Shown here in pieces: positions 1 through 64,000 of a stretch of DNA of 64,000 bases. The translations under genes and the position numbers were made by a program. The first letter of the stretch is position 1. Every line of letters begins with the position of its first letter. The notes beneath the pieces are model-generated. The model saw only the letters and a program-made list of their open reading frames with translations, did no database searches and was not told the origin of the DNA. Origin of the DNA: a virus; the IMG/VR virus record IMGVR_UViG_3300034072_001093, positions 1 through 64,000 of that record; one strand, written 5' to 3'.

Positions 1-3000
1 TGGGAAGCGATCGGCGACGCCGGCGACTGGGGCCTCAATGTGTCGCCCAGGGGCTTCACGGGAGGCCGCTGGTTCAATGGCCGTGACAACCTCATTTACA
101 ACGGTCCTCTCAACGCAATCAAGCAGAACTGGGCCGGTAGGAAGCTGCGTGTTCAGTGCGAAGCATATAATGCCGAGAACGCATGGCAGCTGCGCGCTGG
201 CGTGTTCTGCTACGGCGCCGACGGCAACATTGTTCCAGGCGGTTATGTCAGCGGTGCGGTAGCGGAACCGGGACACGGCTGGGCCTATGGCGACTTTGAG
301 ATCACCGTTCCCGAAAACACTGTATCCATCAACCCGTGGGTGCAGATTTCGAACGGTGGTCCGATTGGTGCCAGCCGCGCGCTGGTGACCTATTTCGCCA
401 TCTTCGACGTCACCGAGAGCAAGGCTGCCAAGAGCAGTGCTGACGTTGCTTCGAATGCCGCGAGCACGGCTGACGGTCACCGAGCGGAAGCAGTCACACA
501 AGCGGGCCTGGCAGCAACCTATTCCAACGAGGCGCTGAAGCGAACCTCCGCCGCGGGCATTCCCTCCTGGCTGAAGAACGACGACTATTGGCATTGGACC
601 GAAGGTTGGAACGATCAGGTCTACTACTCCAGCGACAACGGCCGTCATTACATGAACCGGGTGTTCCCGGCGAACAGCTATTCGCTGGTTCGCAACCGTT
701 ATCCTATGGCGGTTGTGCCGGGCATGAAGGTGCGCGCTACGGCCAATGTCGGCAACTGGAACGCCGGAATGCCGAACGCCACCAGTATCCTGCGTTTCGC
801 CTGGTATGTGAATGGCGAACGCCGCCTCGACTATGGCAGCGCAGGCTCGAAGCCGATCCCCAATCAGCATGTCATCGAGAACCATGTCAACGAGTTCACG
901 GTCCCGGCAAACTGCACCGAGTTGTTCCTCGAGAGCTACATCGAAGGTCGTGGCTCCGACGAGACGCGCCGGGAGTTCCTCTGGTGGGATCTCAAGCTCG
1001 AGGACGTAACCTCCGAGCTGGCTGCAAAGTCGAGCGCTGATGCTTCGAGCTCCAGTGCCACGACCGCTGATGCTCACCGGGCAACTGCACTAGAGCACAG
1101 GAACCAAGCTGCGACCTTCGCTGCTGGAGCACAGTCGGCGTTCGATGCCAGCTTCCCTGCCTCGTTCGACGAGACGGGTCGCAAAGCATACCAGTTCGAC
1201 ATCCCGGTCACCCGTTGGCACGGCCCTGGAAGCAACTGGCCGTCTGGTCCCTGGCTCACTGAATATGGATCTGGCGCTGTCACCGGCGAGTTCGGCATCC
1301 GCCACAAGGCCATCCACAACAAGGTCTCCGGCAGGCGCATCCGTGTCTCGGCGTGGGTCTACACCAACGCCTCGAACATGACGTTCTTCATCGGGGCGGC
1401 ATCGTCGGACAACGCTGACCTGTCGGCGAGCGTGTGGAATGGGCATGGGCGCAGCGAGCCGGCCACGTCTGCTCTTCTGAAGCCACCCCTTCACACCTTC
1501 CACAAGATGGTGACGGAATACGACATCGACGCTGACGGCTTCCGTCAGTTCATGTGGTTCTACGTCGGGTGTCGCCCTGACGCAGGGCAGACGAACAATA
1601 GCAGCTTCCACACCGGCCCTATCCTGATCGAGGACATCACCTCGGAGTTTGCCTCCAAGGCCAGTGCTACGACTTCTGCGAGCAGTGCTGCCACGGCCGA
1701 TCGCCATCGTGCTGATGCGGCTGAAGAACGTCGCATTGCCGGTGAGTTCAAGGGTGCAGCCGAGACCGCAGCAAATGCCGCTTCGGGTAGTGCGATCACC
1801 GCTTCGGGTGCCGAAAGCCGCACGCTGACCTACGCAACCCAGGCGTCGAGCTTCGGTGCGCAGGCGCTCAACAAGAATGCTTTCTTCGCTGCGCCGTTAT
1901 GGACCGGGAGCGTTCCGCCTCTTTGGTATCACTGGACAAATGAGGGTGGCGCGTACATCGGAAAGTATGGCTCCAATGCCGACCGACCCAACCCCTATGG
2001 TCCCGAAGCATTGCAGATGGACCGCAATTCCGGTCCCAGCGGTATCCGGGCCGCTCTTGGGCCGCTGGGCGCAGGATGGTATGTCATTGAGGCCGACCTG
2101 TGGGTGCAGGACGGGTCTTGGCGCGGCGCGGGTCTGCACTACAATTTCGACAATGGCTACTACGGCAACCTTGACTTCGGCACGGAACCCGACACCAACG
2201 ATTGGACCTTCGGTGGCGGCCTGTTCGTAAACCGCAAATTTTCCAAGCTGATCCACAATGGCACGTCCTCGCCGGGTGGCAACTTCTACGCAATGGCGGG
2301 CTGGGATGGTTTTGCCGGTTGGAACGGCTCGACGGGTTTTGCTCGCACCATTTGGCACAAGGCCCTGCTGCGGCCCGCTACCTCGCAGGAAATCGAAGCG
2401 CGCAAGGCCATGACCGCTTCGATTTCCAACGACGCGAGGATCACCACCGAGGTCGCTACCCTGAATACGGCCATCGGTGCTGTGGCGGGAAGGGCGACTA
2501 CGCTTGAGGCACGCGCTCTGGCTGGGGGCAATATCCTTTCGAACACCACGTTCCTGACCATGGACGGGTGGGGCACCTATCAGTATGGGGGGCACTCGGC
2601 CGGCTTCAGCATCAATACGGCAGGGGATGCCTGGCATCCCGTAGGCGAGAATGTGCTCGGGATGCACCAGGGCCAGGCAGCGATCGCCGACCCCGGCAGT
2701 CAAGCTGGTAACTATTTCTCGGAACATTTCCCTGTGATAGGTGGAAGCTACATCCAGCATTATTGCTTTGTAGCGGGGCATCGGGTGCACGACTTCAATG
2801 TTTTTCTGGAGTTCTACGACAGCAATAGAACATTGCTGGCATACAGCTTTAGCGATCAGGTCGTGAATGGTGACCGTGGCGGAACCAACCCCAATGCCTA
2901 TGATCGTCTCGGTGTGAAATCCTATCGTGTGCCTGACAACGCCGTCTCAGCTTGCCTGGTTCTTCGCAAATACGGCACGAGGACTGGACATGGTGACAGC

Positions 3001-4050
3001 TATGCCTGGTTCTGGCGTCCATATGTCGGTGCGGCTCGTCAGGGCCAGACCGAATGGAACCCGTATTCGCCCGGCAGTGGCAACGCGGTGCAAAAGCAGA
3101 TTGGTGCTCGTGTTAGCGTGACCGAGAGTGCTGTTGCAGGACTTGAAGGAGCAGCTGCTCACTACAGCATCGTTGCTGCTGCCACTGGTTCCAATGACGC
3201 AGTGGCTCAGCTGACGGCGGGCAAGAACGGCTCGGGCATCAACCTGGTCAGTGACAAGCTCACGATCAAGAACAAGGTCAATGGCCAGCTCATCGATGTG
3301 GTCACCGTGGAGGGTGGTGAGGCCAAGATCCGTGCAGCGGCGATCCGCAATGCTCGTGTCGGTCCTCGATCGAACTCGCAGATCCTGCTGCCGGTCATGC
3401 TGCGGCCGCTGATCCGCCTGGGGAGCCATGGGCAGACGGTCTACTACCAGAACGGCGAGACCTTCGGTGCAAACCCGGAGAACATCGTTGCAGACCAGAA
3501 TGGGCTGCCGGCACTCCAGCTAGGCGAGAAGTATGACATCAAGGCGATCAACATCACCCCGACGCACTTCACCGCCCATGTGACCAAGATCACGGCTGCA
3601 GATCCGGTCACCCAGACGGCGACCACTGGGGAAAATGTGGGAGGAACGCCCCAGTGGCGCTCGCACAAGCAGACCGCTCTCGATGCCTATAACGGCCTCT
3701 ACCAGTATAGCTTCACCATCTCGGGAACCCTGATCTCCTCGGAGAACGGTGTGAACGAATGGTATGCTGCTGGCCAGATCTACCTGGCCGACACCAACGG
3801 CAACATGCAGCTGGTGGGTGGCTATGACGAGAACTGGGTGACCAACGGCGGTGGGACCCGATCGATCACTGTCACGATCAACACCAGCATGGCTGTCGGC
3901 CAGACCGGTGGATACGAGTTCGGTGTTCACCCGACTGCAGGTGGCATCACCAACTTCGTCAACGTCATCTACTCGACCCAGGTTCAGAGCAACGTAACAG
4001 CGCTTGGCGGAGCTGTTCCGTGGATCATCACCCCGCCGACACCCGATTGA
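1..4050 (+). CDS. Tail tip / receptor-binding-like structural protein (5' end outside window)
   Basis: The reading frame is open from base 1, so the true start lies to the left; 1349 residues are visible. It is built from repeated units of about 170 to 200 residues: a beta-rich, Trp/Gly-rich module that looks like a carbohydrate-binding jelly roll, then an Ala/Ser-rich helical linker. Linkers begin near residues 138, 337, 545 and 790, each announced by a short 'E(D)VTSE'-like phrase. Residues about 1050 to 1120 resemble the DUF1983 segment of tail tip J-type proteins, followed by a C-terminal beta domain rich in Gly, Asn and Thr. It heads the late block, where N4-like phages keep tail and appendage genes. 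The adhesin role is inferred from architecture and position. Confidence 0.7.
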   Translation, partial: WEAIGDAGDWGLNVSPRGFTGGRWFNGRDNLIYNGPLNAIKQNWAGRKLRVQCEAYNAENAWQLRAGVFCYGADGNIVPGGYVSGAVAEPGHGWAYGDFEITVPENTVSINPWVQISNGGPIGASRALVTYFAIFDVTESKAAKSSADVASNAASTADGHRAEAVTQAGLAATYSNEALKRTSAAGIPSWLKNDDYWHWTEGWNDQVYYSSDNGRHYMNRVFPANSYSLVRNRYPMAVVPGMKVRATANVGNWNAGMPNATSILRFAWYVNGERRLDYGSAGSKPIPNQHVIENHVNEFTVPANCTELFLESYIEGRGSDETRREFLWWDLKLEDVTSELAAKSSADASSSSATTADAHRATALEHRNQAATFAAGAQSAFDASFPASFDETGRKAYQFDIPVTRWHGPGSNWPSGPWLTEYGSGAVTGEFGIRHKAIHNKVSGRRIRVSAWVYTNASNMTFFIGAASSDNADLSASVWNGHGRSEPATSALLKPPLHTFHKMVTEYDIDADGFRQFMWFYVGCRPDAGQTNNSSFHTGPILIEDITSEFASKASATTSASSAATADRHRADAAEERRIAGEFKGAAETAANAASGSAITASGAESRTLTYATQASSFGAQALNKNAFFAAPLWTGSVPPLWYHWTNEGGAYIGKYGSNADRPNPYGPEALQMDRNSGPSGIRAALGPLGAGWYVIEADLWVQDGSWRGAGLHYNFDNGYYGNLDFGTEPDTNDWTFGGGLFVNRKFSKLIHNGTSSPGGNFYAMAGWDGFAGWNGSTGFARTIWHKALLRPATSQEIEARKAMTASISNDARITTEVATLNTAIGAVAGRATTLEARALAGGNILSNTTFLTMDGWGTYQYGGHSAGFSINTAGDAWHPVGENVLGMHQGQAAIADPGSQAGNYFSEHFPVIGGSYIQHYCFVAGHRVHDFNVFLEFYDSNRTLLAYSFSDQVVNGDRGGTNPNAYDRLGVKSYRVPDNAVSACLVLRKYGTRTGHGDSYAWFWRPYVGAARQGQTEWNPYSPGSGNAVQKQIGARVSVTESAVAGLEGAAAHYSIVAAATGSNDAVAQLTAGKNGSGINLVSDKLTIKNKVNGQLIDVVTVEGGEAKIRAAAIRNARVGPRSNSQILLPVMLRPLIRLGSHGQTVYYQNGETFGANPENIVADQNGLPALQLGEKYDIKAINITPTHFTAHVTKITAADPVTQTATTGENVGGTPQWRSHKQTALDAYNGLYQYSFTISGTLISSENGVNEWYAAGQIYLADTNGNMQLVGGYDENWVTNGGGTRSITVTINTSMAVGQTGGYEFGVHPTAGGITNFVNVIYSTQVQSNVTALGGAVPWIITPPTPD

Positions 4051-4061
4051 GGACAAAAAAT

Positions 4062-4214
4062 ATGAGTATCGAACTGATCTTCGCAATCATCCTGGTTTCC
4101 CTCCTGGCTCTTTTGGGCTACCGTATTTTCAAGCGGGAGCGGGTCTCCCGCAAGGATGGCAAGATCTCTGGCGGACACGCCAATGGTCCCAATCCCCATG
4201 AGCGCCTGAAGTAA
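4062..4214 (+). CDS. Small single-span membrane protein
   Basis: Encodes 50 residues. Residues 3 to 22 form one strongly hydrophobic helix (I, L, A, V), followed by a basic, Gly/Asn-rich cytoplasmic-type tail. It starts 12 bases after the tail protein stop with a GAGG ribosome site, so it is probably co-transcribed with it. The size, topology and closeness to the lysis genes fit a small lysis-associated or membrane accessory protein, but no family is recognised. Confidence 0.6.
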   Translation: MSIELIFAIILVSLLALLGYRIFKRERVSRKDGKISGGHANGPNPHERLK

Positions 4215-4259
4215 GCGCCCAGAACCTCCCAAAAACAGAACATAAAGCGGAGTTTTTCC

Positions 4260-4577
4260 ATGACTGACACCCCTGTGACGGTCGACGAGCTGAACGCCAT
4301 GCAGGCCGAGCTCGATCGCCAGAAAGCCAACCTGATGGTTGGCAAGATCGACGAAGCGCTGATGGAGCTGACTTCGGCCGACATCGACAATCTCGCCAAT
4401 ACCCTGACCGAGCTTGCTTCCGGCATGGTCAACGGCAACTCGAAGACCCAGATGATGAACACGGTCTCGATGATCCGGACGATGCCCAACATCCTCAATC
4501 ATGAGCGAAGCACATTCAATGCGGTCCTGAACCCTCCGACCACACCGGGAATGGTTACTCCGCCCCCGATGCCGTAA
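4260..4577 (+). CDS. Hypothetical protein (tail/lysis junction)
   Basis: Encodes 105 residues, acidic and helical up to about residue 85, with a Pro-rich end. No signal peptide or membrane segment is visible. A GGAG site lies 8 bases before ATG, and the leader carries a CCCAGAACC element like other genes of this phage. A terminator-like hairpin follows directly. The helical N-terminus might be a small coiled coil or chaperone. The function is unknown. Confidence 0.6.
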   Translation: MTDTPVTVDELNAMQAELDRQKANLMVGKIDEALMELTSADIDNLANTLTELASGMVNGNSKTQMMNTVSMIRTMPNILNHERSTFNAVLNPPTTPGMVTPPPMP

Positions 4578-4590
4578 GCATCTGGAATGC

Positions 4591-4631
4591 GACGAACTCC
4601 GCGGTGATCTGATTGCCGCGGAGTCGTCTTT
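4591..4631 (+). terminator. Rho-independent-type terminator
   Basis: ACTCCGCGG pairs with CCGCGGAGT (9 bp) around a short loop, with GACG/CGTC extending the base of the stem, followed by a short T run. It lies 13 bases after the preceding stop. Confidence 0.6.
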
Positions 4632-4694
4632 CAGGTATGTAGCTGAGCTTCAGCACACAGCCCGACCAAAGAACAAAACATAAGGTCCACGGGC

Positions 4695-5099
4695 ATGTCT
4701 ATGCTTACTGAGCTGGGCGGAATCGTCCCCGCGCTCAAATCTCTCGGCGGTATCTCATCCTTTGGATTTGGCGCCTTCATCGCGTTCAAGTTCATCCAAT
4801 GGGCAACCCAGACTCTCCATGGTCGGGTTGACAAGAGAGAAGCCGATCTCATGCAGAAAGAAGCGGATTACCGCTCCCGGACCGATGCCCAGCTCCAGGC
4901 TCTGGTGGTGCGTGTGGACCGCATGGAGCGGGACAACGATGTCCTCTTCGGCGTCGTTACATCCATTTTGGACCGACATCCGGTGGCCATCATCGGCCGC
5001 CAGCTGCGTGCAGCCTATCCCGTTCCCACTGAAATGTCGCCTCGGATGGCGGCTCTCCTGGCTCGCCTTGAGACCCAAGAACACAATCAGGTAAACTGA
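4695..5099 (+). CDS. Membrane-anchored coiled-coil protein
   Basis: Encodes 134 residues. One hydrophobic segment at about residues 18 to 38 is followed by a charged heptad-like region at about 45 to 85, so the protein is probably anchored in the inner membrane with a helical domain on one side. It lies 10 bases upstream of the endolysin gene, in the slot where many phages keep holin-like or antiholin-like proteins. With only one clear span it is more likely an accessory lysis or superinfection-control protein. No family is recognised. Confidence 0.6.
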   Translation: MSMLTELGGIVPALKSLGGISSFGFGAFIAFKFIQWATQTLHGRVDKREADLMQKEADYRSRTDAQLQALVVRVDRMERDNDVLFGVVTSILDRHPVAIIGRQLRAAYPVPTEMSPRMAALLARLETQEHNQVN

Positions 5100-5109
5100 G
5101 GAATCCCAC

Positions 5110-5826
5110 ATGTCGAACAAGCAGAAGGTCAGAGATCTCCAGCTCTGGCTCAACTCGAAGGGTGCCAACCTCAACCCCGATGGGGTTGGCGGTCCCCGCA
5201 CCCGGCAGGCTATTCTGGACGTCTTCCGGTATCGCTGGGCCAATGCCATCAACACGGCGTCGATCGTCAAGTTCGCTGCCCGCCTGGGATGCACCACGGC
5301 ACAGATCCGAGCCGTCTCGGAGGTCGAGGCTCCCGGTGGTGGTTGGGACAGCGCTGGCCTGCTCACGGCGCTCTATGAGCGCCATTATGGTTGGAAGCGC
5401 TGGATGATCCACATCCCCCTCCTCTCGAACCCCAAGCCGGGTGGCTACACGATCGATGTCGATCGGGATGGTATCAACGACAGCTGGGAAAAAGTCGCCG
5501 ATGCTGCATGCCGGTTCGGCATGGAAGCCTTCGAGTGTGCCAGCTGGGGCAAGTTCCAGATCATGGGTGCCTGGTGGAAGAAGCTGGGATACCCGTCGGT
5601 GCTGGACTTCGTGTTCGCGCTCTCGCGTGACGAGACCGAGCATTACGAGGCCCTGGTTCGGTATATCGAGCGCTTCGGCCTGATCAACGCTGTCCGGCAG
5701 ATCTCGGACAATCCCAGGGACTGCGTTGCCTTTGCCAAGGGCTACAACGGTCCGGGCTATGCAAAGAACCAGTATGACGTGAAGATCGCCCGCGCTCATG
5801 CTCGCCACAAGTGGATGGACGCATGA
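5110..5826 (+). CDS. Endolysin: N-acetylmuramidase (DUF3380 type) with N-terminal peptidoglycan-binding segment
   Basis: Encodes 238 residues. Residues 5 to 38 resemble a PG_binding_1 repeat (LQxWLNxxG...G.R). From about residue 60 the chain matches the DUF3380 muramidase family: 'RAVSEVEAPGGGW' supplies the likely catalytic glutamate (E71 or E73), followed by FE/GKFQIMG and KGYNGPGY motifs. It would cleave the MurNAc-GlcNAc bond of peptidoglycan at the end of infection. N4 gp61 is also a muramidase but of another family. There is no Sec signal, so export by the holin encoded next (4-base ATGA overlap) is expected. Confidence 0.88.
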   Translation: MSNKQKVRDLQLWLNSKGANLNPDGVGGPRTRQAILDVFRYRWANAINTASIVKFAARLGCTTAQIRAVSEVEAPGGGWDSAGLLTALYERHYGWKRWMIHIPLLSNPKPGGYTIDVDRDGINDSWEKVADAACRFGMEAFECASWGKFQIMGAWWKKLGYPSVLDFVFALSRDETEHYEALVRYIERFGLINAVRQISDNPRDCVAFAKGYNGPGYAKNQYDVKIARAHARHKWMDA

Positions 5827-6116
5827 ACCAGCTGCCTTCCATCATGAGCCATGACGGGCGCAGGGCATGGGCATTCGCTGCCCTGATCTGTGCCTGTGGG
5901 ATCTTCACCGCCTTCGCATCGATCGGTGTCTACCTGGTCAGCGAGAACCTCAAATACAGCTTCTATCTGGCCCTGGCTGCCCACGCTCAGTTGTTCGTTG
6001 CCCTTGGTGGCATCGTCGCTCTGCTGGTCCGTCGATCGGTCAAGATCACCCGCAGTGGTGCTGAGTTCGCTGACCAGGAAGTCAGGGGGGAGTCGGAGCA
6101 GATCACGAAGTCCTGA
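5823..6116 (+). CDS. Holin-like protein with two membrane spans
   Basis: Encodes 97 residues. The ATG overlaps the endolysin stop (ATGA), which decides the start. Two hydrophobic segments at about residues 15 to 39 and 47 to 69 are followed by a charged tail, the class II holin layout. Translational coupling to the muramidase and the nearby spanins support a pore-forming lysis role. No family motif is recognised, so the call rests on topology and context. Confidence 0.7.
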   Translation: MNQLPSIMSHDGRRAWAFAALICACGIFTAFASIGVYLVSENLKYSFYLALAAHAQLFVALGGIVALLVRRSVKITRSGAEFADQEVRGESEQITKS

Positions 6117-6150
6117 GCTACCCAAACCCAGACCAAAGAGACCAGACCAC

Positions 6151-7305
6151 ATGCCATCCATCCTTGACCAGGCGGAACTCCGCCGAACTGTCGAGCTGTA
6201 TCATCAGAACGACCAGAATGTTCGCAAGACCGCCAAAGCCATGGGCTTGCACCCGAGCAATGTATCTCGCCGGCTGACCGCTGCTACCCGTCAGGGTCAT
6301 GCACCGGGCCATTTCGATAACGGTGTCGCCCCCGGCAACATCATGGGCAAGGTCACCATTGCCCGGAACAAATACGGTGAGATCGAGCGGACCTGGGAAC
6401 GCCAGCACCCCGATGAGTGGCAGCACATCGAGGACCTGATTATGTCCAGGGTCGACGGCGTGAAACCGATCGATCGGATCAAGGCCCCCAAGAAGTTCGG
6501 GCCTGCTCAGCTACTGAACCAGGTGACAATCGCTGATGGCCATGTCGGTGGCTATGCCTGGGCTCCCGAGACCGGTGGTCCGAACTGGGACCTCGACATT
6601 GCCCACGATCAGCTGCTCGGTGGTGCCACCTGGCTCATGGACAATATGCCCGATGCCGAGAACCTCGTGTTCAACGTCCTGGGCGACTTCCTCGACACCG
6701 ACGGCTATGCGCCTCTGACGCCTGCCAGCAAGCATCTGCTCGATGTCTGCGGCCGCTTCCCTCAGATCGCCGATGTTGGGGAGTCCGTGATCGAACAGGC
6801 AGTGATGCACGCTCTGCATCGCTACAAGCACGTCACCGTGGTCATCAAGCCGGGGAACCATGATCCTCTCTCGGCCTTCTGGATGCGAAAGCTCCTGACC
6901 AGGATCTTCAAGAATGAGCCCCGGGTCACGGTTGATCCGTCGATCCGGCCCTACTGGGCGATGCTCTTCGGCAAGACGATGATCTGCTCCCACCATGGCG
7001 ACAAGGCCAAGCTGGAAGCTCTGCCCGGCATCTTCGCTGCCGATTTCGCCGAGATGTGGGGACAGGCTCGATACCGGATCTGCCACACCGGCCACCTGCA
7101 CCACAAGCACACGCTCCTGACCCAGGGCAAGGAGCTTCGGGGCATGATGGTCTACCAGCATCCGACCCTTGCCAAGAACAACGCCTGGGCCGCGGATCGG
7201 GCATTCAACTCGGCCTATGAGCTGCTGGGCAACACCTACCACTGTGGCGGGGCAATGCCCCAGACGCTGCACTATTCCCGCGAACTCCTGGGACTGGCAG
7301 CATGA
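6151..7305 (+). CDS. HTH-containing calcineurin-like metallophosphoesterase
   Basis: Encodes 384 residues. The start was chosen at ATG 6151, which follows the leader AAACCCAGACC; the frame is open further upstream but overlaps the holin. Residues 5 to 50 form a helix-turn-helix ('VRKTAKAMGLHPSNVSRRL'). The rest carries metallophosphoesterase signatures: D/H near 'ADGHVGG', GDFLD, GNHD, SHHGD and GHLHHK, which supply the two-metal site. It would hydrolyse phosphodiesters, possibly nucleic acid. Its ATGA overlap with the following kinase gene suggests the pair is made together. Placement inside the lysis module is unusual. Confidence 0.8.
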   Translation: MPSILDQAELRRTVELYHQNDQNVRKTAKAMGLHPSNVSRRLTAATRQGHAPGHFDNGVAPGNIMGKVTIARNKYGEIERTWERQHPDEWQHIEDLIMSRVDGVKPIDRIKAPKKFGPAQLLNQVTIADGHVGGYAWAPETGGPNWDLDIAHDQLLGGATWLMDNMPDAENLVFNVLGDFLDTDGYAPLTPASKHLLDVCGRFPQIADVGESVIEQAVMHALHRYKHVTVVIKPGNHDPLSAFWMRKLLTRIFKNEPRVTVDPSIRPYWAMLFGKTMICSHHGDKAKLEALPGIFAADFAEMWGQARYRICHTGHLHHKHTLLTQGKELRGMMVYQHPTLAKNNAWAADRAFNSAYELLGNTYHCGGAMPQTLHYSRELLGLAA

Positions 7306-8114
7306 ACCTCATCCTGATCTTCGTCGCTGGGTTCCTCAGCGTCTTCGCTCTGGGATTCCAGTCCCGCAACGTCAACCACGGGAACTATGGCTGGGCAGCC
7401 GGCACGTCGTTCCTGATCGGGCTGAGCCAGGCCAATCTGTGGGGAGCCCTGCTGAAAGACCTGTCCTGGCTCCCCCAGCTCGTCTATGCTTTCGCTGGTT
7501 GCCTGGGCATTACCAGCTCGATGTATGTGCATCGGCGTTGGATCGTCAAAGCTCCGGCAACCCCCTCCGACCAAAGGGAAACCCAGAAAATGAAACGACC
7601 AAAGATTTTGGTCCTTGGCCATGGACGCCATGGCAAGGACACTGTCGCCGAGCTCCTGCAGCAGCATTACGGGCTGAGCTTCGAAAGCTCCTCCATGTTT
7701 GCTGGCAAGCAGATCATGTTCGAGCATTTCAACCGATCGCCGGACCTGCCGAGTTATGAAAGCTTCGAAGAATGCTATGCTGACCGGGTGAACCACCGGG
7801 GCGAGTGGCATCGTCAGATCTCCGACTACAACAGGCCCGACAAGGCTCGTCTGTGCCGGGAGATCCTCGAAGAGTCCGACATGTATGTCGGGATGCGCTG
7901 TTCGAAGGAATATGAGGCCAGCAAGCACCTGTTCGACCACGTTCTGTGGGTCGACGCTTCCGATCGAGGCATGCCCTACGAGGGCAAAGACAGCTTCAAC
8001 ATCTCCTATGACCCGGATGAGATGCTCTGGATCTCCAACAATGGCGACCTCGACGACCTCGAGCGGGTGCTCAACACGGTGATGTCCTGTCGGGGTATCG
8101 CAGCTGCCCTTTAA
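7302..8114 (+). CDS. Membrane segment fused to a deoxynucleoside monophosphate kinase
   Basis: Encodes 270 residues. The first ~80 carry two or three hydrophobic helices (about 2 to 18, 30 to 48 and 58 to 76). From about residue 97 the chain is a P-loop kinase: Walker A GHGRHGKDT, then 'SSMFAGK' and 'YVGMRCSKE', typical of phage dNMP kinases that phosphorylate dNMPs for DNA synthesis. The first start is coupled (ATGA) to the phosphoesterase. A second start at 7590 has its own AAGGGA site and the AAACCCAGAAA leader and would give a soluble 174-residue kinase. Both forms may be made. Confidence 0.78.
   Translation: MNLILIFVAGFLSVFALGFQSRNVNHGNYGWAAGTSFLIGLSQANLWGALLKDLSWLPQLVYAFAGCLGITSSMYVHRRWIVKAPATPSDQRETQKMKRPKILVLGHGRHGKDTVAELLQQHYGLSFESSSMFAGKQIMFEHFNRSPDLPSYESFEECYADRVNHRGEWHRQISDYNRPDKARLCREILEESDMYVGMRCSKEYEASKHLFDHVLWVDASDRGMPYEGKDSFNISYDPDEMLWISNNGDLDDLERVLNTVMSCRGIAAAL
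7571..7592 (+). promoter_or_regulatory. Internal ribosome site and leader element for the soluble kinase form
   Basis: CCAAAGGGAAACCCAGAAAATG lies inside the frame of the membrane-kinase gene. It has the same AACCCAGA element seen before many other starts here, plus an AAGGGA Shine-Dalgarno at suitable spacing. Confidence 0.5.
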
Positions 8115-8134
8115 TTTTGATTGGACTTTGCGAA

Positions 8135-8665
8135 ATGATTGGTAGAATAAGCCTCATCACGGCGCTGAAGTATCTGGTGCCCCTCCTGGTTCTCGCCGGA
8201 GGGGTCTATTGGATCTACAGCTCAGGACAAAGCCAAGGCAAAGCTGCGGTCCAGGCACTCTGGGACAAAGCCAAGCTGGAAGAAGCCACAGAAGTGGCCA
8301 GGCTGAAGAGCGAGATTGCAGATGCTGAAAAGACCCACCGGCAACAAAGCCAGGAAACTGCCGACAAACTCGCGGACTCCGAGATCCGATTTGCTGGCGC
8401 TATCGCTGATCTGCGGACTGATTTCGCTCACCGCATGCAGCAGCATTCCCAAAGAGCCGAGGTTTACCAACGTCTGTCCGACGGCGGAACCGCTGAGCTC
8501 GCATACCTTGCGGGCCATGCAGCCGAACTCGACCGATCTCTTGAAGAGGGTCGACTCCTGGTTGGCGAGCTCCGATCGACTGTTGAACAGCGTGACCAGC
8601 AAATCCTCGGTCTCGCCGACCAAATCCGAGCAGACCGACAACTGATTGGGGTGGCTTCGGAGTAA
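8135..8665 (+). CDS. Inner-membrane spanin (Rz-like)
   Basis: Encodes 176 residues. ATG 8135 is preferred over TTG 8117. One N-terminal membrane helix at about residues 9 to 28 is followed by a long charged coiled coil, the classic i-spanin layout. A lipoprotein gene in the +1 frame is nested entirely inside it, as in lambdoid Rz/Rz1. The pair would fuse inner and outer membranes after muramidase action. The 3' end is folded into a terminator hairpin. Confidence 0.82.
   Translation: MIGRISLITALKYLVPLLVLAGGVYWIYSSGQSQGKAAVQALWDKAKLEEATEVARLKSEIADAEKTHRQQSQETADKLADSEIRFAGAIADLRTDFAHRMQQHSQRAEVYQRLSDGGTAELAYLAGHAAELDRSLEEGRLLVGELRSTVEQRDQQILGLADQIRADRQLIGVASE
8322..8645 (+). CDS. Outer-membrane lipoprotein spanin (Rz1-like), nested in Rz
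   Basis: Encodes 107 residues in the +1 frame within the i-spanin gene. A basic N-region of about 24 residues precedes a hydrophobic stretch ending in the lipobox LTAC (Cys at about residue 39), so signal peptidase II cleavage and lipidation are expected. The mature part contains Pro and Ser-rich stretches typical of o-spanins. The exact start is uncertain: TTG 8316 is also possible, and the N-region is longer than usual. The identification rests on the lipobox and the nested position. Confidence 0.75.
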   Translation: MLKRPTGNKARKLPTNSRTPRSDLLALSLICGLISLTACSSIPKEPRFTNVCPTAEPLSSHTLRAMQPNSTDLLKRVDSWLASSDRLLNSVTSKSSVSPTKSEQTDN

Positions 8666-8684
8666 CCGGAGCCACTCACTTTTT
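8651..8684 (+). terminator. Terminator overlapping the spanin stop codon
   Basis: GTGGCTTCGG pairs with CCGGAGCCAC (10 positions, one G-T pair), with the Rz stop TAA at the tip of the stem, followed by TCACTTTTTC. Confidence 0.6.
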
Positions 8685-8724
8685 CACTTCAGAACCGCCG
8701 ACAAAGAAGCGGGATGGGGACACG

Positions 8725-10923
8725 ATGACGAAGGACGAAACGGTCCAGCTCCGGACTGATCCGGGGTCCACTGCCAAGCTCACAGACTGGGCCAAGGAGC
8801 CCGTGCTGGCTGACCTGACCCAGGATCTGCAGGTAGCCAAGCAGAGCCACGATCTCCAGATGATGAAGATTGCTGCCTGGCAGGAACTCATGAAGGTCTC
8901 GGGCAAGGAAAAGCCCAAGGCTCGCAAGGGTCGATCGCAGGTCCAGCCCAAGCTGGTTCGCCGTCAGGCAGAGTGGCGATATTCGGCTCTGACCGAGCCC
9001 TTTGTCAGCTCCGACAAGCTCTTCAAGATCGATCCCGTCTCCAGCGAAGACACCAATGCAGCTCGTCAGAACGAGCTGATGCTGAACTACCAGTTCCGCA
9101 CCAAGCTGAACAAGGTCAAGTTCGTCGATGACCTGGTTCGCTCCGACGTCGACGAGGGCACTGCCATCGTTCGCACAGGCTGGGTTCGCAGCACCGTCGA
9201 GGTCGAGGAAGAAGCTCCCGTCTTCGCCATCTTCAGGGCGGAGAGCCAGGAAGAGATCGACCAGCTGCAGCAGGCGATCGAGCTCAAGGTCGCCAATCCC
9301 CGCGGATTTGACGAGACCGTTCCTCCCGAGCTCAAGCAGGCTGTCGAGCATTACGAAGAGACCGGTGAAGCGGCCGTGTTCAAGCAGTCGGGGACCAAGA
9401 TGGTTCCTGTCGAGAAGGTCATCGAGAACCGCCCCGATCTGAAGGTCTTCAACCCGAAGAACGTCCTGATCGATCCCACCTGTGACGGTGACATCGAGAA
9501 GGCTGGCTACTGCATTTTCCTGATCGAGACGTCCAAAGCCGAGCTCATCAAGGAGAACGGCAAGGACGGCAAGCGGTACAAGAACCTCGACAAGATCGAC
9601 TGGAACAACGCCACTCCGGCGACCAATCCCGACATCGAGACGAAGACCCCCAACGGCCTGGTCACCAACGATCCGATGAAGCGGAAAGTGGTGGCCTACG
9701 AGTATTGGGGCTACCACGACATCAATGACGATGGGACCCTGGTTCCTGTCGTCTGCACCTGGATCGGTGAGACGCTGATCCGGATGGAAGAGAACCCCTT
9801 CCCTGACGGCAAGCTGCCGATCGTCATCATTCCCTATATGCCCGTGAAGCGTGAGCTCTACGGTGAGCCTGATGCCGAGCTGCTGGGCGATAACCAGCGA
9901 GTTCTGGGTGCAATCACCCGTGGTATGATCGACCTTCTGGGCCGGTCTGCCAACAGCCAGCAGGGCTTTGCCAAGGGCATGCTCGATCCGGTAAACCGTC
10001 GCCGGTTCGAAGAGGGCGACGATTACGAGTTCAACCCGAACCTGACGCCCGCCAATGGGCACATCGTTCACAAGTACCCCGAGCTGCCTCAGTCGGCGAT
10101 GCTCATGCACAACATGCAGAACCAGGAAGCAGAAGCCCTGACCGGGGTGAAGAGCTTCTCCGGTGGCATGTCTGGTGGTGCTTATGGCGATGTGGCTGCC
10201 GGTATCCGTGGGATGCTCGATGCAGCCTCCAAGCGTGAGATGGCGATCCTTCGTCGCCTGGCTCATGGCATGGCCCAGATTGCCCGCAAGATCGTGATGA
10301 TGAACGCTGTCTTCCTCTCAGAGGAAGAGGTGGTCCGGGTGACCAACACCGAGTTCGTCACCATCAAGCGGGAGGATCTGCAGGGCGAGTTCGACTACCA
10401 GGTCGACATTTCCACCGCCGAGATCGAGGATGCACAGGCCAAGGACCTGGCGTTCATGCTTCAGACCATGGGTCCGAACATGGACTTCTCGATGACGAAG
10501 ATGATCCTCGCCGAGATCGCCCGCCTCAAGAAGATGCCCGAGCTGGCTGCTAAGATCATGGCGTTCGAGCCGAAGCCTGACCCGCTGCAGCAGAAGATCC
10601 AGGAACTGGAGATCGAGAAGCTTCAGGCCGAGATCGAACAGATTCGGGCAAAAACCCAGGAAGCTCTGGCCAACGCAGGCAAGAAGGCCAGCGAGAAGGA
10701 CAAGGCTGACCTGGACTTCGTGGAACAGGAATCTGGTGTCCAGCATGCCCGTGCTCTCCAGCAGACCCAGGCACAAGGCCGAGCCAACCAGGATTTGGAG
10801 GTGCTCAAGGCTCTGACTGCCACCCGCAAACCCGAGGAAAAGGAGCCCGACATCGAGGCTGCTGTCGGGTTCAACACGCTCACAGACATCCGTGACCAAG
10901 GGATCACGGGTGGGGGTGCCTGA
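8725..10923 (+). CDS. Portal protein (N4 gp59 type)
   Basis: Encodes 732 residues, close to N4 gp59 (763). It forms the dodecameric ring at the head-tail vertex through which DNA is packaged and ejected. It carries the N4-type portal pattern: an early 'RR..EWRYSALTEPFVSSDKLF' region, a central acidic alpha/beta domain, 'NQRVLGAITRGMIDLLG', and a long charged helical C-terminus (about residues 610 to 700) rich in Glu, Lys and Gln. It stands immediately before the scaffold and capsid genes, as expected. The stop codon forms the loop of a 7-bp hairpin. Confidence 0.88.
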   Translation: MTKDETVQLRTDPGSTAKLTDWAKEPVLADLTQDLQVAKQSHDLQMMKIAAWQELMKVSGKEKPKARKGRSQVQPKLVRRQAEWRYSALTEPFVSSDKLFKIDPVSSEDTNAARQNELMLNYQFRTKLNKVKFVDDLVRSDVDEGTAIVRTGWVRSTVEVEEEAPVFAIFRAESQEEIDQLQQAIELKVANPRGFDETVPPELKQAVEHYEETGEAAVFKQSGTKMVPVEKVIENRPDLKVFNPKNVLIDPTCDGDIEKAGYCIFLIETSKAELIKENGKDGKRYKNLDKIDWNNATPATNPDIETKTPNGLVTNDPMKRKVVAYEYWGYHDINDDGTLVPVVCTWIGETLIRMEENPFPDGKLPIVIIPYMPVKRELYGEPDAELLGDNQRVLGAITRGMIDLLGRSANSQQGFAKGMLDPVNRRRFEEGDDYEFNPNLTPANGHIVHKYPELPQSAMLMHNMQNQEAEALTGVKSFSGGMSGGAYGDVAAGIRGMLDAASKREMAILRRLAHGMAQIARKIVMMNAVFLSEEEVVRVTNTEFVTIKREDLQGEFDYQVDISTAEIEDAQAKDLAFMLQTMGPNMDFSMTKMILAEIARLKKMPELAAKIMAFEPKPDPLQQKIQELEIEKLQAEIEQIRAKTQEALANAGKKASEKDKADLDFVEQESGVQHARALQQTQAQGRANQDLEVLKALTATRKPEEKEPDIEAAVGFNTLTDIRDQGITGGGA

Positions 10924-10930
10924 GGCACCC
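10914..10930 (+). terminator. Tight hairpin with the portal stop codon as its loop
   Basis: GGGTGCC-TGA-GGCACCC has a 7-bp perfect stem with a three-base loop that is the stop codon itself. No T run follows, so it could attenuate, stabilise the upstream mRNA or mark processing rather than terminate. Confidence 0.45.
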
Positions 10931-10978
10931 TGATCTCATCCCCTCAACGATAACCCAGAAAAGACGGAAACGACCAAC

Positions 10979-11314
10979 ATGTCCGAAGTTGCCCAGCTTG
11001 AACAGTACCGCGAAAACGCCAAGGAGCTGCTCGATCGCCGCCATATGGCCCAGCGTCTCGCACTCAACCCCGACTTCAAGAAGCTGATCCTCGACGAGTT
11101 CTGCCTGCGCGAAGCAGCTCGCTATGTTCAGTCGTCGGCCGATCCGGCTCTGCCGGCCAATGAGCGGGCTGATGCTCTCGCCATGGCTCAGGCTTCTGGC
11201 CACCTGAAGCGCTTCCTGTCGGTCACGATCCAGATGGGTGCTCATGCTGAGCGGGAAATGCCCGAGATCGACGCCGCCCTCGCCGAAGCCCGTGCCGAGG
11301 AGGGTGCTGACTGA
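10979..11314 (+). CDS. Hypothetical head-morphogenesis protein (N4 gp58 position)
   Basis: Encodes 111 residues, mostly helical and charged, with no membrane segment. It begins after a leader with AACCCAGAAA and its stop overlaps the start of the next gene (TGATG), so it is translationally coupled to the scaffold-like protein. Its place between portal and scaffold matches N4 gp58. It may be a small virion or assembly protein; no motif is recognised. Confidence 0.65.
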   Translation: MSEVAQLEQYRENAKELLDRRHMAQRLALNPDFKKLILDEFCLREAARYVQSSADPALPANERADALAMAQASGHLKRFLSVTIQMGAHAEREMPEIDAALAEARAEEGAD

Positions 11315-12543
11315 TGACTACCGAAAACACCAATCCGCTGGGAATGTCCGATGAGGACTTCCTGAACATGGTTCCCCCTTCGAGCGAACCCAAGCAGGAG
11401 CAGGAAGCTGCACCGGCTGAGGCCGCCGCTGAAGACGAGGAACAGCAGGGAAACGAGGGCACCGCCGACACACCCGCCGAAGGTCAAGCGGCCGAAGGGA
11501 CGGAAACGGACGGAACCTCGGACACCGAAACTGGAGCGGCCGCCGAAGCTGAAGACGAAGGTGCTGAGGGTGACGAGGGCAAAGAAGCCCCCAAAGATCC
11601 CTCCCCCGCATCTGGCGACACCAAAGCCGCGGACGGCGCAGCCGTCAAAGCAGGCGAAGGTGGCGACAAGGGCGGGGAGAAGAAGGCCGAACCGAAGTCC
11701 AACACCAATGAAAGTCCGAACTACCAGGCTTTCTACGAACAGATCATGACGCCGTTCAAGGCGAATGGTCGCACCATTGAACTGAAGTCGCCTGAAGAGG
11801 CGATCCAGCTCATGCAGATGGGTGCGAACTACACCAAGAAAATGCAGGATATACAGCCGCACCGCAAAGTGCTAATGATGCTGCAGAACAACGACCTTCT
11901 CGACGAGGGCAAGCTCTCCTTCGCCATTGACCTGGTGAAGAAAGACCCCGAGGCGATCAAGAAGCTCGTCAAGGATGCTGGTATCGATCCAATGGACATC
12001 GATACCACCGTCGAACCCTCTTACACCGAGGGCAACCACACGGTTAGCGACGAAGAAGCCCGGTTCCGGGAAACTCTGGAGGACGTCACTTCCTCCGAGT
12101 CCGGCAAGGAAACGCTTCAAACGATCGATCGCACCTGGGACCCTGCCAGCAAAGAGGCTCTGTGGAAATCGCCCGAGATCATGGCGATCATGCACCAACA
12201 GCGGGAAGCAGGCGTCTATGACGTCATCGCCGCCGAGGTCGAACGCCAGCGCACACTGGGCAAGATTCCCGCAAACACCCCGTTCCTCCAGGCCTACAAG
12301 GACGTAGGCGAACAGCTCACTCAGGCAGGTGCTTTCGGCACCCCTACTGCTGACCAATCCGGCAAGCCGGAACGTCAGAAGATCGGTGAGAAAGTCGCTG
12401 CTCCCAAGCCCAAGGTGACCAACGGGGACAAGGCCAGTGCTGCTGCTCCCACGCGCAGTGCAGGCAAGCCCGCCCACAAAATCGTGAACCCGCTGTCGAT
12501 GTCCGACGACGAGTTCATGAACAGCTTCAAAGATCGCCTTTGA
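11314..12543 (+). CDS. Scaffold-like structural protein (N4 gp57 type)
   Basis: Encodes 409 residues. The first ~130 are highly acidic and Ala/Glu/Gly-rich (disordered). A compact middle contains 'NYTKKMQDIQPHRKVL', typical of scaffold-like proteins next to N4-type capsids, followed by a basic tail with 'NPLSMSDDEFMNSF'. This echoes the N-terminal 'NPLGMSDEDFLNM', so the protein carries the same short motif at both ends, possibly a capsid- or portal-binding peptide. It precedes the capsid gene by 24 bases. Scaffold is inferred from position and composition. Confidence 0.72.
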   Translation: MTTENTNPLGMSDEDFLNMVPPSSEPKQEQEAAPAEAAAEDEEQQGNEGTADTPAEGQAAEGTETDGTSDTETGAAAEAEDEGAEGDEGKEAPKDPSPASGDTKAADGAAVKAGEGGDKGGEKKAEPKSNTNESPNYQAFYEQIMTPFKANGRTIELKSPEEAIQLMQMGANYTKKMQDIQPHRKVLMMLQNNDLLDEGKLSFAIDLVKKDPEAIKKLVKDAGIDPMDIDTTVEPSYTEGNHTVSDEEARFRETLEDVTSSESGKETLQTIDRTWDPASKEALWKSPEIMAIMHQQREAGVYDVIAAEVERQRTLGKIPANTPFLQAYKDVGEQLTQAGAFGTPTADQSGKPERQKIGEKVAAPKPKVTNGDKASAAAPTRSAGKPAHKIVNPLSMSDDEFMNSFKDRL

Positions 12544-12567
12544 TCGTCTCCAGGGACCAAAAACAAG

Positions 12568-13758
12568 ATGTTGAACTACAACGCACCCGCCGCTGGCCAG
12601 AAGTCGTCGATCGACAGTGCCGGCTCCGATCAGATGAACACCTTCTTCTGGCTGAAGAAGTCGATCATCGAAAGCCGGAAGGAGCAGTTTTTCATGCCGC
12701 TCGCTTCCGTCACCAACATGCCGAAGCATTACGGCAAGTCGATCAAGGTCTATGAGTACGTTCCGCTGCTCGATGACCGCAACGTCAACGATCAGGGTCT
12801 CGACGCTGCCGGTGCTACCACCGTCAACGGCAACCTGTACGGTTCGAGCCGTGACGTTGGCACCATCACCTCGCGTCTGCCCACGCTGACCGAGAATGGC
12901 GGTCGTGTGAACCGTGTCGGCTTCACCCGTCTGGAACGCGAAGGCTCGATCCACAAGTTCGGTTTCTTCACCGAATTTACCCAGGAATCGATGGACTTCG
13001 ATTCGGACGACATGCTGATGGATCACCTGTCGCGTGAGCTGATGACCGGTGCCGTACAGCTGACCGAAGCTGTGCTGCAGAAGGATCTGCTCGCTGCTGC
13101 TGGCACCGTCCTGTTCGCAGGTATGGCAGCCAACAACGGCCAGGTCACCGGCGAAGGCCAGGTGCCCTCGGTGGTCAGCTATGCCAACCTGATGCGCCTC
13201 GATCAGATCCTGACCGACAACCGCACGCCGAAGCAGACCAAGGTCATCACTGGCTCGCGTCTGAACGACACCAAGACTATTCCTGGTGCTCGCGTCATGT
13301 TCGTCGGCTCGGAACTGGTTCCGCTGCTGAAGGGCCTGAAGGACCTGTTCAACAATCCGGCTTTCATCGCCATCCAGCACTATGCGGATGCCGGTACGAT
13401 CCTGAACGGTGAGATCGGCACGATCGATGCCTTCCGCATCGTCCAAGTTCCGGAAATGCTGCACTGGGCAGGTGCTGGTGCCGATGTCGTGGACAACCCC
13501 GGTTACCGGGAGACCAACGGCAATTACGACATCTACCCGATGCTCGTGATCGGCGAGGACAGCTTCACCACCATCGGCTTCCAGACCGACGGCCAGACGG
13601 TGAAGTTCTCGGTGATGACCAAGATGCCGGGCAAGGAAACCGCGGATCGCAACGATCCCTACGGTGAGACCGGCTTCAGCTCGATCAAGTGGTACTACGG
13701 TATCCTGGTCAAGCGTCCCGAGCGCATCGCTCTGGTGAAGACCGTCGCTCCGCTCTGA
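12568..13758 (+). CDS. Major capsid protein (N4-gp56 family)
   Basis: Encodes 396 residues, against 401 in N4 gp56. The sequence follows the N4-gp56 capsid family: '[12 protein letters not shown]...FMPLA', a long G/T-rich loop, '[23 protein letters not shown]' (the spine-helix region) and a C-terminal '[24 protein letters not shown]' strand. It would form the HK97-fold icosahedral shell. A strong GC hairpin terminator follows 20 bases after the stop, which fits very high expression. Confidence 0.93.
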
Positions 13759-13777
13759 TTGAGCTGAGCCAATGATC

Positions 13778-13802
13778 GAGGGGGGAGCAATCCCCCCTCT
13801 TT
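13778..13802 (+). terminator. Strong terminator after the capsid gene
   Basis: GAGGGGGGA and TCCCCCCTC form a perfect 9-bp stem capped by a GCAA tetraloop, followed by TTTC. It lies between the capsid gene and the next virion gene. Confidence 0.85.
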
Positions 13803-13834
13803 CAGCATTCCCCCAAGATAAGAGACCAACAGAA

Positions 13835-14455
13835 ATGTCCGACGAAACCCAGAACACTGCCCCGGCCAAGACCGAGCTCGAAGTCCTCAAGGACCGTGCT
13901 CGCGTGATGGGCATCACCTTCTCGCCCAACATCGGTGTCGAGGCCCTGCGTGCCCGCATTGAAGCCAAGATGAACGGCGAAGACGAGAAGAGCCAGGAGC
14001 AGGAAGCTCCCCAGCAGGCTCAGAACGAGATCAATCCCCTCGGCGAAACTCCGACCGATCGGCCGCTCACGATGTCCGAGCTTCGTAAGAAGATCATCGC
14101 CGAGCAGACCCGTCTGGTTCGCATCCGCATCACCAACATGGATCCCAAAAAGAAGGATCTGCCGGGTGAAATTATCACGGTGGCCAACGAGTTCATGGGC
14201 ACCATCAAGAAGTATGTGCCCTATGGCGAGGCAACCGAGAACGGTTACCATGTGCCGTACTGCATCTATGACTTCCTGAAGGAGCGCCGCTTCCTCGACA
14301 TCCGCACGAAGCGCGACAAGAAGGGTCAGATCCAAACCACCGCAAACTATGTTCGCGAGTTCGCGATCGAGGTGCTCGATCCCCTGACGCCCGAAGAACT
14401 GGCTCGTCTCGCCAACCAGCAGGCTGCCAGCGGCAGCGTGACCAACGCCGACTGA
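13835..14455 (+). CDS. Virion protein with HeH/LEM-like N-terminus (N4 gp55 position)
   Basis: Encodes 206 residues. ATG 13835 was chosen because the open frame further upstream runs through the terminator. Residues 13 to 46 ('LEVLKDRARVMGITFSPNIGVEALRARIEAK') look like a HeH/LEM-type helix-extended loop-helix domain. An acidic Gln-rich linker follows, then a basic mixed alpha/beta domain from about residue 75. It lies after the capsid gene, where N4 has gp55. It is probably structural; the exact role is unknown. Confidence 0.7.
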   Translation: MSDETQNTAPAKTELEVLKDRARVMGITFSPNIGVEALRARIEAKMNGEDEKSQEQEAPQQAQNEINPLGETPTDRPLTMSELRKKIIAEQTRLVRIRITNMDPKKKDLPGEIITVANEFMGTIKKYVPYGEATENGYHVPYCIYDFLKERRFLDIRTKRDKKGQIQTTANYVREFAIEVLDPLTPEELARLANQQAASGSVTNAD

Positions 14456-14477
14456 TCCAGGAAGGACACCTCCCCCG

Positions 14478-16121
14478 ATGGCAACCAACGGTGCAGATCT
14501 TGTCGCCAATGATCTGTTGAACTCTCTGGCTCCAGGGCCTGAGTTCGAGGTCCCGAACATCGACATCACGCAGGATGAGTTCCAGTTTCCTGGTTCTCTC
14601 GGCGATGATCTCTATGGCACGGTAACCCGGCTCAAGAACGAAGATCTCACCACCGGTGCCGTCGGGGGCACTGGTGCCTTTGATGCGCTCATGCAGAGCA
14701 TCAAGGCACACCTGCGGGAAGAATATGACAAGGGCCGGATCACCGGCGCTGAGTACACCAAGGCATACATCGCCCTCACCGAGGGTGCGATGGCAAACGC
14801 AACCCAATTTCTTCTGAGCCGGGAGCAGGCATTCTGGGAAGCCCAGAAAAGCCAGATTGCTGCGATATCGGGCCTCACCGAACTGGAGCTTCAGAAGCTC
14901 CGGATCACCCAGGCTCGTCTGGAAGCTGTGACCACTCGGGTAAACTTTGCGCGAGCGAAGATCTCGCTGGCTCTGGAAGACCTCAACTTCGGAACGGCCA
15001 AGTTCAATCTCGACCAGATCCTGCCGAAGGAGCTGGAGCTCAAGGGTCTCCAGGGCCTGAGCATCACGAGCCAGACCAACCTGACCGACAAGCAGCTCGA
15101 TCGACTGGACTCCGAAATCTCCCTGACCGAAGCTCAGGTCAGCAAGATGGCTGTCGAGGAGACGCTCGTCACACAGCAGGTTGCCAAGCTGGTCAAGGAC
15201 ACGGATTACATCGTGGCCCAGACTGGACAGATCGAGAGCCAGATCGAGCTTACTGAAGCCCAGACCCTAAAGCTCGGTAGCGATAAGAGCCTGGTTGACG
15301 CTGAGGTTCTCAAAAACGCCCAGGAGCTGCAGGTCCTCATCAAGCAGGTCACCAAGCTCGACAGCGAGATCGAGCTGACTGACGCACAGATTGCCAAGAT
15401 GGAAAGCGACACTGCGGTCAATACGGCCCAGATTGCAAAGCTCGCCAGCGATCGTCTCTACGTCGATGCCCAGGCCACCAAGATCCCGAGCGAGATCCTG
15501 TTGACCGATGCCCAGACCGCAAAACTCGGCAGCGACAAGCTTTACGTGGATGCCCAGATCACCAAGGTTGCAAGCGAGAAATCGCTGATCGACAGCCAGG
15601 TGGCCAAGGCTGCAGCGGAAAAGCTCAACATCGAAGCGAACACCAATCGCATCACGGCCGAGATCACTCTGCTTGGTTCCCAGAACCAGAAGATGCTGTC
15701 GGACAAGCTGCTGGTCGACGCCCAGCGGACGAACCTGGGTGCCGAGAAGCTGAAGATCGAAGCCGACACCCAGTTCATTCTGTCCCGTGTCACGCTCAAC
15801 GAAAACGAGATCGACCTGTTCGAGATCAAAGAGAAGCTCATGCAGGAGCAACTCGAAGGTGAGCGAGCCAAGACGATGGATACCCGATCGGATGGGATCA
15901 CCCCCATCCTGGGTTCGGTCGGCAAGCAGAAGGACCTCTACGCCCAGCAGATCGTGTCGTATCAGCGGGATGCCGAGGTCAAGGCCGGCAAGCTGTTCGT
16001 GGACAGCTGGATCACGCAGAAGACGATCGATGAAGGTCTCCTGGCTCCCCAGGGCTTCACCAATGCCAGCCTCGATCAGGTGCTCTCTGCGCTCAAGATC
16101 AAGAACGGCTTCGTGCCGTAA
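14478..16121 (+). CDS. Long repetitive coiled-coil virion protein (N4 gp54 type)
   Basis: Encodes 547 residues. Residues about 1 to 185 form a conserved head with helical segments. Residues about 190 to 440 are a chain of short repeats built on variants of 'ELTDAQ.AKL.SD..', giving an extended coiled coil. A conserved end follows ('GITPILGSVGKQKDLYAQQIVSYQRDAE'). It corresponds in order and architecture to N4 gp54, a virion protein linked to the tail or internal head. The stop overlaps the next start (TAATG). Confidence 0.75.
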   Translation: MATNGADLVANDLLNSLAPGPEFEVPNIDITQDEFQFPGSLGDDLYGTVTRLKNEDLTTGAVGGTGAFDALMQSIKAHLREEYDKGRITGAEYTKAYIALTEGAMANATQFLLSREQAFWEAQKSQIAAISGLTELELQKLRITQARLEAVTTRVNFARAKISLALEDLNFGTAKFNLDQILPKELELKGLQGLSITSQTNLTDKQLDRLDSEISLTEAQVSKMAVEETLVTQQVAKLVKDTDYIVAQTGQIESQIELTEAQTLKLGSDKSLVDAEVLKNAQELQVLIKQVTKLDSEIELTDAQIAKMESDTAVNTAQIAKLASDRLYVDAQATKIPSEILLTDAQTAKLGSDKLYVDAQITKVASEKSLIDSQVAKAAAEKLNIEANTNRITAEITLLGSQNQKMLSDKLLVDAQRTNLGAEKLKIEADTQFILSRVTLNENEIDLFEIKEKLMQEQLEGERAKTMDTRSDGITPILGSVGKQKDLYAQQIVSYQRDAEVKAGKLFVDSWITQKTIDEGLLAPQGFTNASLDQVLSALKIKNGFVP

Positions 16122-18343
16122 TGGGCCTGCTTGGCGGAACCAAGATCTATGTCTCGTCGGTGGCCTACAACCTGGCTGGTGACGAGAAGGATCGGCCGAA
16201 TTTCCTGAAGAGCGTGGTGATCGGGAACATCCTGACACCACGCAATATCTCCATGTCCCAGGCCCTGGCGTCAGCCTATGGCAAGGGACCAGGCATGAAG
16301 CTGCGTTCGCTGTTCAAATGGGCACAGCGGAACTACAAGCTGGTGGGTATGCCCCAGTCCAGGGGACGCAGCTCATTCCGGATCGATTACAACGCCGTCA
16401 AGCAGCGTATCCCGGTGGAGTGGAGTACGATCGCTGACATCCGGGTAGTGAAGACCGGTGTGGCCGATTACACCTGGTGGGCGGAGCAGTGGATCCTGGA
16501 CTATGAGCCAGCCATCTTCGAGACCAACTGGCAAGCGGATATCGACAACAATTATAACGAGATCACGATCTACCGGGCCGATGGCACGTCGATCACGTTC
16601 GCCCCTCAGGGCTTCGACCGAAACGCACTCTACCTCTACGTGGTCTATGGTTCTCGGAACCTGCATCAGGGCAGGATCTGGATCTACAAATACCTGTCTG
16701 GTCAGCCGACACTCGACATCATGATCTCGGAGACAGCTGCTCCCCTGAGCGACTGGTATCCGGTGATCCCTGTCCGTCTAAACAACCGGTTCGTCTCCGA
16801 GGAGAACCGGGCCGAGCTCTATTACGATGCCAAGCGCTGCTACAAAAAGGCAACCGGAGAGCATCTCGATAGCCTGATCGACAAGCTCAAGGACAACGAG
16901 AACCTCGACGACATCGACTATGCCCACGTCATCTTCGGGGTGTCGCTGAACACAAAGGAGAATGCCGGGCTGCGATACCTCTACCAGTTCTTCTTCAAGC
17001 ACATGCCGAACCAGGCCACGGATTCTCAGTATTACCAGCTCTGGAAGTCCAAGCAGGAGCTCTACGAGCAGCAGGCCCAGGCTTGGGTGGACTGGCGTGA
17101 CGAGCAGGGATTTGTGCGTCCTGGTGACCTGCTCCAGGGAACCAAGCAGCCGAGCTACCCGAGGCCTCCGGTGCCGCCCTGGAATGGTGTCCAGATCCGG
17201 CATGAAGCTCCCGCGGATATTGATTTCGACATCGACATCGGATGGCGTGCGATCACCGAGCAGAAGGGCACAGGCCTGGGCAAGCCGGACGCCAAACCCG
17301 GCGATCTGTGGTGGGAAGTGCGAAGCGGATACCGCTTCAATCTGTTCGGGCAAGACGGCCAGGTCATCACCAAGAAGTCGAGCCAGAAGGATGATTATGT
17401 CGTTCTCTGGTGGCAGACCGGTGTCGATAGCTGGCGTGCTCTGCACATCGAGGGCCTGGTTCACAACAACTTCGTGTACCGGGGCAAGGATGTGGAGACC
17501 ACGGCAACCGAGGCGATCACCGACGAAGACCCTTCAGGGTTCATCGTGCCGCTCCAGTATTCCACCTTCACTGAGATGAGCCTGATCGAGGCAACGCAGA
17601 TGTCGACTGCGTGCATCCATCTGGTGCTCAACTCCTACAAGGTGGTGAAGAAGAAATGGTATCAGACCGGTCTGTTCAAGATCGTCCTGATCGTCGCTGT
17701 CATTGCCACGATCTATTTCACCGGAGGCTTCTCGGCAGGTGCCGTTGGTGCTCTTGGCTCCAACCTTGCAGTAGGCACAGCGATCGGCTTGACCGGCATG
17801 GCTGCGATCATTGTCGGAGCAGTGGCCAACGCCATTGCAGCCATGATCATCACGAGCGTTATCACCAAGGGAGCGACTGCAGCTTTCGGGGCGAAGATCG
17901 GCGCGATCGTCGGGGTCCTTGCCTCGCTGGTCGCGATCAACGGGCTCACCAACATGGCGAGCACCGGTAACTTTGCGATCAACTTTGGAAGCATGGCCAG
18001 GGCGGAGAATCTGCTCAAGCTCGCCAGTGCTGCCGGCAACGCATATTCCGGTTTCGTGGAGGCCTCGATAGCGGACATTGCCGCTGAGACCCAGGAGATG
18101 CTCGACGAGTACAAGGGCGAAGCGGAAAAGCTGTCTGCTCTCTATGAAGAGATGGTGGGATCTGATAGAGGTGTCATTGACCCCACGACATTCACCAACG
18201 TGGGCAGCCCATTTATCGAGAGCCCTGGTTCCTTCCTTGGACGGACTCTCATGACGGGAAGCGACATCGCCGATCTCTCTCTAGAGATGCTGTCCAACTT
18301 CGCCGACATCACCCTCAGCACTGAACTTTCGCTCGACGCATGA
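16121..18343 (+). CDS. Virion protein with C-terminal hydrophobic region (N4 gp53 type)
   Basis: Encodes 740 residues (N4 gp53 is of similar size). The N-terminal two thirds are soluble, rich in Tyr and Trp. Residues about 513 to 620 are a long hydrophobic Ala/Gly/Ile stretch resembling several membrane helices or an amphipathic membrane-inserting region, followed by a helical acidic tail. That layout suggests a protein ejected with or ahead of the DNA that inserts in the host envelope. This is inferred from hydropathy and gene order. Confidence 0.75.
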   Translation: MGLLGGTKIYVSSVAYNLAGDEKDRPNFLKSVVIGNILTPRNISMSQALASAYGKGPGMKLRSLFKWAQRNYKLVGMPQSRGRSSFRIDYNAVKQRIPVEWSTIADIRVVKTGVADYTWWAEQWILDYEPAIFETNWQADIDNNYNEITIYRADGTSITFAPQGFDRNALYLYVVYGSRNLHQGRIWIYKYLSGQPTLDIMISETAAPLSDWYPVIPVRLNNRFVSEENRAELYYDAKRCYKKATGEHLDSLIDKLKDNENLDDIDYAHVIFGVSLNTKENAGLRYLYQFFFKHMPNQATDSQYYQLWKSKQELYEQQAQAWVDWRDEQGFVRPGDLLQGTKQPSYPRPPVPPWNGVQIRHEAPADIDFDIDIGWRAITEQKGTGLGKPDAKPGDLWWEVRSGYRFNLFGQDGQVITKKSSQKDDYVVLWWQTGVDSWRALHIEGLVHNNFVYRGKDVETTATEAITDEDPSGFIVPLQYSTFTEMSLIEATQMSTACIHLVLNSYKVVKKKWYQTGLFKIVLIVAVIATIYFTGGFSAGAVGALGSNLAVGTAIGLTGMAAIIVGAVANAIAAMIITSVITKGATAAFGAKIGAIVGVLASLVAINGLTNMASTGNFAINFGSMARAENLLKLASAAGNAYSGFVEASIADIAAETQEMLDEYKGEAEKLSALYEEMVGSDRGVIDPTTFTNVGSPFIESPGSFLGRTLMTGSDIADLSLEMLSNFADITLSTELSLDA

Positions 18344-18363
18344 GCTGAATGTGGAGACCATCC

Positions 18364-18900
18364 ATGTCTGAAATGAACAACACGCCCTTCGGTCTTCGCT
18401 CTTATCGGCCTCTGCCGATGGGTGAGGACTTCATGGGTGGCCCTACCCTCGCTGACTCGCTCCGTGGCTTTGGTGGGACGGGTGGCGTTCCCCTGTCTGG
18501 CTCCTCGCTTGCGGGCAATATCGTGCTCGACCCCAATATGGGGGCAAACCTTGCTTCGGCGGCGATGACCCCGGCAATTGCTGGTATGCCGAACGCTGGC
18601 GGCATCGGAGCAAGCTGGGGAAAGCCCACCTTCACCGATAAAGCCAATATGGTGATTTCGGGTCTCGGCCTGCTCAGCAACCTCTGGATGGGATCCAAGC
18701 AGCTCAGCCTCGCCAAGCGGAACCAGAAGCTGGCAGAGCAGACCACCCAGGCCAACTATGACGCTCAGCGTCTCGACACGGCACGAAGTCTTCAAGACAT
18801 CGGCCGCACTCGTGCATTCACCGAAGGCCGATCGGAAGCCGACGGTAAAGCCTGGGCCGACAGCTACACCCCCAAGGATCTGAAGTTCGGCCGCGGCTGA
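18364..18900 (+). CDS. Virion protein (N4 gp52 position)
   Basis: Encodes 178 residues. ATG 18364 has GGAGA eight bases upstream and is preferred over ATG 18349. The N-terminal half is Gly/Ser/Pro-rich and probably flexible. A weakly hydrophobic segment at about residues 93 to 110 is followed by a charged helix at about 115 to 160. It lies between two large virion proteins and is likely a small virion or ejection protein. Confidence 0.65.
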   Translation: MSEMNNTPFGLRSYRPLPMGEDFMGGPTLADSLRGFGGTGGVPLSGSSLAGNIVLDPNMGANLASAAMTPAIAGMPNAGGIGASWGKPTFTDKANMVISGLGLLSNLWMGSKQLSLAKRNQKLAEQTTQANYDAQRLDTARSLQDIGRTRAFTEGRSEADGKAWADSYTPKDLKFGRG

Positions 18901-18918
18901 TAAGAGAGGAACTCCCCG

Positions 18919-20949
18919 ATGCCCGGACCCACATGGCGTAACATTGCAGCTCCTGATCTCTCGACCAGCTTGGCTGCGATCTCGGCTGCCACCAACAATT
19001 TCAATCAGGGCCTGGCCACTGCAAAGGCTGGCTTCAACGAGTTCGACGCCAAGCAGTCGGAGCGTATGAACGCTGCATTCCAGACTGCCCTGCTGGGTCA
19101 GCAGGACAGCGGCAAGTTCTCCGAAGCCTTGGCTGCAGATCCGACCCTGGGCTTTGACCCTCGCCGGCTGAATGCCCAGAGCCTGGCCATGGCCGGCAAC
19201 TGGACCAACACGCTCCTGGGTCAGGATCGCACCCGGCAGAGCCTGGAAGCTGGTGCCGAAGACCTGAAACAGAGCCGCTGGAACTTCAGTGAAAAGCAGG
19301 GTGCTGCTGAGCGTGACAAGGTGCTCGGAGAGAGGCTGCCTGGATTGTTCAACCTGGCTCTGGCAGGCAAGGAAAATGAAGCCATGGCTGGCCTAGCTGC
19401 TGTCACTGGCCTTCGTGGTTCAGAGCTCAGCGAAGCTGGCAAAAACGTGCTCGGGTTTGCAAAGAGTGGTGTCGATATCACCGGTCAGCGACAGGATCAG
19501 AAGTTCCAGGCCGAGAACCAGAGTTGGAGCCGTGAGGACCGGGAAAGCGGCAAGGCTGCTGATGCGATCGCAGAGGCTGTGCTTTCACAGGCAGGTCCTG
19601 GCGCGAACATCCTGGCTCTGGTTGAGCAGGCTTCTGCTGGTGCAAACCCGACGGTGCGTGCAGCAGTGCGTGCTCGTGTCGATGCTGCTCTGGGCACCTC
19701 GCTCTTCAGCGGAATGGGCGTCGGTGGTGGTGCAGGTGTCGGCGGTGGTGTTGCTCCTGGTGGTGGTAGCGGCAAAGACCGCTCGGGCATCATGAATTAT
19801 GAAGCTCGTGCAGTTGGCTTTGATACCGTTCCTGCCAGCGTAAAGACGCTGGGAGACGCAGTTGCTTTCGGCAAGCAGGTGAACCGTGCTGGTGCGAGTT
19901 CCAGTGCCATGGGCATCTTCCAGATCACGCAAGAAACGATTCAGGATTTCGGTCAGCAGCTTTATGGCAAAGCTGGGTGGAAGAACAAGGAGTGGACGCC
20001 ACAGGTTCAGGATGAGCTTGGGCAGGCGATATTCGAGGCCAGTAACGGCAGTGCTAAGGCTCTCAAAGGCCGGTGGGTTTCACTCTCGCTTGCTGAGGCT
20101 GAGCAGGTTCGTAAGCTGCCTTGGGAACAGGCCAAGGTCATCATCGCCCAGAAGGAGTCCGGTCACGACTTCACCGCTGGTGGTGCCCTGTCCCCGCAAG
20201 AAGCCGAGCGCATGGCTAAGCGTGGTGCAGACAGCAGCTCAACCGATCTGGATGTCCAGTCTTGGGCGAATGGGATTGGCAAGAACGCCCCCACGATCAC
20301 GGTTGCTCAGGCGATCTCCAAGCAGATCCCTGGCTCCAAACCAAAAGAGCTGATGGTCATCATCGATCGCATGGTCGATGCTTCCCGTGGACCGGACAAG
20401 AAGCCCAGGCTCAATCGGACTCAGGCAGGCCAGATCGTGATCGAGAGCATGACGCCTGACACGTCTGGCTCTGTCCAGAAGTTCCTCGACTCCTGGGGTC
20501 TCGGCAGCGACAATCCGGCTCTGTCGGGTGGTTGGCGTCTGGACCAGGGCAAGGTCAGCACCAAGGTCAAGGCTGCACTGCAGGGTGACCAGGCCTTCAT
20601 CGTCAACGACAATGAACGCCGGATGGCCGAAGCGCAAAGCGTTGCACAGGCCCAGGCAGAGTACCAAGAGCTCGCGCAGCAGGAAAACGCGATCAGACGG
20701 GATATTGCTGCTGGCCGTGCTGGTCGAGCCAGTCTGCTGCCCCAAATCATCATGCAGAAGAATGCGGCCTATGCCGCATGGAAACAGGCAGAAGAGCCGC
20801 TGCTCGAACGGGAGCGGAAGTCTCGGGGAGAGCCACCGAAGGGGACTCCTCCCAAGAAGACCACGGCAAAAGCTCCTCCCGCAAAGCCAAAGGCTGAGCC
20901 CAGGAGCATCTTCAGCCTGGGAGACTGGTTCACACTGAACTCGAAATAA
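18919..20949 (+). CDS. Ejected virion protein with transglycosylase/lysozyme-like domain (N4 gp51 type)
   Basis: Encodes 676 residues. Residues 1 to ~260 are helical and Ala/Gln-rich. A pure Gly/Val linker at about 266 to 284 leads into a lysozyme-fold-like domain at about 290 to 410, where 'NYEARAVG' offers a candidate catalytic Glu and 'SSAMGIFQIT' matches the SLT-type 'GAxGLFQI' signature. A long charged C-terminus ends Lys/Pro-rich. It would open peptidoglycan locally during DNA entry, alongside delivery of the virion polymerase encoded next. Confidence 0.75.
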   Translation: MPGPTWRNIAAPDLSTSLAAISAATNNFNQGLATAKAGFNEFDAKQSERMNAAFQTALLGQQDSGKFSEALAADPTLGFDPRRLNAQSLAMAGNWTNTLLGQDRTRQSLEAGAEDLKQSRWNFSEKQGAAERDKVLGERLPGLFNLALAGKENEAMAGLAAVTGLRGSELSEAGKNVLGFAKSGVDITGQRQDQKFQAENQSWSREDRESGKAADAIAEAVLSQAGPGANILALVEQASAGANPTVRAAVRARVDAALGTSLFSGMGVGGGAGVGGGVAPGGGSGKDRSGIMNYEARAVGFDTVPASVKTLGDAVAFGKQVNRAGASSSAMGIFQITQETIQDFGQQLYGKAGWKNKEWTPQVQDELGQAIFEASNGSAKALKGRWVSLSLAEAEQVRKLPWEQAKVIIAQKESGHDFTAGGALSPQEAERMAKRGADSSSTDLDVQSWANGIGKNAPTITVAQAISKQIPGSKPKELMVIIDRMVDASRGPDKKPRLNRTQAGQIVIESMTPDTSGSVQKFLDSWGLGSDNPALSGGWRLDQGKVSTKVKAALQGDQAFIVNDNERRMAEAQSVAQAQAEYQELAQQENAIRRDIAAGRAGRASLLPQIIMQKNAAYAAWKQAEEPLLERERKSRGEPPKGTPPKKTTAKAPPAKPKAEPRSIFSLGDWFTLNSK

Positions 20950-20953
20950 AATG

Positions 20954-21011
20954 GTAGGGCAGTCCCGGAATATCGGGGTTGCCCTACTGACTCTCGCCCC
21001 CTTATAGGGGC
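20954..21011 (+). terminator. Double hairpin upstream of the virion RNA polymerase gene
   Basis: First stem at 20954-20987: GTAGGGCA pairs with TGCCCTAC and encloses TCCCG/CGGGG. Second stem at 20996-21011: GCCCC pairs with GGGGC around CTTATA. No T run follows, so partial termination or control of the polymerase mRNA is possible. The coding leader AAACCCAG abuts the next ATG. Confidence 0.5.
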
Positions 21012-21042
21012 CACAAAACATAATCCCAAAAGGGAAACCCAG

Positions 21043-24000
21043 ATGACCAATCCGACCGATTTGATGAACCAGTACCTCGAAATTTACGGGGTACGCCCCC
21101 AAACGGTCAGAGGCATCAAACAATCACAGGTCGCTCGATCGTCTGCCCAGAAGCAGCAGGAACTCGCACAGATCAGCTCGCCTGAGGGCGCCTACGACGA
21201 GTTCGCTGGCGACATGGCGGACACCGGTGGAGCCAGTGCCAACGAGACCCAGCAGGATTTCCGCAACCTGTCGCCGGGTGAACTCGAAGCGAAGTACGGC
21301 AACCAGGCTGGCAGCATCATCTCAGCCCGCGTTGACGCTGGTGCTCGTTACCGGGCACCTCAGGTTATGCGTCGTTCGGCTGGGGAGATCGCCTCGGATC
21401 TGGGTCTGGCTGTGGCCAAGGGTGGTGCTGGTCTCCTCGGCCTCGGAGCTCTGGGCGTCAATCTGGGAGCCAAGGCCGTCGGTGCTGATGATGCGGCTGC
21501 AATCGGCCTTCGTGCTGCACAGTTCTCGCAGTCTGTGAATGACTTCCTCACCAGCAAGCAGACCGATGCTCTGCAGGGCGAGAAAGAGAACACCGAGGCA
21601 GAGATCCGTCAGGCCAAGCGTGACACCGACCAGCTCTACGAGCAGGAACGCCAATCCGGCGAAGGTGGAGCCAAGGTCAACCAGATCCTGCGTGAGTTCC
21701 GCGATGTCGGTGCTCGTGTTCTCGCCAATCCGACTGTCCTTGGTGATGCTGTCGCCGAGGGTGTCGGCTCGATGGCTGGTGCTGGTGTGCTGGCCCGAGG
21801 TGCTGCCAAGCTTGCTGGTGCTGTGTCCTCCCGTGTGGCTCCCGGTTTCCAGCTCTCCGAAAAGGCAGCTTCTCGTCTCGCCACTGCTAACATGGCAGCT
21901 TCGATCGGCGCACAGGAAGGCGGCAGTGCATTTCAGGGAACGACCCTGGAAGCATACGAAATCCTGAACGAGCGCTACCCCGACATGTCGGAAAAGCAGA
22001 AAGCTGAGCTGGCAACCCAGGCCGGTGAGTTGGCTGCTGCCACCCAGACTCCGATCGCAGCGGTGACCGGTCTGCTGGTGGCTCGATTTGAAATGAATCC
22101 GCTGAAGGCCCCTGCCCTTGCCTTCGGAACGAACACCGTCAAGGAGACAATTGAGGAAGGCGTTCAGGGAGCAACCGGAACCCTGGCTCAGAACTATGCA
22201 CTGGGCCAGGCTGTCGATCGTGATCGGGATCTGTTCGAAGGCGTCGGCGATGCTGCTGCCCGTGGAATGATCGCAGGTTTCGGCACCGGTGCTGTGGTCG
22301 GCTCTCCCAGCCTTGCAGCAGGAACCGCCGCTGGTGCAGCCAAGGCCGGTGTGAGCGCTGCTTCCACTGGAGCTATGGCGGTCGCCAGCAAGACCATGCG
22401 TGGTGTCAACGCAGCTGTCTCCAAGGTCGAAGGGACTTCGTTCTACCAGGCCATCAAAGAGCGTGCTCAGAAGATCATCGAGGAGGAAGAGAACGCCTCT
22501 CCATCTTCGGCTGAGAACACCAAGAGCATGCTCTCCGGTGCGATCGAGACTGTCCGTTCGATGGGCGAGCGGGTTGTGGAGACTCTGCGCTCTGAAGGTG
22601 CACCTGACCAGGCCGTCGACGATGTGATGGAACTGGCCAAGACCGCCTCGTTCGATATTGCCGAGATCGACGAGACTGCTCCTGAACTGGTTCGAACTGC
22701 TGTCGCAGGATCAACCAATCGCTTCGAAGCGATGGAGGCTCTGGCCCAGGTGGTAAACCAGGCAGAGGAAGGCAGTGCCGACCAGATCACGGCTGCCCGG
22801 TATCTCGCCGACATGAAGTCGCAGGTCGAAGGTCTGACCCAGCACAAGCCCATGGAAAGCCTGGACGAGATCACTCCAGAGAGTGAGATCGATACCACTG
22901 TCCGCGGTCTGGAAGCAGGTCTGGTCAACCTTCTCGATAACCCCGGCATCAAGCGTGCGTATGAGTTGGCAAAGACGGCTTTGGGTGCTGCTGTCGAAAA
23001 GGGTGCAGCGATCCTTCGTGCCAACGAAGATCCTACTACTCCCGAGAGCCAGGAGCGGATCAAGACTGCGCTGGCTGTTGCTGAGCATACCCCTGAAAAG
23101 TCGGACATCGAGACCAATGAGGTCCTGCTGAAGCATGCCGAGAATGGCACAATCCAGCTGACCCCGGTGCAGCAGGCTCAGCTGCTCTCTGCATCTGCAC
23201 TGGTTCAGGCGGAACGCCAGCTGCTCGCAGCCCAGGCAGAACAGGGCATCAAGACCAACGTCAACATGGTGACTGGTCAGGCTCTGACCGATATTCCCGA
23301 TGCGATCGGTGGTGTGCGGCTGCCGTCCCTTGCCGGCCATGCTCGCCGGATCATCCAGGCCTACAAGGCCGGGTCGATCGACGTGGCCAAGGCTCACCTT
23401 CAGGAGTTGATGCAGTTCGCCCAGCATTTCCAGAACAAGGTGGCTGCAGCCAATGCCCACTTTGCCCGTGGTGGTCAGGGCAGAGGAGATCGCTTCATGG
23501 CTCTGTCGAGCCAGTATGAACCCGATGGCAGCCGCAAGATGGTGGAATCGAGCAAGCCGTTCGACGTTCGGCCGTGGAACCCTGCTTCGGTCGGCCTGGC
23601 TCAAACTGTCGGTAAGGAAGCCGAGGTCATTGCCAGCGTGGCAAACCAGATCGCACAGGCATTCCCGGATCTGGGAATTGCCCCCGTGGTTCCGGTTGCT
23701 CTGGATCCTGGTCTGAGCGGTCCCGTCGCTGAGGTGGTTGCACGCAATCCTCGTGGTGCTGCTGCTTCTAATGTCCCCCAGACACCGACCAATGTCCAAC
23801 CCGTCCAGGCCCAGGCTCCTGTCGCCCAACAGCAGCAGCAGCAGGTCCAGCTTCAGGCTGATGTCGAACAGGCACGGGCCAAGGGCGCAGTCGCTGCTGC
23901 CAGCAAGAAGGACACTGCTCCTCCTGCCGAGTATTCCACCGAGCAGAAGGTGGCCTGGTACGAAGGCCGTGACGAAGCACGTCAGCTCGCTGCCCAGGAA

Positions 24001-27000
24001 GCAGCTGAGGCAGAGCTGGAAGCTCAGCCGGCTATCGAAGAAATCCCGGTGGTTGAGGAGCCAGTGACAGAAGCTGTCACCCCCGATCCTGAGACTGTCG
24101 TGGAAGAGGTCGTTGAACCCGAACCTGTGCAGGTCGAGGAATCGCCTCAGGAAGCCCAGGAGACCCCTGCTCCCGAGAGCCAACCCGTGGAGACCCAGGA
24201 AGCTGAAATCGTGCCTGACGAGGCTCCTGTGACCGCTGCTGAGGTCTCTGGCATCATTGCTGAAGCTCTGGATGCGAAGATCCCGGAAGCTGAGCCTGCG
24301 GTCGAACCTGCCGAGGTGGTCCCTGCCCCGTCGGTTGCCGAGCCTGCCGAGACGGTGAAGACCCGCTTCCCCAAGCTGGTCGGCCATGCTGCAGGATCGA
24401 AGATCACCAACTGGTTCTCGAGGGCATTCGGCCTGAAGAAGGCGGAAACGATCAAGCTGTGGAGCTATGAGGGCAACCCGATCCGATCGGTGCTCGACAT
24501 GCTCAACGGCAGCCTTGAGGATTATCTGGGCGACAACGCCCCTGAGGCGAACCTGACGCCCCAAGAGATCTCGATGTATGAGGCCTTCATCGAGAAGAAC
24601 GCCAGTGGCATCATCCGATCGCTGAATGGCCGGATCCAGAAGTTCCTCGATGCGCCTCACTCGCAGAAAGAAACCGCTCCCCGCAAGAGCTTCTGGCGGC
24701 AGGGCAAGAAGCCCTACAACGAATACGTGACGGGCCGCATCCTCAACCTGGTCGAGGAGAACGACGGTAAGTTCACTCTGAACCGTGAGCTTGTTGGCAT
24801 GGGTGTGCTGGCTGCTCTGCAGTGGATCCAGCAGACGAACAACTACGGCAAGCGCAAAGAGGGCCGTGACGTTCCCGGTCTGTTGGGCATGTCGAGCCAG
24901 GAAGCCAATTCCAGGCCCGAGCTCGATGGCACCAGGGAAGCGATTGCACGGGAGTTCAACCTCGGCATCACTCGTGTCGAGGCTTCCCGTTCACTGGCCC
25001 AGATGATCCGCAAATACTGGGGTCTGGACACCCGCAAGGATGCGCCGAAGGCTTATACTGACGGCATCGCCGAAGCGCTGGCCAAGGAGATCATCGATAC
25101 GATGGTCGATGGCGGTCTGCTGGTGCGTGAGTTCCCGCTCAACAAGGTGATCCCTAGCAGCAAGACTGCCAAGGAACGGACGGTAGAGATCTACTATCCG
25201 GCTGAGAATGTGCTGCCGGAGACGGGCATTCCCGATTTGATCGAGCGCATGGTCATGCGGAAGCCTGACACGGTGAACTTCGTCGGCACTCCGCCGAAGA
25301 ACATCGCACAGACCCAGGTCAACAACTCGAAGGCGAAGCTCACCAGGGAGCAGAAGGCCGCCATTCGTGCTCGTCAGGCTGTGCCCTTCTTCGTGAACAC
25401 CAGCATGCTGGAGTTCTATCGGAACGCAGGTGACCTGCTGAACACGCTGTTCGGTGGTGGTCGTATCGACGGTCTGCCGATCAATGCAGAGCATCGCCGG
25501 ACCTTGGAAGGGCGTAACCGGACAGTGCAGCTCGGCATGCAGCAGATCGAGAAGCTCGCCCGTGAAATGCAGGCATATGCCGAAGCCAAGGGCATTCCGA
25601 TCGAGGAAGTCCCGGCGCATTTCGAATACAGCTTCAACTCGATGAACCGTGAGCAGATGCTTGGTGGCACCACGCCGCAGAACAACAAGCTGATGCGTGA
25701 GGTCTTCCTGCCCACCACATCGACGAGCGATCTGTCGGACGTGTCGAGCAAGGCTTATCGGGGCTTCATGCTGGCCATGGCTCAGCACATCGGCATAAAG
25801 CTGGAGCGTCAGTCGAGCCAGGACAGCATCGACCAGGCCAAGAGTGATCTCGAGAGCAAGTATGCTCGCTCGATCGCAGGCCTGAAAGTCTGGCTGCAGA
25901 ACAAGGGACCGATCTCGGAAGAGCTGGTTCAGACACTGCAGAGCGAGCTGGGCGGAAAGCTCAACCCGGCTGCCGTGCATGCTCTGATGGAATATGCCCG
26001 GTTCGACGCAATGAGCCAGGAAGAACGCAAGAGCTTCAGCACCTCGCTGTATCTCGAAGCCGATGGTGTGACCAACGGCCCGATCAACGCTCTGATGCTG
26101 TTCAATCCTGGTTCGTTCACGGCAGACTGGATTGCCGATGTTCGTCGTGGTGGTGTGCTGTTCGACGGTGCAGCCTCGATGAACGAAGCCTATGGCAGCA
26201 ATGGGGGTGACCTCTATGCCCGAGCCAGCAAGAAGCTGACCCAGCTGCTGAAGAGCGTGCTGCCCGAGACGGAAGTCGAGCGCAAAGAGCTGGAAGGCCT
26301 GCTGGCGTTCATGGATCTCTTCATGGGCGATGACGTCACCTACACCCAATTCGAGGATGGCACATTCGAGGTGTCCTTCGATCGTGGTGTGACGAAGAAC
26401 CCGCTGACGATCACCCTCTATGGTTCAGGTGCCAACGGCATGGCCGACAAGCTGGCCACCGTGCTCGTGGATGCGATCCACGAGAAGATGACCGAGATGG
26501 CTCTGAGGGGCGATGCAAACCCCAACATCTCGGTGTCGGAAGCGCTGTTCCCCAACGATCCGAACCATGAGGTGAAGTTCGAGTATTTCGAGGGCCTGCT
26601 CAAGGACCTGACCGGTCTGAAGTTCAAGGACCCGATCAGCCTCTCGATCACGAGGGACGCCTATACCCGGCTCAAGAGCCGGATGGCGGAATACATCGTG
26701 CCTCAGCTGCAGGCTGCTATCACGGCAACCGTCGGCAAGACGGTGGTGGACACCCTGACCGATGTCCGGATGGCCACACAGGTGCAGTCGATCGCCCTTC
26801 AGTATGCGTTTGCTGCCGAAGTGAAGAAGCGTCTGGAAGCCAAGGGAGCAAAGAGCTCGGAGTTCCTGTCGCAGCAAGAGCTCGATGAGATCTTCGACTC
26901 CCTGGCTCATCTGGTTCCGATCCTCTCCACCGGGGAGCAGAACTTCTACATCGCCAACTCGCAGCGTGCTGATGAGGACAGCAATCCGTTCTCGCAGCTG

Positions 27001-30000
27001 CTGTCGGGCAAGATGTCGACGCCCGCCTTCCTGGAGAACCCGGCAAACGCTGGTGTCCGGGGCATGCCTTCGCTCGTCATCGGTTCGGGCGATGGCATGA
27101 TGATGCAGAACTTTGCTGGATCCAAGGCAGGTCCGGGCAAGACCCTGGGCGTGTTCGACGGTCTGAACATGCCGATCGACATGATCGAGGAATACAGCAA
27201 GCGGATCAACGCAGCTGTGGCCCAGGCCTGGCAGCGCAATCCCCTGCAGAGTGTGGCTGACACCTTCACGCAGTTCCTGCCGGCCTATTCTCTGAAGGGC
27301 AAGACCTACCAGGAAATCGGGGACATTCGCTATGCCCTGACTGGCGGCACAAACGCGAAGGAAACCCCCGTTGCCGAGCTGGAGCGTCTGCTCAAGGTCC
27401 TGAATGCTTCGCTTCAGCGGGGAGCCATGCAGATGGAAGCCCGCCAGAATGCTCTGGCCCAGGTGGACTTCCGTGTGGACCAGATGGCCGGTGCTGCATC
27501 GCCTCACGTTACCGGGGGCAAGATCTCGCTCGAAGGTATGAGCAACGAGCAGATCGAGCAGGTTCTCAACGATCTCTACAATCAGGAGCTGGCCAAGCTC
27601 GAAGAGCGGGCAGAGACCCTTGCCAAGGCCACCGTGCCTGAAGCCGTGATCGATCTTTCGACCGAGCATCCTTCGGGTGCCCGTGTGGTCCTGCCCCAGG
27701 CTCTGAAGTCGTTGGTCGAGAAGCTGAGCGGCACAGGCTGGCAGCTGAATGTTCTCGGCGATCAGGTCGCTTCGCTCATCGAGCAGGGCTACCAGATCGT
27801 GGCTGGATCGGATGCTCAGCTTCGTTCCTGGCTCAACCAGAATGGCATGAACCAGAGTGTGCTGGACAACCCCGGCGCCGAGACGGTCAATGGCGTCACC
27901 CTGCCCAACTCGAAGGTGATCCTGTTAGTCAACCCGACGGCCGAAACGATCGTCCACGAGATGATCCATGCTGCCACCTACAACACGCTGGCTGCCCATT
28001 ATGCTGGGCAGGATCTGGGTCCCCGTGCCGTGGAGAAGGTCCGTGCGATCGAGCGTCTCGAAGTACTGGCCAAGCAGTTCCTCTCGCTCGACCTGTCCCA
28101 GGCCAGCGAGCAGGTGCAGCGTGCCTATGTGAACGCACGCAATGCCATGAAGCAGGCCCTCGCCGAGGGCAACAAGGCTGCAGCTCTCAATGAGTTCATG
28201 GCCTGGGGTCTGGCGAACCAGGAGCTGGCAGAACAACTGGACAAGACCGAGGCGAATCCCCTGGTCCGAATGCTGCGTGACGTCATCGATGGCATCAAGC
28301 AGCTCATGTTCGGCAAGCGCCAGGTGCCGGTGCTGGGTGACATGCTCAGCAACCTGCGCTTCAACACGGCGATCCTCGCTGTGACCCAGAAGGATGCGTT
28401 CGATCTGTTCGACGAGACGGCACTCTACCACAGCGAAGCCTATGGAAAGTCGCCTCGCCTCAGCCGGATCAACGAGATCCTGCAGGACAAGGTGTTCAGC
28501 TACGTCCGTGGAATGATGGTCGACGAGGGTGAAGCTGCCCAGCAGAATGCACAGAACCAGGTGAGCAACCTTACTGTGCTGGCTGACCAGGCTCTGACTG
28601 GTGCCGTGGGTGCTGGCTTCTCGATGAACATGCAGGAGAAGAGCACCTTCCAGCTGGTAGTTAGCACCATGGCATCTGCCATCCAGCTCGACGGCAATGC
28701 GCTGTCGAAGGCTTCGGAGCTGTTCAACTATGTGACCAAGACGCTGAGCATCAGCGATTTCCTGGCCAATCCGAATGAGGAGAACACCACCGACAGCACG
28801 CTGGCCAACGAGAAATACAACTTCGTCCTGGGCAACTATGGGACGCAGTTCGACCAGCTCAACCGGTCTTCGCTGCTGCCTGTGTTCATGGGCCTGGCTC
28901 TGACCAACGAGGAGTTCCGCAAGGTCCTGGCCAAGATGCCTCTTCCCGCGGATGTCCGGAACACCGATGGCACTCTCGACAACCGGATCGAGAATGCCGG
29001 AAACAATGTGATGGACTGGCTCGGCCGCTACTTGTCGGGGCAGAAGCGCTCGGACAAGACGGTGGGTGCTGTCGTGGACAGCCTGACCGAGCAGGTGCTG
29101 AAGACCGCGGCAGAGCGCCAAAGCTTCATCTCTGTGGTGGCCGGCAAGGCTGGTGGAGTGGTCGATACCGTCAACGATTTCGTGGCGAGCTCGATCGAGT
29201 TCATGTCGGAGCGGGCATTCCTCGGTGGTCAGAAAATCGCCGAGAACGCCACCAACCGGTGGACCAAGGTCGCTGGTGAGGCCATCAGTGCCATGGGTGG
29301 CATCGCCAATCGGGACTATGCCAACAAGCTCGGGGAAAACTGGATCGAGAGCGTGTTTGCTGCTGACCTTCCCAAGCCGCTGACCGATCTGGTCAACGAC
29401 ATGATCGGCCGCACCGAGAGCAATGCCCCGATCTACGACATGATCAAGCGGGTTCGCAGCTGGGTGACCAAGAGCCGTCAGCATTACCGCGAGGATCTGC
29501 CGAAGATCATTGCCAAGCAGTTCTCGAGAGAGCTGAGCAAGCAGGAATGGGCCGATCTCCACAAGGGCATCGGTCAGACTGACGTGGCCGCTCTTCGTAT
29601 GCGGTTCACCATGGCCCAGATCCTGTCGATGCTGGCTGATCCTGGTGTCCTGGCTCAGGAGATGAGCCGCCTCGAAGCCGATCTGAAAGCTGCTCATCCT
29701 CAGGACTTCAACACGCTGCAGCGCAAGTCGGTGCAGCTGGCCGAGTTCATGAACACGGGCAAGCCTGGCACAAATCTGCTTCGTAATGCCTTGGCGATCG
29801 CAGCTCTGCTGGGTGAGAACCGGACGACGAAATATGCTCCGACGGCAACCACCGAGCAGATGGTCGATGCCCTGGTGTCGCTCTACGCCCTCCAGGGTCT
29901 GAACCAGGACACGAAGGACAGCCTGGCCAAGCTGGCTCAGGGCGAAGCCGACGGCCTGTCGTTCACCACGGAATACCTGGCAGCTCTGCGGAAGTTCGAG

Positions 30001-31788
30001 CTTCGCCGGGCAGTCGGGAACGCCAAGTTCAACCACTTCAAGGGGTATCTGCCGAACGCCAAGGATGGCGAGATGACGATCGTTGTCCGCAAGACCGACA
30101 ACTATGCCGATCTGCGTCAGCAGAGCTTCAAGATGATCGGGGTCTACCATGGTTCGAACCTCGATCGCCGATCGGGAACCTCGGCCTATTTCATGGTGCC
30201 GGTGTCGACCCGTGCCAACTATCAGCAGGGCATCATGCAGACTGTCCAGCAGACGGTTGGTGGTGTGGATCTGATGACGGGCCTGAGCCATGATCGATCG
30301 GCTGCAGGTGCCATTGCAGAGCCCAAGACTGTGGCTCGGATCTGGCGCAACCGGCACCAGGAAAATGCTGTGGAGCCCCTGATCCCGATGTTCGACAAGG
30401 ACGGCATGATCATGGGCTATGAGCGCAGCACCAATCCCGAGATCATGGGGCAGATGGGTCAGGAGAACCACCTGGCCAATGCGATGGGTCAATGGCGTGG
30501 GCGTCAGGTCGAAGAGCGTGAAGGTCGCTATGTGAACCAGACGCTGATCGAACGCATGCACCAGATGTGGGAGAAGGCCAGCGCAGAGCAGCAGAAGACC
30601 CAGTTCGTCAACCTGTTCGATCCCAAGGTTCGCAAGGACGATCCTGTGCTGGAAGACATCTTCCAGAGCCTGCCCGGCTATGTGATCCAGGACATCGTGA
30701 AGGTCTTCGGCGAGCAGTTCATGATCCGCAAGGATCTGCTCAATGACTCGATGGGCTATCGTGATGCCTCTATCCGGGATGCCTGGACCGGCAACAGCCG
30801 TCTGGACCCCAAGATCCTGGAGATGATCAAGAACACCACGATCTCGGTGTTCGGCATGGATGGGTATCGCAAGCTGGTGACGGCCGAGAAAACGATCCAG
30901 AACGTGATGACCGACCTTAGGGTGATCATCGTGGTCAAGTCGATGTTCGTGCCTGCTGCGAACCTGACCTGGAACATCTACCAGCTCATGTCCCGTGGTG
31001 TTCCCATTGGTTCGATCGGCAAGGGCATGCCCCGCAAGGTCTCGGAGGTGAACGATTACCTCAAGCGCAAGAGCCGGGAGATCGAGGCCGAAGCCGAGCT
31101 TAAGGCAGTGGGAACCAATGTCCGTGCAGCTCTCAAGCTGGAAGCGGAGATCCAGGCACTCAAGGACAGCTACAAGTTCCTGAGCATCTGGCCTCTGATC
31201 GATGCCGGCGAGCTTAGTTCGATCTCTGACGGCATGCTTTCGCAGGACGATCTGAAGCTTAGCGAGGGCCGCATCAGCGAATATATCGATCGACTGGCTG
31301 ACAAGCTGCCTGCTAGTGTGCGGACCATGGCCAAATACGGTCTGATTGCTCGGGACACGGCGCTGTTCAAGGGGCTGCAGAAGACGGTTGAATACGGGGA
31401 CTTCCTGGCCAAGGCGATCCTCTACGAGGATCTGGTGGGCAGGCAAAAGAAAACGCCCGAAGCAGCACTGGCCATGATCAACGAGGAATACGTCAATTAT
31501 GACCGGCTGCCCGGGCGTACCCGTGGTGCGGTGGAGCAACTCGGGTTGGCATGGTTCTGGAACTTCAAGATCCGATCGACCAAGACGGCTCTGTCGATCG
31601 TGAGGAACAATCCGGTCCACGCACTGATTGCGATGAACCTGCCTGCTCCTGGCTTCCTGGGTGACGTGGGAAGCCCGCTGACGGACAATATGGTGGCTGT
31701 GACGGGTGACGGCAGGGCTGGCTTCTCTATCGGCCTTGAGATGGCCCTGAGGGCGCCTCAGCTGCATCCGCTGGGCAGCGTGCTGTGA
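21043..31788 (+). CDS. Giant virion-packaged RNA polymerase (N4 gp50 type)
   Basis: Encodes 3581 residues (N4 gp50 is ~3500). Residues 1 to ~925 are a helical Ala/Gly-rich N-terminus, about 925 to 1100 a Gln then Glu/Pro/Val-rich linker, and about 1105 to 2110 the T7-type polymerase. Motifs: 'NSMNRE' (R1536, TxxGR position), motif A 'EADGVTNG' (D1674), motif B 'RGVTKNP...LYGSG' (R1781, K1785, Y1793), motif C 'GVFDGLNMP' (D2039). The D-to-K distance of 111 equals that in N4 (559 to 670). The remaining ~1500 residues include an HEMIH motif at 2305 to 2309. It would be injected and transcribe early genes. Confidence 0.95.
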   Translation: MTNPTDLMNQYLEIYGVRPQTVRGIKQSQVARSSAQKQQELAQISSPEGAYDEFAGDMADTGGASANETQQDFRNLSPGELEAKYGNQAGSIISARVDAGARYRAPQVMRRSAGEIASDLGLAVAKGGAGLLGLGALGVNLGAKAVGADDAAAIGLRAAQFSQSVNDFLTSKQTDALQGEKENTEAEIRQAKRDTDQLYEQERQSGEGGAKVNQILREFRDVGARVLANPTVLGDAVAEGVGSMAGAGVLARGAAKLAGAVSSRVAPGFQLSEKAASRLATANMAASIGAQEGGSAFQGTTLEAYEILNERYPDMSEKQKAELATQAGELAAATQTPIAAVTGLLVARFEMNPLKAPALAFGTNTVKETIEEGVQGATGTLAQNYALGQAVDRDRDLFEGVGDAAARGMIAGFGTGAVVGSPSLAAGTAAGAAKAGVSAASTGAMAVASKTMRGVNAAVSKVEGTSFYQAIKERAQKIIEEEENASPSSAENTKSMLSGAIETVRSMGERVVETLRSEGAPDQAVDDVMELAKTASFDIAEIDETAPELVRTAVAGSTNRFEAMEALAQVVNQAEEGSADQITAARYLADMKSQVEGLTQHKPMESLDEITPESEIDTTVRGLEAGLVNLLDNPGIKRAYELAKTALGAAVEKGAAILRANEDPTTPESQERIKTALAVAEHTPEKSDIETNEVLLKHAENGTIQLTPVQQAQLLSASALVQAERQLLAAQAEQGIKTNVNMVTGQALTDIPDAIGGVRLPSLAGHARRIIQAYKAGSIDVAKAHLQELMQFAQHFQNKVAAANAHFARGGQGRGDRFMALSSQYEPDGSRKMVESSKPFDVRPWNPASVGLAQTVGKEAEVIASVANQIAQAFPDLGIAPVVPVALDPGLSGPVAEVVARNPRGAAASNVPQTPTNVQPVQAQAPVAQQQQQQVQLQADVEQARAKGAVAAASKKDTAPPAEYSTEQKVAWYEGRDEARQLAAQEAAEAELEAQPAIEEIPVVEEPVTEAVTPDPETVVEEVVEPEPVQVEESPQEAQETPAPESQPVETQEAEIVPDEAPVTAAEVSGIIAEALDAKIPEAEPAVEPAEVVPAPSVAEPAETVKTRFPKLVGHAAGSKITNWFSRAFGLKKAETIKLWSYEGNPIRSVLDMLNGSLEDYLGDNAPEANLTPQEISMYEAFIEKNASGIIRSLNGRIQKFLDAPHSQKETAPRKSFWRQGKKPYNEYVTGRILNLVEENDGKFTLNRELVGMGVLAALQWIQQTNNYGKRKEGRDVPGLLGMSSQEANSRPELDGTREAIAREFNLGITRVEASRSLAQMIRKYWGLDTRKDAPKAYTDGIAEALAKEIIDTMVDGGLLVREFPLNKVIPSSKTAKERTVEIYYPAENVLPETGIPDLIERMVMRKPDTVNFVGTPPKNIAQTQVNNSKAKLTREQKAAIRARQAVPFFVNTSMLEFYRNAGDLLNTLFGGGRIDGLPINAEHRRTLEGRNRTVQLGMQQIEKLAREMQAYAEAKGIPIEEVPAHFEYSFNSMNREQMLGGTTPQNNKLMREVFLPTTSTSDLSDVSSKAYRGFMLAMAQHIGIKLERQSSQDSIDQAKSDLESKYARSIAGLKVWLQNKGPISEELVQTLQSELGGKLNPAAVHALMEYARFDAMSQEERKSFSTSLYLEADGVTNGPINALMLFNPGSFTADWIADVRRGGVLFDGAASMNEAYGSNGGDLYARASKKLTQLLKSVLPETEVERKELEGLLAFMDLFMGDDVTYTQFEDGTFEVSFDRGVTKNPLTITLYGSGANGMADKLATVLVDAIHEKMTEMALRGDANPNISVSEALFPNDPNHEVKFEYFEGLLKDLTGLKFKDPISLSITRDAYTRLKSRMAEYIVPQLQAAITATVGKTVVDTLTDVRMATQVQSIALQYAFAAEVKKRLEAKGAKSSEFLSQQELDEIFDSLAHLVPILSTGEQNFYIANSQRADEDSNPFSQLLSGKMSTPAFLENPANAGVRGMPSLVIGSGDGMMMQNFAGSKAGPGKTLGVFDGLNMPIDMIEEYSKRINAAVAQAWQRNPLQSVADTFTQFLPAYSLKGKTYQEIGDIRYALTGGTNAKETPVAELERLLKVLNASLQRGAMQMEARQNALAQVDFRVDQMAGAASPHVTGGKISLEGMSNEQIEQVLNDLYNQELAKLEERAETLAKATVPEAVIDLSTEHPSGARVVLPQALKSLVEKLSGTGWQLNVLGDQVASLIEQGYQIVAGSDAQLRSWLNQNGMNQSVLDNPGAETVNGVTLPNSKVILLVNPTAETIVHEMIHAATYNTLAAHYAGQDLGPRAVEKVRAIERLEVLAKQFLSLDLSQASEQVQRAYVNARNAMKQALAEGNKAAALNEFMAWGLANQELAEQLDKTEANPLVRMLRDVIDGIKQLMFGKRQVPVLGDMLSNLRFNTAILAVTQKDAFDLFDETALYHSEAYGKSPRLSRINEILQDKVFSYVRGMMVDEGEAAQQNAQNQVSNLTVLADQALTGAVGAGFSMNMQEKSTFQLVVSTMASAIQLDGNALSKASELFNYVTKTLSISDFLANPNEENTTDSTLANEKYNFVLGNYGTQFDQLNRSSLLPVFMGLALTNEEFRKVLAKMPLPADVRNTDGTLDNRIENAGNNVMDWLGRYLSGQKRSDKTVGAVVDSLTEQVLKTAAERQSFISVVAGKAGGVVDTVNDFVASSIEFMSERAFLGGQKIAENATNRWTKVAGEAISAMGGIANRDYANKLGENWIESVFAADLPKPLTDLVNDMIGRTESNAPIYDMIKRVRSWVTKSRQHYREDLPKIIAKQFSRELSKQEWADLHKGIGQTDVAALRMRFTMAQILSMLADPGVLAQEMSRLEADLKAAHPQDFNTLQRKSVQLAEFMNTGKPGTNLLRNALAIAALLGENRTTKYAPTATTEQMVDALVSLYALQGLNQDTKDSLAKLAQGEADGLSFTTEYLAALRKFELRRAVGNAKFNHFKGYLPNAKDGEMTIVVRKTDNYADLRQQSFKMIGVYHGSNLDRRSGTSAYFMVPVSTRANYQQGIMQTVQQTVGGVDLMTGLSHDRSAAGAIAEPKTVARIWRNRHQENAVEPLIPMFDKDGMIMGYERSTNPEIMGQMGQENHLANAMGQWRGRQVEEREGRYVNQTLIERMHQMWEKASAEQQKTQFVNLFDPKVRKDDPVLEDIFQSLPGYVIQDIVKVFGEQFMIRKDLLNDSMGYRDASIRDAWTGNSRLDPKILEMIKNTTISVFGMDGYRKLVTAEKTIQNVMTDLRVIIVVKSMFVPAANLTWNIYQLMSRGVPIGSIGKGMPRKVSEVNDYLKRKSREIEAEAELKAVGTNVRAALKLEAEIQALKDSYKFLSIWPLIDAGELSSISDGMLSQDDLKLSEGRISEYIDRLADKLPASVRTMAKYGLIARDTALFKGLQKTVEYGDFLAKAILYEDLVGRQKKTPEAALAMINEEYVNYDRLPGRTRGAVEQLGLAWFWNFKIRSTKTALSIVRNNPVHALIAMNLPAPGFLGDVGSPLTDNMVAVTGDGRAGFSIGLEMALRAPQLHPLGSVL

Positions 31789-31797
31789 TCAAAGGAA

Positions 31798-31833
31798 TGT
31801 GGGGGACCGGGGTCGCACTTTCGGTCCCCCACA
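31798..31833. terminator. Bidirectional terminator at the convergent junction
   Basis: TGTGGGGGACCG and CGGTCCCCCACA form a perfect 12-bp stem around a 12-base loop, 10 bases after the virion polymerase stop. It faces leftward genes and would block read-through both ways. Confidence 0.8.
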
Positions 31834-31835
31834 CC

Positions 31836-31864
31836 CTGGCTCCTCGTGGGGGTTCAGGAGCCAG
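31836..31864 (-). terminator. Terminator for the leftward transcript
   Basis: CTGGCTCCT and AGGAGCCAG form a 9-bp perfect stem with an 11-base loop, directly after the stop of the last leftward gene (31868). Confidence 0.65.
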
Positions 31865-31867
31865 AGG

Positions 31868-32437
31868 TCAAGCTGCTTGGGCTTCTCGGCGTCTGCGGCG
31901 GTTGATGTGCAGGATCGAGAGCTTCATGATGGGGCTATGGTCGAACTGTCCACGCATGACAGCAGCGGTCAGATTGCTATCCATGATGGCAGCAACTTCC
32001 TGGCGTGCTTCCACCAGCACCGGGTCAACTCCGATCAGAGCCAATTCAGGGTGAAGCTCGATCGCCCGTTCGCGGAACTCCCGAAGACGAGCAAGCTCGT
32101 CGTCGTCGGTCGGCTGCTCAGCAGGGGTTTCTTGGATAGCGGGCTCGTCAACGGGAGCCTTGGTAACAGCAGGGAGATCCTCGACGCTGTAGACCACAGG
32201 GAGGAACGAGAATTGTTCTTCGGTGCCGACCCAGGACAGAGTGTGGGCTCGGCCGAAGGTTGGCGGAACGGCTTTAGTCTTTTTGACCAAGTGGCTCGCT
32301 GCCAGGCGGTCGATAATGGCGTGCAGCGCGCCATACTGGTCCCAGCCCAGGTGAGCCTTTAGGTCACGGACGCAGGTTTCCGGATTGCTGCGAATGAATT
32401 TCGCGATTTCGAGACTGAATTTCGTGGGACGACGCAT
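31868..32437 (-). CDS. Winged-helix-like DNA-binding protein
   Basis: Encodes 189 residues. Two adjacent ATGs (32440 and 32437) follow AAGGAG; the second has better spacing. Residues 4 to 60 ('FSLEIAKFIRSNPETCVRDLKAHLGWDQYGALHAIIDRL') look like a winged helix. An acidic Pro-rich linker, a charged helix and a very basic tail (RRRRRE) follow. It is the last leftward gene. It could regulate the middle-to-late switch, but this is inference from the fold alone. Confidence 0.6.
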   Translation of the reverse strand: MRRPTKFSLEIAKFIRSNPETCVRDLKAHLGWDQYGALHAIIDRLAASHLVKKTKAVPPTFGRAHTLSWVGTEEQFSFLPVVYSVEDLPAVTKAPVDEPAIQETPAEQPTDDDELARLREFRERAIELHPELALIGVDPVLVEARQEVAAIMDSNLTAAVMRGQFDHSPIMKLSILHINRRRRREAQAA

Positions 32438-32469
32438 CATGCGCTCCTTGGTTCTGGAAATGGGTGGGC

Positions 32470-32631
32470 TCATTCCTCGGTCGAAGGCGAGAAGAGCTTC
32501 AGGATCCACCTGACGATCACGAATGCTCCGACGATCATCAGCACGGTTGGGAGGGCGGAAATGATGGCCGGGACGACATACGCCCCGACCACCAGGATGA
32601 CTGCGATTGACAGCCAGTGTTCTGTTTTCAT
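32470..32631 (-). CDS. Small two-span membrane protein
   Basis: Encodes 53 residues. ATG 32631 was taken; ATG 32658 would overlap the previous gene by 17 bases. Two hydrophobic segments (about 7 to 25 and 28 to 45) are separated by a Pro/Ala turn and followed by a short basic then acidic end. No family is recognised. The size and topology allow a membrane stress or superinfection-exclusion role. Confidence 0.55.
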   Translation of the reverse strand: MKTEHWLSIAVILVVGAYVVPAIISALPTVLMIVGAFVIVRWILKLFSPSTEE

Positions 32632-32641
32632 TGACCCAGGG

Positions 32642-33064
32642 TTACGCCGCAGCGACATCCGGGTTGTTAGTCGGCTTCTTCAGGTTGGCGAAGATCGACG
32701 GCTTGGCCGGTGCAGCTTCGACCTCGGTGTCGGTTGTCGAACCAGCTTGGGTTTCTTCCGTGGCGAACGGCGGTTCGTCAGCTTCGGGTTCAGTTGCCGG
32801 TGCTTCTTCGGTCTCCGTGTTGGCAGCCGGAGCAGTGCGAGCAGCGGTCACCTTGGCAGCGACACCGGCATTGCGACGGGTCGGAGCCGGTGCAGGAGCG
32901 GCGATGGGCTCATCCGTGATGGACAGCTCGGCCGTGAAGCCCTGGTCACCACGGGTGGCCTTCATTTCGATCGTCACGGCCTTGCCTTCGACGACGAGAC
33001 CGCGGCTGTTGAGGTAGAAGCGGAGAGCGTCTTCGATCTCCGACTGGATCAGGATAACCTGCAT
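32642..33064 (-). CDS. Conserved phage protein, disordered acidic C-terminus
   Basis: Encodes 140 residues. Residues 1 to 55 form a compact alpha/beta domain ('QSEIEDALRFYLNSRG', then two strands) of the kind found beside phage replication genes. The rest is Ala/Pro/Glu/Thr-rich and disordered, ending in a short basic 'FANLKKP' peptide. It starts one base after the RuvC-like gene, with AAGGA upstream, so it belongs to the same transcription unit. Possibly a partner of a DNA-processing enzyme; the function is unknown. Confidence 0.6.
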   Translation of the reverse strand: MQVILIQSEIEDALRFYLNSRGLVVEGKAVTIEMKATRGDQGFTAELSITDEPIAAPAPAPTRRNAGVAAKVTAARTAPAANTETEEAPATEPEADEPPFATEETQAGSTTDTEVEAAPAKPSIFANLKKPTNNPDVAAA

Positions 33065-33065
33065 T

Positions 33066-33620
33066 TCAAAGTCCTTCGAAAATCCGCATGAGGTTGCGGA
33101 ACATGGGGGTGTTCACACCTGCATGGATCGCTGCGATGGCGTCTGCGAGGTGTTCAGCTTTCTGTGCCACCTGCCCCCGGTGAAGGGGCCAGTTGGCGTC
33201 GGGATAGAACTCCATCGCCTTGGCGATCATGAGCTCTTTGCTGGCGAGCTTATTTTCGGCGAGGGCTTGCTTGCACTCGCTGGGGGTCACCTCGACCAGG
33301 GGAATGCCTTCCGAGACGATAGCTCCCAGGATCCCCACGCACATGCCGTAGCTGGCCATCGCTCTTGCGGATTGAGATCCGACGGGCACTTCGACGAAGA
33401 CAACCTTCGCCTTGCGTGCCTCAGCGATAACGACCGATGCCAGCTGTTGCGTGAGGTGGAGATCCTTGGAGTTCTTCCTCACCTGCTTCCCCTTCTCATC
33501 CTTGGGTGCAACCAAGGTGAGCCGGGGGGTGTCGAGGACCCCCGTGCTGAGGTCTAACTCGGAAGGAGCGAGGCCCCAGTTTCGCATACTGGGGTCCATG
33601 CCAAGCACGGGGATCTTCAT
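33066..33620 (-). CDS. RuvC-like Holliday junction resolvase
   Basis: Encodes 184 residues with an RNase H fold. Acidic residues lie at the expected places: D9 in 'LGMDPSMRNWG', E77 in 'VFVEVPVGSQSARA', and E156/D160 in 'KAEHLADAIAA'. It would cut branched DNA from replication and recombination before packaging. It follows the SSB-like gene with a GGAGG ribosome site. The family level is clear, but specificity (junction versus flap) cannot be read from sequence. Confidence 0.85.
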   Translation of the reverse strand: MKIPVLGMDPSMRNWGLAPSELDLSTGVLDTPRLTLVAPKDEKGKQVRKNSKDLHLTQQLASVVIAEARKAKVVFVEVPVGSQSARAMASYGMCVGILGAIVSEGIPLVEVTPSECKQALAENKLASKELMIAKAMEFYPDANWPLHRGQVAQKAEHLADAIAAIHAGVNTPMFRNLMRIFEGL

Positions 33621-33633
33621 GGCTCAGGCCTCC

Positions 33634-34398
33634 TCAGGCGGCTTTCTTGTTGCCGAAGAGGCTCTTGCTGGCAGGCTTGGCACCGCCCTGCTGGGGCGGC
33701 TGACCGGGACGGCCCGACTGAGCAGCACCAGCACCGTCCTTGACCTTGCGGTTGTCCTTCTGCTTGCCCTTGTTCTTCTCGAGCCAGGCAGTGTGGAAGG
33801 TGCCTTCCTCGGCACCAGCGGTCGCTTCGGGGACGGTCATCATCGTCTCGGTGTTGAACACCTTGTCGATCGTGTTGACCTCGCGGGTCTCGGCCGTCTC
33901 GACATAGGCACCGCTGGCGTCCTTCTCGCTCTTGTTTTCGAGCACGTTGAGGATCGCCACGCTGACGGTCTTGCCGATCAGATCGATCAGGACCGGGACC
34001 TTGGTCGGGACATCCTTCTTCAGTTCGGCGTCATAGATCATGACAGCCTTTTCCTCGGTCGGCTGTTCCGACAGGGGGATGCCAGTGGCGCAGAGGCACA
34101 GGTCGTTGATGGTGATAAAGCCGGGCAGCGGAGCCTTCTTGTCATTCTTCGTGACATAGTAGTTATTGCCGTCGCGGGTGGTCATGTAGACCGTCTCGCG
34201 GTATTCACGGCCGCCGAGGTCGAGGTTGACCACGACACCCTGGGCACCGCCCGAGCTGGAGATGGCATAAACCAGCTTGATGGGGCCGGTGTAGATGTCG
34301 CTGGCCAGGGGGCTGAAGCCGCCCAGGCGATCGGTTGCTTCTTCCAGACCTTCGGTGGTCAGGCTTCCAAAGAGTGCATTCATTTTTTGGGCTTTCAT
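33634..34398 (-). CDS. Single-stranded DNA-binding-like protein (N4 SSB position)
   Basis: Encodes 254 residues. Residues 6 to ~190 are beta-rich, with 'FNETVYMTTRDGNNYYVTKNDKK'-like strands (actual text 'YRETVYMTTRDG'), matching phage proteins annotated as ssDNA-binding. The tail is Gly/Pro/Gln-rich with a basic end, 'SLFGNKK', instead of the acidic tip of bacterial SSB. It sits between the RecA-like ATPase and RuvC-like genes, as N4 SSB does. N4 SSB also activates host polymerase at late promoters, so a dual role is plausible. Start 34398 follows AAAAACCCAGA directly; ATG 34383 is an alternative. Confidence 0.72.
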   Translation of the reverse strand: MKAQKMNALFGSLTTEGLEEATDRLGGFSPLASDIYTGPIKLVYAISSSGGAQGVVVNLDLGGREYRETVYMTTRDGNNYYVTKNDKKAPLPGFITINDLCLCATGIPLSEQPTEEKAVMIYDAELKKDVPTKVPVLIDLIGKTVSVAILNVLENKSEKDASGAYVETAETREVNTIDKVFNTETMMTVPEATAGAEEGTFHTAWLEKNKGKQKDNRKVKDGAGAAQSGRPGQPPQQGGAKPASKSLFGNKKAA

Positions 34399-34475
34399 TC
34401 TGGGTTTTTGATGCTTTTTTCGAGATATTTTTCGTGTGTTTTTCGTCTCTTGAAAGCGGTTGCTGGCAGTTTTTT
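34383..34475 (-). promoter_or_regulatory. Phased A-tract (curved DNA) leader of the SSB-like gene
   Basis: On the coding strand, runs of five or six A occur with plus-strand T-tract starts at 34383, 34405, 34415, 34428, 34439 and 34470, roughly whole helical turns apart. Such phasing bends DNA. It covers the short intergenic region and first codons, so it may act as an UP-type element, an A-rich translation enhancer or an origin component. Confidence 0.45.
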
Positions 34476-34496
34476 ACAGGGTCTGCCAACCTGATC

Positions 34497-34527
34497 CCCT
34501 CGACGGATTTGCGCCCCGTTGAGAGGG
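34497..34527 (-). terminator. Hairpin after the RecA-like gene
   Basis: CCCTC/GAGGG and ACGG/CCGT pair around a GGCGCAAAT loop just after the stop at 34535. A second stem, GGCAG/CTGCC, around an A6 loop lies just beyond, at about 34465-34487. Confidence 0.5.
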
Positions 34528-34534
34528 AATGGGG

Positions 34535-35305
34535 TTACTCGTCGTAGAACCTGTGCAGGTGATCCAGGAGCAGCTGGGCATCGTTGTCCATGTAGGTCTG
34601 CTTCCGACTGAACATGCCCATGGGCGAACGGATACGAGTGCCGATCGATTCCTTGGTCAGGCGCGTCTGGAAAACGTGCTTGAAGCCGAGATCCTCATCG
34701 TCTTCGGTGACGGTGAGCAGATCGGGGTCGGCGTCCTTGAGATCCTTCAGGGGGATCTTGGTCGCCTCGACGACGGTCGAGAAATAGGCTTCCAGTCCCT
34801 GGTTCTTCAGGGAGCCCTTGATGGGCACGGAACGCTTCATCGACAGCGAGCTCTCGTCATACTGTTCGAGGACGTGAGCCAGGATGATGACGGGCTTGCC
34901 AAACTGGACCAGCTTCTGCTGGATCAGGCGCTTCCAGAACTGGGCATAATTGCTCCAGCCCTTCATGGTGTCAGCGGTCCCGAGCACATACTGGCTCTCG
35001 AACATATCCATCATGAAGGTGGCGGTATCGATGATCAGGCCATCGACGTCATCGGGATTGTTGATCGCCTCGTCGACGAACTCATAGACCTGCCAGGGGT
35101 CATCGACACGGGCGTTGATGAACTTGTTCTTGAAAGGCAGGCGCTTGCCGGCCTCGCAGTTGATGTAGATCCAGCGTTCCTGGTTCCTGATGTTGCGGAG
35201 CGAGGCGGATTTGCCCGCACCGGAGACGCCGCCGATCAAGACCATCTGGTCGTTGAACTCGATCTGCTCCTCGTCTTCCATGGGGGCTTCGATTGTGTCG
35301 GTCAC
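34535..35305 (-). CDS. RecA-like ATPase (Sak4 / N4 gp44 type)
   Basis: Encodes 256 residues. GTG 35305 was chosen: AGGAG lies 8 bases upstream and the ACCCAG leader abuts it. The P-loop GGVSGAGKS is at 25 to 33 and Walker B 'GLIIDTA' (D93) follows. The single RecA-type core with 'IILAHV..QYDESS' sensor region resembles phage Sak4-like recombination ATPases that act with the phage SSB, whose gene follows. It would promote annealing or strand exchange during replication. Confidence 0.8.
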   Translation of the reverse strand: MTDTIEAPMEDEEQIEFNDQMVLIGGVSGAGKSASLRNIRNQERWIYINCEAGKRLPFKNKFINARVDDPWQVYEFVDEAINNPDDVDGLIIDTATFMMDMFESQYVLGTADTMKGWSNYAQFWKRLIQQKLVQFGKPVIILAHVLEQYDESSLSMKRSVPIKGSLKNQGLEAYFSTVVEATKIPLKDLKDADPDLLTVTEDDEDLGFKHVFQTRLTKESIGTRIRSPMGMFSRKQTYMDNDAQLLLDHLHRFYDE

Positions 35306-35330
35306 TGGGTATTCTCCTGGAAATTCGGTT

Positions 35331-35372
35331 GGCAGTGGCGGTCCTCGAACCAAGAAAAGGACTGCCACTGCC
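35331..35372 (-). terminator. Long hairpin between primase and RecA-like genes
   Basis: GGCAGTGGCGGTCCT pairs with AGGACTGCCACTGCC (15 positions, one G-T pair) around a 12-base loop, just after the primase stop. It has no clear U run, so it may be an attenuator or a processing site. Confidence 0.6.
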
Positions 35373-35385
35373 TAGATGTGCGTGA

Positions 35386-37545
35386 TCAGGCGGCCTCTCG
35401 CTCGACGAAGCGTTTGGCCACCGTGACCAGCACGGTGCTGTCGATCTCTGCTTTGGGCAGAGGCTCTTTCAGCTTTTTGTTGAAGGTGTGGACACGGTTG
35501 CTGACCTCGGTCAGCTGCATGCCCCCGTCCATAAGAGCCAAGGCGAACTTGATCATATGGTTGTTGCGGTTGCCTGAGGCCATTCGCTGGGCGAACCAGC
35601 GCTCGAGGTTATCGAGCGACTGGAGCTCCTTGTTGGCCTGCAGGAATTGCTCGTTCTTGTTCGTCCGGGGGATGAACGGCAGAGCATCCACCATCTGCCC
35701 CTCGTTGTAGTGGTGGGTTCCACCTTCGAAGGACTGCCACTTCTTCGACCGCTGGTTGGCGGCCGCATCGGAGTCGAACGGCAGCCAGGCCATGAAGGAG
35801 TTCATGAACTCCTTGTAGTCCTCGCTGTCGAGCTCCAGCGTGTAGTTGATGGGCATGATCAGGCGGAACCTGTTCTCCTCATCAGTGTGGCGCTTGGTGG
35901 TGTAGGTCATGAAGGTGTAATCCTTCATGAGCTCGTGGACCGTATCGAGCGTGACACCGCCGTCGATGTCGATCACGACCAGGTTGAAGCCTGGGATGAT
36001 CTTGTCTTCGGCACGGTGCCCACCTTCGGCCCAGTGGTTGATCCAGTGAAGCCCAGGAGCCTGGGTCAGCACATGGAGCTGGTCGAAAGGTGCAAGCTCG
36101 CCCTCATAATTGTAGGCGAAGTTGTCGCTGTAGGCGATCCGCAGCTTGTCGAGCGAGGTCTCCTTCAGGGTTTCCCCCGAGAAGAACTCGATCCCGTCGA
36201 TGAACCGCTTCTTCAGGATGATGTGCTGCTTGTAGCCATAGGCCTGAGCCAGGGTGATCATCTCGCTGCGAGCAGACTGACCCGTCTTGTAGAAGGGCAG
36301 CTCCTCGTGAAGATCAGCATGCGTCAGCTCACGATCGCAGCCGGCGATGAACCGGGCGAGCTTTGCGTAAGCTGGCTCACGCTTGACGATCTTCTCAGCA
36401 AAAGCCTGACCGGACTCTTCCACCACCTTGATGGCGGAGTACAGGTGATCGAGCTCCAGGGTGCTGGACTGGTCGATAAAGGCATAAGCCCCTGCCAGCT
36501 TCAGCGCCTTGTAATAGCGGTGGGAGAGCTCGGCCTTCTCGGTATCCTTGTGGGTATCGAGGGCGTCTGCAGCCCGCTCACAGTCGATCTTGTACCGCAG
36601 CAGCTCGATCGCCACTGGATCTTCGAGCTGGATCTGCCACCCAAATAGCGCCGGATCGGCAAGGTTCTCGAAGTGGTCGTTCCAGGCATCCAGAGTGGCG
36701 CTGTTCTGCTTGGTGGTCAGGTCGGCATAGATCTCCTCGGGGGTCTTCGAATAGTATGCCTTCCGGTTCGGCTCACCAAAACCGAAGATACAGCGGCGAG
36801 CATAGCCGATCTTGAGGAACTGGTAGAACTGATCTTCGGTCTGGCTCCCGTCGAAGATCCTGTCGGGCGAGCCAAACAGGAGCATGTTCGTCGGGGTCTT
36901 GCCGTCGATTTCCTCGGTGCGCTTGTTGTCGGCCGACTCCTTGATCAGCTTGCCCTTGATGCGGCCCTGGTCATAGAGTTCCAGGAACACATTGAGGACT
37001 TCTGTGTTTGCTACCAGGTTAGAGCCGATCTCGTCGATTTGGAGGTTGATTGCCCCCGCACCGGAGAGTAACAGCTTGTGACGCAGCTGCTTGACCGCAG
37101 GAGAAGTTCCTTCAGAAAACGTGTAGAGGTGGTGTCCGGCAGACCTGAACTCTTTCTGCGCTTTCTCGAACTCCTCCTGCTGGTCAGTACCGTCCCGAAC
37201 AGCCCGCCGATTGGCGATCTTCATCAGGTTCTGCTCAGCCAGATAGTTGAATGTGTCGTCCATGAACCGGCGCTTGAAGCCGTTCATGACTTGCTCTTCC
37301 ATGATGGCCACGGAATGGCCCTTGCCGAAGCCTGAGGTCGCAACACCAATGGAATAGATGTTGACGGGCACAGGACCGCGGTCCTTGGTCAGGACAGTGA
37401 CGCCCATGTTGGCGGCCATCATACCAAGGAAATAGGCGACCTGAGCCTGATAGAAGCTCCGATCGGTATTCATGGTCTGCTTGCAAAGAGTATCCACGAT
37501 CTCCTGCATGGCGGGGTGGTGTGGAACCTTGGAAAAGTCCATCAT
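35386..37545 (-). CDS. DNA primase-helicase (N4 gp43 type): ATPase domain plus AEP-type primase
   Basis: Encodes 719 residues. ATG 37545 overlaps the upstream stop (ATGA) and has AAGGA at 9 bases. The N-terminal half holds a P-loop-like 'GVATSGFGKGHS' (67 to 78) and 'INLQIDEIGS', resembling DUF3987-type helicases. The C-terminal half has archaeo-eukaryotic primase signatures: 'VVIDIDGG' (D526, D528) and 'TYTTKRHTDEENRFRLI'. It would unwind DNA and prime synthesis for the family A polymerase. Size and order match the N4 primase. Confidence 0.8.
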   Translation of the reverse strand: MMDFSKVPHHPAMQEIVDTLCKQTMNTDRSFYQAQVAYFLGMMAANMGVTVLTKDRGPVPVNIYSIGVATSGFGKGHSVAIMEEQVMNGFKRRFMDDTFNYLAEQNLMKIANRRAVRDGTDQQEEFEKAQKEFRSAGHHLYTFSEGTSPAVKQLRHKLLLSGAGAINLQIDEIGSNLVANTEVLNVFLELYDQGRIKGKLIKESADNKRTEEIDGKTPTNMLLFGSPDRIFDGSQTEDQFYQFLKIGYARRCIFGFGEPNRKAYYSKTPEEIYADLTTKQNSATLDAWNDHFENLADPALFGWQIQLEDPVAIELLRYKIDCERAADALDTHKDTEKAELSHRYYKALKLAGAYAFIDQSSTLELDHLYSAIKVVEESGQAFAEKIVKREPAYAKLARFIAGCDRELTHADLHEELPFYKTGQSARSEMITLAQAYGYKQHIILKKRFIDGIEFFSGETLKETSLDKLRIAYSDNFAYNYEGELAPFDQLHVLTQAPGLHWINHWAEGGHRAEDKIIPGFNLVVIDIDGGVTLDTVHELMKDYTFMTYTTKRHTDEENRFRLIMPINYTLELDSEDYKEFMNSFMAWLPFDSDAAANQRSKKWQSFEGGTHHYNEGQMVDALPFIPRTNKNEQFLQANKELQSLDNLERWFAQRMASGNRNNHMIKFALALMDGGMQLTEVSNRVHTFNKKLKEPLPKAEIDSTVLVTVAKRFVEREAA

Positions 37546-38555
37546 TTGTAGCGATCCTTTTGGGTGCAGGCGTCGAAGGCCGGACAATAGTCGCAGCGCT
37601 TGGGAGCACCTGGGACCTCGATGACGACGCCCTGCCCGCCCTGATCATTTAGGTGGGCATAGGCTTCAGCAGCGGAGTCGAAGTTTTTGGTGGAGCGGCC
37701 GTCGGTCTTCGCCGGGTTCTTGTAATATTTGAACTTCGGGTCAGACTGCCACAGCTCCTCGGGGGTGCACTCGGGCAGCTCGTGCTCGGGCACCTTGCGG
37801 AATTTCTCGATCAGCCGGATCTTCTCGCGGATCCAGGCTTCGACCTCATCGGTCGACAGGAGCTGGATCTGCTTCTGCTCAACACGGCGCTGAGGATAGG
37901 CCTTGTTGGTGATCGCATCGATCTTCTTCCAGTCGGTGAAGACGAAGTTGATGTTGCCATAATCCTCGGTGATCCGGGGACGGAAACGGGTTTCCGGCGA
38001 CAGGCTGATGTCCGAGTTGCCCTGGGCATCGAGCCAGCGGTAGATCGACATCTGCAGCTGGAAGTCGCTGGTCTTGCCGCCAGAGACCCAGCTGTAGGCC
38101 GAGGTGCTCTTGGTGTCGTTGACGATGCCGTCGGTGATGGCATCGAACTTCCCGCCGATGATGTAATTGCCGAAGCGACGGAACATCCGCTGTTCCAGAT
38201 AGACCGGAATGGGGTCCTTCATGGCATCGAGCTGAGCGTCGGTCGGGTTGATGAGAACCCGATCGATGACGCCCTCAGGGTAGCCGAGCTTGGCAAGATT
38301 GCGGCGATAGCCCTTGAGCCAGGCTTTCTCCATGGAGTCATGGATGGCGTGGCCATAGGCGCTGGCGATGAGATCGGCGACGTCCAGAGGGATCTTCTGG
38401 CTCGGGTGGATACGGCTCGGCAGCAGGATATGCCGCAGGGGCTTCATCAGGCCGGTGACGGAGATGTAGTCGGGCTGGTCGATGTGGTCGTATTCATCGT
38501 GGACAAGCCAGACAGCGAGAGCGAGCGGAATACCGCTTGTATTGGTGATGGTCAT
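37542..38555 (-). CDS. PDDEXK nuclease with likely 4Fe-4S cluster (Cas4/AddB-like)
   Basis: Encodes 337 residues. Catalytic pattern: H70, 'GGKFDAI' (D138), 'NDTKS' (D147, K149) and the 'DFQLQMSIYRW' helix (Q/Y). Four cysteines, C263, C321, C324 and C330 (C...CxxCx5C), match the iron-sulfur arrangement of Cas4 and AddB-type nucleases. It would act as a 5'-3' exonuclease in phage recombination or host DNA degradation. It is coupled to the primase (ATGA), and its own start follows an AAACCCAG leader. Confidence 0.82.
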   Translation of the reverse strand: MTITNTSGIPLALAVWLVHDEYDHIDQPDYISVTGLMKPLRHILLPSRIHPSQKIPLDVADLIASAYGHAIHDSMEKAWLKGYRRNLAKLGYPEGVIDRVLINPTDAQLDAMKDPIPVYLEQRMFRRFGNYIIGGKFDAITDGIVNDTKSTSAYSWVSGGKTSDFQLQMSIYRWLDAQGNSDISLSPETRFRPRITEDYGNINFVFTDWKKIDAITNKAYPQRRVEQKQIQLLSTDEVEAWIREKIRLIEKFRKVPEHELPECTPEELWQSDPKFKYYKNPAKTDGRSTKNFDSAAEAYAHLNDQGGQGVVIEVPGAPKRCDYCPAFDACTQKDRYK

Positions 38556-38579
38556 GGTTCATTCCTGGGTTTCGCGTAT

Positions 38580-38616
38580 GGGGCTGCCAGACCGTTGGCC
38601 CGGTCACAGCAGCCCC
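38580..38616 (-). terminator. Hairpin upstream of the PDDEXK gene
   Basis: GGGGCTGC and GCAGCCCC form a perfect 8-bp stem with an inner ACCG/CGGT stem. It lies just before the AAACCCAGG leader of the nuclease gene and just after a 22-codon frame. Confidence 0.55.
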
Positions 38617-38622
38617 GAGGAC

Positions 38623-38691
38623 TTAATGGTCCCGGAGGGGGAGCTCGAGTTGGTCCTCGTGCTCTTCCCGCTCCATAAGGATGCTAGGCAT
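38623..38691 (-). CDS. Possible 22-residue peptide gene
   Basis: A short frame begins with ATG 38691 and has AGAGGA seven bases upstream. It encodes an acidic peptide (MPSILMEREEHEDQLELP...). Hairpins flank it on both sides (38580-38616 and 38752-38773). Only the good ribosome site and the position support it. It could instead be a leader peptide or chance. Confidence 0.3.
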   Translation of the reverse strand: MPSILMEREEHEDQLELPLRDH

Positions 38692-38751
38692 AGCGATGTC
38701 CTCTCACGCAATGGCGCAGAGCGAGGCTCTCTCTCCAGACAGCGCCGATGA

Positions 38752-38773
38752 ACAGGAGGCGGATTCCTCCTGT
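38752..38773 (-). terminator. Terminator-like hairpin
   Basis: ACAGGAGG and CCTCCTGT form an 8-bp stem with a 6-base loop, 22 bases after the stop at 38796, ending in GTTC. The 38556-38795 gap otherwise holds the 22-codon frame and the hairpin at 38580. Confidence 0.5.
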
Positions 38774-38795
38774 CCCCAGAGAGCTTGGTGTCTGA

Positions 38796-39137
38796 TCAGT
38801 TGAGCTGGGAGAGGTCGTAGGGCGGCCGTTCCTGGAGCTTGGTGCCTTCGGGCTGCTTCTGGAACTCGGCCTGGCTCATGTGGCCCAGGTAGACGACGTT
38901 CACGAGAACGACGTCGGCAACGATGATCGAGGGGTCTTCCATGCGGCCATGGAAGTTGAGCTGCAGAGCCTGCTGGGCACGACCGATGGCGCTGACCGGG
39001 AAGGTCTTCTCGTCACGGCTGACGACGGCATTGAGCAGCGTGCTGCCAATGGTTTCAGGCTGATCGTCCGTGGCGGGCTTGGCGAACTTCACCTCGCCGC
39101 AGACGAGGTAATAGTGATGCTTCTGGAATTTGGACAT
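38796..39137 (-). CDS. Conserved phage protein of unknown function
   Basis: Encodes 113 residues. ATG 39137 was chosen for its AGGAACC ribosome site; the frame is open further upstream. The chain is a mixed alpha/beta domain ('YYLVCGEVKFA', 'LNAVVSRDEKTFPVSAIGRAQQALQLNF', 'IIVADVVLVNVVYLGHMS') ending 'PPYDLSQLN'. It lies between DNA polymerase and the exonuclease, so a replication accessory role is likely. No catalytic motif is seen. Confidence 0.6.
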   Translation of the reverse strand: MSKFQKHHYYLVCGEVKFAKPATDDQPETIGSTLLNAVVSRDEKTFPVSAIGRAQQALQLNFHGRMEDPSIIVADVVLVNVVYLGHMSQAEFQKQPEGTKLQERPPYDLSQLN

Positions 39138-39153
39138 GGCTTGGTTCCTGTCT

Positions 39154-39182
39154 GCAGCCCCTTCCGGGGAGGAAAGGGCTGC
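39154..39182 (-). promoter_or_regulatory. Leader hairpin before the 113-residue gene
   Basis: GCAGCCC pairs with GGGCTGC and TTCC with GGAA, 16 bases upstream of the start codon. It sits between an upstream AAACCCAGA element (about 39200-39210) and the ribosome site. Confidence 0.45.
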
Positions 39183-39328
39183 TGGTCTAGACATTGGGGG
39201 ATCTGGGTTTGGGTCTCATGTCGAGAGAAATAGACATTAGCCGGAGAGGCCTGTTCGTCAATCCCTAAATGAGAATAATGGCAGTGTGCATTTATGTAAA
39301 CACACACTATGTTGACATTTGATAAGAC
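39183..39328 (-). other. AT-rich intergenic region after DNA polymerase
   Basis: No gene is seen. The region holds AAACCCAGATCC (near 39205), a TTGACG-like -35 on the minus strand at 39256-39261 without a convincing -10, and a GTGTG/CACAC hairpin at 39284-39305 just past the polymerase stop that could end its transcript. Confidence 0.4.
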
Positions 39329-41992
39329 TTAGGCAACCGCGCTCACGATTGCTTCAGTAATATCATCCGCCGTTGCGTCGTTCGCTATTTCAATTTCTTT
39401 GCTCCAATCAGGATAGAAGATGGACAGAGCCCCACCAAGCTTCACTTTATCGTGAGCTATATCTGGGTGGTCTTGCCATCTGACGGCTTGAACGAGGTGT
39501 TTGTTGGTGTAGAGCACTGGCTCCATGCAATCCCGAATGAGGAAATATCCCGCATCGTGGATCTGAGAGCATGGTCTGATGTCCAGACGGTGTTCACTCT
39601 TTCGGACTTTGCCCATGAACTCTGAGCCCGCTCGGGAATTGAGCAGACACCAGCTTTGTCCGAAGGCATTGCCTGCAGATCGGGCTTCTGCTTCTGCTTC
39701 GAATGGGGTCTTCCGGTTACCCCGGATGACCTGCTTCAGCAGCGGCGTGCGGACACGAAGGCCAAAGGCCACCGTGACATAGCCGGTCTTGCTCGCCTCC
39801 TGGATCTTGTTCCAGATCCATTCGTCGCTGACTTTGTAGAGCTCATGGTAGCGGGTCTCGATCGCGATCGCTTGTTCCTTGTTGAGGCCCGTCTGTTCGA
39901 CGATCCCTTTCCAGGTGCCACCATAGGTGAGCAGGAAGGTCGGAACCTTGCTCTCCTGCCGTTCGACAGGATAGGCTTTGGCGATCGAGTTGATGCTCAC
40001 CACCGAGTTGGGATCAATGCCCTCCATGCGATATCCGAAATAGGAGAACGCTCGGAGGCAATGACCATCGTATCCATCCGTGTAGACCTTAAGTTTCTGA
40101 GGGTCCTTTGTGGTGAGAGCCGAGATCCTGTCTTCGAGGGAATCGAAGTCCAGCCCCGCAAAAATCCACCCAGGTGGTGCGACGAAGCAGCTCTTTATGA
40201 GCTTGCCCAGGGCGAGCTTGCCCTTCTTGATGTACGGCTCCAGTATATGTCCGAACCTGTCGATCATTGCCTGCGAGACCGCCATGAAGATGTTGGACGG
40301 CAGGTTCTGCAGGTTGGGATCGGAGCTGCTGAGGCGGCCCGAGATCGTGCCTCCCAGGTTGAAGTTCCCGAACAGATAATGCCATCCATCGGGTCCCTCA
40401 AACGCACCCTTGAAAGCCGGGATGAACGAGGTCAGCAGCTTGTTGATGGCCTTGAACTCGATCAGAGCTTCGAGGAACTCCAGCACCTCTGGCTCAGTGG
40501 TGTGGTTCTTCAGAGCCTTGAGGGTGTCGCCGTCGGTGGCTGGCAGCTTGGTGTCCGTCCTGGCGATTACGGGCAGACCGAGAACCTCGTAGAGCAGCTT
40601 CTGGAGCTGGGGCGGCGAGTTGGGATTGAAGACCTCCTTTCCGTCGGCCGCGGTAACCCGTTTCTTCTTGAGCTCGCTGTTCCGCTTGATTGCCCAGGCC
40701 TCGTTGAGCTTGGTGGTGAACTCGGCGATGATGGCTGAGGAGTTCATGACCTGGACCGAGTGGTCCTCATAGGCCTGCAACACCTCTTCAACTTCGAGGA
40801 CACGATCCATCTTGAGGGGCATGCCGGTCAGCTGCATCTGGATGATGTCCAGCGTGGCAGGCTTGAAGACCGTCTCGTAAATGTCGAGCTGCTGATCGGC
40901 CACCATGGTATCCCAGTGCTTGTCCAGGGTGAACCAGGTGGAGAGACCATCGACCAGATTGTATTCCAGCAGTTTCGGCAGCGGAATGTTGGTGATGTCC
41001 TTGATGTCATCCTGCGCCCAGTTGCCGGAGAACTCCTGCGCCTGGGTTTTGAGGCTGAGATCGTTGCCCGCCGTGCTGTTGGTGGCGAGATAGGTGATCA
41101 GCTTGGTGCAGTCCCAGTTCCTGAGCATGACCTCCATGCCTTCCAGTAGCCCCTCGGTGTCGAGGATGTGGTCCATGAAGAGCTGGTAGATCAGGATGTA
41201 GACGTCGAAGCTGATCGAGTGATAGATCGCCTTCTGAGTGAACGCCTCGAAGAAAGCCTTCAGCAGCGCCCTCACCGGCTCGTTGCGGACCTGGCGGCCG
41301 AACGGAGCTTCGGTGGCTCCAGCGATGGGCTCATAGTCCACCGCGAAGGCAATCCCTTCGTGCTGGTTCCAGCACATGGTAATGGTGCCGATCCCTGCTG
41401 TCGGGTGTTTCAGGCTGAAGGTCTCGATGTCGATCGTCAGAGGCGTGTCGAGATCGAGCAGCTTTTGCAGCCAGGCATGGATCTCCTCGTAGGTCTGGGG
41501 ATATTCAGCGAACCGGATGATCCCTTTCCCTGGCTCCTGGTAGCAGCCGACACGGTGAGCTGTGAGGGCCTGCATACCCTGCTGGATCTGCTGGGTGATC
41601 TTGTCCGGATCGTAAAAGATCGATCGGTAATTGGGCACGTACACGACCTTGAAATCCCCGAACGGGGAGTCGAGCACGTAGCCCATGTTCGGCTCGACCT
41701 TGCGGACGCCGGCCAGGACTTTGAAATAGTCACCTTGGGCACAGAGGACATACTTCACGCCCATGTCAGTGAGGACAGGAGCAAGCTCCTCCTCTACATA
41801 GGCCTTCATCTCGCCGACCGGGGTCTTCTTCTTGTCGGGCGACATGAAGAGGTCGATCACGAGAACGTCATCCGGGTTTACAGCCCCGTCGGATAAATAG
41901 GCTTTCTGGATCTCCTTCGTCATGATGGTGGGAGTGAGCAGAGCAACCTCGTAGCTGCTCTTCTCTTCCGAGCTGTAATAGGCGTACTTCAT
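39329..41992 (-). CDS. DNA polymerase, family A with 3'-5' exonuclease (N4 gp39 type)
   Basis: Encodes 887 residues. Exonuclease motif 'LTIDIETFSL' gives D188/E190. Polymerase motif A 'GLDFDSLEDR' gives D615 and E620 (same D-x-x-x-L-E spacing as T7). The O-helix region 'RQESKVPTFLLTYGG' follows, and motif C 'QIHDAGYF' gives H812/D813. It would replicate the phage genome. The length matches N4 DNA polymerase. It lies 9 bases after the preceding small gene and forms a replication operon with helicase, nuclease and primase. Confidence 0.93.
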   Translation of the reverse strand: MKYAYYSSEEKSSYEVALLTPTIMTKEIQKAYLSDGAVNPDDVLVIDLFMSPDKKKTPVGEMKAYVEEELAPVLTDMGVKYVLCAQGDYFKVLAGVRKVEPNMGYVLDSPFGDFKVVYVPNYRSIFYDPDKITQQIQQGMQALTAHRVGCYQEPGKGIIRFAEYPQTYEEIHAWLQKLLDLDTPLTIDIETFSLKHPTAGIGTITMCWNQHEGIAFAVDYEPIAGATEAPFGRQVRNEPVRALLKAFFEAFTQKAIYHSISFDVYILIYQLFMDHILDTEGLLEGMEVMLRNWDCTKLITYLATNSTAGNDLSLKTQAQEFSGNWAQDDIKDITNIPLPKLLEYNLVDGLSTWFTLDKHWDTMVADQQLDIYETVFKPATLDIIQMQLTGMPLKMDRVLEVEEVLQAYEDHSVQVMNSSAIIAEFTTKLNEAWAIKRNSELKKKRVTAADGKEVFNPNSPPQLQKLLYEVLGLPVIARTDTKLPATDGDTLKALKNHTTEPEVLEFLEALIEFKAINKLLTSFIPAFKGAFEGPDGWHYLFGNFNLGGTISGRLSSSDPNLQNLPSNIFMAVSQAMIDRFGHILEPYIKKGKLALGKLIKSCFVAPPGWIFAGLDFDSLEDRISALTTKDPQKLKVYTDGYDGHCLRAFSYFGYRMEGIDPNSVVSINSIAKAYPVERQESKVPTFLLTYGGTWKGIVEQTGLNKEQAIAIETRYHELYKVSDEWIWNKIQEASKTGYVTVAFGLRVRTPLLKQVIRGNRKTPFEAEAEARSAGNAFGQSWCLLNSRAGSEFMGKVRKSEHRLDIRPCSQIHDAGYFLIRDCMEPVLYTNKHLVQAVRWQDHPDIAHDKVKLGGALSIFYPDWSKEIEIANDATADDITEAIVSAVA

Positions 41993-42001
41993 CAGATTTC
42001 C

Positions 42002-42547
42002 TCAGTAAATCAGGCGGGTAGCGGAATAGGCTTCCATCTTCTCTTTGGTCTTCTCGAACTGGATCCAGGCAGGAGAACCAGGCTCCAGACAGAATCCCTC
42101 TTCGCCGGTTCGCTCCAATCCCTTGAAGATTTCAAGGGCCGGGATCACACACTCGGGAAGAGAATTCCTGAGAGCGAGGAGGTCGGGTTCGACGGCTTTT
42201 ACAAGGCCGACAATTCCCTGCCGGATGGCCTTGCGGTCTTCCAGGAGCAGGGCATGATCAGCCAGGAGTTCCTGCATCTCTCCCTTGAGCGAGAGATGCA
42301 GGCCCCTCAAAGGTTGCCCGCGAACAGGGCAATCCGGATGCCGGTAGGCAACCCCATCGTAGAGGAATCCCCAGCGCCTCTGGCCCTCGGTCTTCTCCAT
42401 GATGTTGTCATGCTTGAGGACCAGGGCGTAGACCCGCTTGAGCCAGTGTTCGCTCTCATGGACGAACAGGTAGCGATCAATGGCACCGGTTACGACGTCC
42501 ACGAATGCGTTCCTGGCTCTCTGGGCAGTCATGTTGACAGGCGGCAT
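42002..42547 (-). CDS. Hypothetical protein upstream of DNA polymerase
   Basis: Encodes 181 residues, helical and charged; residues 115 to 160 contain Leu-rich helices. Cysteines (C73, C137, C157) are scattered with no zinc pattern. AGGAGAACCCCC precedes the ATG. It lies between the Dda-like helicase and polymerase genes and so is likely a replication accessory. No family is recognised. Confidence 0.6.
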   Translation of the reverse strand: MPPVNMTAQRARNAFVDVVTGAIDRYLFVHESEHWLKRVYALVLKHDNIMEKTEGQRRWGFLYDGVAYRHPDCPVRGQPLRGLHLSLKGEMQELLADHALLLEDRKAIRQGIVGLVKAVEPDLLALRNSLPECVIPALEIFKGLERTGEEGFCLEPGSPAWIQFEKTKEKMEAYSATRLIY

Positions 42548-42557
42548 GGGGGTTCTC

Positions 42558-43889
42558 CTAGTGGATCAGCCCGCCAAAGCGTGGAGCCAGGTCTCCGAAA
42601 AGGAAGACCCGCTCCCTGGCTCTCGAGAAAGCCACGTAGAGCATACGAGCTGCTTGGTTGGGGTTGGTACAGGTGCTGATGTTGCCGAGGTCGATGACCG
42701 CGGTTTCGTAGGTCGAGCCCTGGGCCTTGTAGACCGTGCCTGCGTCGAGGGGACGGAGGTCCGGATAACCCTGCTTCAGGTGGAAGTGGGTCGGCCAGTC
42801 CTGCTTCTTGGCGAAATACTGGATGCAGGCACGAAGGTGGTCCATGTCCATGGCAATGGGCACGTTCGTGTGAGTACCGCCGCTGGCAGTGGCGATCGTT
42901 GCAAGCCGGTAATCTAGGGTCACGCCATCCGGCAGCTGGGCGGTCTTGATGCCGGTGTCATAGGACAGGATCTTAACCCCTGCCTCGACCGAGAGCAGGC
43001 CATTGCGAAGCTGGACAGCGTTGTTGTTGACCAGGAACTCGTTGGTGGTGAGTTCAGCCGGCAGGTTGCGGATCTGCCGGATATAGTCGTTGAATAGGCT
43101 CACCCGCTCGTTGGTGTAAGCCAGGATGCGGTGATCACGGGTCGGCGAAGAGAAGTTGTGGTCGAGGACCGCCTGCAGATCTTCATCGTCGCAGTGATCG
43201 ATGACGCCGGGGACGATCTTGATCGGCTTGAAGATGCCGGTCTCGACGGTCTCACGGAGCTGGTTGCAGACCTCCATCAGGGCTGTCTGGTTCGAGTTCC
43301 GCATCTGCTGCTTGAGCTCGACGAAGGGCTTGTTGCCCAGGAACACAGGCGAGATCCTTTCCATGACGGGAGCCAGCTGGCAGTGATCACCAACATAGAC
43401 GATCTTGCAGTTCAGGGTGCCCTGGTGGATCATGTTGTAGAGACCGCTGTCGATCATCGAACATTCGTCGACGAACAGGATCTTGTTCTCGTGGACCTTG
43501 AAATCCTTGCGCTTGGCGAGCTTGGATTTTCCGGTGTTGTAGTCCTCGCGGACGTTGAGCCGGAGGAAGGATGCCAGTGTCTGGGAAGGCCGCTGAGTGG
43601 CAACAGCCAGCACTTCGGCCGCCTTGTTGGTGGTCGCCGTCATGTGAACTTCGTCATAGACAGGCGGCATGCCCATCAGCTGGCAGGTCTGCTGGTAGCG
43701 GGGCATGATGTCATCGATCATCAGGCTCATGGTGAACGTCTTGCCGACGCCACCCGGGCCAGACATGATCATCTCTTTCTCATTCGAGAAGAGGAAGTTG
43801 AAGAACATGTCGGCAGCTGCCTGCTGGTCTTCGTTGGGCGCAGGCTTCTTGGCCTGGCGAGCAGAGATGCTCGACGTGATCTGGTTCAT
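42558..43889 (-). CDS. Dda-like SF1B helicase (N4 gp37 type)
   Basis: Encodes 443 residues. ATG 43889 was taken, with the AAAAACCC leader abutting it. Walker A 'GPGGVGKT' (44 to 51), 'TATTNKAAEVL' (motif Ia), Walker B 'ILFVDECSMID' (D141, E142), 'VGDHCQLAPV' (motif III), and C-terminal 'TVYKAQGSTYETAVID' and 'LYVAFSRARERV' (motifs V and VI) are all present. It would unwind DNA ahead of the phage fork, as Dda does in T4. Confidence 0.9.
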   Translation of the reverse strand: MNQITSSISARQAKKPAPNEDQQAAADMFFNFLFSNEKEMIMSGPGGVGKTFTMSLMIDDIMPRYQQTCQLMGMPPVYDEVHMTATTNKAAEVLAVATQRPSQTLASFLRLNVREDYNTGKSKLAKRKDFKVHENKILFVDECSMIDSGLYNMIHQGTLNCKIVYVGDHCQLAPVMERISPVFLGNKPFVELKQQMRNSNQTALMEVCNQLRETVETGIFKPIKIVPGVIDHCDDEDLQAVLDHNFSSPTRDHRILAYTNERVSLFNDYIRQIRNLPAELTTNEFLVNNNAVQLRNGLLSVEAGVKILSYDTGIKTAQLPDGVTLDYRLATIATASGGTHTNVPIAMDMDHLRACIQYFAKKQDWPTHFHLKQGYPDLRPLDAGTVYKAQGSTYETAVIDLGNISTCTNPNQAARMLYVAFSRARERVFLFGDLAPRFGGLIH

Positions 43890-43915
43890 GGGTTTTTCCG
43901 TTATGCTGCTGGGGC

Positions 43916-43943
43916 TGCGTCCCCCCAGAAAAGAGGGGACGCA
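43916..43943 (-). terminator. Hairpin between rIIB and the helicase gene
   Basis: TGCGTCCCC and GGGGACGCA form a perfect 9-bp stem around a 10-base loop, 10 bases after the rIIB stop. A possible terminator or attenuator. Confidence 0.55.
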
Positions 43944-43953
43944 TCCATGGAGA

Positions 43954-45612
43954 TCAGGCAATCTTGGTCTTGATCACCGCGATTTCCTGCGGGGTGAAGC
44001 TGAGCTTCTCCCAGGAAATCTTGACCTTCTGCTTGTGGTTCAGGAGAGCTGCCCACTGCTGCTTCTCGTAGAGAGCACGAGCGGTGGCCTGACGGGGGCC
44101 GAGGCCAGCCATCGGGTCCTTCTTCGGCGGAGCGGTCTTGGTCGGAGCCTGGGCAACAGGACGCTGATGCAGGCTTTTGCGAGCGCCCATCTCGTCGATG
44201 AACGCCTTCAAGCCCTGATCAGTGATCGTCGGAAAGCCGAGCTTTTCCCAGGTCCTCTTGGTCCTGGCTCGAATGGCCAGCAGATCTTCGGCCGCTTGGG
44301 CGCGGACCTTGCTGTGGTTGGCACGGCTCTGCATCGTGTCGATCAGGCTCTGGATGGACTGCGCCTGGGTCATGCTGACCTTCTGCTCGGTGACCTGCTT
44401 GCTCAGAGCCGTCGGATCGACAGCCGGAGCAACAGGCTTCTTGGGATCGGAAAGGTCGATGGCTTCAGCTTCCTGGCTCGGCATTGCCACGGTGACGTCG
44501 GCTGCATTGGGGATGGACAGCGCTTTGGTCTCGAAAGACCCGCCCATTGCGGAGGTGATACGCACCTCCTCGATCGGCGGAGCGTGATGGCCGGCAATAG
44601 CCGCTGCGAGCAGCGTTTTGCCTTCAGGATGGTCGGTCATGGGTTTGCCTTGCTTGAGGCTCAGGAACATGTCGTCCGTGAGCTCGAAGATGATGTGGTA
44701 GCCAGCGACCCGCATTTTGTCGGGCTCGTTGTGGGGCACTGCGATGACGTCTTCGGGTGCAACCTTGCCAAGGGTGCATGCCGTGCCGGGGAAGGTGCGG
44801 AGATAGCCACGACGAGCGACATGGAGACCGGTGGAGCACTGGGTCCGACGGCTCGGGTCAATCAGCTTTTCGTCCATGCAGACGAAGCTGCCGACCCGCT
44901 GCACCACCCTGTTGGTGTGGCAGTCGACATAGGTGTGTTCACCGCGGCGGTTGAGCACCTTGTAGATGATGATTGAACCATCTTCAGCGATCGGCAGATC
45001 AGCCCGTTCCAGGAAGTGCATGAGCTCCTGGGCAGTGTGCTGACGCTTGGATGCGACGGTCGCCATACGAGCAAAGAATGCTTCCAGAGCCTTGGGCGAG
45101 CCCAATTTGTTGGCGTGGGCGATCTGGCGCTGCAATTTCTCTGCCCCCACAATGGGGGTATCGTTGACGACGGCAACGACGGTCTGGTCTTTGTCCAGCT
45201 CATCGTTGGTCATCGGCTCGGCATGGGCCATGATGTCAGCCAGAGCGGCATCGATCTTGGCCCGCTGGTCCGGGACAGCGCCCATGGCGATATTGGGCAC
45301 CATGGGGGCTTCCTCTGCGGGCTCGTCTTCGGAGCTGAACAGCTCCTTGATCTTGGCCTTCGCCACCCGGAAGAAGCGAACCAGGCCACCGGTGGATTTC
45401 TCGAAATCCTGGTAGTTGGTGGTGGGCGGAGTTTCCTCGATTGAGATGTCGACCTCGGCGACCTGACGAGCCAGGAGAGCATCCTTGGACTCGTCGATGA
45501 TGCGCTGAAGGCGGGGATCGCCCTGCTCGATGCGAGAGGTCTTGCCGTCCTCGTGGTAGAGGGTGAGGCAAACCTTATCGACCACCAGGGCAACGATGCG
45601 GAGTTTGGTCAT
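43954..45612 (-). CDS. rIIB: rIIB-like protein
   Basis: Encodes 552 residues. The centre carries the rIIB signature: 'LPIAEDGSIIIYKVLNRR', 'YVDCHTNRVVQRVGSFVCMDEKL', then 'CSTGLHVARRGYLRTFPG'. The C-terminus is extended, with an Ala/Gln/Lys-rich linker and a helical end. With rIIA it forms a membrane-associated pair that in T4 counters host exclusion, and N4 relatives have both. ATGA overlap with rIIA and the AAACCCAGAA leader decide the start. Confidence 0.85.
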   Translation of the reverse strand: MTKLRIVALVVDKVCLTLYHEDGKTSRIEQGDPRLQRIIDESKDALLARQVAEVDISIEETPPTTNYQDFEKSTGGLVRFFRVAKAKIKELFSSEDEPAEEAPMVPNIAMGAVPDQRAKIDAALADIMAHAEPMTNDELDKDQTVVAVVNDTPIVGAEKLQRQIAHANKLGSPKALEAFFARMATVASKRQHTAQELMHFLERADLPIAEDGSIIIYKVLNRRGEHTYVDCHTNRVVQRVGSFVCMDEKLIDPSRRTQCSTGLHVARRGYLRTFPGTACTLGKVAPEDVIAVPHNEPDKMRVAGYHIIFELTDDMFLSLKQGKPMTDHPEGKTLLAAAIAGHHAPPIEEVRITSAMGGSFETKALSIPNAADVTVAMPSQEAEAIDLSDPKKPVAPAVDPTALSKQVTEQKVSMTQAQSIQSLIDTMQSRANHSKVRAQAAEDLLAIRARTKRTWEKLGFPTITDQGLKAFIDEMGARKSLHQRPVAQAPTKTAPPKKDPMAGLGPRQATARALYEKQQWAALLNHKQKVKISWEKLSFTPQEIAVIKTKIA

Positions 45613-48032
45613 TTCTGGGTTTCCTTGGAATTGCTCGCCACTGCCAGCTTGATCATTTCGATCAGAGCGGGCCTGGTCGTGGGCGAGTAGGGTTCGGGGG
45701 AGTGGAGAATGCCGACGAGCGGGTAGATGTCGAAGACATCCATGAGCTTGTTGCAGGACATCCTGATGATGGTGCTCACGAAAGCACTGTCCAGTTTCAC
45801 CTTCTGGGCAGCGTCCTCGATAGCAGTGCTATCGAAGAACGTTGCCTTGGTCAGAGACCGGGCAATGCTGATGATGTTCCAGTCCTTTTCGGTGAGGTCC
45901 TGGACCACTCCGAGGGTAGACTGGAGCTCGGGAATCCTCTCGACGGCGTTCATGAAAAACACGAACACGCGGGGAAGTTTGATGCGGGTGAAATCCCGAG
46001 CCAGGTGAGCCCGGATACGAGGGTTGGTCTCATATTCCTTGACGATCAGTTCAATCAGGTGGGCGTTGAGGCTCTTGGCTCCTTTCTTGATGTAGGCCTC
46101 TTCCTGGGTCACGCTGATGGTCAGACCGACCTTGTCAGCGAACATGTCCATGATGGCCTTGCTCGCGTCTTCGTTGAGGTAGTCGGTCAGCTCAGTGCCT
46201 TCCTTGCCCCGCTTGACGGTTAGAACGAACTCCGGTTTCTCAGACCGGGCTTTGACGCTCTCACTGCATGCGGGATCTTCCGGCATCGAGAAGCTGCGTT
46301 TCCAGACGCGGACACCGGACAGAAGGGGCAGGCCCTTCTTGACGTTCCGTTCGGCCCGGATGATGGGCGTAACCACATCCGGTTCTTCCCAGGGTTGAAC
46401 GATCGTCATGTCGAGGACGGTATACCCCAGGCTCTCGAAGGCTTCTCTGACCTTCGGGGTCTTGGTGTAGGTCCTCGGGACGATGAAGGTGATGACGCCG
46501 TGCATGGCAGCATCAATCCCCTCCATTTCAGGGAAGCGCTTGATGCGGTTCCTGATGTCCTCGGGGGTGAAGCCGATAGCTGCAATCTTGCGACATACAG
46601 CAATGCCCTGCTCCTGCCAGAAGTTGTCGTGCAGCCGCAGCTGGTCGAACGAATGCTGACAGGGCCGGTAGGAGTCACGCAGCCAGATCGACAGACGCTT
46701 GATCGGGAGATCCCGGCTCGAAATCGCGTCCTTCACCGGTTGAATGACCTGGCTCATGAACCAGTAATTCACTGCCGGAGTGGCGGACGTTTTCAGCTTC
46801 CTGTCGATCAGAAGAGCATGGCGGAAGGATTTCAGGAGGTCCTTGTCGCCAATCCCCTGGTGCTGCAGAACACGAGCACGCAGGAAGAGCTCGTCATCTG
46901 CCATGTTGCCGTAAGTGCCGCCGTGAAGCCTGTAGCGAGCGAGACGCTGAACCAGGTGGTCAGGCTTGAACAGGATCGACCTATTCGGCACCGAGACAGG
47001 CATGGGATGCCGGGTATCGAAGACTTGCCACGCCTTCACGGGAGTGTCGAACTCGTTGAAAAAGCTGCGAAAAGCAACGTTGGCTTTATGCTCAAGATTG
47101 GCTTCAGCCTGATCGAGGCATTCCGTGATGAGCTTCTTGATCGTGGCGATCGTCATCGGGGTGAGAGACAGACTTTCCCGGCTCGGAGTGATGCTGAGGC
47201 TGTCAGCCGGAGCCTGGAAAATGATCGAGAGTCTCTCGTTTCGGCCAGCGACCTTATCGACGAACTTCGACGCACGGTTGAGCTCGGCCTCATACTCGGC
47301 AGACCGAGGAACAGGGTAGATCACGTTGCCCAGGCGGATCTGAATCTTGTTGTTGTAATGGAGGGGCACCAGAAGGAAGCCCATCTCGGCCTTCGAGAAG
47401 GGATAGGTGTTGAGCTGCTTGCCGTTGAGCTCGACCAGCATTTCGCCGTTGCGGACAACCTCGTGAATGAGACTCTCAAACCGACTGCGGTCCTGGCTGG
47501 TCTTCAGGGGTATGTTGACCTCGACGCCGGTCTCTTCCGTGGGGAAGGACGCGATCGGCAAGATGCTGGGCTTGCCGTTCACCTCGGCCGAGGACTTCGA
47601 CATGTTGTAGATGGTCCGCTCACCATCATGGTAGCTGGTGACCTGGAAGTGGTCGGTGAACGAAAACGGTGCCTTGCAGCCCAGGCCGAAGCCACCGGTC
47701 ACGAATTTGTTGGCCCGCTTGGTGGAGCCGCCATAGGTGCCGAACAGCGGCTTGATCATGTTCTTGGCGATGCCGTTGCCGAAGTCGCGGAAGATGACGG
47801 CTTCGTTGGTCAGGGTGACCTGCAGGGGCACGTTCTGCTTGCCGGCCTCGATGTGAGCATCCCACCCATTGCAGAGGGTCTCACGAACGACAGCCAGAGG
47901 CTGGTTCGAGTAGAGAGCGCCGGAGAGGACCATCATGAGGGTGGGGTCGGAGTCGTCGAAGGTGAACTCCATGGCCTCGCCACCGCCGATAACGGCGTGG
48001 GTAACGTGGTCTTCGTGATGTGCGACTTTCAT
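45609..48032 (-). CDS. rIIA: rIIA-like protein (GHKL-type ATPase fold at N-terminus)
   Basis: Encodes 807 residues. ATG 48032 has AGGAAG upstream. The N-terminal third is a GHKL ATPase: 'VRETLCNGWDAH' (N box), 'IFRDFGNGI' (DxGxG) and 'GGFGLGCKAPFSFTD' (G2 loop). The rest matches rIIA-type proteins in size and charge. It is coupled to rIIB. The leader holds AAACCCAGAACCAAGGA and a hairpin discussed separately. Confidence 0.85.
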   Translation of the reverse strand: MKVAHHEDHVTHAVIGGGEAMEFTFDDSDPTLMMVLSGALYSNQPLAVVRETLCNGWDAHIEAGKQNVPLQVTLTNEAVIFRDFGNGIAKNMIKPLFGTYGGSTKRANKFVTGGFGLGCKAPFSFTDHFQVTSYHDGERTIYNMSKSSAEVNGKPSILPIASFPTEETGVEVNIPLKTSQDRSRFESLIHEVVRNGEMLVELNGKQLNTYPFSKAEMGFLLVPLHYNNKIQIRLGNVIYPVPRSAEYEAELNRASKFVDKVAGRNERLSIIFQAPADSLSITPSRESLSLTPMTIATIKKLITECLDQAEANLEHKANVAFRSFFNEFDTPVKAWQVFDTRHPMPVSVPNRSILFKPDHLVQRLARYRLHGGTYGNMADDELFLRARVLQHQGIGDKDLLKSFRHALLIDRKLKTSATPAVNYWFMSQVIQPVKDAISSRDLPIKRLSIWLRDSYRPCQHSFDQLRLHDNFWQEQGIAVCRKIAAIGFTPEDIRNRIKRFPEMEGIDAAMHGVITFIVPRTYTKTPKVREAFESLGYTVLDMTIVQPWEEPDVVTPIIRAERNVKKGLPLLSGVRVWKRSFSMPEDPACSESVKARSEKPEFVLTVKRGKEGTELTDYLNEDASKAIMDMFADKVGLTISVTQEEAYIKKGAKSLNAHLIELIVKEYETNPRIRAHLARDFTRIKLPRVFVFFMNAVERIPELQSTLGVVQDLTEKDWNIISIARSLTKATFFDSTAIEDAAQKVKLDSAFVSTIIRMSCNKLMDVFDIYPLVGILHSPEPYSPTTRPALIEMIKLAVASNSKETQK

Positions 48033-48061
48033 GATGGCTTCCTTGGTTCTGGGTTTAGGAC

Positions 48062-48106
48062 GCACAGGGCCAGCCCACCCCCGGAGGGGGTTGGCGGCTC
48101 CTGTGC
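48062..48106 (-). promoter_or_regulatory. Compound hairpin upstream of rIIA, N4 promoter-like inner stem
   Basis: The outer stem GCACAGG/CCTGTGC encloses CCCCC-GGA-GGGGG (48078-48090, plus strand). A 5-bp stem with a three-base GGA loop on the template strand is the shape N4 virion polymerase recognises. For leftward transcription the start would fall near 48073, 40 bases before rIIA. It could equally be the terminator of the gene upstream. Confidence 0.4.
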
Positions 48107-48128
48107 TGTCTGGTCTGATGGTTAGGGG

Positions 48129-48575
48129 TTAGACAAAGTGGTCGAGGAAGGGCGGCGAGTAGGCCGGCCCCTTCGTAATCTTGCCGTTCTCGTCGAAGAT
48201 GGGATTGCCCTCTTCGTCGAACTTCGACCAGTTGGATCGATCGACCTCATCGAGTGCCTCCTCGATGTGCAACCCCAGAAAAACCCCCACACCGGTAGCC
48301 GTCACGACCTGATCGCAGAGAGAGTCGAGAAACTCCTTGCGGTCATCGGTCATGATCGGAGTGTCAGAGGTTTTCAGGTGCTTGGCCAGGGCCTCCATGG
48401 CTTCCTTGGCCTGCTGGCGCATGACCTCGCCGAAGCCGGATGTCGATCGATAGGCGTCGAGCATCTCGGCCACCTCTTCGAAGTGGACGCCCATCTGCAC
48501 ACGGATGTGCTTGGGCAGAGGCTCGGGCCTGGCCTTTCGGAACCAGTTGGCGATGCTGGAAATGGTGTCGTTCAT
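48129..48575 (-). CDS. MazG-like all-alpha NTP pyrophosphatase
   Basis: Encodes 148 residues. The helical pattern has 'HFEEVAEMLDA' (ExxE) and later 'FLGLHIEEALDEVDRSNWSKFDEEG', typical of phage MazG/PRA-PH-type enzymes that hydrolyse (d)NTPs or ppGpp-like nucleotides. It would tune nucleotide pools or block starvation signals. Leader AACCCAGACCAA lies just before the ATG. Confidence 0.75.
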   Translation of the reverse strand: MNDTISSIANWFRKARPEPLPKHIRVQMGVHFEEVAEMLDAYRSTSGFGEVMRQQAKEAMEALAKHLKTSDTPIMTDDRKEFLDSLCDQVVTATGVGVFLGLHIEEALDEVDRSNWSKFDEEGNPIFDENGKITKGPAYSPPFLDHFV

Positions 48576-48590
48576 TTGGTCTGGGTTCTT

Positions 48591-48899
48591 TCAGTTCGGG
48601 CGTGCAGCCCGGTATGCGTCGTTGATGAGGCCAGCGATAAAACGCCGAACGTCTCCCCGAATGCCGATCTCGTCGGCAACCCAGTTCACCTGGTTCTCGG
48701 GCAGCTGCTCGAAGATCTCCTCCATGAATGATCTGCGAGTATCGTTCGGCTTGATGCCCATGCGGGTCAGCCGGTGAGAGACGCTGGTGTGGTGCATCCC
48801 CAGCTTCCGTGCGATGGAAGCCGCGGAGAACCCCAAAGCGTTCATCCGGAGAATCTCCTCCTTGGTGTCGTAGAATTGTTCTGTTTTAGAAGCTGGCAT
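48591..48899 (-). CDS. Small helix-turn-helix protein
   Basis: Encodes 102 residues. Residues 12 to 45 ('KEEILRMNALGFSAASIARKLGMHHTSVSHRLTRMG') form a resolvase-type helix-turn-helix. The C-terminal half is helical and may dimerise. It lies downstream of a 387-base noncoding region with inverted repeats that could hold its targets. Candidate regulator of middle or lysogeny genes; no repressor family is recognised. Confidence 0.65.
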   Translation of the reverse strand: MPASKTEQFYDTKEEILRMNALGFSAASIARKLGMHHTSVSHRLTRMGIKPNDTRRSFMEEIFEQLPENQVNWVADEIGIRGDVRRFIAGLINDAYRAARPN

Positions 48900-49286
48900 T
48901 GTGCGTGTCCCATTATCTTTATCGTTCGATGCAGACGTGCAGGATCGTCCGGAAAAGGTTCCGAAGTTGAGACGATCCTGCGGGATCAGCTAATTTTGCT
49001 ATGCTGGAAAAGCATGGTCAGTGCTTTCTCCTGGCTCAAGCAGACAGCTTCGGGTCGCGCACCCCAAGGGCACCACCCGAAGTAACAATCGCCAACCAAA
49101 TACCCTGAGGGGGAGCGGATACTGGGATTGGTGAGACTGTCACCCTTAGCCCCGGCAGAGGCCACGTTCTGTCTACTAAATTGATGTTTGGTCTGGGTTT
49201 ATGAGAAGTTGGTCGCTTCTATCCTATGATAGGGCAAGCCTGAATCTGGTGGCAAGCACTATTTAGAGGTATGTCGACATTTCGTC
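48900..49286 (-). other. Noncoding region with several inverted repeats
   Basis: No convincing gene is seen. It holds an 11-bp inverted repeat GCAGGATCGTC/GACGATCCTGC (48939-48981) with an inner CGGAA/TTCCG stem, CTTCGGGT/ACCCGAAG (49048-49082), CTATC/GATAG (near 49220), and an isolated AAACCCAGACCAAA leader element at about 49184-49200 with no ATG after it. Operators, a small RNA or a decayed gene are possible. Confidence 0.5.
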
Positions 49287-49745
49287 TCAAATCTCCAGGA
49301 GCTTCCGGTGCTGGATCAGGTAGGAAGTTGCTCTTTCGAGCAAAGCCAGATCGTCTTTGAAGAAGCCCAGGCCGCGGTTACAGGAGCTGCAAAGCATGCC
49401 CCTGAAAGTGTGGGTCTGGTGACAATGATCGATCGAAAGCTCTTTCCACCTACCATCTCCAGCAGCCCCACAAAGGTCACAAAGACCGTTATGGGCGAGA
49501 AGCTGCTGAATAAGCTCTGGGGTCGCTTTGACGCCGATCCGACGAAGACGGTATCTCAGGCGACCCTCCGGATTGCCGTGATACCTATCGGAGGATTGAG
49601 CGTTGAGCTTGTCCTTGTTGGCCTGGCGATAACTCCGCATATACGCCTGATGCTGAGCCAGCTTATCGGGATCCGCATTACGCTTTGCCCTCGCTCTGGC
49701 GCATGCTTCGAGCTTCTTAGCAGAAGTTTTGTTAACCCTGGTCAC
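49287..49745 (-). CDS. Endonuclease VII-type HNH nuclease
   Basis: Encodes 152 residues. GTG 49745 is preferred (GGAG at 8 bases); TTG 49751 is too close. The basic N-terminus is followed by the recombination endonuclease VII domain: 'CDLCG', 'LSIDHCHQTHTFRGMLC', 'CNRGLGFFKDD', with zinc-binding cysteines and the His metal site. It may cut branched DNA or be a free-standing homing nuclease. Its last nine residues (IQHRKLLEI) echo the ThyX end just upstream. Confidence 0.8.
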   Translation of the reverse strand: MTRVNKTSAKKLEACARARAKRNADPDKLAQHQAYMRSYRQANKDKLNAQSSDRYHGNPEGRLRYRLRRIGVKATPELIQQLLAHNGLCDLCGAAGDGRWKELSIDHCHQTHTFRGMLCSSCNRGLGFFKDDLALLERATSYLIQHRKLLEI

Positions 49746-49747
49746 GG

Positions 49748-50644
49748 TCAAATCTCCAGAGTTTTGCGAAACTGAATCCAGCCCGTGAAGTTCCCGTGGA
49801 GGTCAGATCTTGCCCATTCATAGGTTCCGTCTGGACGAGGGTCTAAAGCCTCATCAGGTGTTGCCTGATGCTCTGCAGGTGAGGCATGCAGGGGCTTGGA
49901 GCCAACGAGGCGATCGAACAGCTTCAGGTCTTCCTCGACGGTGGTCTGGCGGCCGTCATGGGTCAGGTAGCTGACACGAGCACAGCGAGCGGTGGAGACC
50001 TTCTTGAGGATGTCGTTTATCTGGCCAGGCATGGGAACGACACGCATGACGCCGTTCCCGGTAATCCGGTCCTGGGCTGCCTTGACGTCATCGCGGGTGA
50101 TGTAAGGCAGATGCCAGTCTTCCGGAGCCAGGTGCTGAGGATGGCTGCTGCACAGAGCGTTGAGCATTTCCAGAGCCAGGACCTTCATCTCAGGCTGGGC
50201 ATCGGGGTGAGCACGCAGCTCGAAGAAGTTCTCCCAGTCCGTCGCCGTGACGACGACGTTGATGTGTGCCCATGGTTCGAGGATGCGATTGGCAATCTGC
50301 TTGTGGAGACCGAGACGAACCATCTCTTCTGCAGCTCTGATGCAGCAATCGAGAGCATCGTGCCACTCTGCGTTGGCATATGCCAGGTCATCTGCGGTGA
50401 GTTCAGCTCCAGCCTGCATCCCAGGCTTATTGCTGCCCCAGAAGACAGGCATGGCAGGATCCCGGCGAAGATCTTCGATCATTCGTTCGACAGGGATAGC
50501 TCGACTGGAGCTTGCGTTCCGCGAAAAGACCCTGTGTGTCATAAACTCCGCATGGATGAACCTCGGGTAGCGTAGCTGCATGGTTGTGAGGCGGATTCCA
50601 GCAGGTGAGATGCTGTCCGCGATCACTTTGGCATAGATTGTCAT
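49748..50644 (-). CDS. thyX: Flavin-dependent thymidylate synthase
   Basis: Encodes 298 residues. ATG 50644 follows AAACCCAGAAAG. The ThyX signature appears as 'THRVFSRNASSSRAIP' (H37, R38, S41, R48), with 'NRILEPWAHINVVVTATDWENFFELR' for the FAD/dUMP site and C-terminal 'GNFTGWIQFRK'. It methylates dUMP to dTMP with FAD and folate. With the dCMP deaminase and dNMP kinase it supplies dTTP. An integrase cassette separates it from the deaminase. Confidence 0.93.
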   Translation of the reverse strand: MTIYAKVIADSISPAGIRLTTMQLRYPRFIHAEFMTHRVFSRNASSSRAIPVERMIEDLRRDPAMPVFWGSNKPGMQAGAELTADDLAYANAEWHDALDCCIRAAEEMVRLGLHKQIANRILEPWAHINVVVTATDWENFFELRAHPDAQPEMKVLALEMLNALCSSHPQHLAPEDWHLPYITRDDVKAAQDRITGNGVMRVVPMPGQINDILKKVSTARCARVSYLTHDGRQTTVEEDLKLFDRLVGSKPLHASPAEHQATPDEALDPRPDGTYEWARSDLHGNFTGWIQFRKTLEI

Positions 50645-50735
50645 GGGTCTGTGTCTTTCTGGGTTTGTGAAGTCCGAGACACTCTGGAGAGAGCCTCGGT
50701 TGGTCGACTTCAAGGGGGTCAGATGGTGCACTCAC

Positions 50736-50953
50736 GGTTTACAGTGTTAGGGTAAACCTGAGGAAAGCTGGGGGTTTGCTGGGGATATGGTTTACAAGAA
50801 AATCCTTATTTTTCAATGATACGCAAGGAATCATAATCCGTAGGTCGGGGGTTCAAGTCCCTCCTCCGCTACCAAAAAATCCCGGTAAAACAAAGGTTTA
50901 GAGGAGCGGCAAATTTCAGATGAAACCAAAGTTTACACGCCTTTGTAAACTTT
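50736..50953. repeat. GTTTAC/GTAAAC repeats flanking the att core (candidate arm sites)
   Basis: GGTTTACA at 50736, GGTAAACC at 50751 and GGTTTACA at 50789 lie on one side. GGTAAAAC at 50884 and an inverted pair AAAGTTTACA/TGTAAACTTT at 50928-50953 lie on the other. The pair overlaps the integrase stop and can form a 10-bp hairpin. Placement around the core resembles integrase arm-type sites. Confidence 0.5.
50827..50874 (+). other. attP core identical in form to the 3' half of a tRNA-Met gene
   Basis: The stretch runs from the anticodon stem (GGA-ATCATAA-TCC, CAT anticodon) through the T arm GGGGGTTCAAGTCCCTC to the acceptor CTCCGCTA and CCA. No 5' half is present, so it is not a tRNA gene. 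It abuts the integrase gene, the usual arrangement for integration into a tRNA 3' end. Confidence 0.75.
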
Positions 50954-51982
50954 TCCGCGCTGGGTCTTCTGGCCCATGCCGCGCATCTTTTGCGCCAAGT
51001 GCATGATGACCCGTGCGTTATCGACATATCTGAGCCGTACAGCGGACACTTTCTCCGAACTCCAACCAAGAATCTTGGCGATGTCATCGTCGTTGAGGCC
51101 GTTCTGCACCAGCTTAGTGGCGAAAGTGCCACGAAGGTCGTGAAGAACACGATCGAACCCTGGCGGAAACGATTTCCGGAGCATGCAAGACAGCCCTTGC
51201 TTGGTCCAAGCGAACCCGCGGCTGTTTTTCAGCACGGTTCCGGTCTGCTCTCTGCCCTTCAACCATGCCCTGAGTTCAGGGAGCATGGGGATGATGGCCT
51301 CTGTTCCTCGCTTCTCGGTGCGTTCGACCCAGACAAAATTCTGGTCGAGGTTCACATTACCCCACTCAAGCTTGACCAGATCTCCGAGACGGAGACCGGT
51401 GAGGCTGGCGAGAACGATGGCGTCCATGACGTGCGTCGGGATCTTGGCATTGTGAATGGCGTCCCAGTGACGCTCCTCCCAGATCTCGTCGGCCTTGTTG
51501 ACGCGGTGGAGCTTGGAGATGCCGTCGGCACAGTTGTGGTCGACCATGGCGTTCTCCCTGCCCCAGTTGAGCAGGGTGCTCATCATGACGACACCCTTGT
51601 CGGCCGAGCGGGGTTGGTCCCTCCACTGGTTCCGCCAGCCGTGGACCTTGCCTCGCATCTTGGCATCGTTGAAGAGCTCAAGGGGCATCTTCCCGAAGTG
51701 CTCGTCGATCCGGTTGAGCCAGAGACGGTAGTCCTTTTTGGTGGCCGGCTTCAGCCGACCAAACTCGGGGCTGTCCTGGTAGGCTGTAATGAGGGCACTC
51801 ATTCTGACGGTCTTCTCGTCTCGATCTTTGTTCATGGCCGCGAGCTGCTTGGCGAGCAGCTTTTGGGTGATAACGGGGGGGACGTGATCATCCGTCTGGA
51901 TGAGTGGTCCCCCCCGCCAGGCATACGAATAGTACCGATCGCCCCATCTGAGGCGTTTGCGGACAATGTGTATCCCTATCAC
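50933..51982 (-). CDS. int: Tyrosine recombinase (phage integrase)
   Basis: Encodes 349 residues. GTG 51982 has AGGA at 8 bases and follows the upstream gene by 4 bases; ATG 52012 has no ribosome site. A SAM-like core-binding domain (about 60 to 145) precedes the catalytic domain with R198 ('TGLRLGD'), K224, H281-x-x-R284 ('LHDLRGTFA'), W307 ('LGWSS', the H/W position) and Y319 ('RYVD'). All catalytic residues are present, so it should be active. The adjacent tRNA-like core is its likely site. Confidence 0.92.
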   Translation of the reverse strand: MIGIHIVRKRLRWGDRYYSYAWRGGPLIQTDDHVPPVITQKLLAKQLAAMNKDRDEKTVRMSALITAYQDSPEFGRLKPATKKDYRLWLNRIDEHFGKMPLELFNDAKMRGKVHGWRNQWRDQPRSADKGVVMMSTLLNWGRENAMVDHNCADGISKLHRVNKADEIWEERHWDAIHNAKIPTHVMDAIVLASLTGLRLGDLVKLEWGNVNLDQNFVWVERTEKRGTEAIIPMLPELRAWLKGREQTGTVLKNSRGFAWTKQGLSCMLRKSFPPGFDRVLHDLRGTFATKLVQNGLNDDDIAKILGWSSEKVSAVRLRYVDNARVIMHLAQKMRGMGQKTQRGKVYKGV

Positions 51983-51986
51983 GACC

Positions 51987-52196
51987 TTAGTCCTGCGCCG
52001 CGAAGTAGGCATCGAATCTGTCCCGTAGCGTGGTCTCCTTGGCTGCCGGGGGCAGCTGCGGAGATGGTAAGCATGAAACAGTGACTCCATCTTCCCGGAT
52101 GTCAACGGAGTTGGGCATGAAGCCGTATTCCCGCTTGAGCATGTCGAGGATGGATCGCACCTCGGTTAGAGGCACGGTACGCCGCTTTGTAGTCAC
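51987..52196 (-). CDS. Small protein coupled to integrase (candidate excisionase or regulator)
   Basis: Encodes 69 residues. GTG 52196 has GGAGG five bases upstream. The basic N-terminus (TTKRRTVPLTEVRSILDMLKREYG) could form a small helical or winged domain; the C-terminus 'ETTLRDRFDAYFAAQD' is helical. Its stop lies 4 bases from the integrase start, so the two are made together. Excisionase is a guess from size, charge and location. Confidence 0.55.
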   Translation of the reverse strand: MTTKRRTVPLTEVRSILDMLKREYGFMPNSVDIREDGVTVSCLPSPQLPPAAKETTLRDRFDAYFAAQD

Positions 52197-52269
52197 GAAT
52201 CCTCCCTTGGTCCCGTGAAGCTGAGCCTGACCTGCTCAGCCGCACAGAGATGATTCTGTTGATGGTCAT
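52102..52269 (-). CDS. Possible Arg-rich 55-residue protein overlapping the integrase leader gene
   Basis: ATG 52269 follows AAAAACCCAGACC and a GGCAC-UUCG-GUGCC hairpin. The frame runs 55 codons and overlaps the start of the next gene in another frame. The product has about ten Arg and few acidic residues. No Shine-Dalgarno is seen, so it may be a decayed leader rather than a gene. Confidence 0.3.
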   Translation of the reverse strand: MTINRIISVRLSRSGSASRDQGRIRDYKAAYRASNRGAIHPRHAQAGIRLHAQLR

Positions 52270-52310
52270 GGTTTGGCACCGAAGTGCCTGGTCTGGGTTT
52301 TTACGGTGCT
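52270..52310 (-). promoter_or_regulatory. Leader element with UUCG tetraloop hairpin
   Basis: On the minus strand AACCCAGACC is followed by GGCAC-TTCG-GTGCC (a very stable c(UUCG)g tetraloop) and then AAACCATG. It sits between the promoter at 52341 and the integrase operon. Confidence 0.5.
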
Positions 52311-52340
52311 CTGTAAGGGGGGGCGAGCACTGTGAGAGGG

Positions 52341-52369
52341 CATATCCCGGATGGTTTCCAACATGTCAA
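52341..52369 (-). promoter_or_regulatory. Sigma-70-type promoter for the integrase operon
   Basis: On the minus strand a perfect TTGACA (52369-52364), a 17-base spacer and GATATG (52346-52341, 3 of 6 matches). It is the clearest host-type promoter noticed in the window. The transcript would begin near 52333 and enter the 52269, 52196 and integrase starts. Confidence 0.5.
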
Positions 52370-52409
52370 CATAGCCTGAAAAGATAACATCGAGCCCCTT
52401 CGGGTAAAC

Positions 52410-52802
52410 TTAACATCGGTTGTTTTTGGGTAAGCCCTCCTGTCCGATATGCTGCTGCATGTTGCTGCAGGTTCGAGCTATGAGATGGCATTGGTAAACC
52501 AGAGGTAACGCATCCCAGACGTCTGATAACCAAATGAAAATGCGCTGTTTTACCGTGACATCTTCAAATTGGGTCTTATCTGGGAGTGAAATGCCCGAAG
52601 GTGTTTCCACAGGATTATTCGATCCATTTTGGTTGTTGTTTGCCGCCTGCAGGAGGTCATAAAACTCCTGCAGTGTGGCCTGGAGGCCACTCTTATCGAC
52701 CGGAATTTCGATCTTGTCGAAGTCCGGATTGATCTTGGCTGCGTCTGCCTGGGTGGTGAGGACGTGGATTCGCTGCCCATCGTTTGCGGTGTAGAAGATC
52801 AT
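52410..52802 (-). CDS. Hypothetical protein before the lysogeny cassette
   Basis: Encodes 130 residues. A short N-terminal beta region ('MIFYTANDGQRIHVLTT') and a helix are followed by an Asn-rich linker (NNNQNGSNN) and a helical end with three Cys. Base composition is more AT-rich than the neighbours at its 3' end, next to the integrase module, which suggests a recombination boundary. The start is coupled to the deaminase stop (ATGA). Confidence 0.55.
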   Translation of the reverse strand: MIFYTANDGQRIHVLTTQADAAKINPDFDKIEIPVDKSGLQATLQEFYDLLQAANNNQNGSNNPVETPSGISLPDKTQFEDVTVKQRIFIWLSDVWDALPLVYQCHLIARTCSNMQQHIGQEGLPKNNRC

Positions 52803-53389
52803 GCCTGGTTCCTCAGCTGGCGAGTTGCCTCGCGTCTGCGTTCGACATTGGCGTTGTTGGCCTCAAGGAGGCCTCGGACACGCCACTCGAGAAACTGGAT
52901 TCGATCCTTGAGCTTCTCTTGATTGGGCGGAGGTGAGCCAGGGAGAACCCTGACAGTCACCCCACCTTCGAACAGGATCTCGGCCGCCTGTCTCATGCTC
53001 TCTCCCCATCGGGGATCGTCATGGTCGAATGGATAGACCACCACGCAGCTGATCCCAGCCTGAACGATGTCGCCTGCACAGTTCGCACAAGGGAACCAGG
53101 GAATATACATGGTGCATCCCCTGGTGCTGGCTCCCATGCGTGCTGCATTGAGGATAGCATTCTCCTCGGCATGCTTGGTGAAGGCGTATTTGGTCGGCCT
53201 GGCGTGGCGCGATTCGATTGTGTCATCCACGCCCCTGGGGAAGCCGTTCCAGCCTGAGCTGACCTGCTCCTGGTCAGGGCCGACGATGACAGCACCAACC
53301 TGCCGGCCACGGTCCTTGGACCATTCGGCATAGTGCAGGGCGAGCGACATCCATCGCTCGTCCCACATGCGCTGCTTCGAGGCGATCAT
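52799..53389 (-). CDS. dCMP deaminase
   Basis: Encodes 196 residues. ATG 53389 has GGGGAGG upstream and overlaps the previous stop. Cytidine/deoxycytidylate deaminase zinc motifs: 'HAEENAI' (H73, E75) and 'PCANC' (C101, C104). It converts dCMP to dUMP, the substrate of the ThyX encoded downstream. The C-terminal ~45 residues are a charged helical extension not needed for catalysis. Confidence 0.88.
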   Translation of the reverse strand: MIASKQRMWDERWMSLALHYAEWSKDRGRQVGAVIVGPDQEQVSSGWNGFPRGVDDTIESRHARPTKYAFTKHAEENAILNAARMGASTRGCTMYIPWFPCANCAGDIVQAGISCVVVYPFDHDDPRWGESMRQAAEILFEGGVTVRVLPGSPPPNQEKLKDRIQFLEWRVRGLLEANNANVERRREATRQLRNQA

Positions 53390-53574
53390 GATGCCTCCCC
53401 GAAATACAGCTTCCGGCAGGTCTTGCAGGTGACTTTGCCGAAATTTTCCTGGGAGGCGAAATAGTAGCTGCCTTCCAGGGGCTGACCACAAAGGGTGGTT
53501 GTGGGGTTGACTCGGTTACGGTCGGCGATGTGGCGAGCCTTGCTGTCGTCGAGCAGGGTATCGATTGCGGGCAT
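53386..53574 (-). CDS. Small putative zinc-binding protein
   Basis: Encodes 62 residues with three cysteines (C29, then 'CKTC'), suggesting a zinc ribbon lacking or borrowing one ligand. It is coupled by ATGA to the deaminase and follows the VWA gene by two bases with AGGAG upstream. Possibly an adaptor or regulator; no family is recognised. Confidence 0.55.
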   Translation of the reverse strand: MPAIDTLLDDSKARHIADRNRVNPTTTLCGQPLEGSYYFASQENFGKVTCKTCRKLYFGEAS

Positions 53575-53576
53575 GG

Positions 53577-54830
53577 TCAGCTCCTGACGTAGATGAGCTT
53601 GCCGAAGGGCACGCTCTGTCCCTTCTGGGTGCAGGCCCAGATGATGGGAACATTGACGGGAAGCGGCTGCATCGGGGCGACATAGAGATCGCTGAAGATG
53701 ACGGCCGCGGTGGGCTTGTGCTCGACGATGTGAGCATGGACGCAGCGAAGGCAGGTGCCTCCCCTGCCCACGACCACGATCTTTTCGAAGCGATCGTCCT
53801 CGTAGAAGACGTCCTCCTTCTGGATCTGGGTGTCGAACTGGACCAGGGTGAGCTTCTTCGGGTTGAACTGTTCCTTGATGAATTTCACCTCGGAGTTGAA
53901 CCGGAGAACCTCCTGGTCGGTGATCGAGCCGGACACATCGAGGTAGTAGATGAGGTGCTCAAGGCGACCTTCGTCCTCGAATCGGGACGGCAGATACATG
54001 TCGTCATGGGCGAATCGGCGGTTGGGCCTGCGCCAGGTGAAGTCCTCATCGACCAGATCGGTGAAGAAGGCCTTGAGCTCCGCTTCCCAGGGGATGATCG
54101 GAGCCAGGAATTTCTCGACAATCTGCTCGATGTTGCCCGGCAAAGTGCCAGGCTTCTGCCCGGCAAGCTTAGCCTGGTGAATGGCTCGGACCACGTTGTT
54201 GACGGCCGCTGTGGCTGTCTCCTTGGACATGGGGATCATGTCGCCGAGCTGATCGGTATCATTGGGGTTGGGCTGCCCTGCTGCTCCCTGGTTCCCGACA
54301 TCGCCGCCTGAACCATTGGGTGTGCAGGGTCCAGGCCCCCAGCTGGGCTTGGGCGGTTTCTGGTATTGCTGGATGAGGATGTCGTAGATGTCTTCCTCGG
54401 CCTGCAGTCCGTATTGCTGGTCCTTCCAGCAGTTTTCGACGCTGGTGAATTTGAATCCGTCCTGTTCGAGGCCGTTGTTGATCCGGAGATCGCAGGCGAA
54501 GTTCCAGATCAGGGGATCCCGGCTTTCACGCCGAACCTGGTGCAGCAGGGCTGCATGCCAGAGTTCGTGCATGAGGACGGTCTCCCGACCATCAGGGTGG
54601 ATTTCCATGAACCAGTCGGGGTTCCACCAGAAGGTGACGCCGTCGGTTGCTGCCGTGGGAATATCCCGGCTCCAGATGAAGTCCATGGACGACATGATGG
54701 AGCCAAGGAAGGCAGCGTTCTGGCCCAGGAAGACCTTGGTCTTGGTCCGATCGAGCTCACGGGTGATCGTGAACTCGTCGTAACCTAGCTCCTGCACCTG
54801 CTTGGGTGCAGCGGGGTGTTGGTTGCTCAT
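53577..54830 (-). CDS. VWA-domain metallopeptidase-like protein (DUF2201 type)
   Basis: Encodes 417 residues. The N-terminal zincin-like domain has 'HELWH' (H88, E89, H92). A Gly/Pro/Asn-rich linker at about 160 to 195 follows, then a VWA domain with 'YYLDVSGSI' (MIDAS DxSxS, D298, S300, S302) and 'IFSDLYVAP'. Such proteins act with a MoxR ATPase, encoded immediately upstream, in chaperone or metal-insertion-like assemblies. N4-like phages keep this pair; the substrate is unknown. Confidence 0.8.
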   Translation of the reverse strand: MSNQHPAAPKQVQELGYDEFTITRELDRTKTKVFLGQNAAFLGSIMSSMDFIWSRDIPTAATDGVTFWWNPDWFMEIHPDGRETVLMHELWHAALLHQVRRESRDPLIWNFACDLRINNGLEQDGFKFTSVENCWKDQQYGLQAEEDIYDILIQQYQKPPKPSWGPGPCTPNGSGGDVGNQGAAGQPNPNDTDQLGDMIPMSKETATAAVNNVVRAIHQAKLAGQKPGTLPGNIEQIVEKFLAPIIPWEAELKAFFTDLVDEDFTWRRPNRRFAHDDMYLPSRFEDEGRLEHLIYYLDVSGSITDQEVLRFNSEVKFIKEQFNPKKLTLVQFDTQIQKEDVFYEDDRFEKIVVVGRGGTCLRCVHAHIVEHKPTAAVIFSDLYVAPMQPLPVNVPIIWACTQKGQSVPFGKLIYVRS

Positions 54831-54839
54831 AGAGCCTCC

Positions 54840-55883
54840 TCAGCCGTTGATGTAGCGGGACAGGGCGATCATCGCCTTGGCGAAGGACGGGTGACGCTTC
54901 AGCTTCTCGTTGCGGAGAATGACCGAACGGAAGAAGACGATCTTGAAGGTGAGATCGAAGCGGTCGATGTAGGTCGCCACGTCCTCGAAAGCCTCTTCAG
55001 TGACGATGTCCATCAGGTGCGAGACGACAGCCCATTTGGTGGCGTTGTCCTGGGGAACCGGGCACTTTTCCGGGTCCTTGCGGATGTCGGCAATGCTGAC
55101 CATCGAGGCGTAGATCTTGGTGAACTGGACGAACTCGACAGCCACGCCGGAGGTGAGAGCACCGGCATAGAGGCTGATCTTGTCGTCCCTGACCTCTTTG
55201 CCCTTGATTAGCTTGTTCATGAACTCCCAGGTCCGGGGGCAGCAGAAGGTCTTCTCCTGGTGGTCGGGCCGGAAGTCCATCAGCAGGCTGGGCTTGAAGC
55301 TCAGGAAGCCGATGATCCGCGGATCGAAGTTCTGGGCCAGGGCGACGTCTTCACGCCACTCCTCGAAGTTGATCTCCATCTCGATGTGGATGAGCCGGCT
55401 CTGCATGGCAGTGCTGAGGCTGGTCGTGATCGCCTTGTCCGTCGACAGGTTGCCGGCAAGGACGACACCGACGTCTTCGTGCAGGTCGAACTGGCCGACC
55501 TTGCGATCGAGCACGAGCTTGTAGGCGGCCGCCTGCACGCTCTTGGGTGCCGAGTTGAACTCGTCGAGGAACAGGCCCCAGCCATTGCTGCCCTTGGGCT
55601 TCTCACGGCCAGCGAGCGGGAACAGATCGGCGAACGGGGCGAAGCGAGCTTCACCATTCTCGTCGAACCGGGGAAGCCCGGTCAGGTCTTCCGGTGCCGA
55701 GGTGGACAGCCGGTGGTCGATCATGTCGAGGCCGAACTCGTCGAAGATCGAACGGACGATCGAGCTCTTGCCGACGCCGGGCGATCCCTGGACGAAGGGA
55801 ACCAGGCCCGCCATCAGGCAATCGACGATGTGCGAGCGGGTCTGACGGGGCGTGCAGCGATACAGGTTGGTCGTGTCGGTCAT
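54840..55883 (-). CDS. MoxR-type AAA+ ATPase
   Basis: Encodes 347 residues. Walker A 'GSPGVGKS' (33 to 40), Walker B 'GLFLDEFNSA' (D107, E108), sensor 1 'VLAGN' and a 'MQSRL' arginine region are present. Partner of the VWA protein encoded 9 bases downstream. The leader carries two tandem elements, AACCCAGAACCAAGGAA and AACCCAGACC, so expression is probably independent of RNAP2. Confidence 0.87.
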   Translation of the reverse strand: MTDTTNLYRCTPRQTRSHIVDCLMAGLVPFVQGSPGVGKSSIVRSIFDEFGLDMIDHRLSTSAPEDLTGLPRFDENGEARFAPFADLFPLAGREKPKGSNGWGLFLDEFNSAPKSVQAAAYKLVLDRKVGQFDLHEDVGVVLAGNLSTDKAITTSLSTAMQSRLIHIEMEINFEEWREDVALAQNFDPRIIGFLSFKPSLLMDFRPDHQEKTFCCPRTWEFMNKLIKGKEVRDDKISLYAGALTSGVAVEFVQFTKIYASMVSIADIRKDPEKCPVPQDNATKWAVVSHLMDIVTEEAFEDVATYIDRFDLTFKIVFFRSVILRNEKLKRHPSFAKAMIALSRYING

Positions 55884-55909
55884 TGGTCTGGGTTTCCTTG
55901 GTTCTGGGT

Positions 55910-57115
55910 TCAGGAGAGTGCGTAATCGGCGGCCAGGATGTCCTGGGCCAGGGTGTCATCGAGCTTTCCAAGGCTGATGGGTTTGCCCAGCAGCTGGCTG
56001 ACGATGTTGTCGAGCAGGTTGCTCTTGGCGATCAGGTGCAGCTGCAGGTTGTATTGGCGGCGCAGGTCGTTGCCGTAGTTGGGGTGGCAGCGGAAGCAGT
56101 CGTGGACGGTGACCACCTTGAAGGGCTTCACAGGGAGAGACTGGATCAGGTCTTCGATCACCCCTTGGTCAACATGACCGAGGTTGTCGGGGTTGAGGTG
56201 ATCCATGATCCGAGCGGACAGGTAACCTGTGCTTTGATAATGGTTCCAGAGAACCGCAACGAGCCGATCATCCACGGTTTTGGTGGCCTTACCGTAGATC
56301 TCGTTTTCAGCCATCAGGAGGTCCCAAAGGACCTTGACTTTAACGGGATCATAATCGCACCGGCGGCCCATCTCACGGACGATCATGCCGTCGATCGAGT
56401 GGACGACATTCGCTCCCAGAGCACGGCCGCCTTCGACAGGTGCATTGATTTTGCGGGTGATCTCGATCGGCTGATTGAGAACGTGCACAGTCTCCTTGAC
56501 GGTATCCATGACCGGCGTGCGGACCTGGAAGTTGTCGGGCAGCACCCAGTCGTGGCTCAGGGTGTCCGGATTCCACATGGCCTGGAATGCCTGGTTGAGT
56601 TCCCAGGCACCCGGAGCTGCGTGTGCCATGGTGTTGTAGAAGACGTTCAGGAAGTTACCTTCACCAAACACCCTCTTAGGCACAGCCGTCGAGCCGTAGA
56701 GGGCCGTCATGATGGCCTCCTTGCACATGGCTCGGGAGATCTTCGAGGTGTCGCCGATCTGGTCCAGCATATACTGGTAGATCCGGGTGTAGGCGTCTTC
56801 ACGCTGACCGGTGTTGACGACGTTGCAGAGCTCGGCCGCATAGCGATCGCCGATCAGTACAGCGAGGATCTGCAGGCCTGAGCTGGTGGCATCGAGCGAG
56901 ATCAGGTGGCCGGTGGGCAGCTGGCGTTCAGTCTCACGCCAAGCCTTGACGGCAGCGTGGTAGAGGGCCGGATTCTCTGCCTGGTCGAGCAGGCTTTCGA
57001 GATCGTTCTCGTTGTTGTCGAACCAGGCCAGGCGAGTGTCCCAGGTCTCCTTGTCGAGACCGAACTGCGAGGCGACGTCGATTTTGATGTATTCACGAGC
57101 GGTGAAGGTTTCCAT
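55910..57115 (-). CDS. RNA polymerase II, large catalytic subunit (RNAP2, N4 gp16 type)
   Basis: Encodes 401 residues (N4 gp16 is similar). It carries the C-terminal half of a T7-like polymerase: motif A 'ISLDATSSGLQ' (D75), motif B 'RAMCKEAIMTALYG' (R128, K132, Y140, the same spacing as T7 R627/K631/Y639), motif C 'VTVHDCFR' (H338, D339). With RNAP1, which supplies the N-terminal half, it should form the heterodimer that transcribes middle genes. Confidence 0.93.
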   Translation of the reverse strand: METFTAREYIKIDVASQFGLDKETWDTRLAWFDNNENDLESLLDQAENPALYHAAVKAWRETERQLPTGHLISLDATSSGLQILAVLIGDRYAAELCNVVNTGQREDAYTRIYQYMLDQIGDTSKISRAMCKEAIMTALYGSTAVPKRVFGEGNFLNVFYNTMAHAAPGAWELNQAFQAMWNPDTLSHDWVLPDNFQVRTPVMDTVKETVHVLNQPIEITRKINAPVEGGRALGANVVHSIDGMIVREMGRRCDYDPVKVKVLWDLLMAENEIYGKATKTVDDRLVAVLWNHYQSTGYLSARIMDHLNPDNLGHVDQGVIEDLIQSLPVKPFKVVTVHDCFRCHPNYGNDLRRQYNLQLHLIAKSNLLDNIVSQLLGKPISLGKLDDTLAQDILAADYALS

Positions 57116-57144
57116 GGCGGTCTTCCTGTGAAATGTGGTGGAGA

Positions 57145-57408
57145 TCAGAAGGGGACGGAGTCGATCATCTGGATCACGTCAGGGCTGAAACGCAGCCACT
57201 CGACGTTCTTGTTCGCCCATTCGAGGTAGTCGGGATCGTCACGGAACACTTCCGAGACGAGGCGACCTTTGTGTTTCCCAAAGGTCAGCCGGCTGTCCCA
57301 TCCGAAGGTCGTGACGGAATCGTGCTGCTTGAAGCGATTGGGGGTGGTGGTCTGGGGCTGCTCATCGAGCGGCAAGCCGCAGTAAGGGCACTCCTTGTGG
57401 TGGCCCAT
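57145..57408 (-). CDS. Zinc-finger plus ExoX-like C-terminal domain protein
   Basis: Encodes 87 residues. The N-terminal 'CPYCGLPLDE' knuckle is followed by 'LTFGKHKGRLVSEVFRDDPDYLEWANKN', the small domain found at the end of ExoX-type exonucleases and as a free protein in phages. It has no nuclease domain itself and may bind DNA ends or act as an adaptor. It lies between the two polymerase subunit genes. Confidence 0.65.
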   Translation of the reverse strand: MGHHKECPYCGLPLDEQPQTTTPNRFKQHDSVTTFGWDSRLTFGKHKGRLVSEVFRDDPDYLEWANKNVEWLRFSPDVIQMIDSVPF

Positions 57409-57445
57409 GTCAGTTCTCCTGGTTCAGGAGACCGGTGGATTGTGA

Positions 57446-57499
57446 ACAGCACGACGCCTGCCGAGGATTGCCTCAGCAGAGCGTTGGTCTTCGTGCTGT
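57446..57499 (-). promoter_or_regulatory. Long imperfect hairpin between early genes
   Basis: ACAGCACGA pairs with TCGTGCTGT (9 bp); inside, CGC/GCG, CTGC/GCAG and GAGG/CCTC extend the stem. An AAAACCCAGACC element (57508-57520) and CCGGTTTACACCGG (57538-57551) lie just upstream. The 57409-57561 gap holds no gene; this is a probable control or processing site. Confidence 0.45.
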
Positions 57500-57561
57500 A
57501 AACTTGGTCGGTCTGGGTTTTGGTCGGTGGAGTCGGTAGCCGGTTTACACCGGAATTTCGA

Positions 57562-57741
57562 TCAGTCTTTCTTCAGAGCTCTGGCGTTCTGCCGGTAGGC
57601 GAGCTTGTTGATCAGGGCTTGCTTGGCCTGCTCATATTCACGCTCGATCGCGGGTTGGTCCTCAGGCATCTGAGCACCCCGCATTTCATGGGCTCGAACC
57701 GCATTCTCGAAGCGGTTGAGGGCGGCTTTGTATCCGGCCAT
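57562..57741 (-). CDS. Small hypothetical helical protein
   Basis: Encodes 59 residues, one or two charged helices. ATG 57741 shares its A with the upstream stop (TGATG), which decides the start. It is one of six small genes between RNAP1 and RNAP2. No motif. Confidence 0.6.
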   Translation of the reverse strand: MAGYKAALNRFENAVRAHEMRGAQMPEDQPAIEREYEQAKQALINKLAYRQNARALKKD

Positions 57742-58019
57742 CAGTCCATCCTCATGTTCTGTTTGGGCTCCCAATACTCGTCAGGCTCGCCTGTCGAGTA
57801 GGTCGCCTGCACAATGTCCCGGTGATAGTGGGCGACACGCATTGTCGCTGCACGCAGGGACCCGTCCTGGTCTCGCTTTCCCATCCACAGGTGGATGGCA
57901 CAGCCATCAGGGCCGACAAGGTCAGTGCGATATGGCACCGGATCTTTGTGGCCGGGGACGTAGATGAGACCTTCGGCTTTCTGGCCAGGGTTCGGGATGC
58001 GTCTAGGCGTTCGGCTCAT
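57741..58019 (-). CDS. Small hypothetical early protein
   Basis: Encodes 92 residues, Pro- and charge-rich, with 'VPYRTDLVGPDGCAIHLWMG' and 'MRVAHYHRDIVQATYSTGEP'. AAAGGA lies before ATG 58019, and the start overlaps the previous gene by 17 bases. Unknown function; possibly a host-takeover protein given its early position. Confidence 0.6.
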   Translation of the reverse strand: MSRTPRRIPNPGQKAEGLIYVPGHKDPVPYRTDLVGPDGCAIHLWMGKRDQDGSLRAATMRVAHYHRDIVQATYSTGEPDEYWEPKQNMRMD

Positions 58020-58350
58020 GGGAAATCCTTTCGCTCGGGAGGTGCAGCGTCAGCATGACAACCTCCATGTCTTCGGCTCGGCGGTGCTTCTGCTTGGTGG
58101 TCCAGACGTCACCGTATTCGTCGCCATAGAACTTGCCCTGGAGCCAGGCATTGAGGAGGTTCTGGGCTGCCGATCGGGTGGCATAGGTCCGGATCAGCAT
58201 GTCCCTTTCGTAGCCCTTGGGCCAGCTGTCGGGATCGCTGAAGTCCACTGGTTCGAGGTGGGAACCCCCTCTCCCATCCCGGCGCTGAGGCCGGGGCAGG
58301 TATTTCTGCGTGCCTTTCACACGCACAGCATATTGGATGAGCTGGGTCAT
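58003..58350 (-). CDS. Small hypothetical early protein
   Basis: Encodes 115 residues. A first basic segment ('YAVRVKGTQKYLPRPQRRDGRGG') is followed by 'MLIRTYATRSAAQNLLNAWLQGKFY', which resembles small phage proteins that bind nucleic acid. It follows the neighbouring stop by 3 bases. No family is recognised. Confidence 0.6.
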   Translation of the reverse strand: MTQLIQYAVRVKGTQKYLPRPQRRDGRGGSHLEPVDFSDPDSWPKGYERDMLIRTYATRSAAQNLLNAWLQGKFYGDEYGDVWTTKQKHRRAEDMEVVMLTLHLPSERISHEPNA

Positions 58351-58353
58351 AGC

Positions 58354-58581
58354 TCACCAGTCCTGGTCTTCGACACGCTCTCCGATGTGGAGAATGCCGT
58401 TGGAGAGGTTAGCGTCGTGATAGACCTTTAGGGGTGGTTCCTCCCCATCATCGACGGCGAAGAGCTCTTCGATTTCGAAATACGGGAGCATCTCGTGGAG
58501 ATTTCTGTTCTGGTCGTAGATCAGAGCCATGGGGACGCTATTCCCGTTGGTCATCAGCGGGCGTTGGATCTTGACGATCAT
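58354..58581 (-). CDS. Small hypothetical early protein
   Basis: Encodes 75 residues. ATG 58581 overlaps the preceding stop (ATGA) and has AAGGGG upstream. The chain is acidic and beta-rich ('MIVKIQRPLMTNGN', 'LPYFEIEELFAVDDGEEPPLK'). No motif or membrane segment. Confidence 0.6.
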   Translation of the reverse strand: MIVKIQRPLMTNGNSVPMALIYDQNRNLHEMLPYFEIEELFAVDDGEEPPLKVYHDANLSNGILHIGERVEDQDW

Positions 58582-58742
58582 GTGAGATGCCCCTTGTCGG
58601 TTGTTTTCTTGATCAGACCCCAAAGAGTGTATTCTTCGTCCTCAGTGAGATCCCAATTTTCAGCCCCCATTTCCCTCTGCACCTCATCAGTGTGGATGAG
58701 GCGGATGAGTGCTTTGACTTCTTCTTTGGTCAGTTCGATCAC
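58578..58742 (-). CDS. Small acidic helical protein coupled to RNAP1
   Basis: Encodes 54 residues. GTG 58742 overlaps the RNAP1 stop (GTGA), with GGAG at 8 bases, so it is translated with the polymerase subunit. 'LTKEEVKALIRLIH' is an amphipathic helix, with an acidic 'DLTEDEEYTL' turn. It could be a polymerase accessory; unknown. Confidence 0.6.
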   Translation of the reverse strand: MIELTKEEVKALIRLIHTDEVQREMGAENWDLTEDEEYTLWGLIKKTTDKGHLT

Positions 58743-59620
58743 ACAAGATGCTCCTTGTCGGCAAGCTGGACGACTGCCTTGTTCCACTCGGTCCCCTGGT
58801 AGTTGACATGGTAGCCCATGCAGTAGGTCCGGCCCCGCTTGTCGTAGCGGTGGGTGACGTGGTGGACGTTGGCGATCGAGGTCAGCTGGGCCATGACGTC
58901 CCGAGCTGCCTGGTCGTATTTCTGGAAGGCACGCTGGCGTTTCTCGAAGTCCTTCTTCGTCTCGCCCTCCTTCTGCCGATCGAGGTCTGACCAGCTGTTC
59001 TGAACCATCTCCGCGGTCTCCATTTTGATGGCGAAGCGGATGGCGTTCATGCGGTTGATGTGGTCGAGGCAGAGGTCATCCTCTCCCGGATTCTGGTTCA
59101 GCATGACCGAGCCAGAACTCATGAAATAGCCGGTCTCGTTGTTCCGCAAGACAGGCCTGGGAGGCACGACCATAGGCAGAGGGAACTGGTAGCGGTTGAG
59201 CTCCTCCTGAACGTCATCGCTGACCTCGAAGATCACGATGAACTGCCCCAGATTGGGGTTATAGTCGAACAGGTCGACGGCCACACAAAGCATGAGCATG
59301 TCAGCCGTGGCCTGGGCATCGTTGAGGTGCCGGTACATGACGCCGACCATGGTCTTGACGTCAGCGCGCTTGTGGAGAGCGATTTGGACCATGGCATCGA
59401 AGCCGAAGGTCACAGGGATGCCGGCCTCTTCCATCACCCGCACGAAGGGGATGTCGGACTCGATGAACTCCTTCTTGATCCTGGGGATCAGCTGGTTCTT
59501 GTTGAAGAGGATCTCGAGCTGCACCTGGAGAGCATGCAGCTGCTTATCAGTCGTACCGTTTCCGATAGACGTAGGGTTGCCATCGTTGATGGGGTCGTTG
59601 GAAGCGAGAGCGTTGGTCAT
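58739..59620 (-). CDS. RNA polymerase II, small subunit (RNAP1, N4 gp15 type)
   Basis: Encodes 293 residues. It is the N-terminal half of a T7-like polymerase, ending just after the 'YDKRGRTY' (T/DxxGR, R264) motif, exactly before where RNAP2 resumes with motif A. Its start follows AAGGAAGACCCAGACC and overlaps the previous gene by 74 bases. In N4 the two subunits are adjacent genes; here six small genes come between them. Confidence 0.9.
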   Translation of the reverse strand: MTNALASNDPINDGNPTSIGNGTTDKQLHALQVQLEILFNKNQLIPRIKKEFIESDIPFVRVMEEAGIPVTFGFDAMVQIALHKRADVKTMVGVMYRHLNDAQATADMLMLCVAVDLFDYNPNLGQFIVIFEVSDDVQEELNRYQFPLPMVVPPRPVLRNNETGYFMSSGSVMLNQNPGEDDLCLDHINRMNAIRFAIKMETAEMVQNSWSDLDRQKEGETKKDFEKRQRAFQKYDQAARDVMAQLTSIANVHHVTHRYDKRGRTYCMGYHVNYQGTEWNKAVVQLADKEHLV

Positions 59621-59825
59621 GGTCTGGGTCTTCCTTGGTTCCGGTCATCATCCGGTAGGTGTTGAGCATGTCGTTGATGCGATTGTGGGCATTCTCATGG
59701 CCGATACGCTGGACGATTTCCTCGTAGAGCCTGGCAGTGAGCTCGAGATTCTCAGCTGTGAATGCGGGAGAGTGGATCTCCATGACGTATTCGCCGATGA
59801 GATCTTCGATCGGCTTTTTGGACAT
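59547..59825 (-). CDS. Small protein overlapping the RNAP1 start
   Basis: Encodes 92 residues. ATG 59825 has AAAGGA at 6 bases. Residues 1 to 68 form a helical acidic domain. The last ~24, encoded inside RNAP1 in another frame, are very basic and aromatic ('RRFQ', 'WQPYVYRKRY'-like). The tail may be an extension gained by loss of a stop. Unknown function. Confidence 0.55.
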   Translation of the reverse strand: MSKKPIEDLIGEYVMEIHSPAFTAENLELTARLYEEIVQRIGHENAHNRINDMLNTYRMMTGTKEDPDHDQRSRFQRPHQRWQPYVYRKRYD

Positions 59826-59846
59826 AGGGGTTCCTTTGTGGGAGAG

Positions 59847-59910
59847 CCAAAAAACAAAAACCAACCCTGACGAACGAGACAGCCAATGGCGGCAGCCTCG
59901 CCCGTCAGGG
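59847..59910 (-). terminator. Strong terminator upstream of the RNAP1 unit
   Basis: CCCTGACG pairs with CGTCAGGG, extended by GGCGAG/CTCGTT, followed on the minus strand by TTGGTTTTTGTTTTTTGG, the best U-rich tail in the window. It separates the rightmost early genes from the RNAP1 operon. Confidence 0.85.
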
Positions 59911-59921
59911 CGATCACGCGA

Positions 59922-59946
59922 GAAACCTTTCCTCTGGAAAGGTTTC
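59922..59946 (-). promoter_or_regulatory. 11-bp hairpin with three-base loop
   Basis: GAAACCTTTCC-TCT-GGAAAGGTTTC lies 4 bases after the stop at 59951 and just before the terminator. The stem is perfect and the loop three bases. It is longer than N4 promoter stems and has a pyrimidine loop on the template strand, so termination or RNA end protection is more likely. Confidence 0.5.
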
Positions 59947-59950
59947 GAGA

Positions 59951-60385
59951 TCAGCAGATCTGGGCTTCCCAGCGATCGGCCAGGTCCTTGTTGACCTGGG
60001 CCTTGGCTTTGCTCTCGGGTGTGCCATTGGCTTCGTGCTGGGACTGGTAGAAGCGGAACTTCTCAGCAGTTTCCATGGCGAATGCGAGAGGCACGAGGAT
60101 GAAGCCAACAGGCGGTTCCTGGTCGGCTATCTTGACCTCTTCGCGTAGCTCGGCACGATCGCTTGCCCATTTTTTATAGCTTTGCTTCGGGCCTGGGTCG
60201 AACATCTCGTTGATCTCGTTGGTGCTGAGCTTCATGCGGTTCCCGAAGTCGGTCTCCACGAGGTAGAGCTTCTGGTTGTCCTTGGCCAGGTGAGCCTTCA
60301 TGCTCACGGAGCTGGGCTGGATCTCCTTGATGACGATAGCGTTGCCGGTCCGGCGACCGTCCTTGGTGAAGAGAATGCGGCTCAT
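59951..60385 (-). CDS. Hypothetical early protein
   Basis: Encodes 144 residues. ATG 60385 overlaps the upstream stop (ATGA). The first half is beta-rich and basic ('ILFTKDGRRTGNAIVIKEI'), the second helical ('FAMETAEKFRFYQSQHEANG'). It is the last gene before the strong terminator. No family is recognised. Confidence 0.6.
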   Translation of the reverse strand: MSRILFTKDGRRTGNAIVIKEIQPSSVSMKAHLAKDNQKLYLVETDFGNRMKLSTNEINEMFDPGPKQSYKKWASDRAELREEVKIADQEPPVGFILVPLAFAMETAEKFRFYQSQHEANGTPESKAKAQVNKDLADRWEAQIC

Positions 60386-60636
60386 GCTGTTGCTCCCCAT
60401 TTGAAGCGCTTCACGATGTCGGAGAAGCCCTCGACCGACGGTGCGATGGTCCCCTGGTGATCCGCTGCAGTGTAGCGAATGCCCTTGGGTGCCTTGGAGT
60501 GGCCGGTCTGGTTGACCGAGGCCCGGATGGTCTGGACGACATCCTTGCCCTTGGCACCAGGGCGTAGGGGACCATCCCAGGTGGTGAGTTCGAGGACGAT
60601 TTCATCGCCCTCTTTGCGGAGGAATTTGATGCTCAT
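60382..60636 (-). CDS. Small hypothetical early protein
   Basis: Encodes 84 residues, beta-rich and basic ('VLELTTWDGPLRPGAKGKDVVQTIRAS'). It is coupled at both ends by ATGA overlaps, so it is part of a tight three-gene operon (60633 to 59951). No motif. Confidence 0.6.
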   Translation of the reverse strand: MSIKFLRKEGDEIVLELTTWDGPLRPGAKGKDVVQTIRASVNQTGHSKAPKGIRYTAADHQGTIAPSVEGFSDIVKRFKWGATA

Positions 60637-61187
60637 GCTGCCTGCCTTTCGATGGTGTCGGGCTGCTTGTCGGTCGTCAGGATGAAATCGCTGAGAGCGA
60701 GGATGTCCTCAGGGATACCCACGTCGAAGACAGGGATGCCCCAGAGGCTGGCGATGTTGAGAGCGTGTTTGGTTCCACCCGTGTAATAGGCACGGGGCAG
60801 CCAGGTGATCACGCATTTCACCGGGTCATCGAGGTTCTCGCCCAGAATGATGGGCACGTTCCTGCAGAGGAGCATCTTGGCTCCATCGGAGCATCTGTCC
60901 CAGGCAGGATGGGCCTGTTGTGCGATCTCGATCTGGCGTGGTGTGACCGGCAGCTTGGCGAAGCATCGACCATCGCTGGAGGCTCCGTTGTAGCGTTCCC
61001 AGGGCAGGAAGATCTGTTTCTGGTCCTTGGCTCCGATCTCGAAGGCCTGGTCTGCTCCGACAGCTCGGCCCGATCGGAGCATCCAGCCTCGCTTGTAGAG
61101 CTCGTCGGCGATGGCAGTCATGGTGGCCTGAGCATAATCAGGCGTGCTCCGCGGGCCGATGCCCGCGTAGGTCAATTGTCTGGTCAT
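60633..61187 (-). CDS. SLOG/DprA-like nucleotide-binding protein
   Basis: Encodes 184 residues. Rossmann-like pattern: 'YAGIGPRSTP', 'RSGRAVGADQAFE', 'CVITWLPRAYYTGGTKHALNIASLWGIPVFD', the SLOG/LOG superfamily signature (nucleotide or nucleic-acid end binding). Phage members are common in early regions, with uncertain function. Leader AAAAACCCAGAGACCC precedes the ATG. Confidence 0.7.
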   Translation of the reverse strand: MTRQLTYAGIGPRSTPDYAQATMTAIADELYKRGWMLRSGRAVGADQAFEIGAKDQKQIFLPWERYNGASSDGRCFAKLPVTPRQIEIAQQAHPAWDRCSDGAKMLLCRNVPIILGENLDDPVKCVITWLPRAYYTGGTKHALNIASLWGIPVFDVGIPEDILALSDFILTTDKQPDTIERQAA

Positions 61188-61220
61188 GTGGGTCTCTGGG
61201 TTTTTGGTAGGAGGAAAACA

Positions 61221-61258
61221 GAGCGAGCAACCAGGTTTGGTCCCCTGGTTACCCGCTC
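61221..61258 (-). terminator. Terminator after the secreted-protein gene
   Basis: GAGCG/CGCTC and AACCAGG/CCTGGTT form an interrupted 12-bp stem; on the minus strand TCTGTTTTCC follows. It isolates the 61277-61660 gene from the operon downstream. Confidence 0.7.
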
Positions 61259-61276
61259 AAACGAAGCGAAGCGACG

Positions 61277-61660
61277 TTAGCTGGTTGGGCAGACAACAGC
61301 GAAGAGAGCTTCGCCTGCGCTATCCGGAATTACGGGCTCCCATCCGGTATTGAGAGGTCCTGATTTTCTGTTCCCATCTGCTGATGTGAGGACCATGAAG
61401 GAGCTCTTAGTCATGCGCCTAGAGCAGTCCACCTCTTCAAACACCAGCTTCTCTTCACGAGTCCTGGAGTTTGTCATTTTCAGCCAGTAGGTCGGCAGAG
61501 ATTTGGTGGCCATTGCCTTTCGGATGTCCGAAGCCTTCAAGAAGAAGGTGTTTCCCTCGCGAGAAACTATCACCTCCACCCACCGGTCATCAGTTTGTGC
61601 CAATGCTGGGACGGAGGATAATGCCCCCAATATGGAGGCAATGAGCACAAGCTTCTTCAT
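61277..61660 (-). CDS. Secreted periplasmic protein (possible moron)
   Basis: Encodes 127 residues. A clean Sec signal peptide has a KK N-region, a hydrophobic core and 'ALAQTD' with cleavage near residue 22. The mature part, 'WVEVIVSREGNTFFLKASDIRK...YWLKM', with two Cys that could form a disulfide, resembles small bacterial surface or adhesin-E-like proteins. It would be exported by the infected cell, perhaps for superinfection control or lysogenic conversion. Confidence 0.65.
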   Translation of the reverse strand: MKKLVLIASILGALSSVPALAQTDDRWVEVIVSREGNTFFLKASDIRKAMATKSLPTYWLKMTNSRTREEKLVFEEVDCSRRMTKSSFMVLTSADGNRKSGPLNTGWEPVIPDSAGEALFAVVCPTS

Positions 61661-61678
61661 GGTGTTGGTCTTCCTGGT

Positions 61679-62005
61679 TCAGGTGTCTTCGCGGTATCCG
61701 CGATTCATCCAAGGTTGGGGCTGAATTTGCCGAAGCCAATCAGCTACGTCAGGAATACGATTGTGGCAATCCTGTCTGACGTGCATCTCGGCGACGAGTC
61801 TGGTCGGTGCTCCATTGGGGAGCACGATGCCGAACTTACGCTCGGCCTCGTATATCCCATGTGAGTGGTGCCTGAGTGCCCGGTGACGAAAGTCACCGAA
61901 CAGCTCTTTGGTGGCATCAAACCAGCTGTGCAGCTCGAAATAGTCTTCGGGCTTGCCGCCGAACCTGCGAGCAGAGGATTCAGCATGGTAGAGCATGTGG
62001 CTCAT
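61679..62005 (-). CDS. DUF6915-like hypothetical protein
   Basis: Encodes 108 residues. ATG 62005 was taken. A His-rich pattern, 'HMLYHAESSARRFGG', 'LHSWFDATKELFGDFRHRALRHHSHGI' and 'HVRQDCHNRIPDVADWL', is shared by a family of small phage and plasmid proteins of unknown function. The conserved histidines could bind metal. Confidence 0.6.
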   Translation of the reverse strand: MSHMLYHAESSARRFGGKPEDYFELHSWFDATKELFGDFRHRALRHHSHGIYEAERKFGIVLPNGAPTRLVAEMHVRQDCHNRIPDVADWLRQIQPQPWMNRGYREDT

Positions 62006-62007
62006 GA

Positions 62008-62427
62008 TCAGGCGACTCCCTCTTCGGTGTGGGCGTTCTCGCTCATTGTGGTGTTGACGTCGATCGAGCACTCGAAGGTGTATGGTACGGTCGAGACGTT
62101 GAACTCCATGTGCCCCTGGCCGCCGTCGTTGTTATACCAGTCGACGCCGGTGCCAGAGAGGTAGTCATAGGCGAAATCCTCGATCTCCTGGAGCAAGGGA
62201 TCGGCTTTGATCTGAGCGTAGAAATTACAGTCTTCGTCGACATCAATGTTGTCGATCGATCCGCTATCGCCACCGCCACTGAAGGCGATGTAAACGGTTT
62301 TCCAGCCCCTCTCAGCTATCTTGTTAGCAAGTTCTCGGCGTTTGGCATTGGCCTTGAGCTTGGTGAGCTTCCGCTCGTTTTCCATGTTGAGGAGGATTTC
62401 AGCGACGTTGGTCGAGGGAGCATTCAT
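62008..62427 (-). CDS. DUF6878-like hypothetical protein
   Basis: Encodes 139 residues. ATG 62427 (AAGGA at 7 bases) is preferred over 62433. The motif 'VYIAFSGGGDSGSIDNI' and later 'DWYNNDGGQGHMEFNV' match a family of small proteins of phages and mobile elements with no known activity. The leader is AAAACCCAGAACCAAGG. Confidence 0.6.
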   Translation of the reverse strand: MNAPSTNVAEILLNMENERKLTKLKANAKRRELANKIAERGWKTVYIAFSGGGDSGSIDNIDVDEDCNFYAQIKADPLLQEIEDFAYDYLSGTGVDWYNNDGGQGHMEFNVSTVPYTFECSIDVNTTMSENAHTEEGVA

Positions 62428-62466
62428 GGTCATTTCCTTGGTTCTGGGTTTTGGAAGTTGGTCGGC

Positions 62467-62628
62467 TCAGTCCTTGTAGCCCCGATATCGTGTGGGATAG
62501 CGGTAGACCATCCCGGCGATGAGGAAGGAGCCGTTATCGAGCTTCTTGAACATGCGGAACACTAGGCGAGTGCCACGACGCTTGGGCAGGAAACGGGTCA
62601 GGGTAATCTTGGGAATGATGATCTGCAT
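62467..62628 (-). CDS. Small basic early protein
   Basis: Encodes 53 residues. ATG 62628 follows two tandem elements, AAACCCAGAAAG and AACCCAGACC. The product is rich in Arg, Lys and Tyr ('LTRFLPKRRGTRLVFRMFKK'), consistent with nucleic-acid or ribosome binding. Function unknown. Confidence 0.6.
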   Translation of the reverse strand: MQIIIPKITLTRFLPKRRGTRLVFRMFKKLDNGSFLIAGMVYRYPTRYRGYKD

Positions 62629-62649
62629 TGGTCTGGGTTCTTTCTGGGT

Positions 62650-62826
62650 TTAGATGCTGGTCAGCATCCAGTGGACTTGCTCCGCCTCGACGAGAGCTTT
62701 GATGGTGGCCTTGCGGCCGAACCGTCGGTTCATCTGGGCGACGTACCGATCGGATTTGTCGTTCTTGTGCCGGAGCACATGCTTGATCGCGAGCTCTTCA
62801 ATTGTCGGTGGTGGCTTACGCGGCAT
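62650..62826 (-). CDS. Small helical early protein
   Basis: Encodes 58 residues: MPRKPPPTIEELAIKHVL..., then a charged helix and 'QMNRRFGRKATIKALVEAEQ'. It overlaps the preceding gene by 11 bases, with GAGG upstream. Possibly DNA-binding; no family is recognised. Confidence 0.55.
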   Translation of the reverse strand: MPRKPPPTIEELAIKHVLRHKNDKSDRYVAQMNRRFGRKATIKALVEAEQVHWMLTSI

Positions 62827-63232
62827 CAGCTCTGGCCTCGATCGTTTTGTTGAGGGCCTTCAGCCCTTCGAGGTAGAGGCTGATCTCACGATGGATAGCC
62901 GGTGCCTTGTTCGGCAGATCGGCCAGTCCAGTGCCTACGCCATCCTCGGGCCAGACGACTGTCTTGCCGGCGATCAGGCAGAGCGTGAGGTAATTGAAGA
63001 TCTCCAGGTAATGGAGCCTGAAGCGCTTGAGGTCGGCATCGTTCATGAACGATTCCGGATCGTTGTTCGGTGCTCGCTTGGTGATGATGCCGACGGCATT
63101 GGGCTCACCGCGGCACTCTTTTGCCTGGCCACGGAGGCCGAAGCGAAGGGCATTGTCGCCGAAGATATAGACGGATTCCGGGTTGTTCCGGAGGTCTTCA
63201 CGGGTGATCCATTTCTGGAAGATGAGAGGCAT
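62816..63232 (-). CDS. DUF7831-like phage protein
   Basis: Encodes 138 residues. 'SVYIFGDNALRFGLRGQAKECRGEPNAVGIITKRAPN' and 'VVWPEDGVGTGLADLPNKAP' form a nucleotide-binding-like alpha/beta fold common in phage early regions, reminiscent of macro/SLOG-type domains. The activity is unknown. Confidence 0.65.
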   Translation of the reverse strand: MPLIFQKWITREDLRNNPESVYIFGDNALRFGLRGQAKECRGEPNAVGIITKRAPNNDPESFMNDADLKRFRLHYLEIFNYLTLCLIAGKTVVWPEDGVGTGLADLPNKAPAIHREISLYLEGLKALNKTIEARADAA

Positions 63233-63242
63233 GTGTGCTCCT

Positions 63243-63410
63243 TCAGAACATGTAGCTCAGCATGTCGAGCAGCTGAGCAACGGTGAGTTTTTCGAAGCGG
63301 TGTTCCCGCTCTTCGGGATCGGGTGTTTCTGCTGCGATCTGGTCTTTCACCATGTCGAGCAGGTGCCGGAGAGTGCTGGCAGTGTTGGCTGCCACGTCTT
63401 CACGCTGCAT
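63243..63410 (-). CDS. Small acidic helical early protein
   Basis: Encodes 55 residues: MQREDVAANTASTLRHLLDM..., acidic and helical. AAGGA lies 9 bases before ATG 63410, four bases after the preceding stop. Two repeats of 'LLDM' suggest a helical hairpin. Unknown. Confidence 0.55.
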   Translation of the reverse strand: MQREDVAANTASTLRHLLDMVKDQIAAETPDPEEREHRFEKLTVAQLLDMLSYMF

Positions 63411-63414
63411 GTGA

Positions 63415-63558
63415 TCAGTTCCTTTGGTCGGTGTCGTTCATGGCTTTGGCCACGATCTGGTCAGCTCGGCGCATGAAGAACCCAGCAAACCAATTGTTCA
63501 TGACGATGAGGCGGCTGAGCTCATTCTGAGCCTGCTCAGGAAGAGGTTTCTGGTTCAT
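63415..63558 (-). CDS. Small early protein
   Basis: Encodes 47 residues, starting MNQKPLPEQAQNELSRLIVM, then an aromatic 'NNWFAGFFMRRADQIVAKAM' helix that could associate with membrane. The leader AGGACCCAGAG abuts the ATG. Unknown function. Confidence 0.5.
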   Translation of the reverse strand: MNQKPLPEQAQNELSRLIVMNNWFAGFFMRRADQIVAKAMNDTDQRN

Positions 63559-63575
63559 CTCTGGGTCCTGTTAGG

Positions 63576-63608
63576 TTTCAGGTTGCTTTCGTCGAAAAGC
63601 CCCTGAAA
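63576..63608 (-). promoter_or_regulatory. Hairpin ahead of the 47-residue gene
   Basis: TTTCAGG pairs with CCTGAAA, with GCTTT/AAAGC inside around CGTCG. It lies 18 bases upstream of the start codon. No U tail, so control or processing is likelier than termination. Confidence 0.45.
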
Positions 63609-63655
63609 GTTGGAATCTAGGATTTAGGTGTTGGACTATCTCGGCCAGCCACCAA

Positions 63656-63685
63656 GGGGACCCCATGCTTGCGCATGAGGCCCCC
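63656..63685 (-). terminator. Hairpin after the rightmost gene
   Basis: GGGG/CCCC, CC/GG and CATGC/GCATG form an interrupted stem around TTGC, 15 bases after the stop at 63700. Confidence 0.5.
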
Positions 63686-63699
63686 GATGGAGGCGAGAA

Positions 63700-64000
63700 T
63701 TAAGCAGCGAAGCTGATCGGCGGAGCGAAGGATTCCCCTTCGTCGGCGACGAACTCTTCACGCTCAGCGTGGTGACGCAGACGGATGTCGAGACCACCAT
63801 CACCGTTCGAGATGATCACGGTTTCGCCGGGCTCGAGACGTTCGGCACGAGCGAGCAGCGTGTCACGCAGCACGTTCATGCGCTTACGCAGAGCAGCGAA
63901 CTCGCGGTTGTTCACCTTGGTGTCGGCGTCGGCCATGGTGTCGAGCGGGATGCCGTTGAGCAGCGAAACGAAAGGATATTTCTCGTCGTTCTGCTGATAG
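63700..64000 (-). CDS. Partial protein at the right edge (start outside window)
   Basis: The frame stays open to the window end, so the ATG at 63936 is probably internal. The visible 99 residues include 'PFVSLLNGIPLDTM', a charged helix ('REFAALRKRMNVLRDTLLARAERL') and a short beta region ending 'SFAPPISFAA'. No ribosome site precedes 63936, which supports an upstream start. Function unknown. Confidence 0.5.
   Translation of the reverse strand, partial: YQQNDEKYPFVSLLNGIPLDTMADADTKVNNREFAALRKRMNVLRDTLLARAERLEPGETVIISNGDGGLDIRLRHHAEREEFVADEGESFAPPISFAA

Follow-up and report, generated by a model that had tools for sequence, protein, structure and literature searches.

In textbooks the N4-like phages are strictly lytic, and phage therapy and biocontrol are among the uses considered for them. 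What, then, is a tyrosine integrase doing in the genome of one of them, next to a stretch that reads as half a tRNA gene, and could such a phage insert itself into a bacterial chromosome? The DNA analysed here, called the window, is 64,000 nucleotides long and covers positions 1-64000 of the 75,061-bp IMG/VR record IMGVR_UViG_3300034072_001093. Because the two ends of the record share an exact 127-bp repeat, we take the genome to be closed at 74,934 bp. That the phage is N4-like, as the initial annotation had proposed, is confirmed by the marker protein of the group:

21043-31788, plus strand: N4-type virion RNA polymerase (vRNAP), the phage-family marker, 3,581 aa, recognised by four N4 vRNAP Pfam domains

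These domains are PF21894, PF21769, PF21867 and PF21624; the families of the N4-type DNA polymerase, the major head protein and rIIA/rIIB are present as well (PHROG matches). The DNA polymerase is 59 to 62% identical to those of N4, the Achromobacter JWAlpha group and Sinorhizobium ort11, the closest annotated phages, and gene order agrees with that of other N4-like records.

The integrase itself leaves little doubt as to its class:

50933-52012, minus strand: tyrosine integrase, 359 aa (PF00589, 1.3e-16; phrog_1 integrase, 1.7e-33)

It had been described as complete, and this holds: the ORF is intact and contains all six named catalytic residues, R208, K234, H291, R294, W317 and Y329 in the 359-aa numbering. 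The start first assigned to it, GTG 51982, gives a 349-aa form that is probably too short; ATG 52012 is the most likely start, because homologues, once aligned, open with a matching 'M..GRRR' segment. Among 16 related integrases (15 relatives and the phage's own), the R, K, H, R and Y residues are invariant, while the W position is occupied by W or H. Close relatives were found only through the core-pattern search described below and through an alignment-based search, a single-sequence search of viral contigs having given no matches. In an AlphaFold model built on the alignment of the relatives (mean pLDDT 84), three domains can be told apart: an N-terminal one with a three-stranded sheet at residues 15-42, a core-binding one made of helices, and the catalytic one. 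The closest solved proteins, by sequence profile and by fold, are the lambda Int structures. The protein is thus best described as a putative heterobivalent tyrosine integrase of the lambda type.

Such an enzyme needs an attachment site, and the candidate lies just downstream, with 58 bp between the integrase stop and its core:

50827-50874, plus strand: attP core, 48 bp that match a tRNA-Met(CAT) over its 3' part (anticodon stem through CCA), assigned from exact genomic matches
50830-50836, plus strand: anticodon loop (ATCATAA), a 7-bp stretch predicted to be the crossover (overlap) region, assigned from the tRNA fold and the start of identity

The 48 bp recur in full and without a mismatch in 12 contigs of genomes, where they invariably form the 3' end of a tRNA-Met(CAT) gene that is itself intact; a match of this length cannot be due to chance. 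The earlier reading of this segment as the 3' half of a CAT-anticodon tRNA was therefore correct, and the core does recur in bacterial tRNA genes, in Blastomonas and Sphingorhabdus (Sphingomonadaceae): the 12 contigs belong to Blastomonas (including Sphingomonas ursincola), Sphingorhabdus, a Sphingomonas, two Rickettsiales bins and one uncultured bacterium. Phage and tRNA agree from the third base ahead of the anticodon loop to CCA; on the 5' side the identity stops abruptly, inside the anticodon stem, and the loop is flanked by GGA and TCC. Crossover in the anticodon loop is a known class of tRNA integration (PMC8371274), and the limits of the core identity fit what would be expected of this class. 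In a search of 399 Sphingomonadaceae genomes that did not require the first 3 bases and allowed at most one mismatch, the core variant was present in 10, all ten matches being exact and single-copy. From the rarity of this exact variant among Sphingomonadaceae, we infer that the host is probably Blastomonas or a close sphingomonad. None of the 10 core-bearing genomes contained a second core copy of the kind that an attR remnant would represent.

A lambda-type enzyme would also be expected to bind arm sites on either side of the core, and a repeat search around it revealed a single motif and its complement:

50737-50743, plus strand: P-side arm-type repeat GTTTACA
50752-50757, plus strand: P-side arm-type repeat GTAAAC
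50790-50796, plus strand: P-side arm-type repeat GTTTACA
50931-50950, no strand assigned: P'-side paired arm site GTTTACA-N6-TGTAAAC, which overlaps the end of the integrase gene and is the sole such palindrome in the genome

Of 21 genome-wide occurrences of the hexamer GTTTAC/GTAAAC, 5 fall within 214 bp around the core, where 0.06 would be expected (Poisson, about 6e-9 for one stretch and about 2e-6 corrected for position). The palindrome is present once in our phage and once in each of four records of unrelated phages with related integrases (G854, G855, L317 and L318); in every case the side of the same tRNA-Met core on which it is found is that of CCA. Its conservation is not a by-product of coding, since integrase and palindrome are on opposite sides of the core in G855 and L317. 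Repeats of the GTTTACA type on both sides of the core, together with a separate N-terminal domain in the enzyme, make up a lambda-type layout, and we consider the repeats and the palindrome candidate arm-type integrase sites with the expected properties. Their sequence is presumably unrelated to that of the lambda arm sites.

A second addition to the initial annotation, after the arm repeats, is a small gene coupled to the integrase:

51987-52196, minus strand: 69-aa ORF, candidate recombination accessory protein, with homologues beside related integrases

It shares 26 bp with the start of the integrase gene, and homologues were found in the same position, overlapping or abutting the integrase start, in 16 of the 16 related integrase loci examined (62 to 82 aa, 14 to 53% identical to the phage's ORF). 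Neither this ORF nor one of its relatives matched a PHROGs or NCBIfam family, and the ORF had no Pfam match. Its model, a helix-strand-strand-helix with a pLDDT of 72, gave no meaningful match in a fold search. The family, which has no name, adjoins related integrases in many alphaproteobacterial phages. Our guess is that the protein acts as a directionality (excision) factor, or else couples the expression of the integrase.

How general is this arrangement? A search with the core pattern, in which the integrase was not used, returned 69 viral contigs (L104-L172). Most of them have no integrase detectably similar to the phage's in the stretch examined, and six carry clearly related ones. Five of these six integrases follow CCA at a distance of 40 to 69 bp and are oriented like the phage's own, and the sixth is on the other side. 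In L109, L152, L161 and L170 an intact tRNA stands beside the integrase, as expected of an attL junction. The 3' half of tRNA-Met(CAT) is thus a common predicted attachment core among viral contigs. Conversely, a search with the protein only yielded 11 related integrases, 44 to 51% identical. A tRNA-Met core was found near the integrase in four of them (L317, L318, L319 and L324), a different tRNA-like segment lies near that of L322, no tRNA core is present within the stretch examined of L315, and for five of the 11 the record ends at the integrase. As judged from these loci, the pairing of integrase and tRNA-Met is apparently independent of phage type, and the module seems to pass from one phage family to another, unrelated one.

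The position of the cassette in the genome has to be considered next, its neighbours being two genes of nucleotide metabolism:

49748-50646, minus strand: ThyX thymidylate synthase, left neighbour of the cassette, ATG start 50646 (PF02511)
52799-53491, minus strand: dCMP deaminase, right neighbour of the cassette (PF00383)

The initial annotation saw the cassette as inserted between two genes that one would expect side by side. Both do flank it, but we rejected the idea that they are normal neighbours: the slot from ThyX to the homologue of 53577-54830 is variable in relatives, and among 12 N4-like relatives compared, only G003 and G022 have dCMP deaminase homologues. Since the ThyX-side slot holds different genes in relatives, a disrupted gene pair need not be invoked. 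By this comparison, the cassette nevertheless clearly appears as an insertion relative to most relatives. The slot (window 50732-53500) is hypervariable among N4-like relatives, where dCTP-deaminase-like, large tail-fibre-like and HTH genes are found, and an endonuclease VII gene (PF02945, window 49287-49751) adjoins ThyX.

We conclude, with a probability of about 0.82, that this N4-like phage carries a complete, horizontally acquired integration module, composed, by sequence comparison, of the integrase, the coupled small ORF and an attP in which P arms, tRNA-Met core and P' arms follow each other. The identity of the attP core with the 3' part of the host tRNA is a layout that would restore the tRNA on integration, and a scenario can be proposed. 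After infection, the linear genome would circularise; the N-terminal domain of the integrase would bind the GTTTACA arm sites, while the core-binding and catalytic domains would bind the anticodon stem-loop of attP and that of the host tRNA-Met gene. Strand exchange across the 7-bp anticodon loop would then insert the 75-kb genome. The 5' part of the host tRNA would be kept and the identical 3' part would come from the phage, leaving tRNA-Met intact at attL, beside the integrase, and a 48-bp remnant marking the other end, attR.

A more trivial origin of the 48 bp has to be weighed against integration. Phages acquire tRNA pieces, and the segment could be a captured fragment that has nothing to do with integration. 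However, the same 3' part, broken at or just before the anticodon stem, recurs in several unrelated phages, 40 to 69 bp from an integrase related to this one, the conserved arm palindrome adjoins it, and no complete tRNA is present in the 64-kb window. This comparative att architecture largely refutes capture, which we regard as very improbable. A second possibility is a cassette that arrived recently as a passenger, either satellite-like or a decayed remnant, and that no longer functions in an N4-like background. In its favour, an integrase is present in no more than 3 of the 65 related N4-like records, none of them closely similar at this slot, and the different positions of the cassettes suggest repeated independent gain. 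On the other hand, the integrase reading frame is intact and carries the invariant catalytic residues; the arm sites, the core and the small coupled ORF, which decay would be expected to lose together, are all preserved; and GC content is the same in the cassette and the genome (0.581 versus 0.583). We therefore find a passenger improbable, if somewhat less so than a captured fragment. The comparative evidence for a working attP is strong, and the predicted capability of the phage to integrate is well supported.

Whether integration leads to stable lysogeny is another matter. The proposal of a temperate or integrating lineage stands for its second term, given the tRNA core, the arms and the intact integrase; its first term is no more than a possibility, as neither an integrated copy nor a typical repressor was found in the genomes and ORFs scanned. 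The initial annotation had proposed looking for prophages of this type at that tRNA. A search for the N4 vRNAP, which detects known N4-like records (positive control), gave no score above the threshold in species genomes of Sphingomonadales (399) or Alphaproteobacteria (385), an incomplete sample with one genome per species. Among the ORFs scanned, none encodes a convincing CI-type repressor, many phage ORFs being without a family match. The only repressor-like candidate seen is a 102-aa ORF (48591-48899, minus strand) with a weak HTH_3 match (48774-48848, E = 0.014).

These results, with the single core copy per host genome and the different tRNA near the integrase of L322, count against the integration module as we propose it. 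They also make a serious rival of a scenario in which the module integrates the phage transiently, within an essentially lytic cycle and without lysogeny. Such a scenario would account for the lack of a recognisable CI-like repressor and for the absence of a prophage in about 780 genomes, and the phage was indeed recovered as a closed, non-integrated genome with an intact attP. There is also a direct precedent, in T7-like cyanophages, for which integration was shown experimentally but stable lysogens did not form (PMC8776855). Against it, repressors are diverse and could be hidden among the ORFs without a family match, N4-like proviruses have been reported (PMC10654107), and the related N4-like G003 has HTH_3 genes and a host flank. 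All considered, we hold transient integration to be possible, without favouring it. An integration module present in the phage is our preferred reading, and we would extend it, as a tentative proposal doubtful in its full form, to a sphingomonad N4-like lineage that may integrate its 75 kb at a tRNA-Met anticodon-loop attP, whether transiently and with no repressor, or with a repressor that escaped recognition, aided by an unnamed family of integrase-coupled directionality or accessory proteins of about 69 aa from alphaproteobacterial phages.

Is this phage alone among its relatives? The initial annotation suggested looking for integrase homologues at the same locus in Schitoviridae, and took degenerate integrases in all relatives, with no integrated copies, as a sign against its reading. 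In the 65 related N4-like records, no closely similar homologue occupies the slot, but intact tyrosine integrases are encoded by three of them, G003, G022 and G836, so that the integrases of relatives are not all degenerate. They differ from the phage's (the best, that of G022, is 26% identical), and in G003 and G022 the gene is at another genome position than here. Because the integrases are dissimilar and differently placed, N4-like phages have probably gained integrases repeatedly and independently, as far as these records allow us to judge.

The G003 contig (IMGVR_UViG_3300037589_000163, L086 1-3000) opens with host DNA, a symporter gene and a tRNA-Ser(GCT) directly beside the integrase, and continues into the phage genome. 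This contig looks like an integrated provirus, a chimeric contig being possible. It is the 5' end of the tRNA-Ser, and unusually not the 3' end, that faces the phage. A search for the empty site by means of the flanking symporter gene did not find it, the best match having 44% identity and no tRNA nearby. The G022 record (IMGVR_UViG_2706794523_000001; L084, L088 and L089), which bears an isolate-type identifier and has no near match in the phage collection, begins with an ATG, and its last codon is the stop of the integrase gene; we suspect a provirus in the genome of a bacterial isolate, cut at gene boundaries. As for G836 (L307 13424-14530), it encodes a different tyrosine integrase of about 370 aa, with no tRNA within the stretch examined.

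With a defined attachment site and a host target, the general report of integrases in N4-like phages becomes directly testable in Blastomonas, where the junctions are predicted. In addition, the arm palindrome and the coupled small ORF provide a handle on a widespread integration module of alphaproteobacterial phages.

Several known systems can be set beside this one. Like lambda integrase (PDB 1z1b, 1z1g, 5j0n), the enzyme appears to be a three-domain tyrosine recombinase with an arm-binding N-terminal domain; identity to the lambda protein is about 15 to 17%, and the predicted target, unlike that of lambda integrase, is a tRNA anticodon stem-loop. Among the closest known systems are also the integrases of alphaproteobacterial phages in IMG/VR (L109/G854, L110/G855, L314-L318, L320 and L323), 44 to 52% identical and likewise accompanied by the coupled small ORF, mostly with the tRNA-Met core and the arm palindrome where the att region is covered. 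The phages that carry this set are not N4-like in the stretches examined, and no vRNAP domain was found in G854 or G855. The T7-like cyanophages (PMC8776855) likewise combine an otherwise lytic podovirus lineage with an integrase and an attachment site, but belong to another phage family and infect another host. A further parallel lies within the Schitoviridae. The view of N4-like phages as strictly lytic was already revised by a 2023 study (mSystems 2023, PMC10654107), which reported hallmark genes of lysogeny (integrase, transposase or DGR) in 54 such genomes, as well as 40 proviruses, for the most part from Moraxella. These integrase-encoding viruses and proviruses share with our phage an N4-like genome with an integrase. 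The main text of that study mentions no attachment site, no target tRNA and no sphingomonads; for the phage studied here, in contrast, the sequence resolves attP with its arm sites, a candidate attB and the coupled ORF. N4-like integrases having thus already been reported there, this phage is an unusually well-resolved further case.
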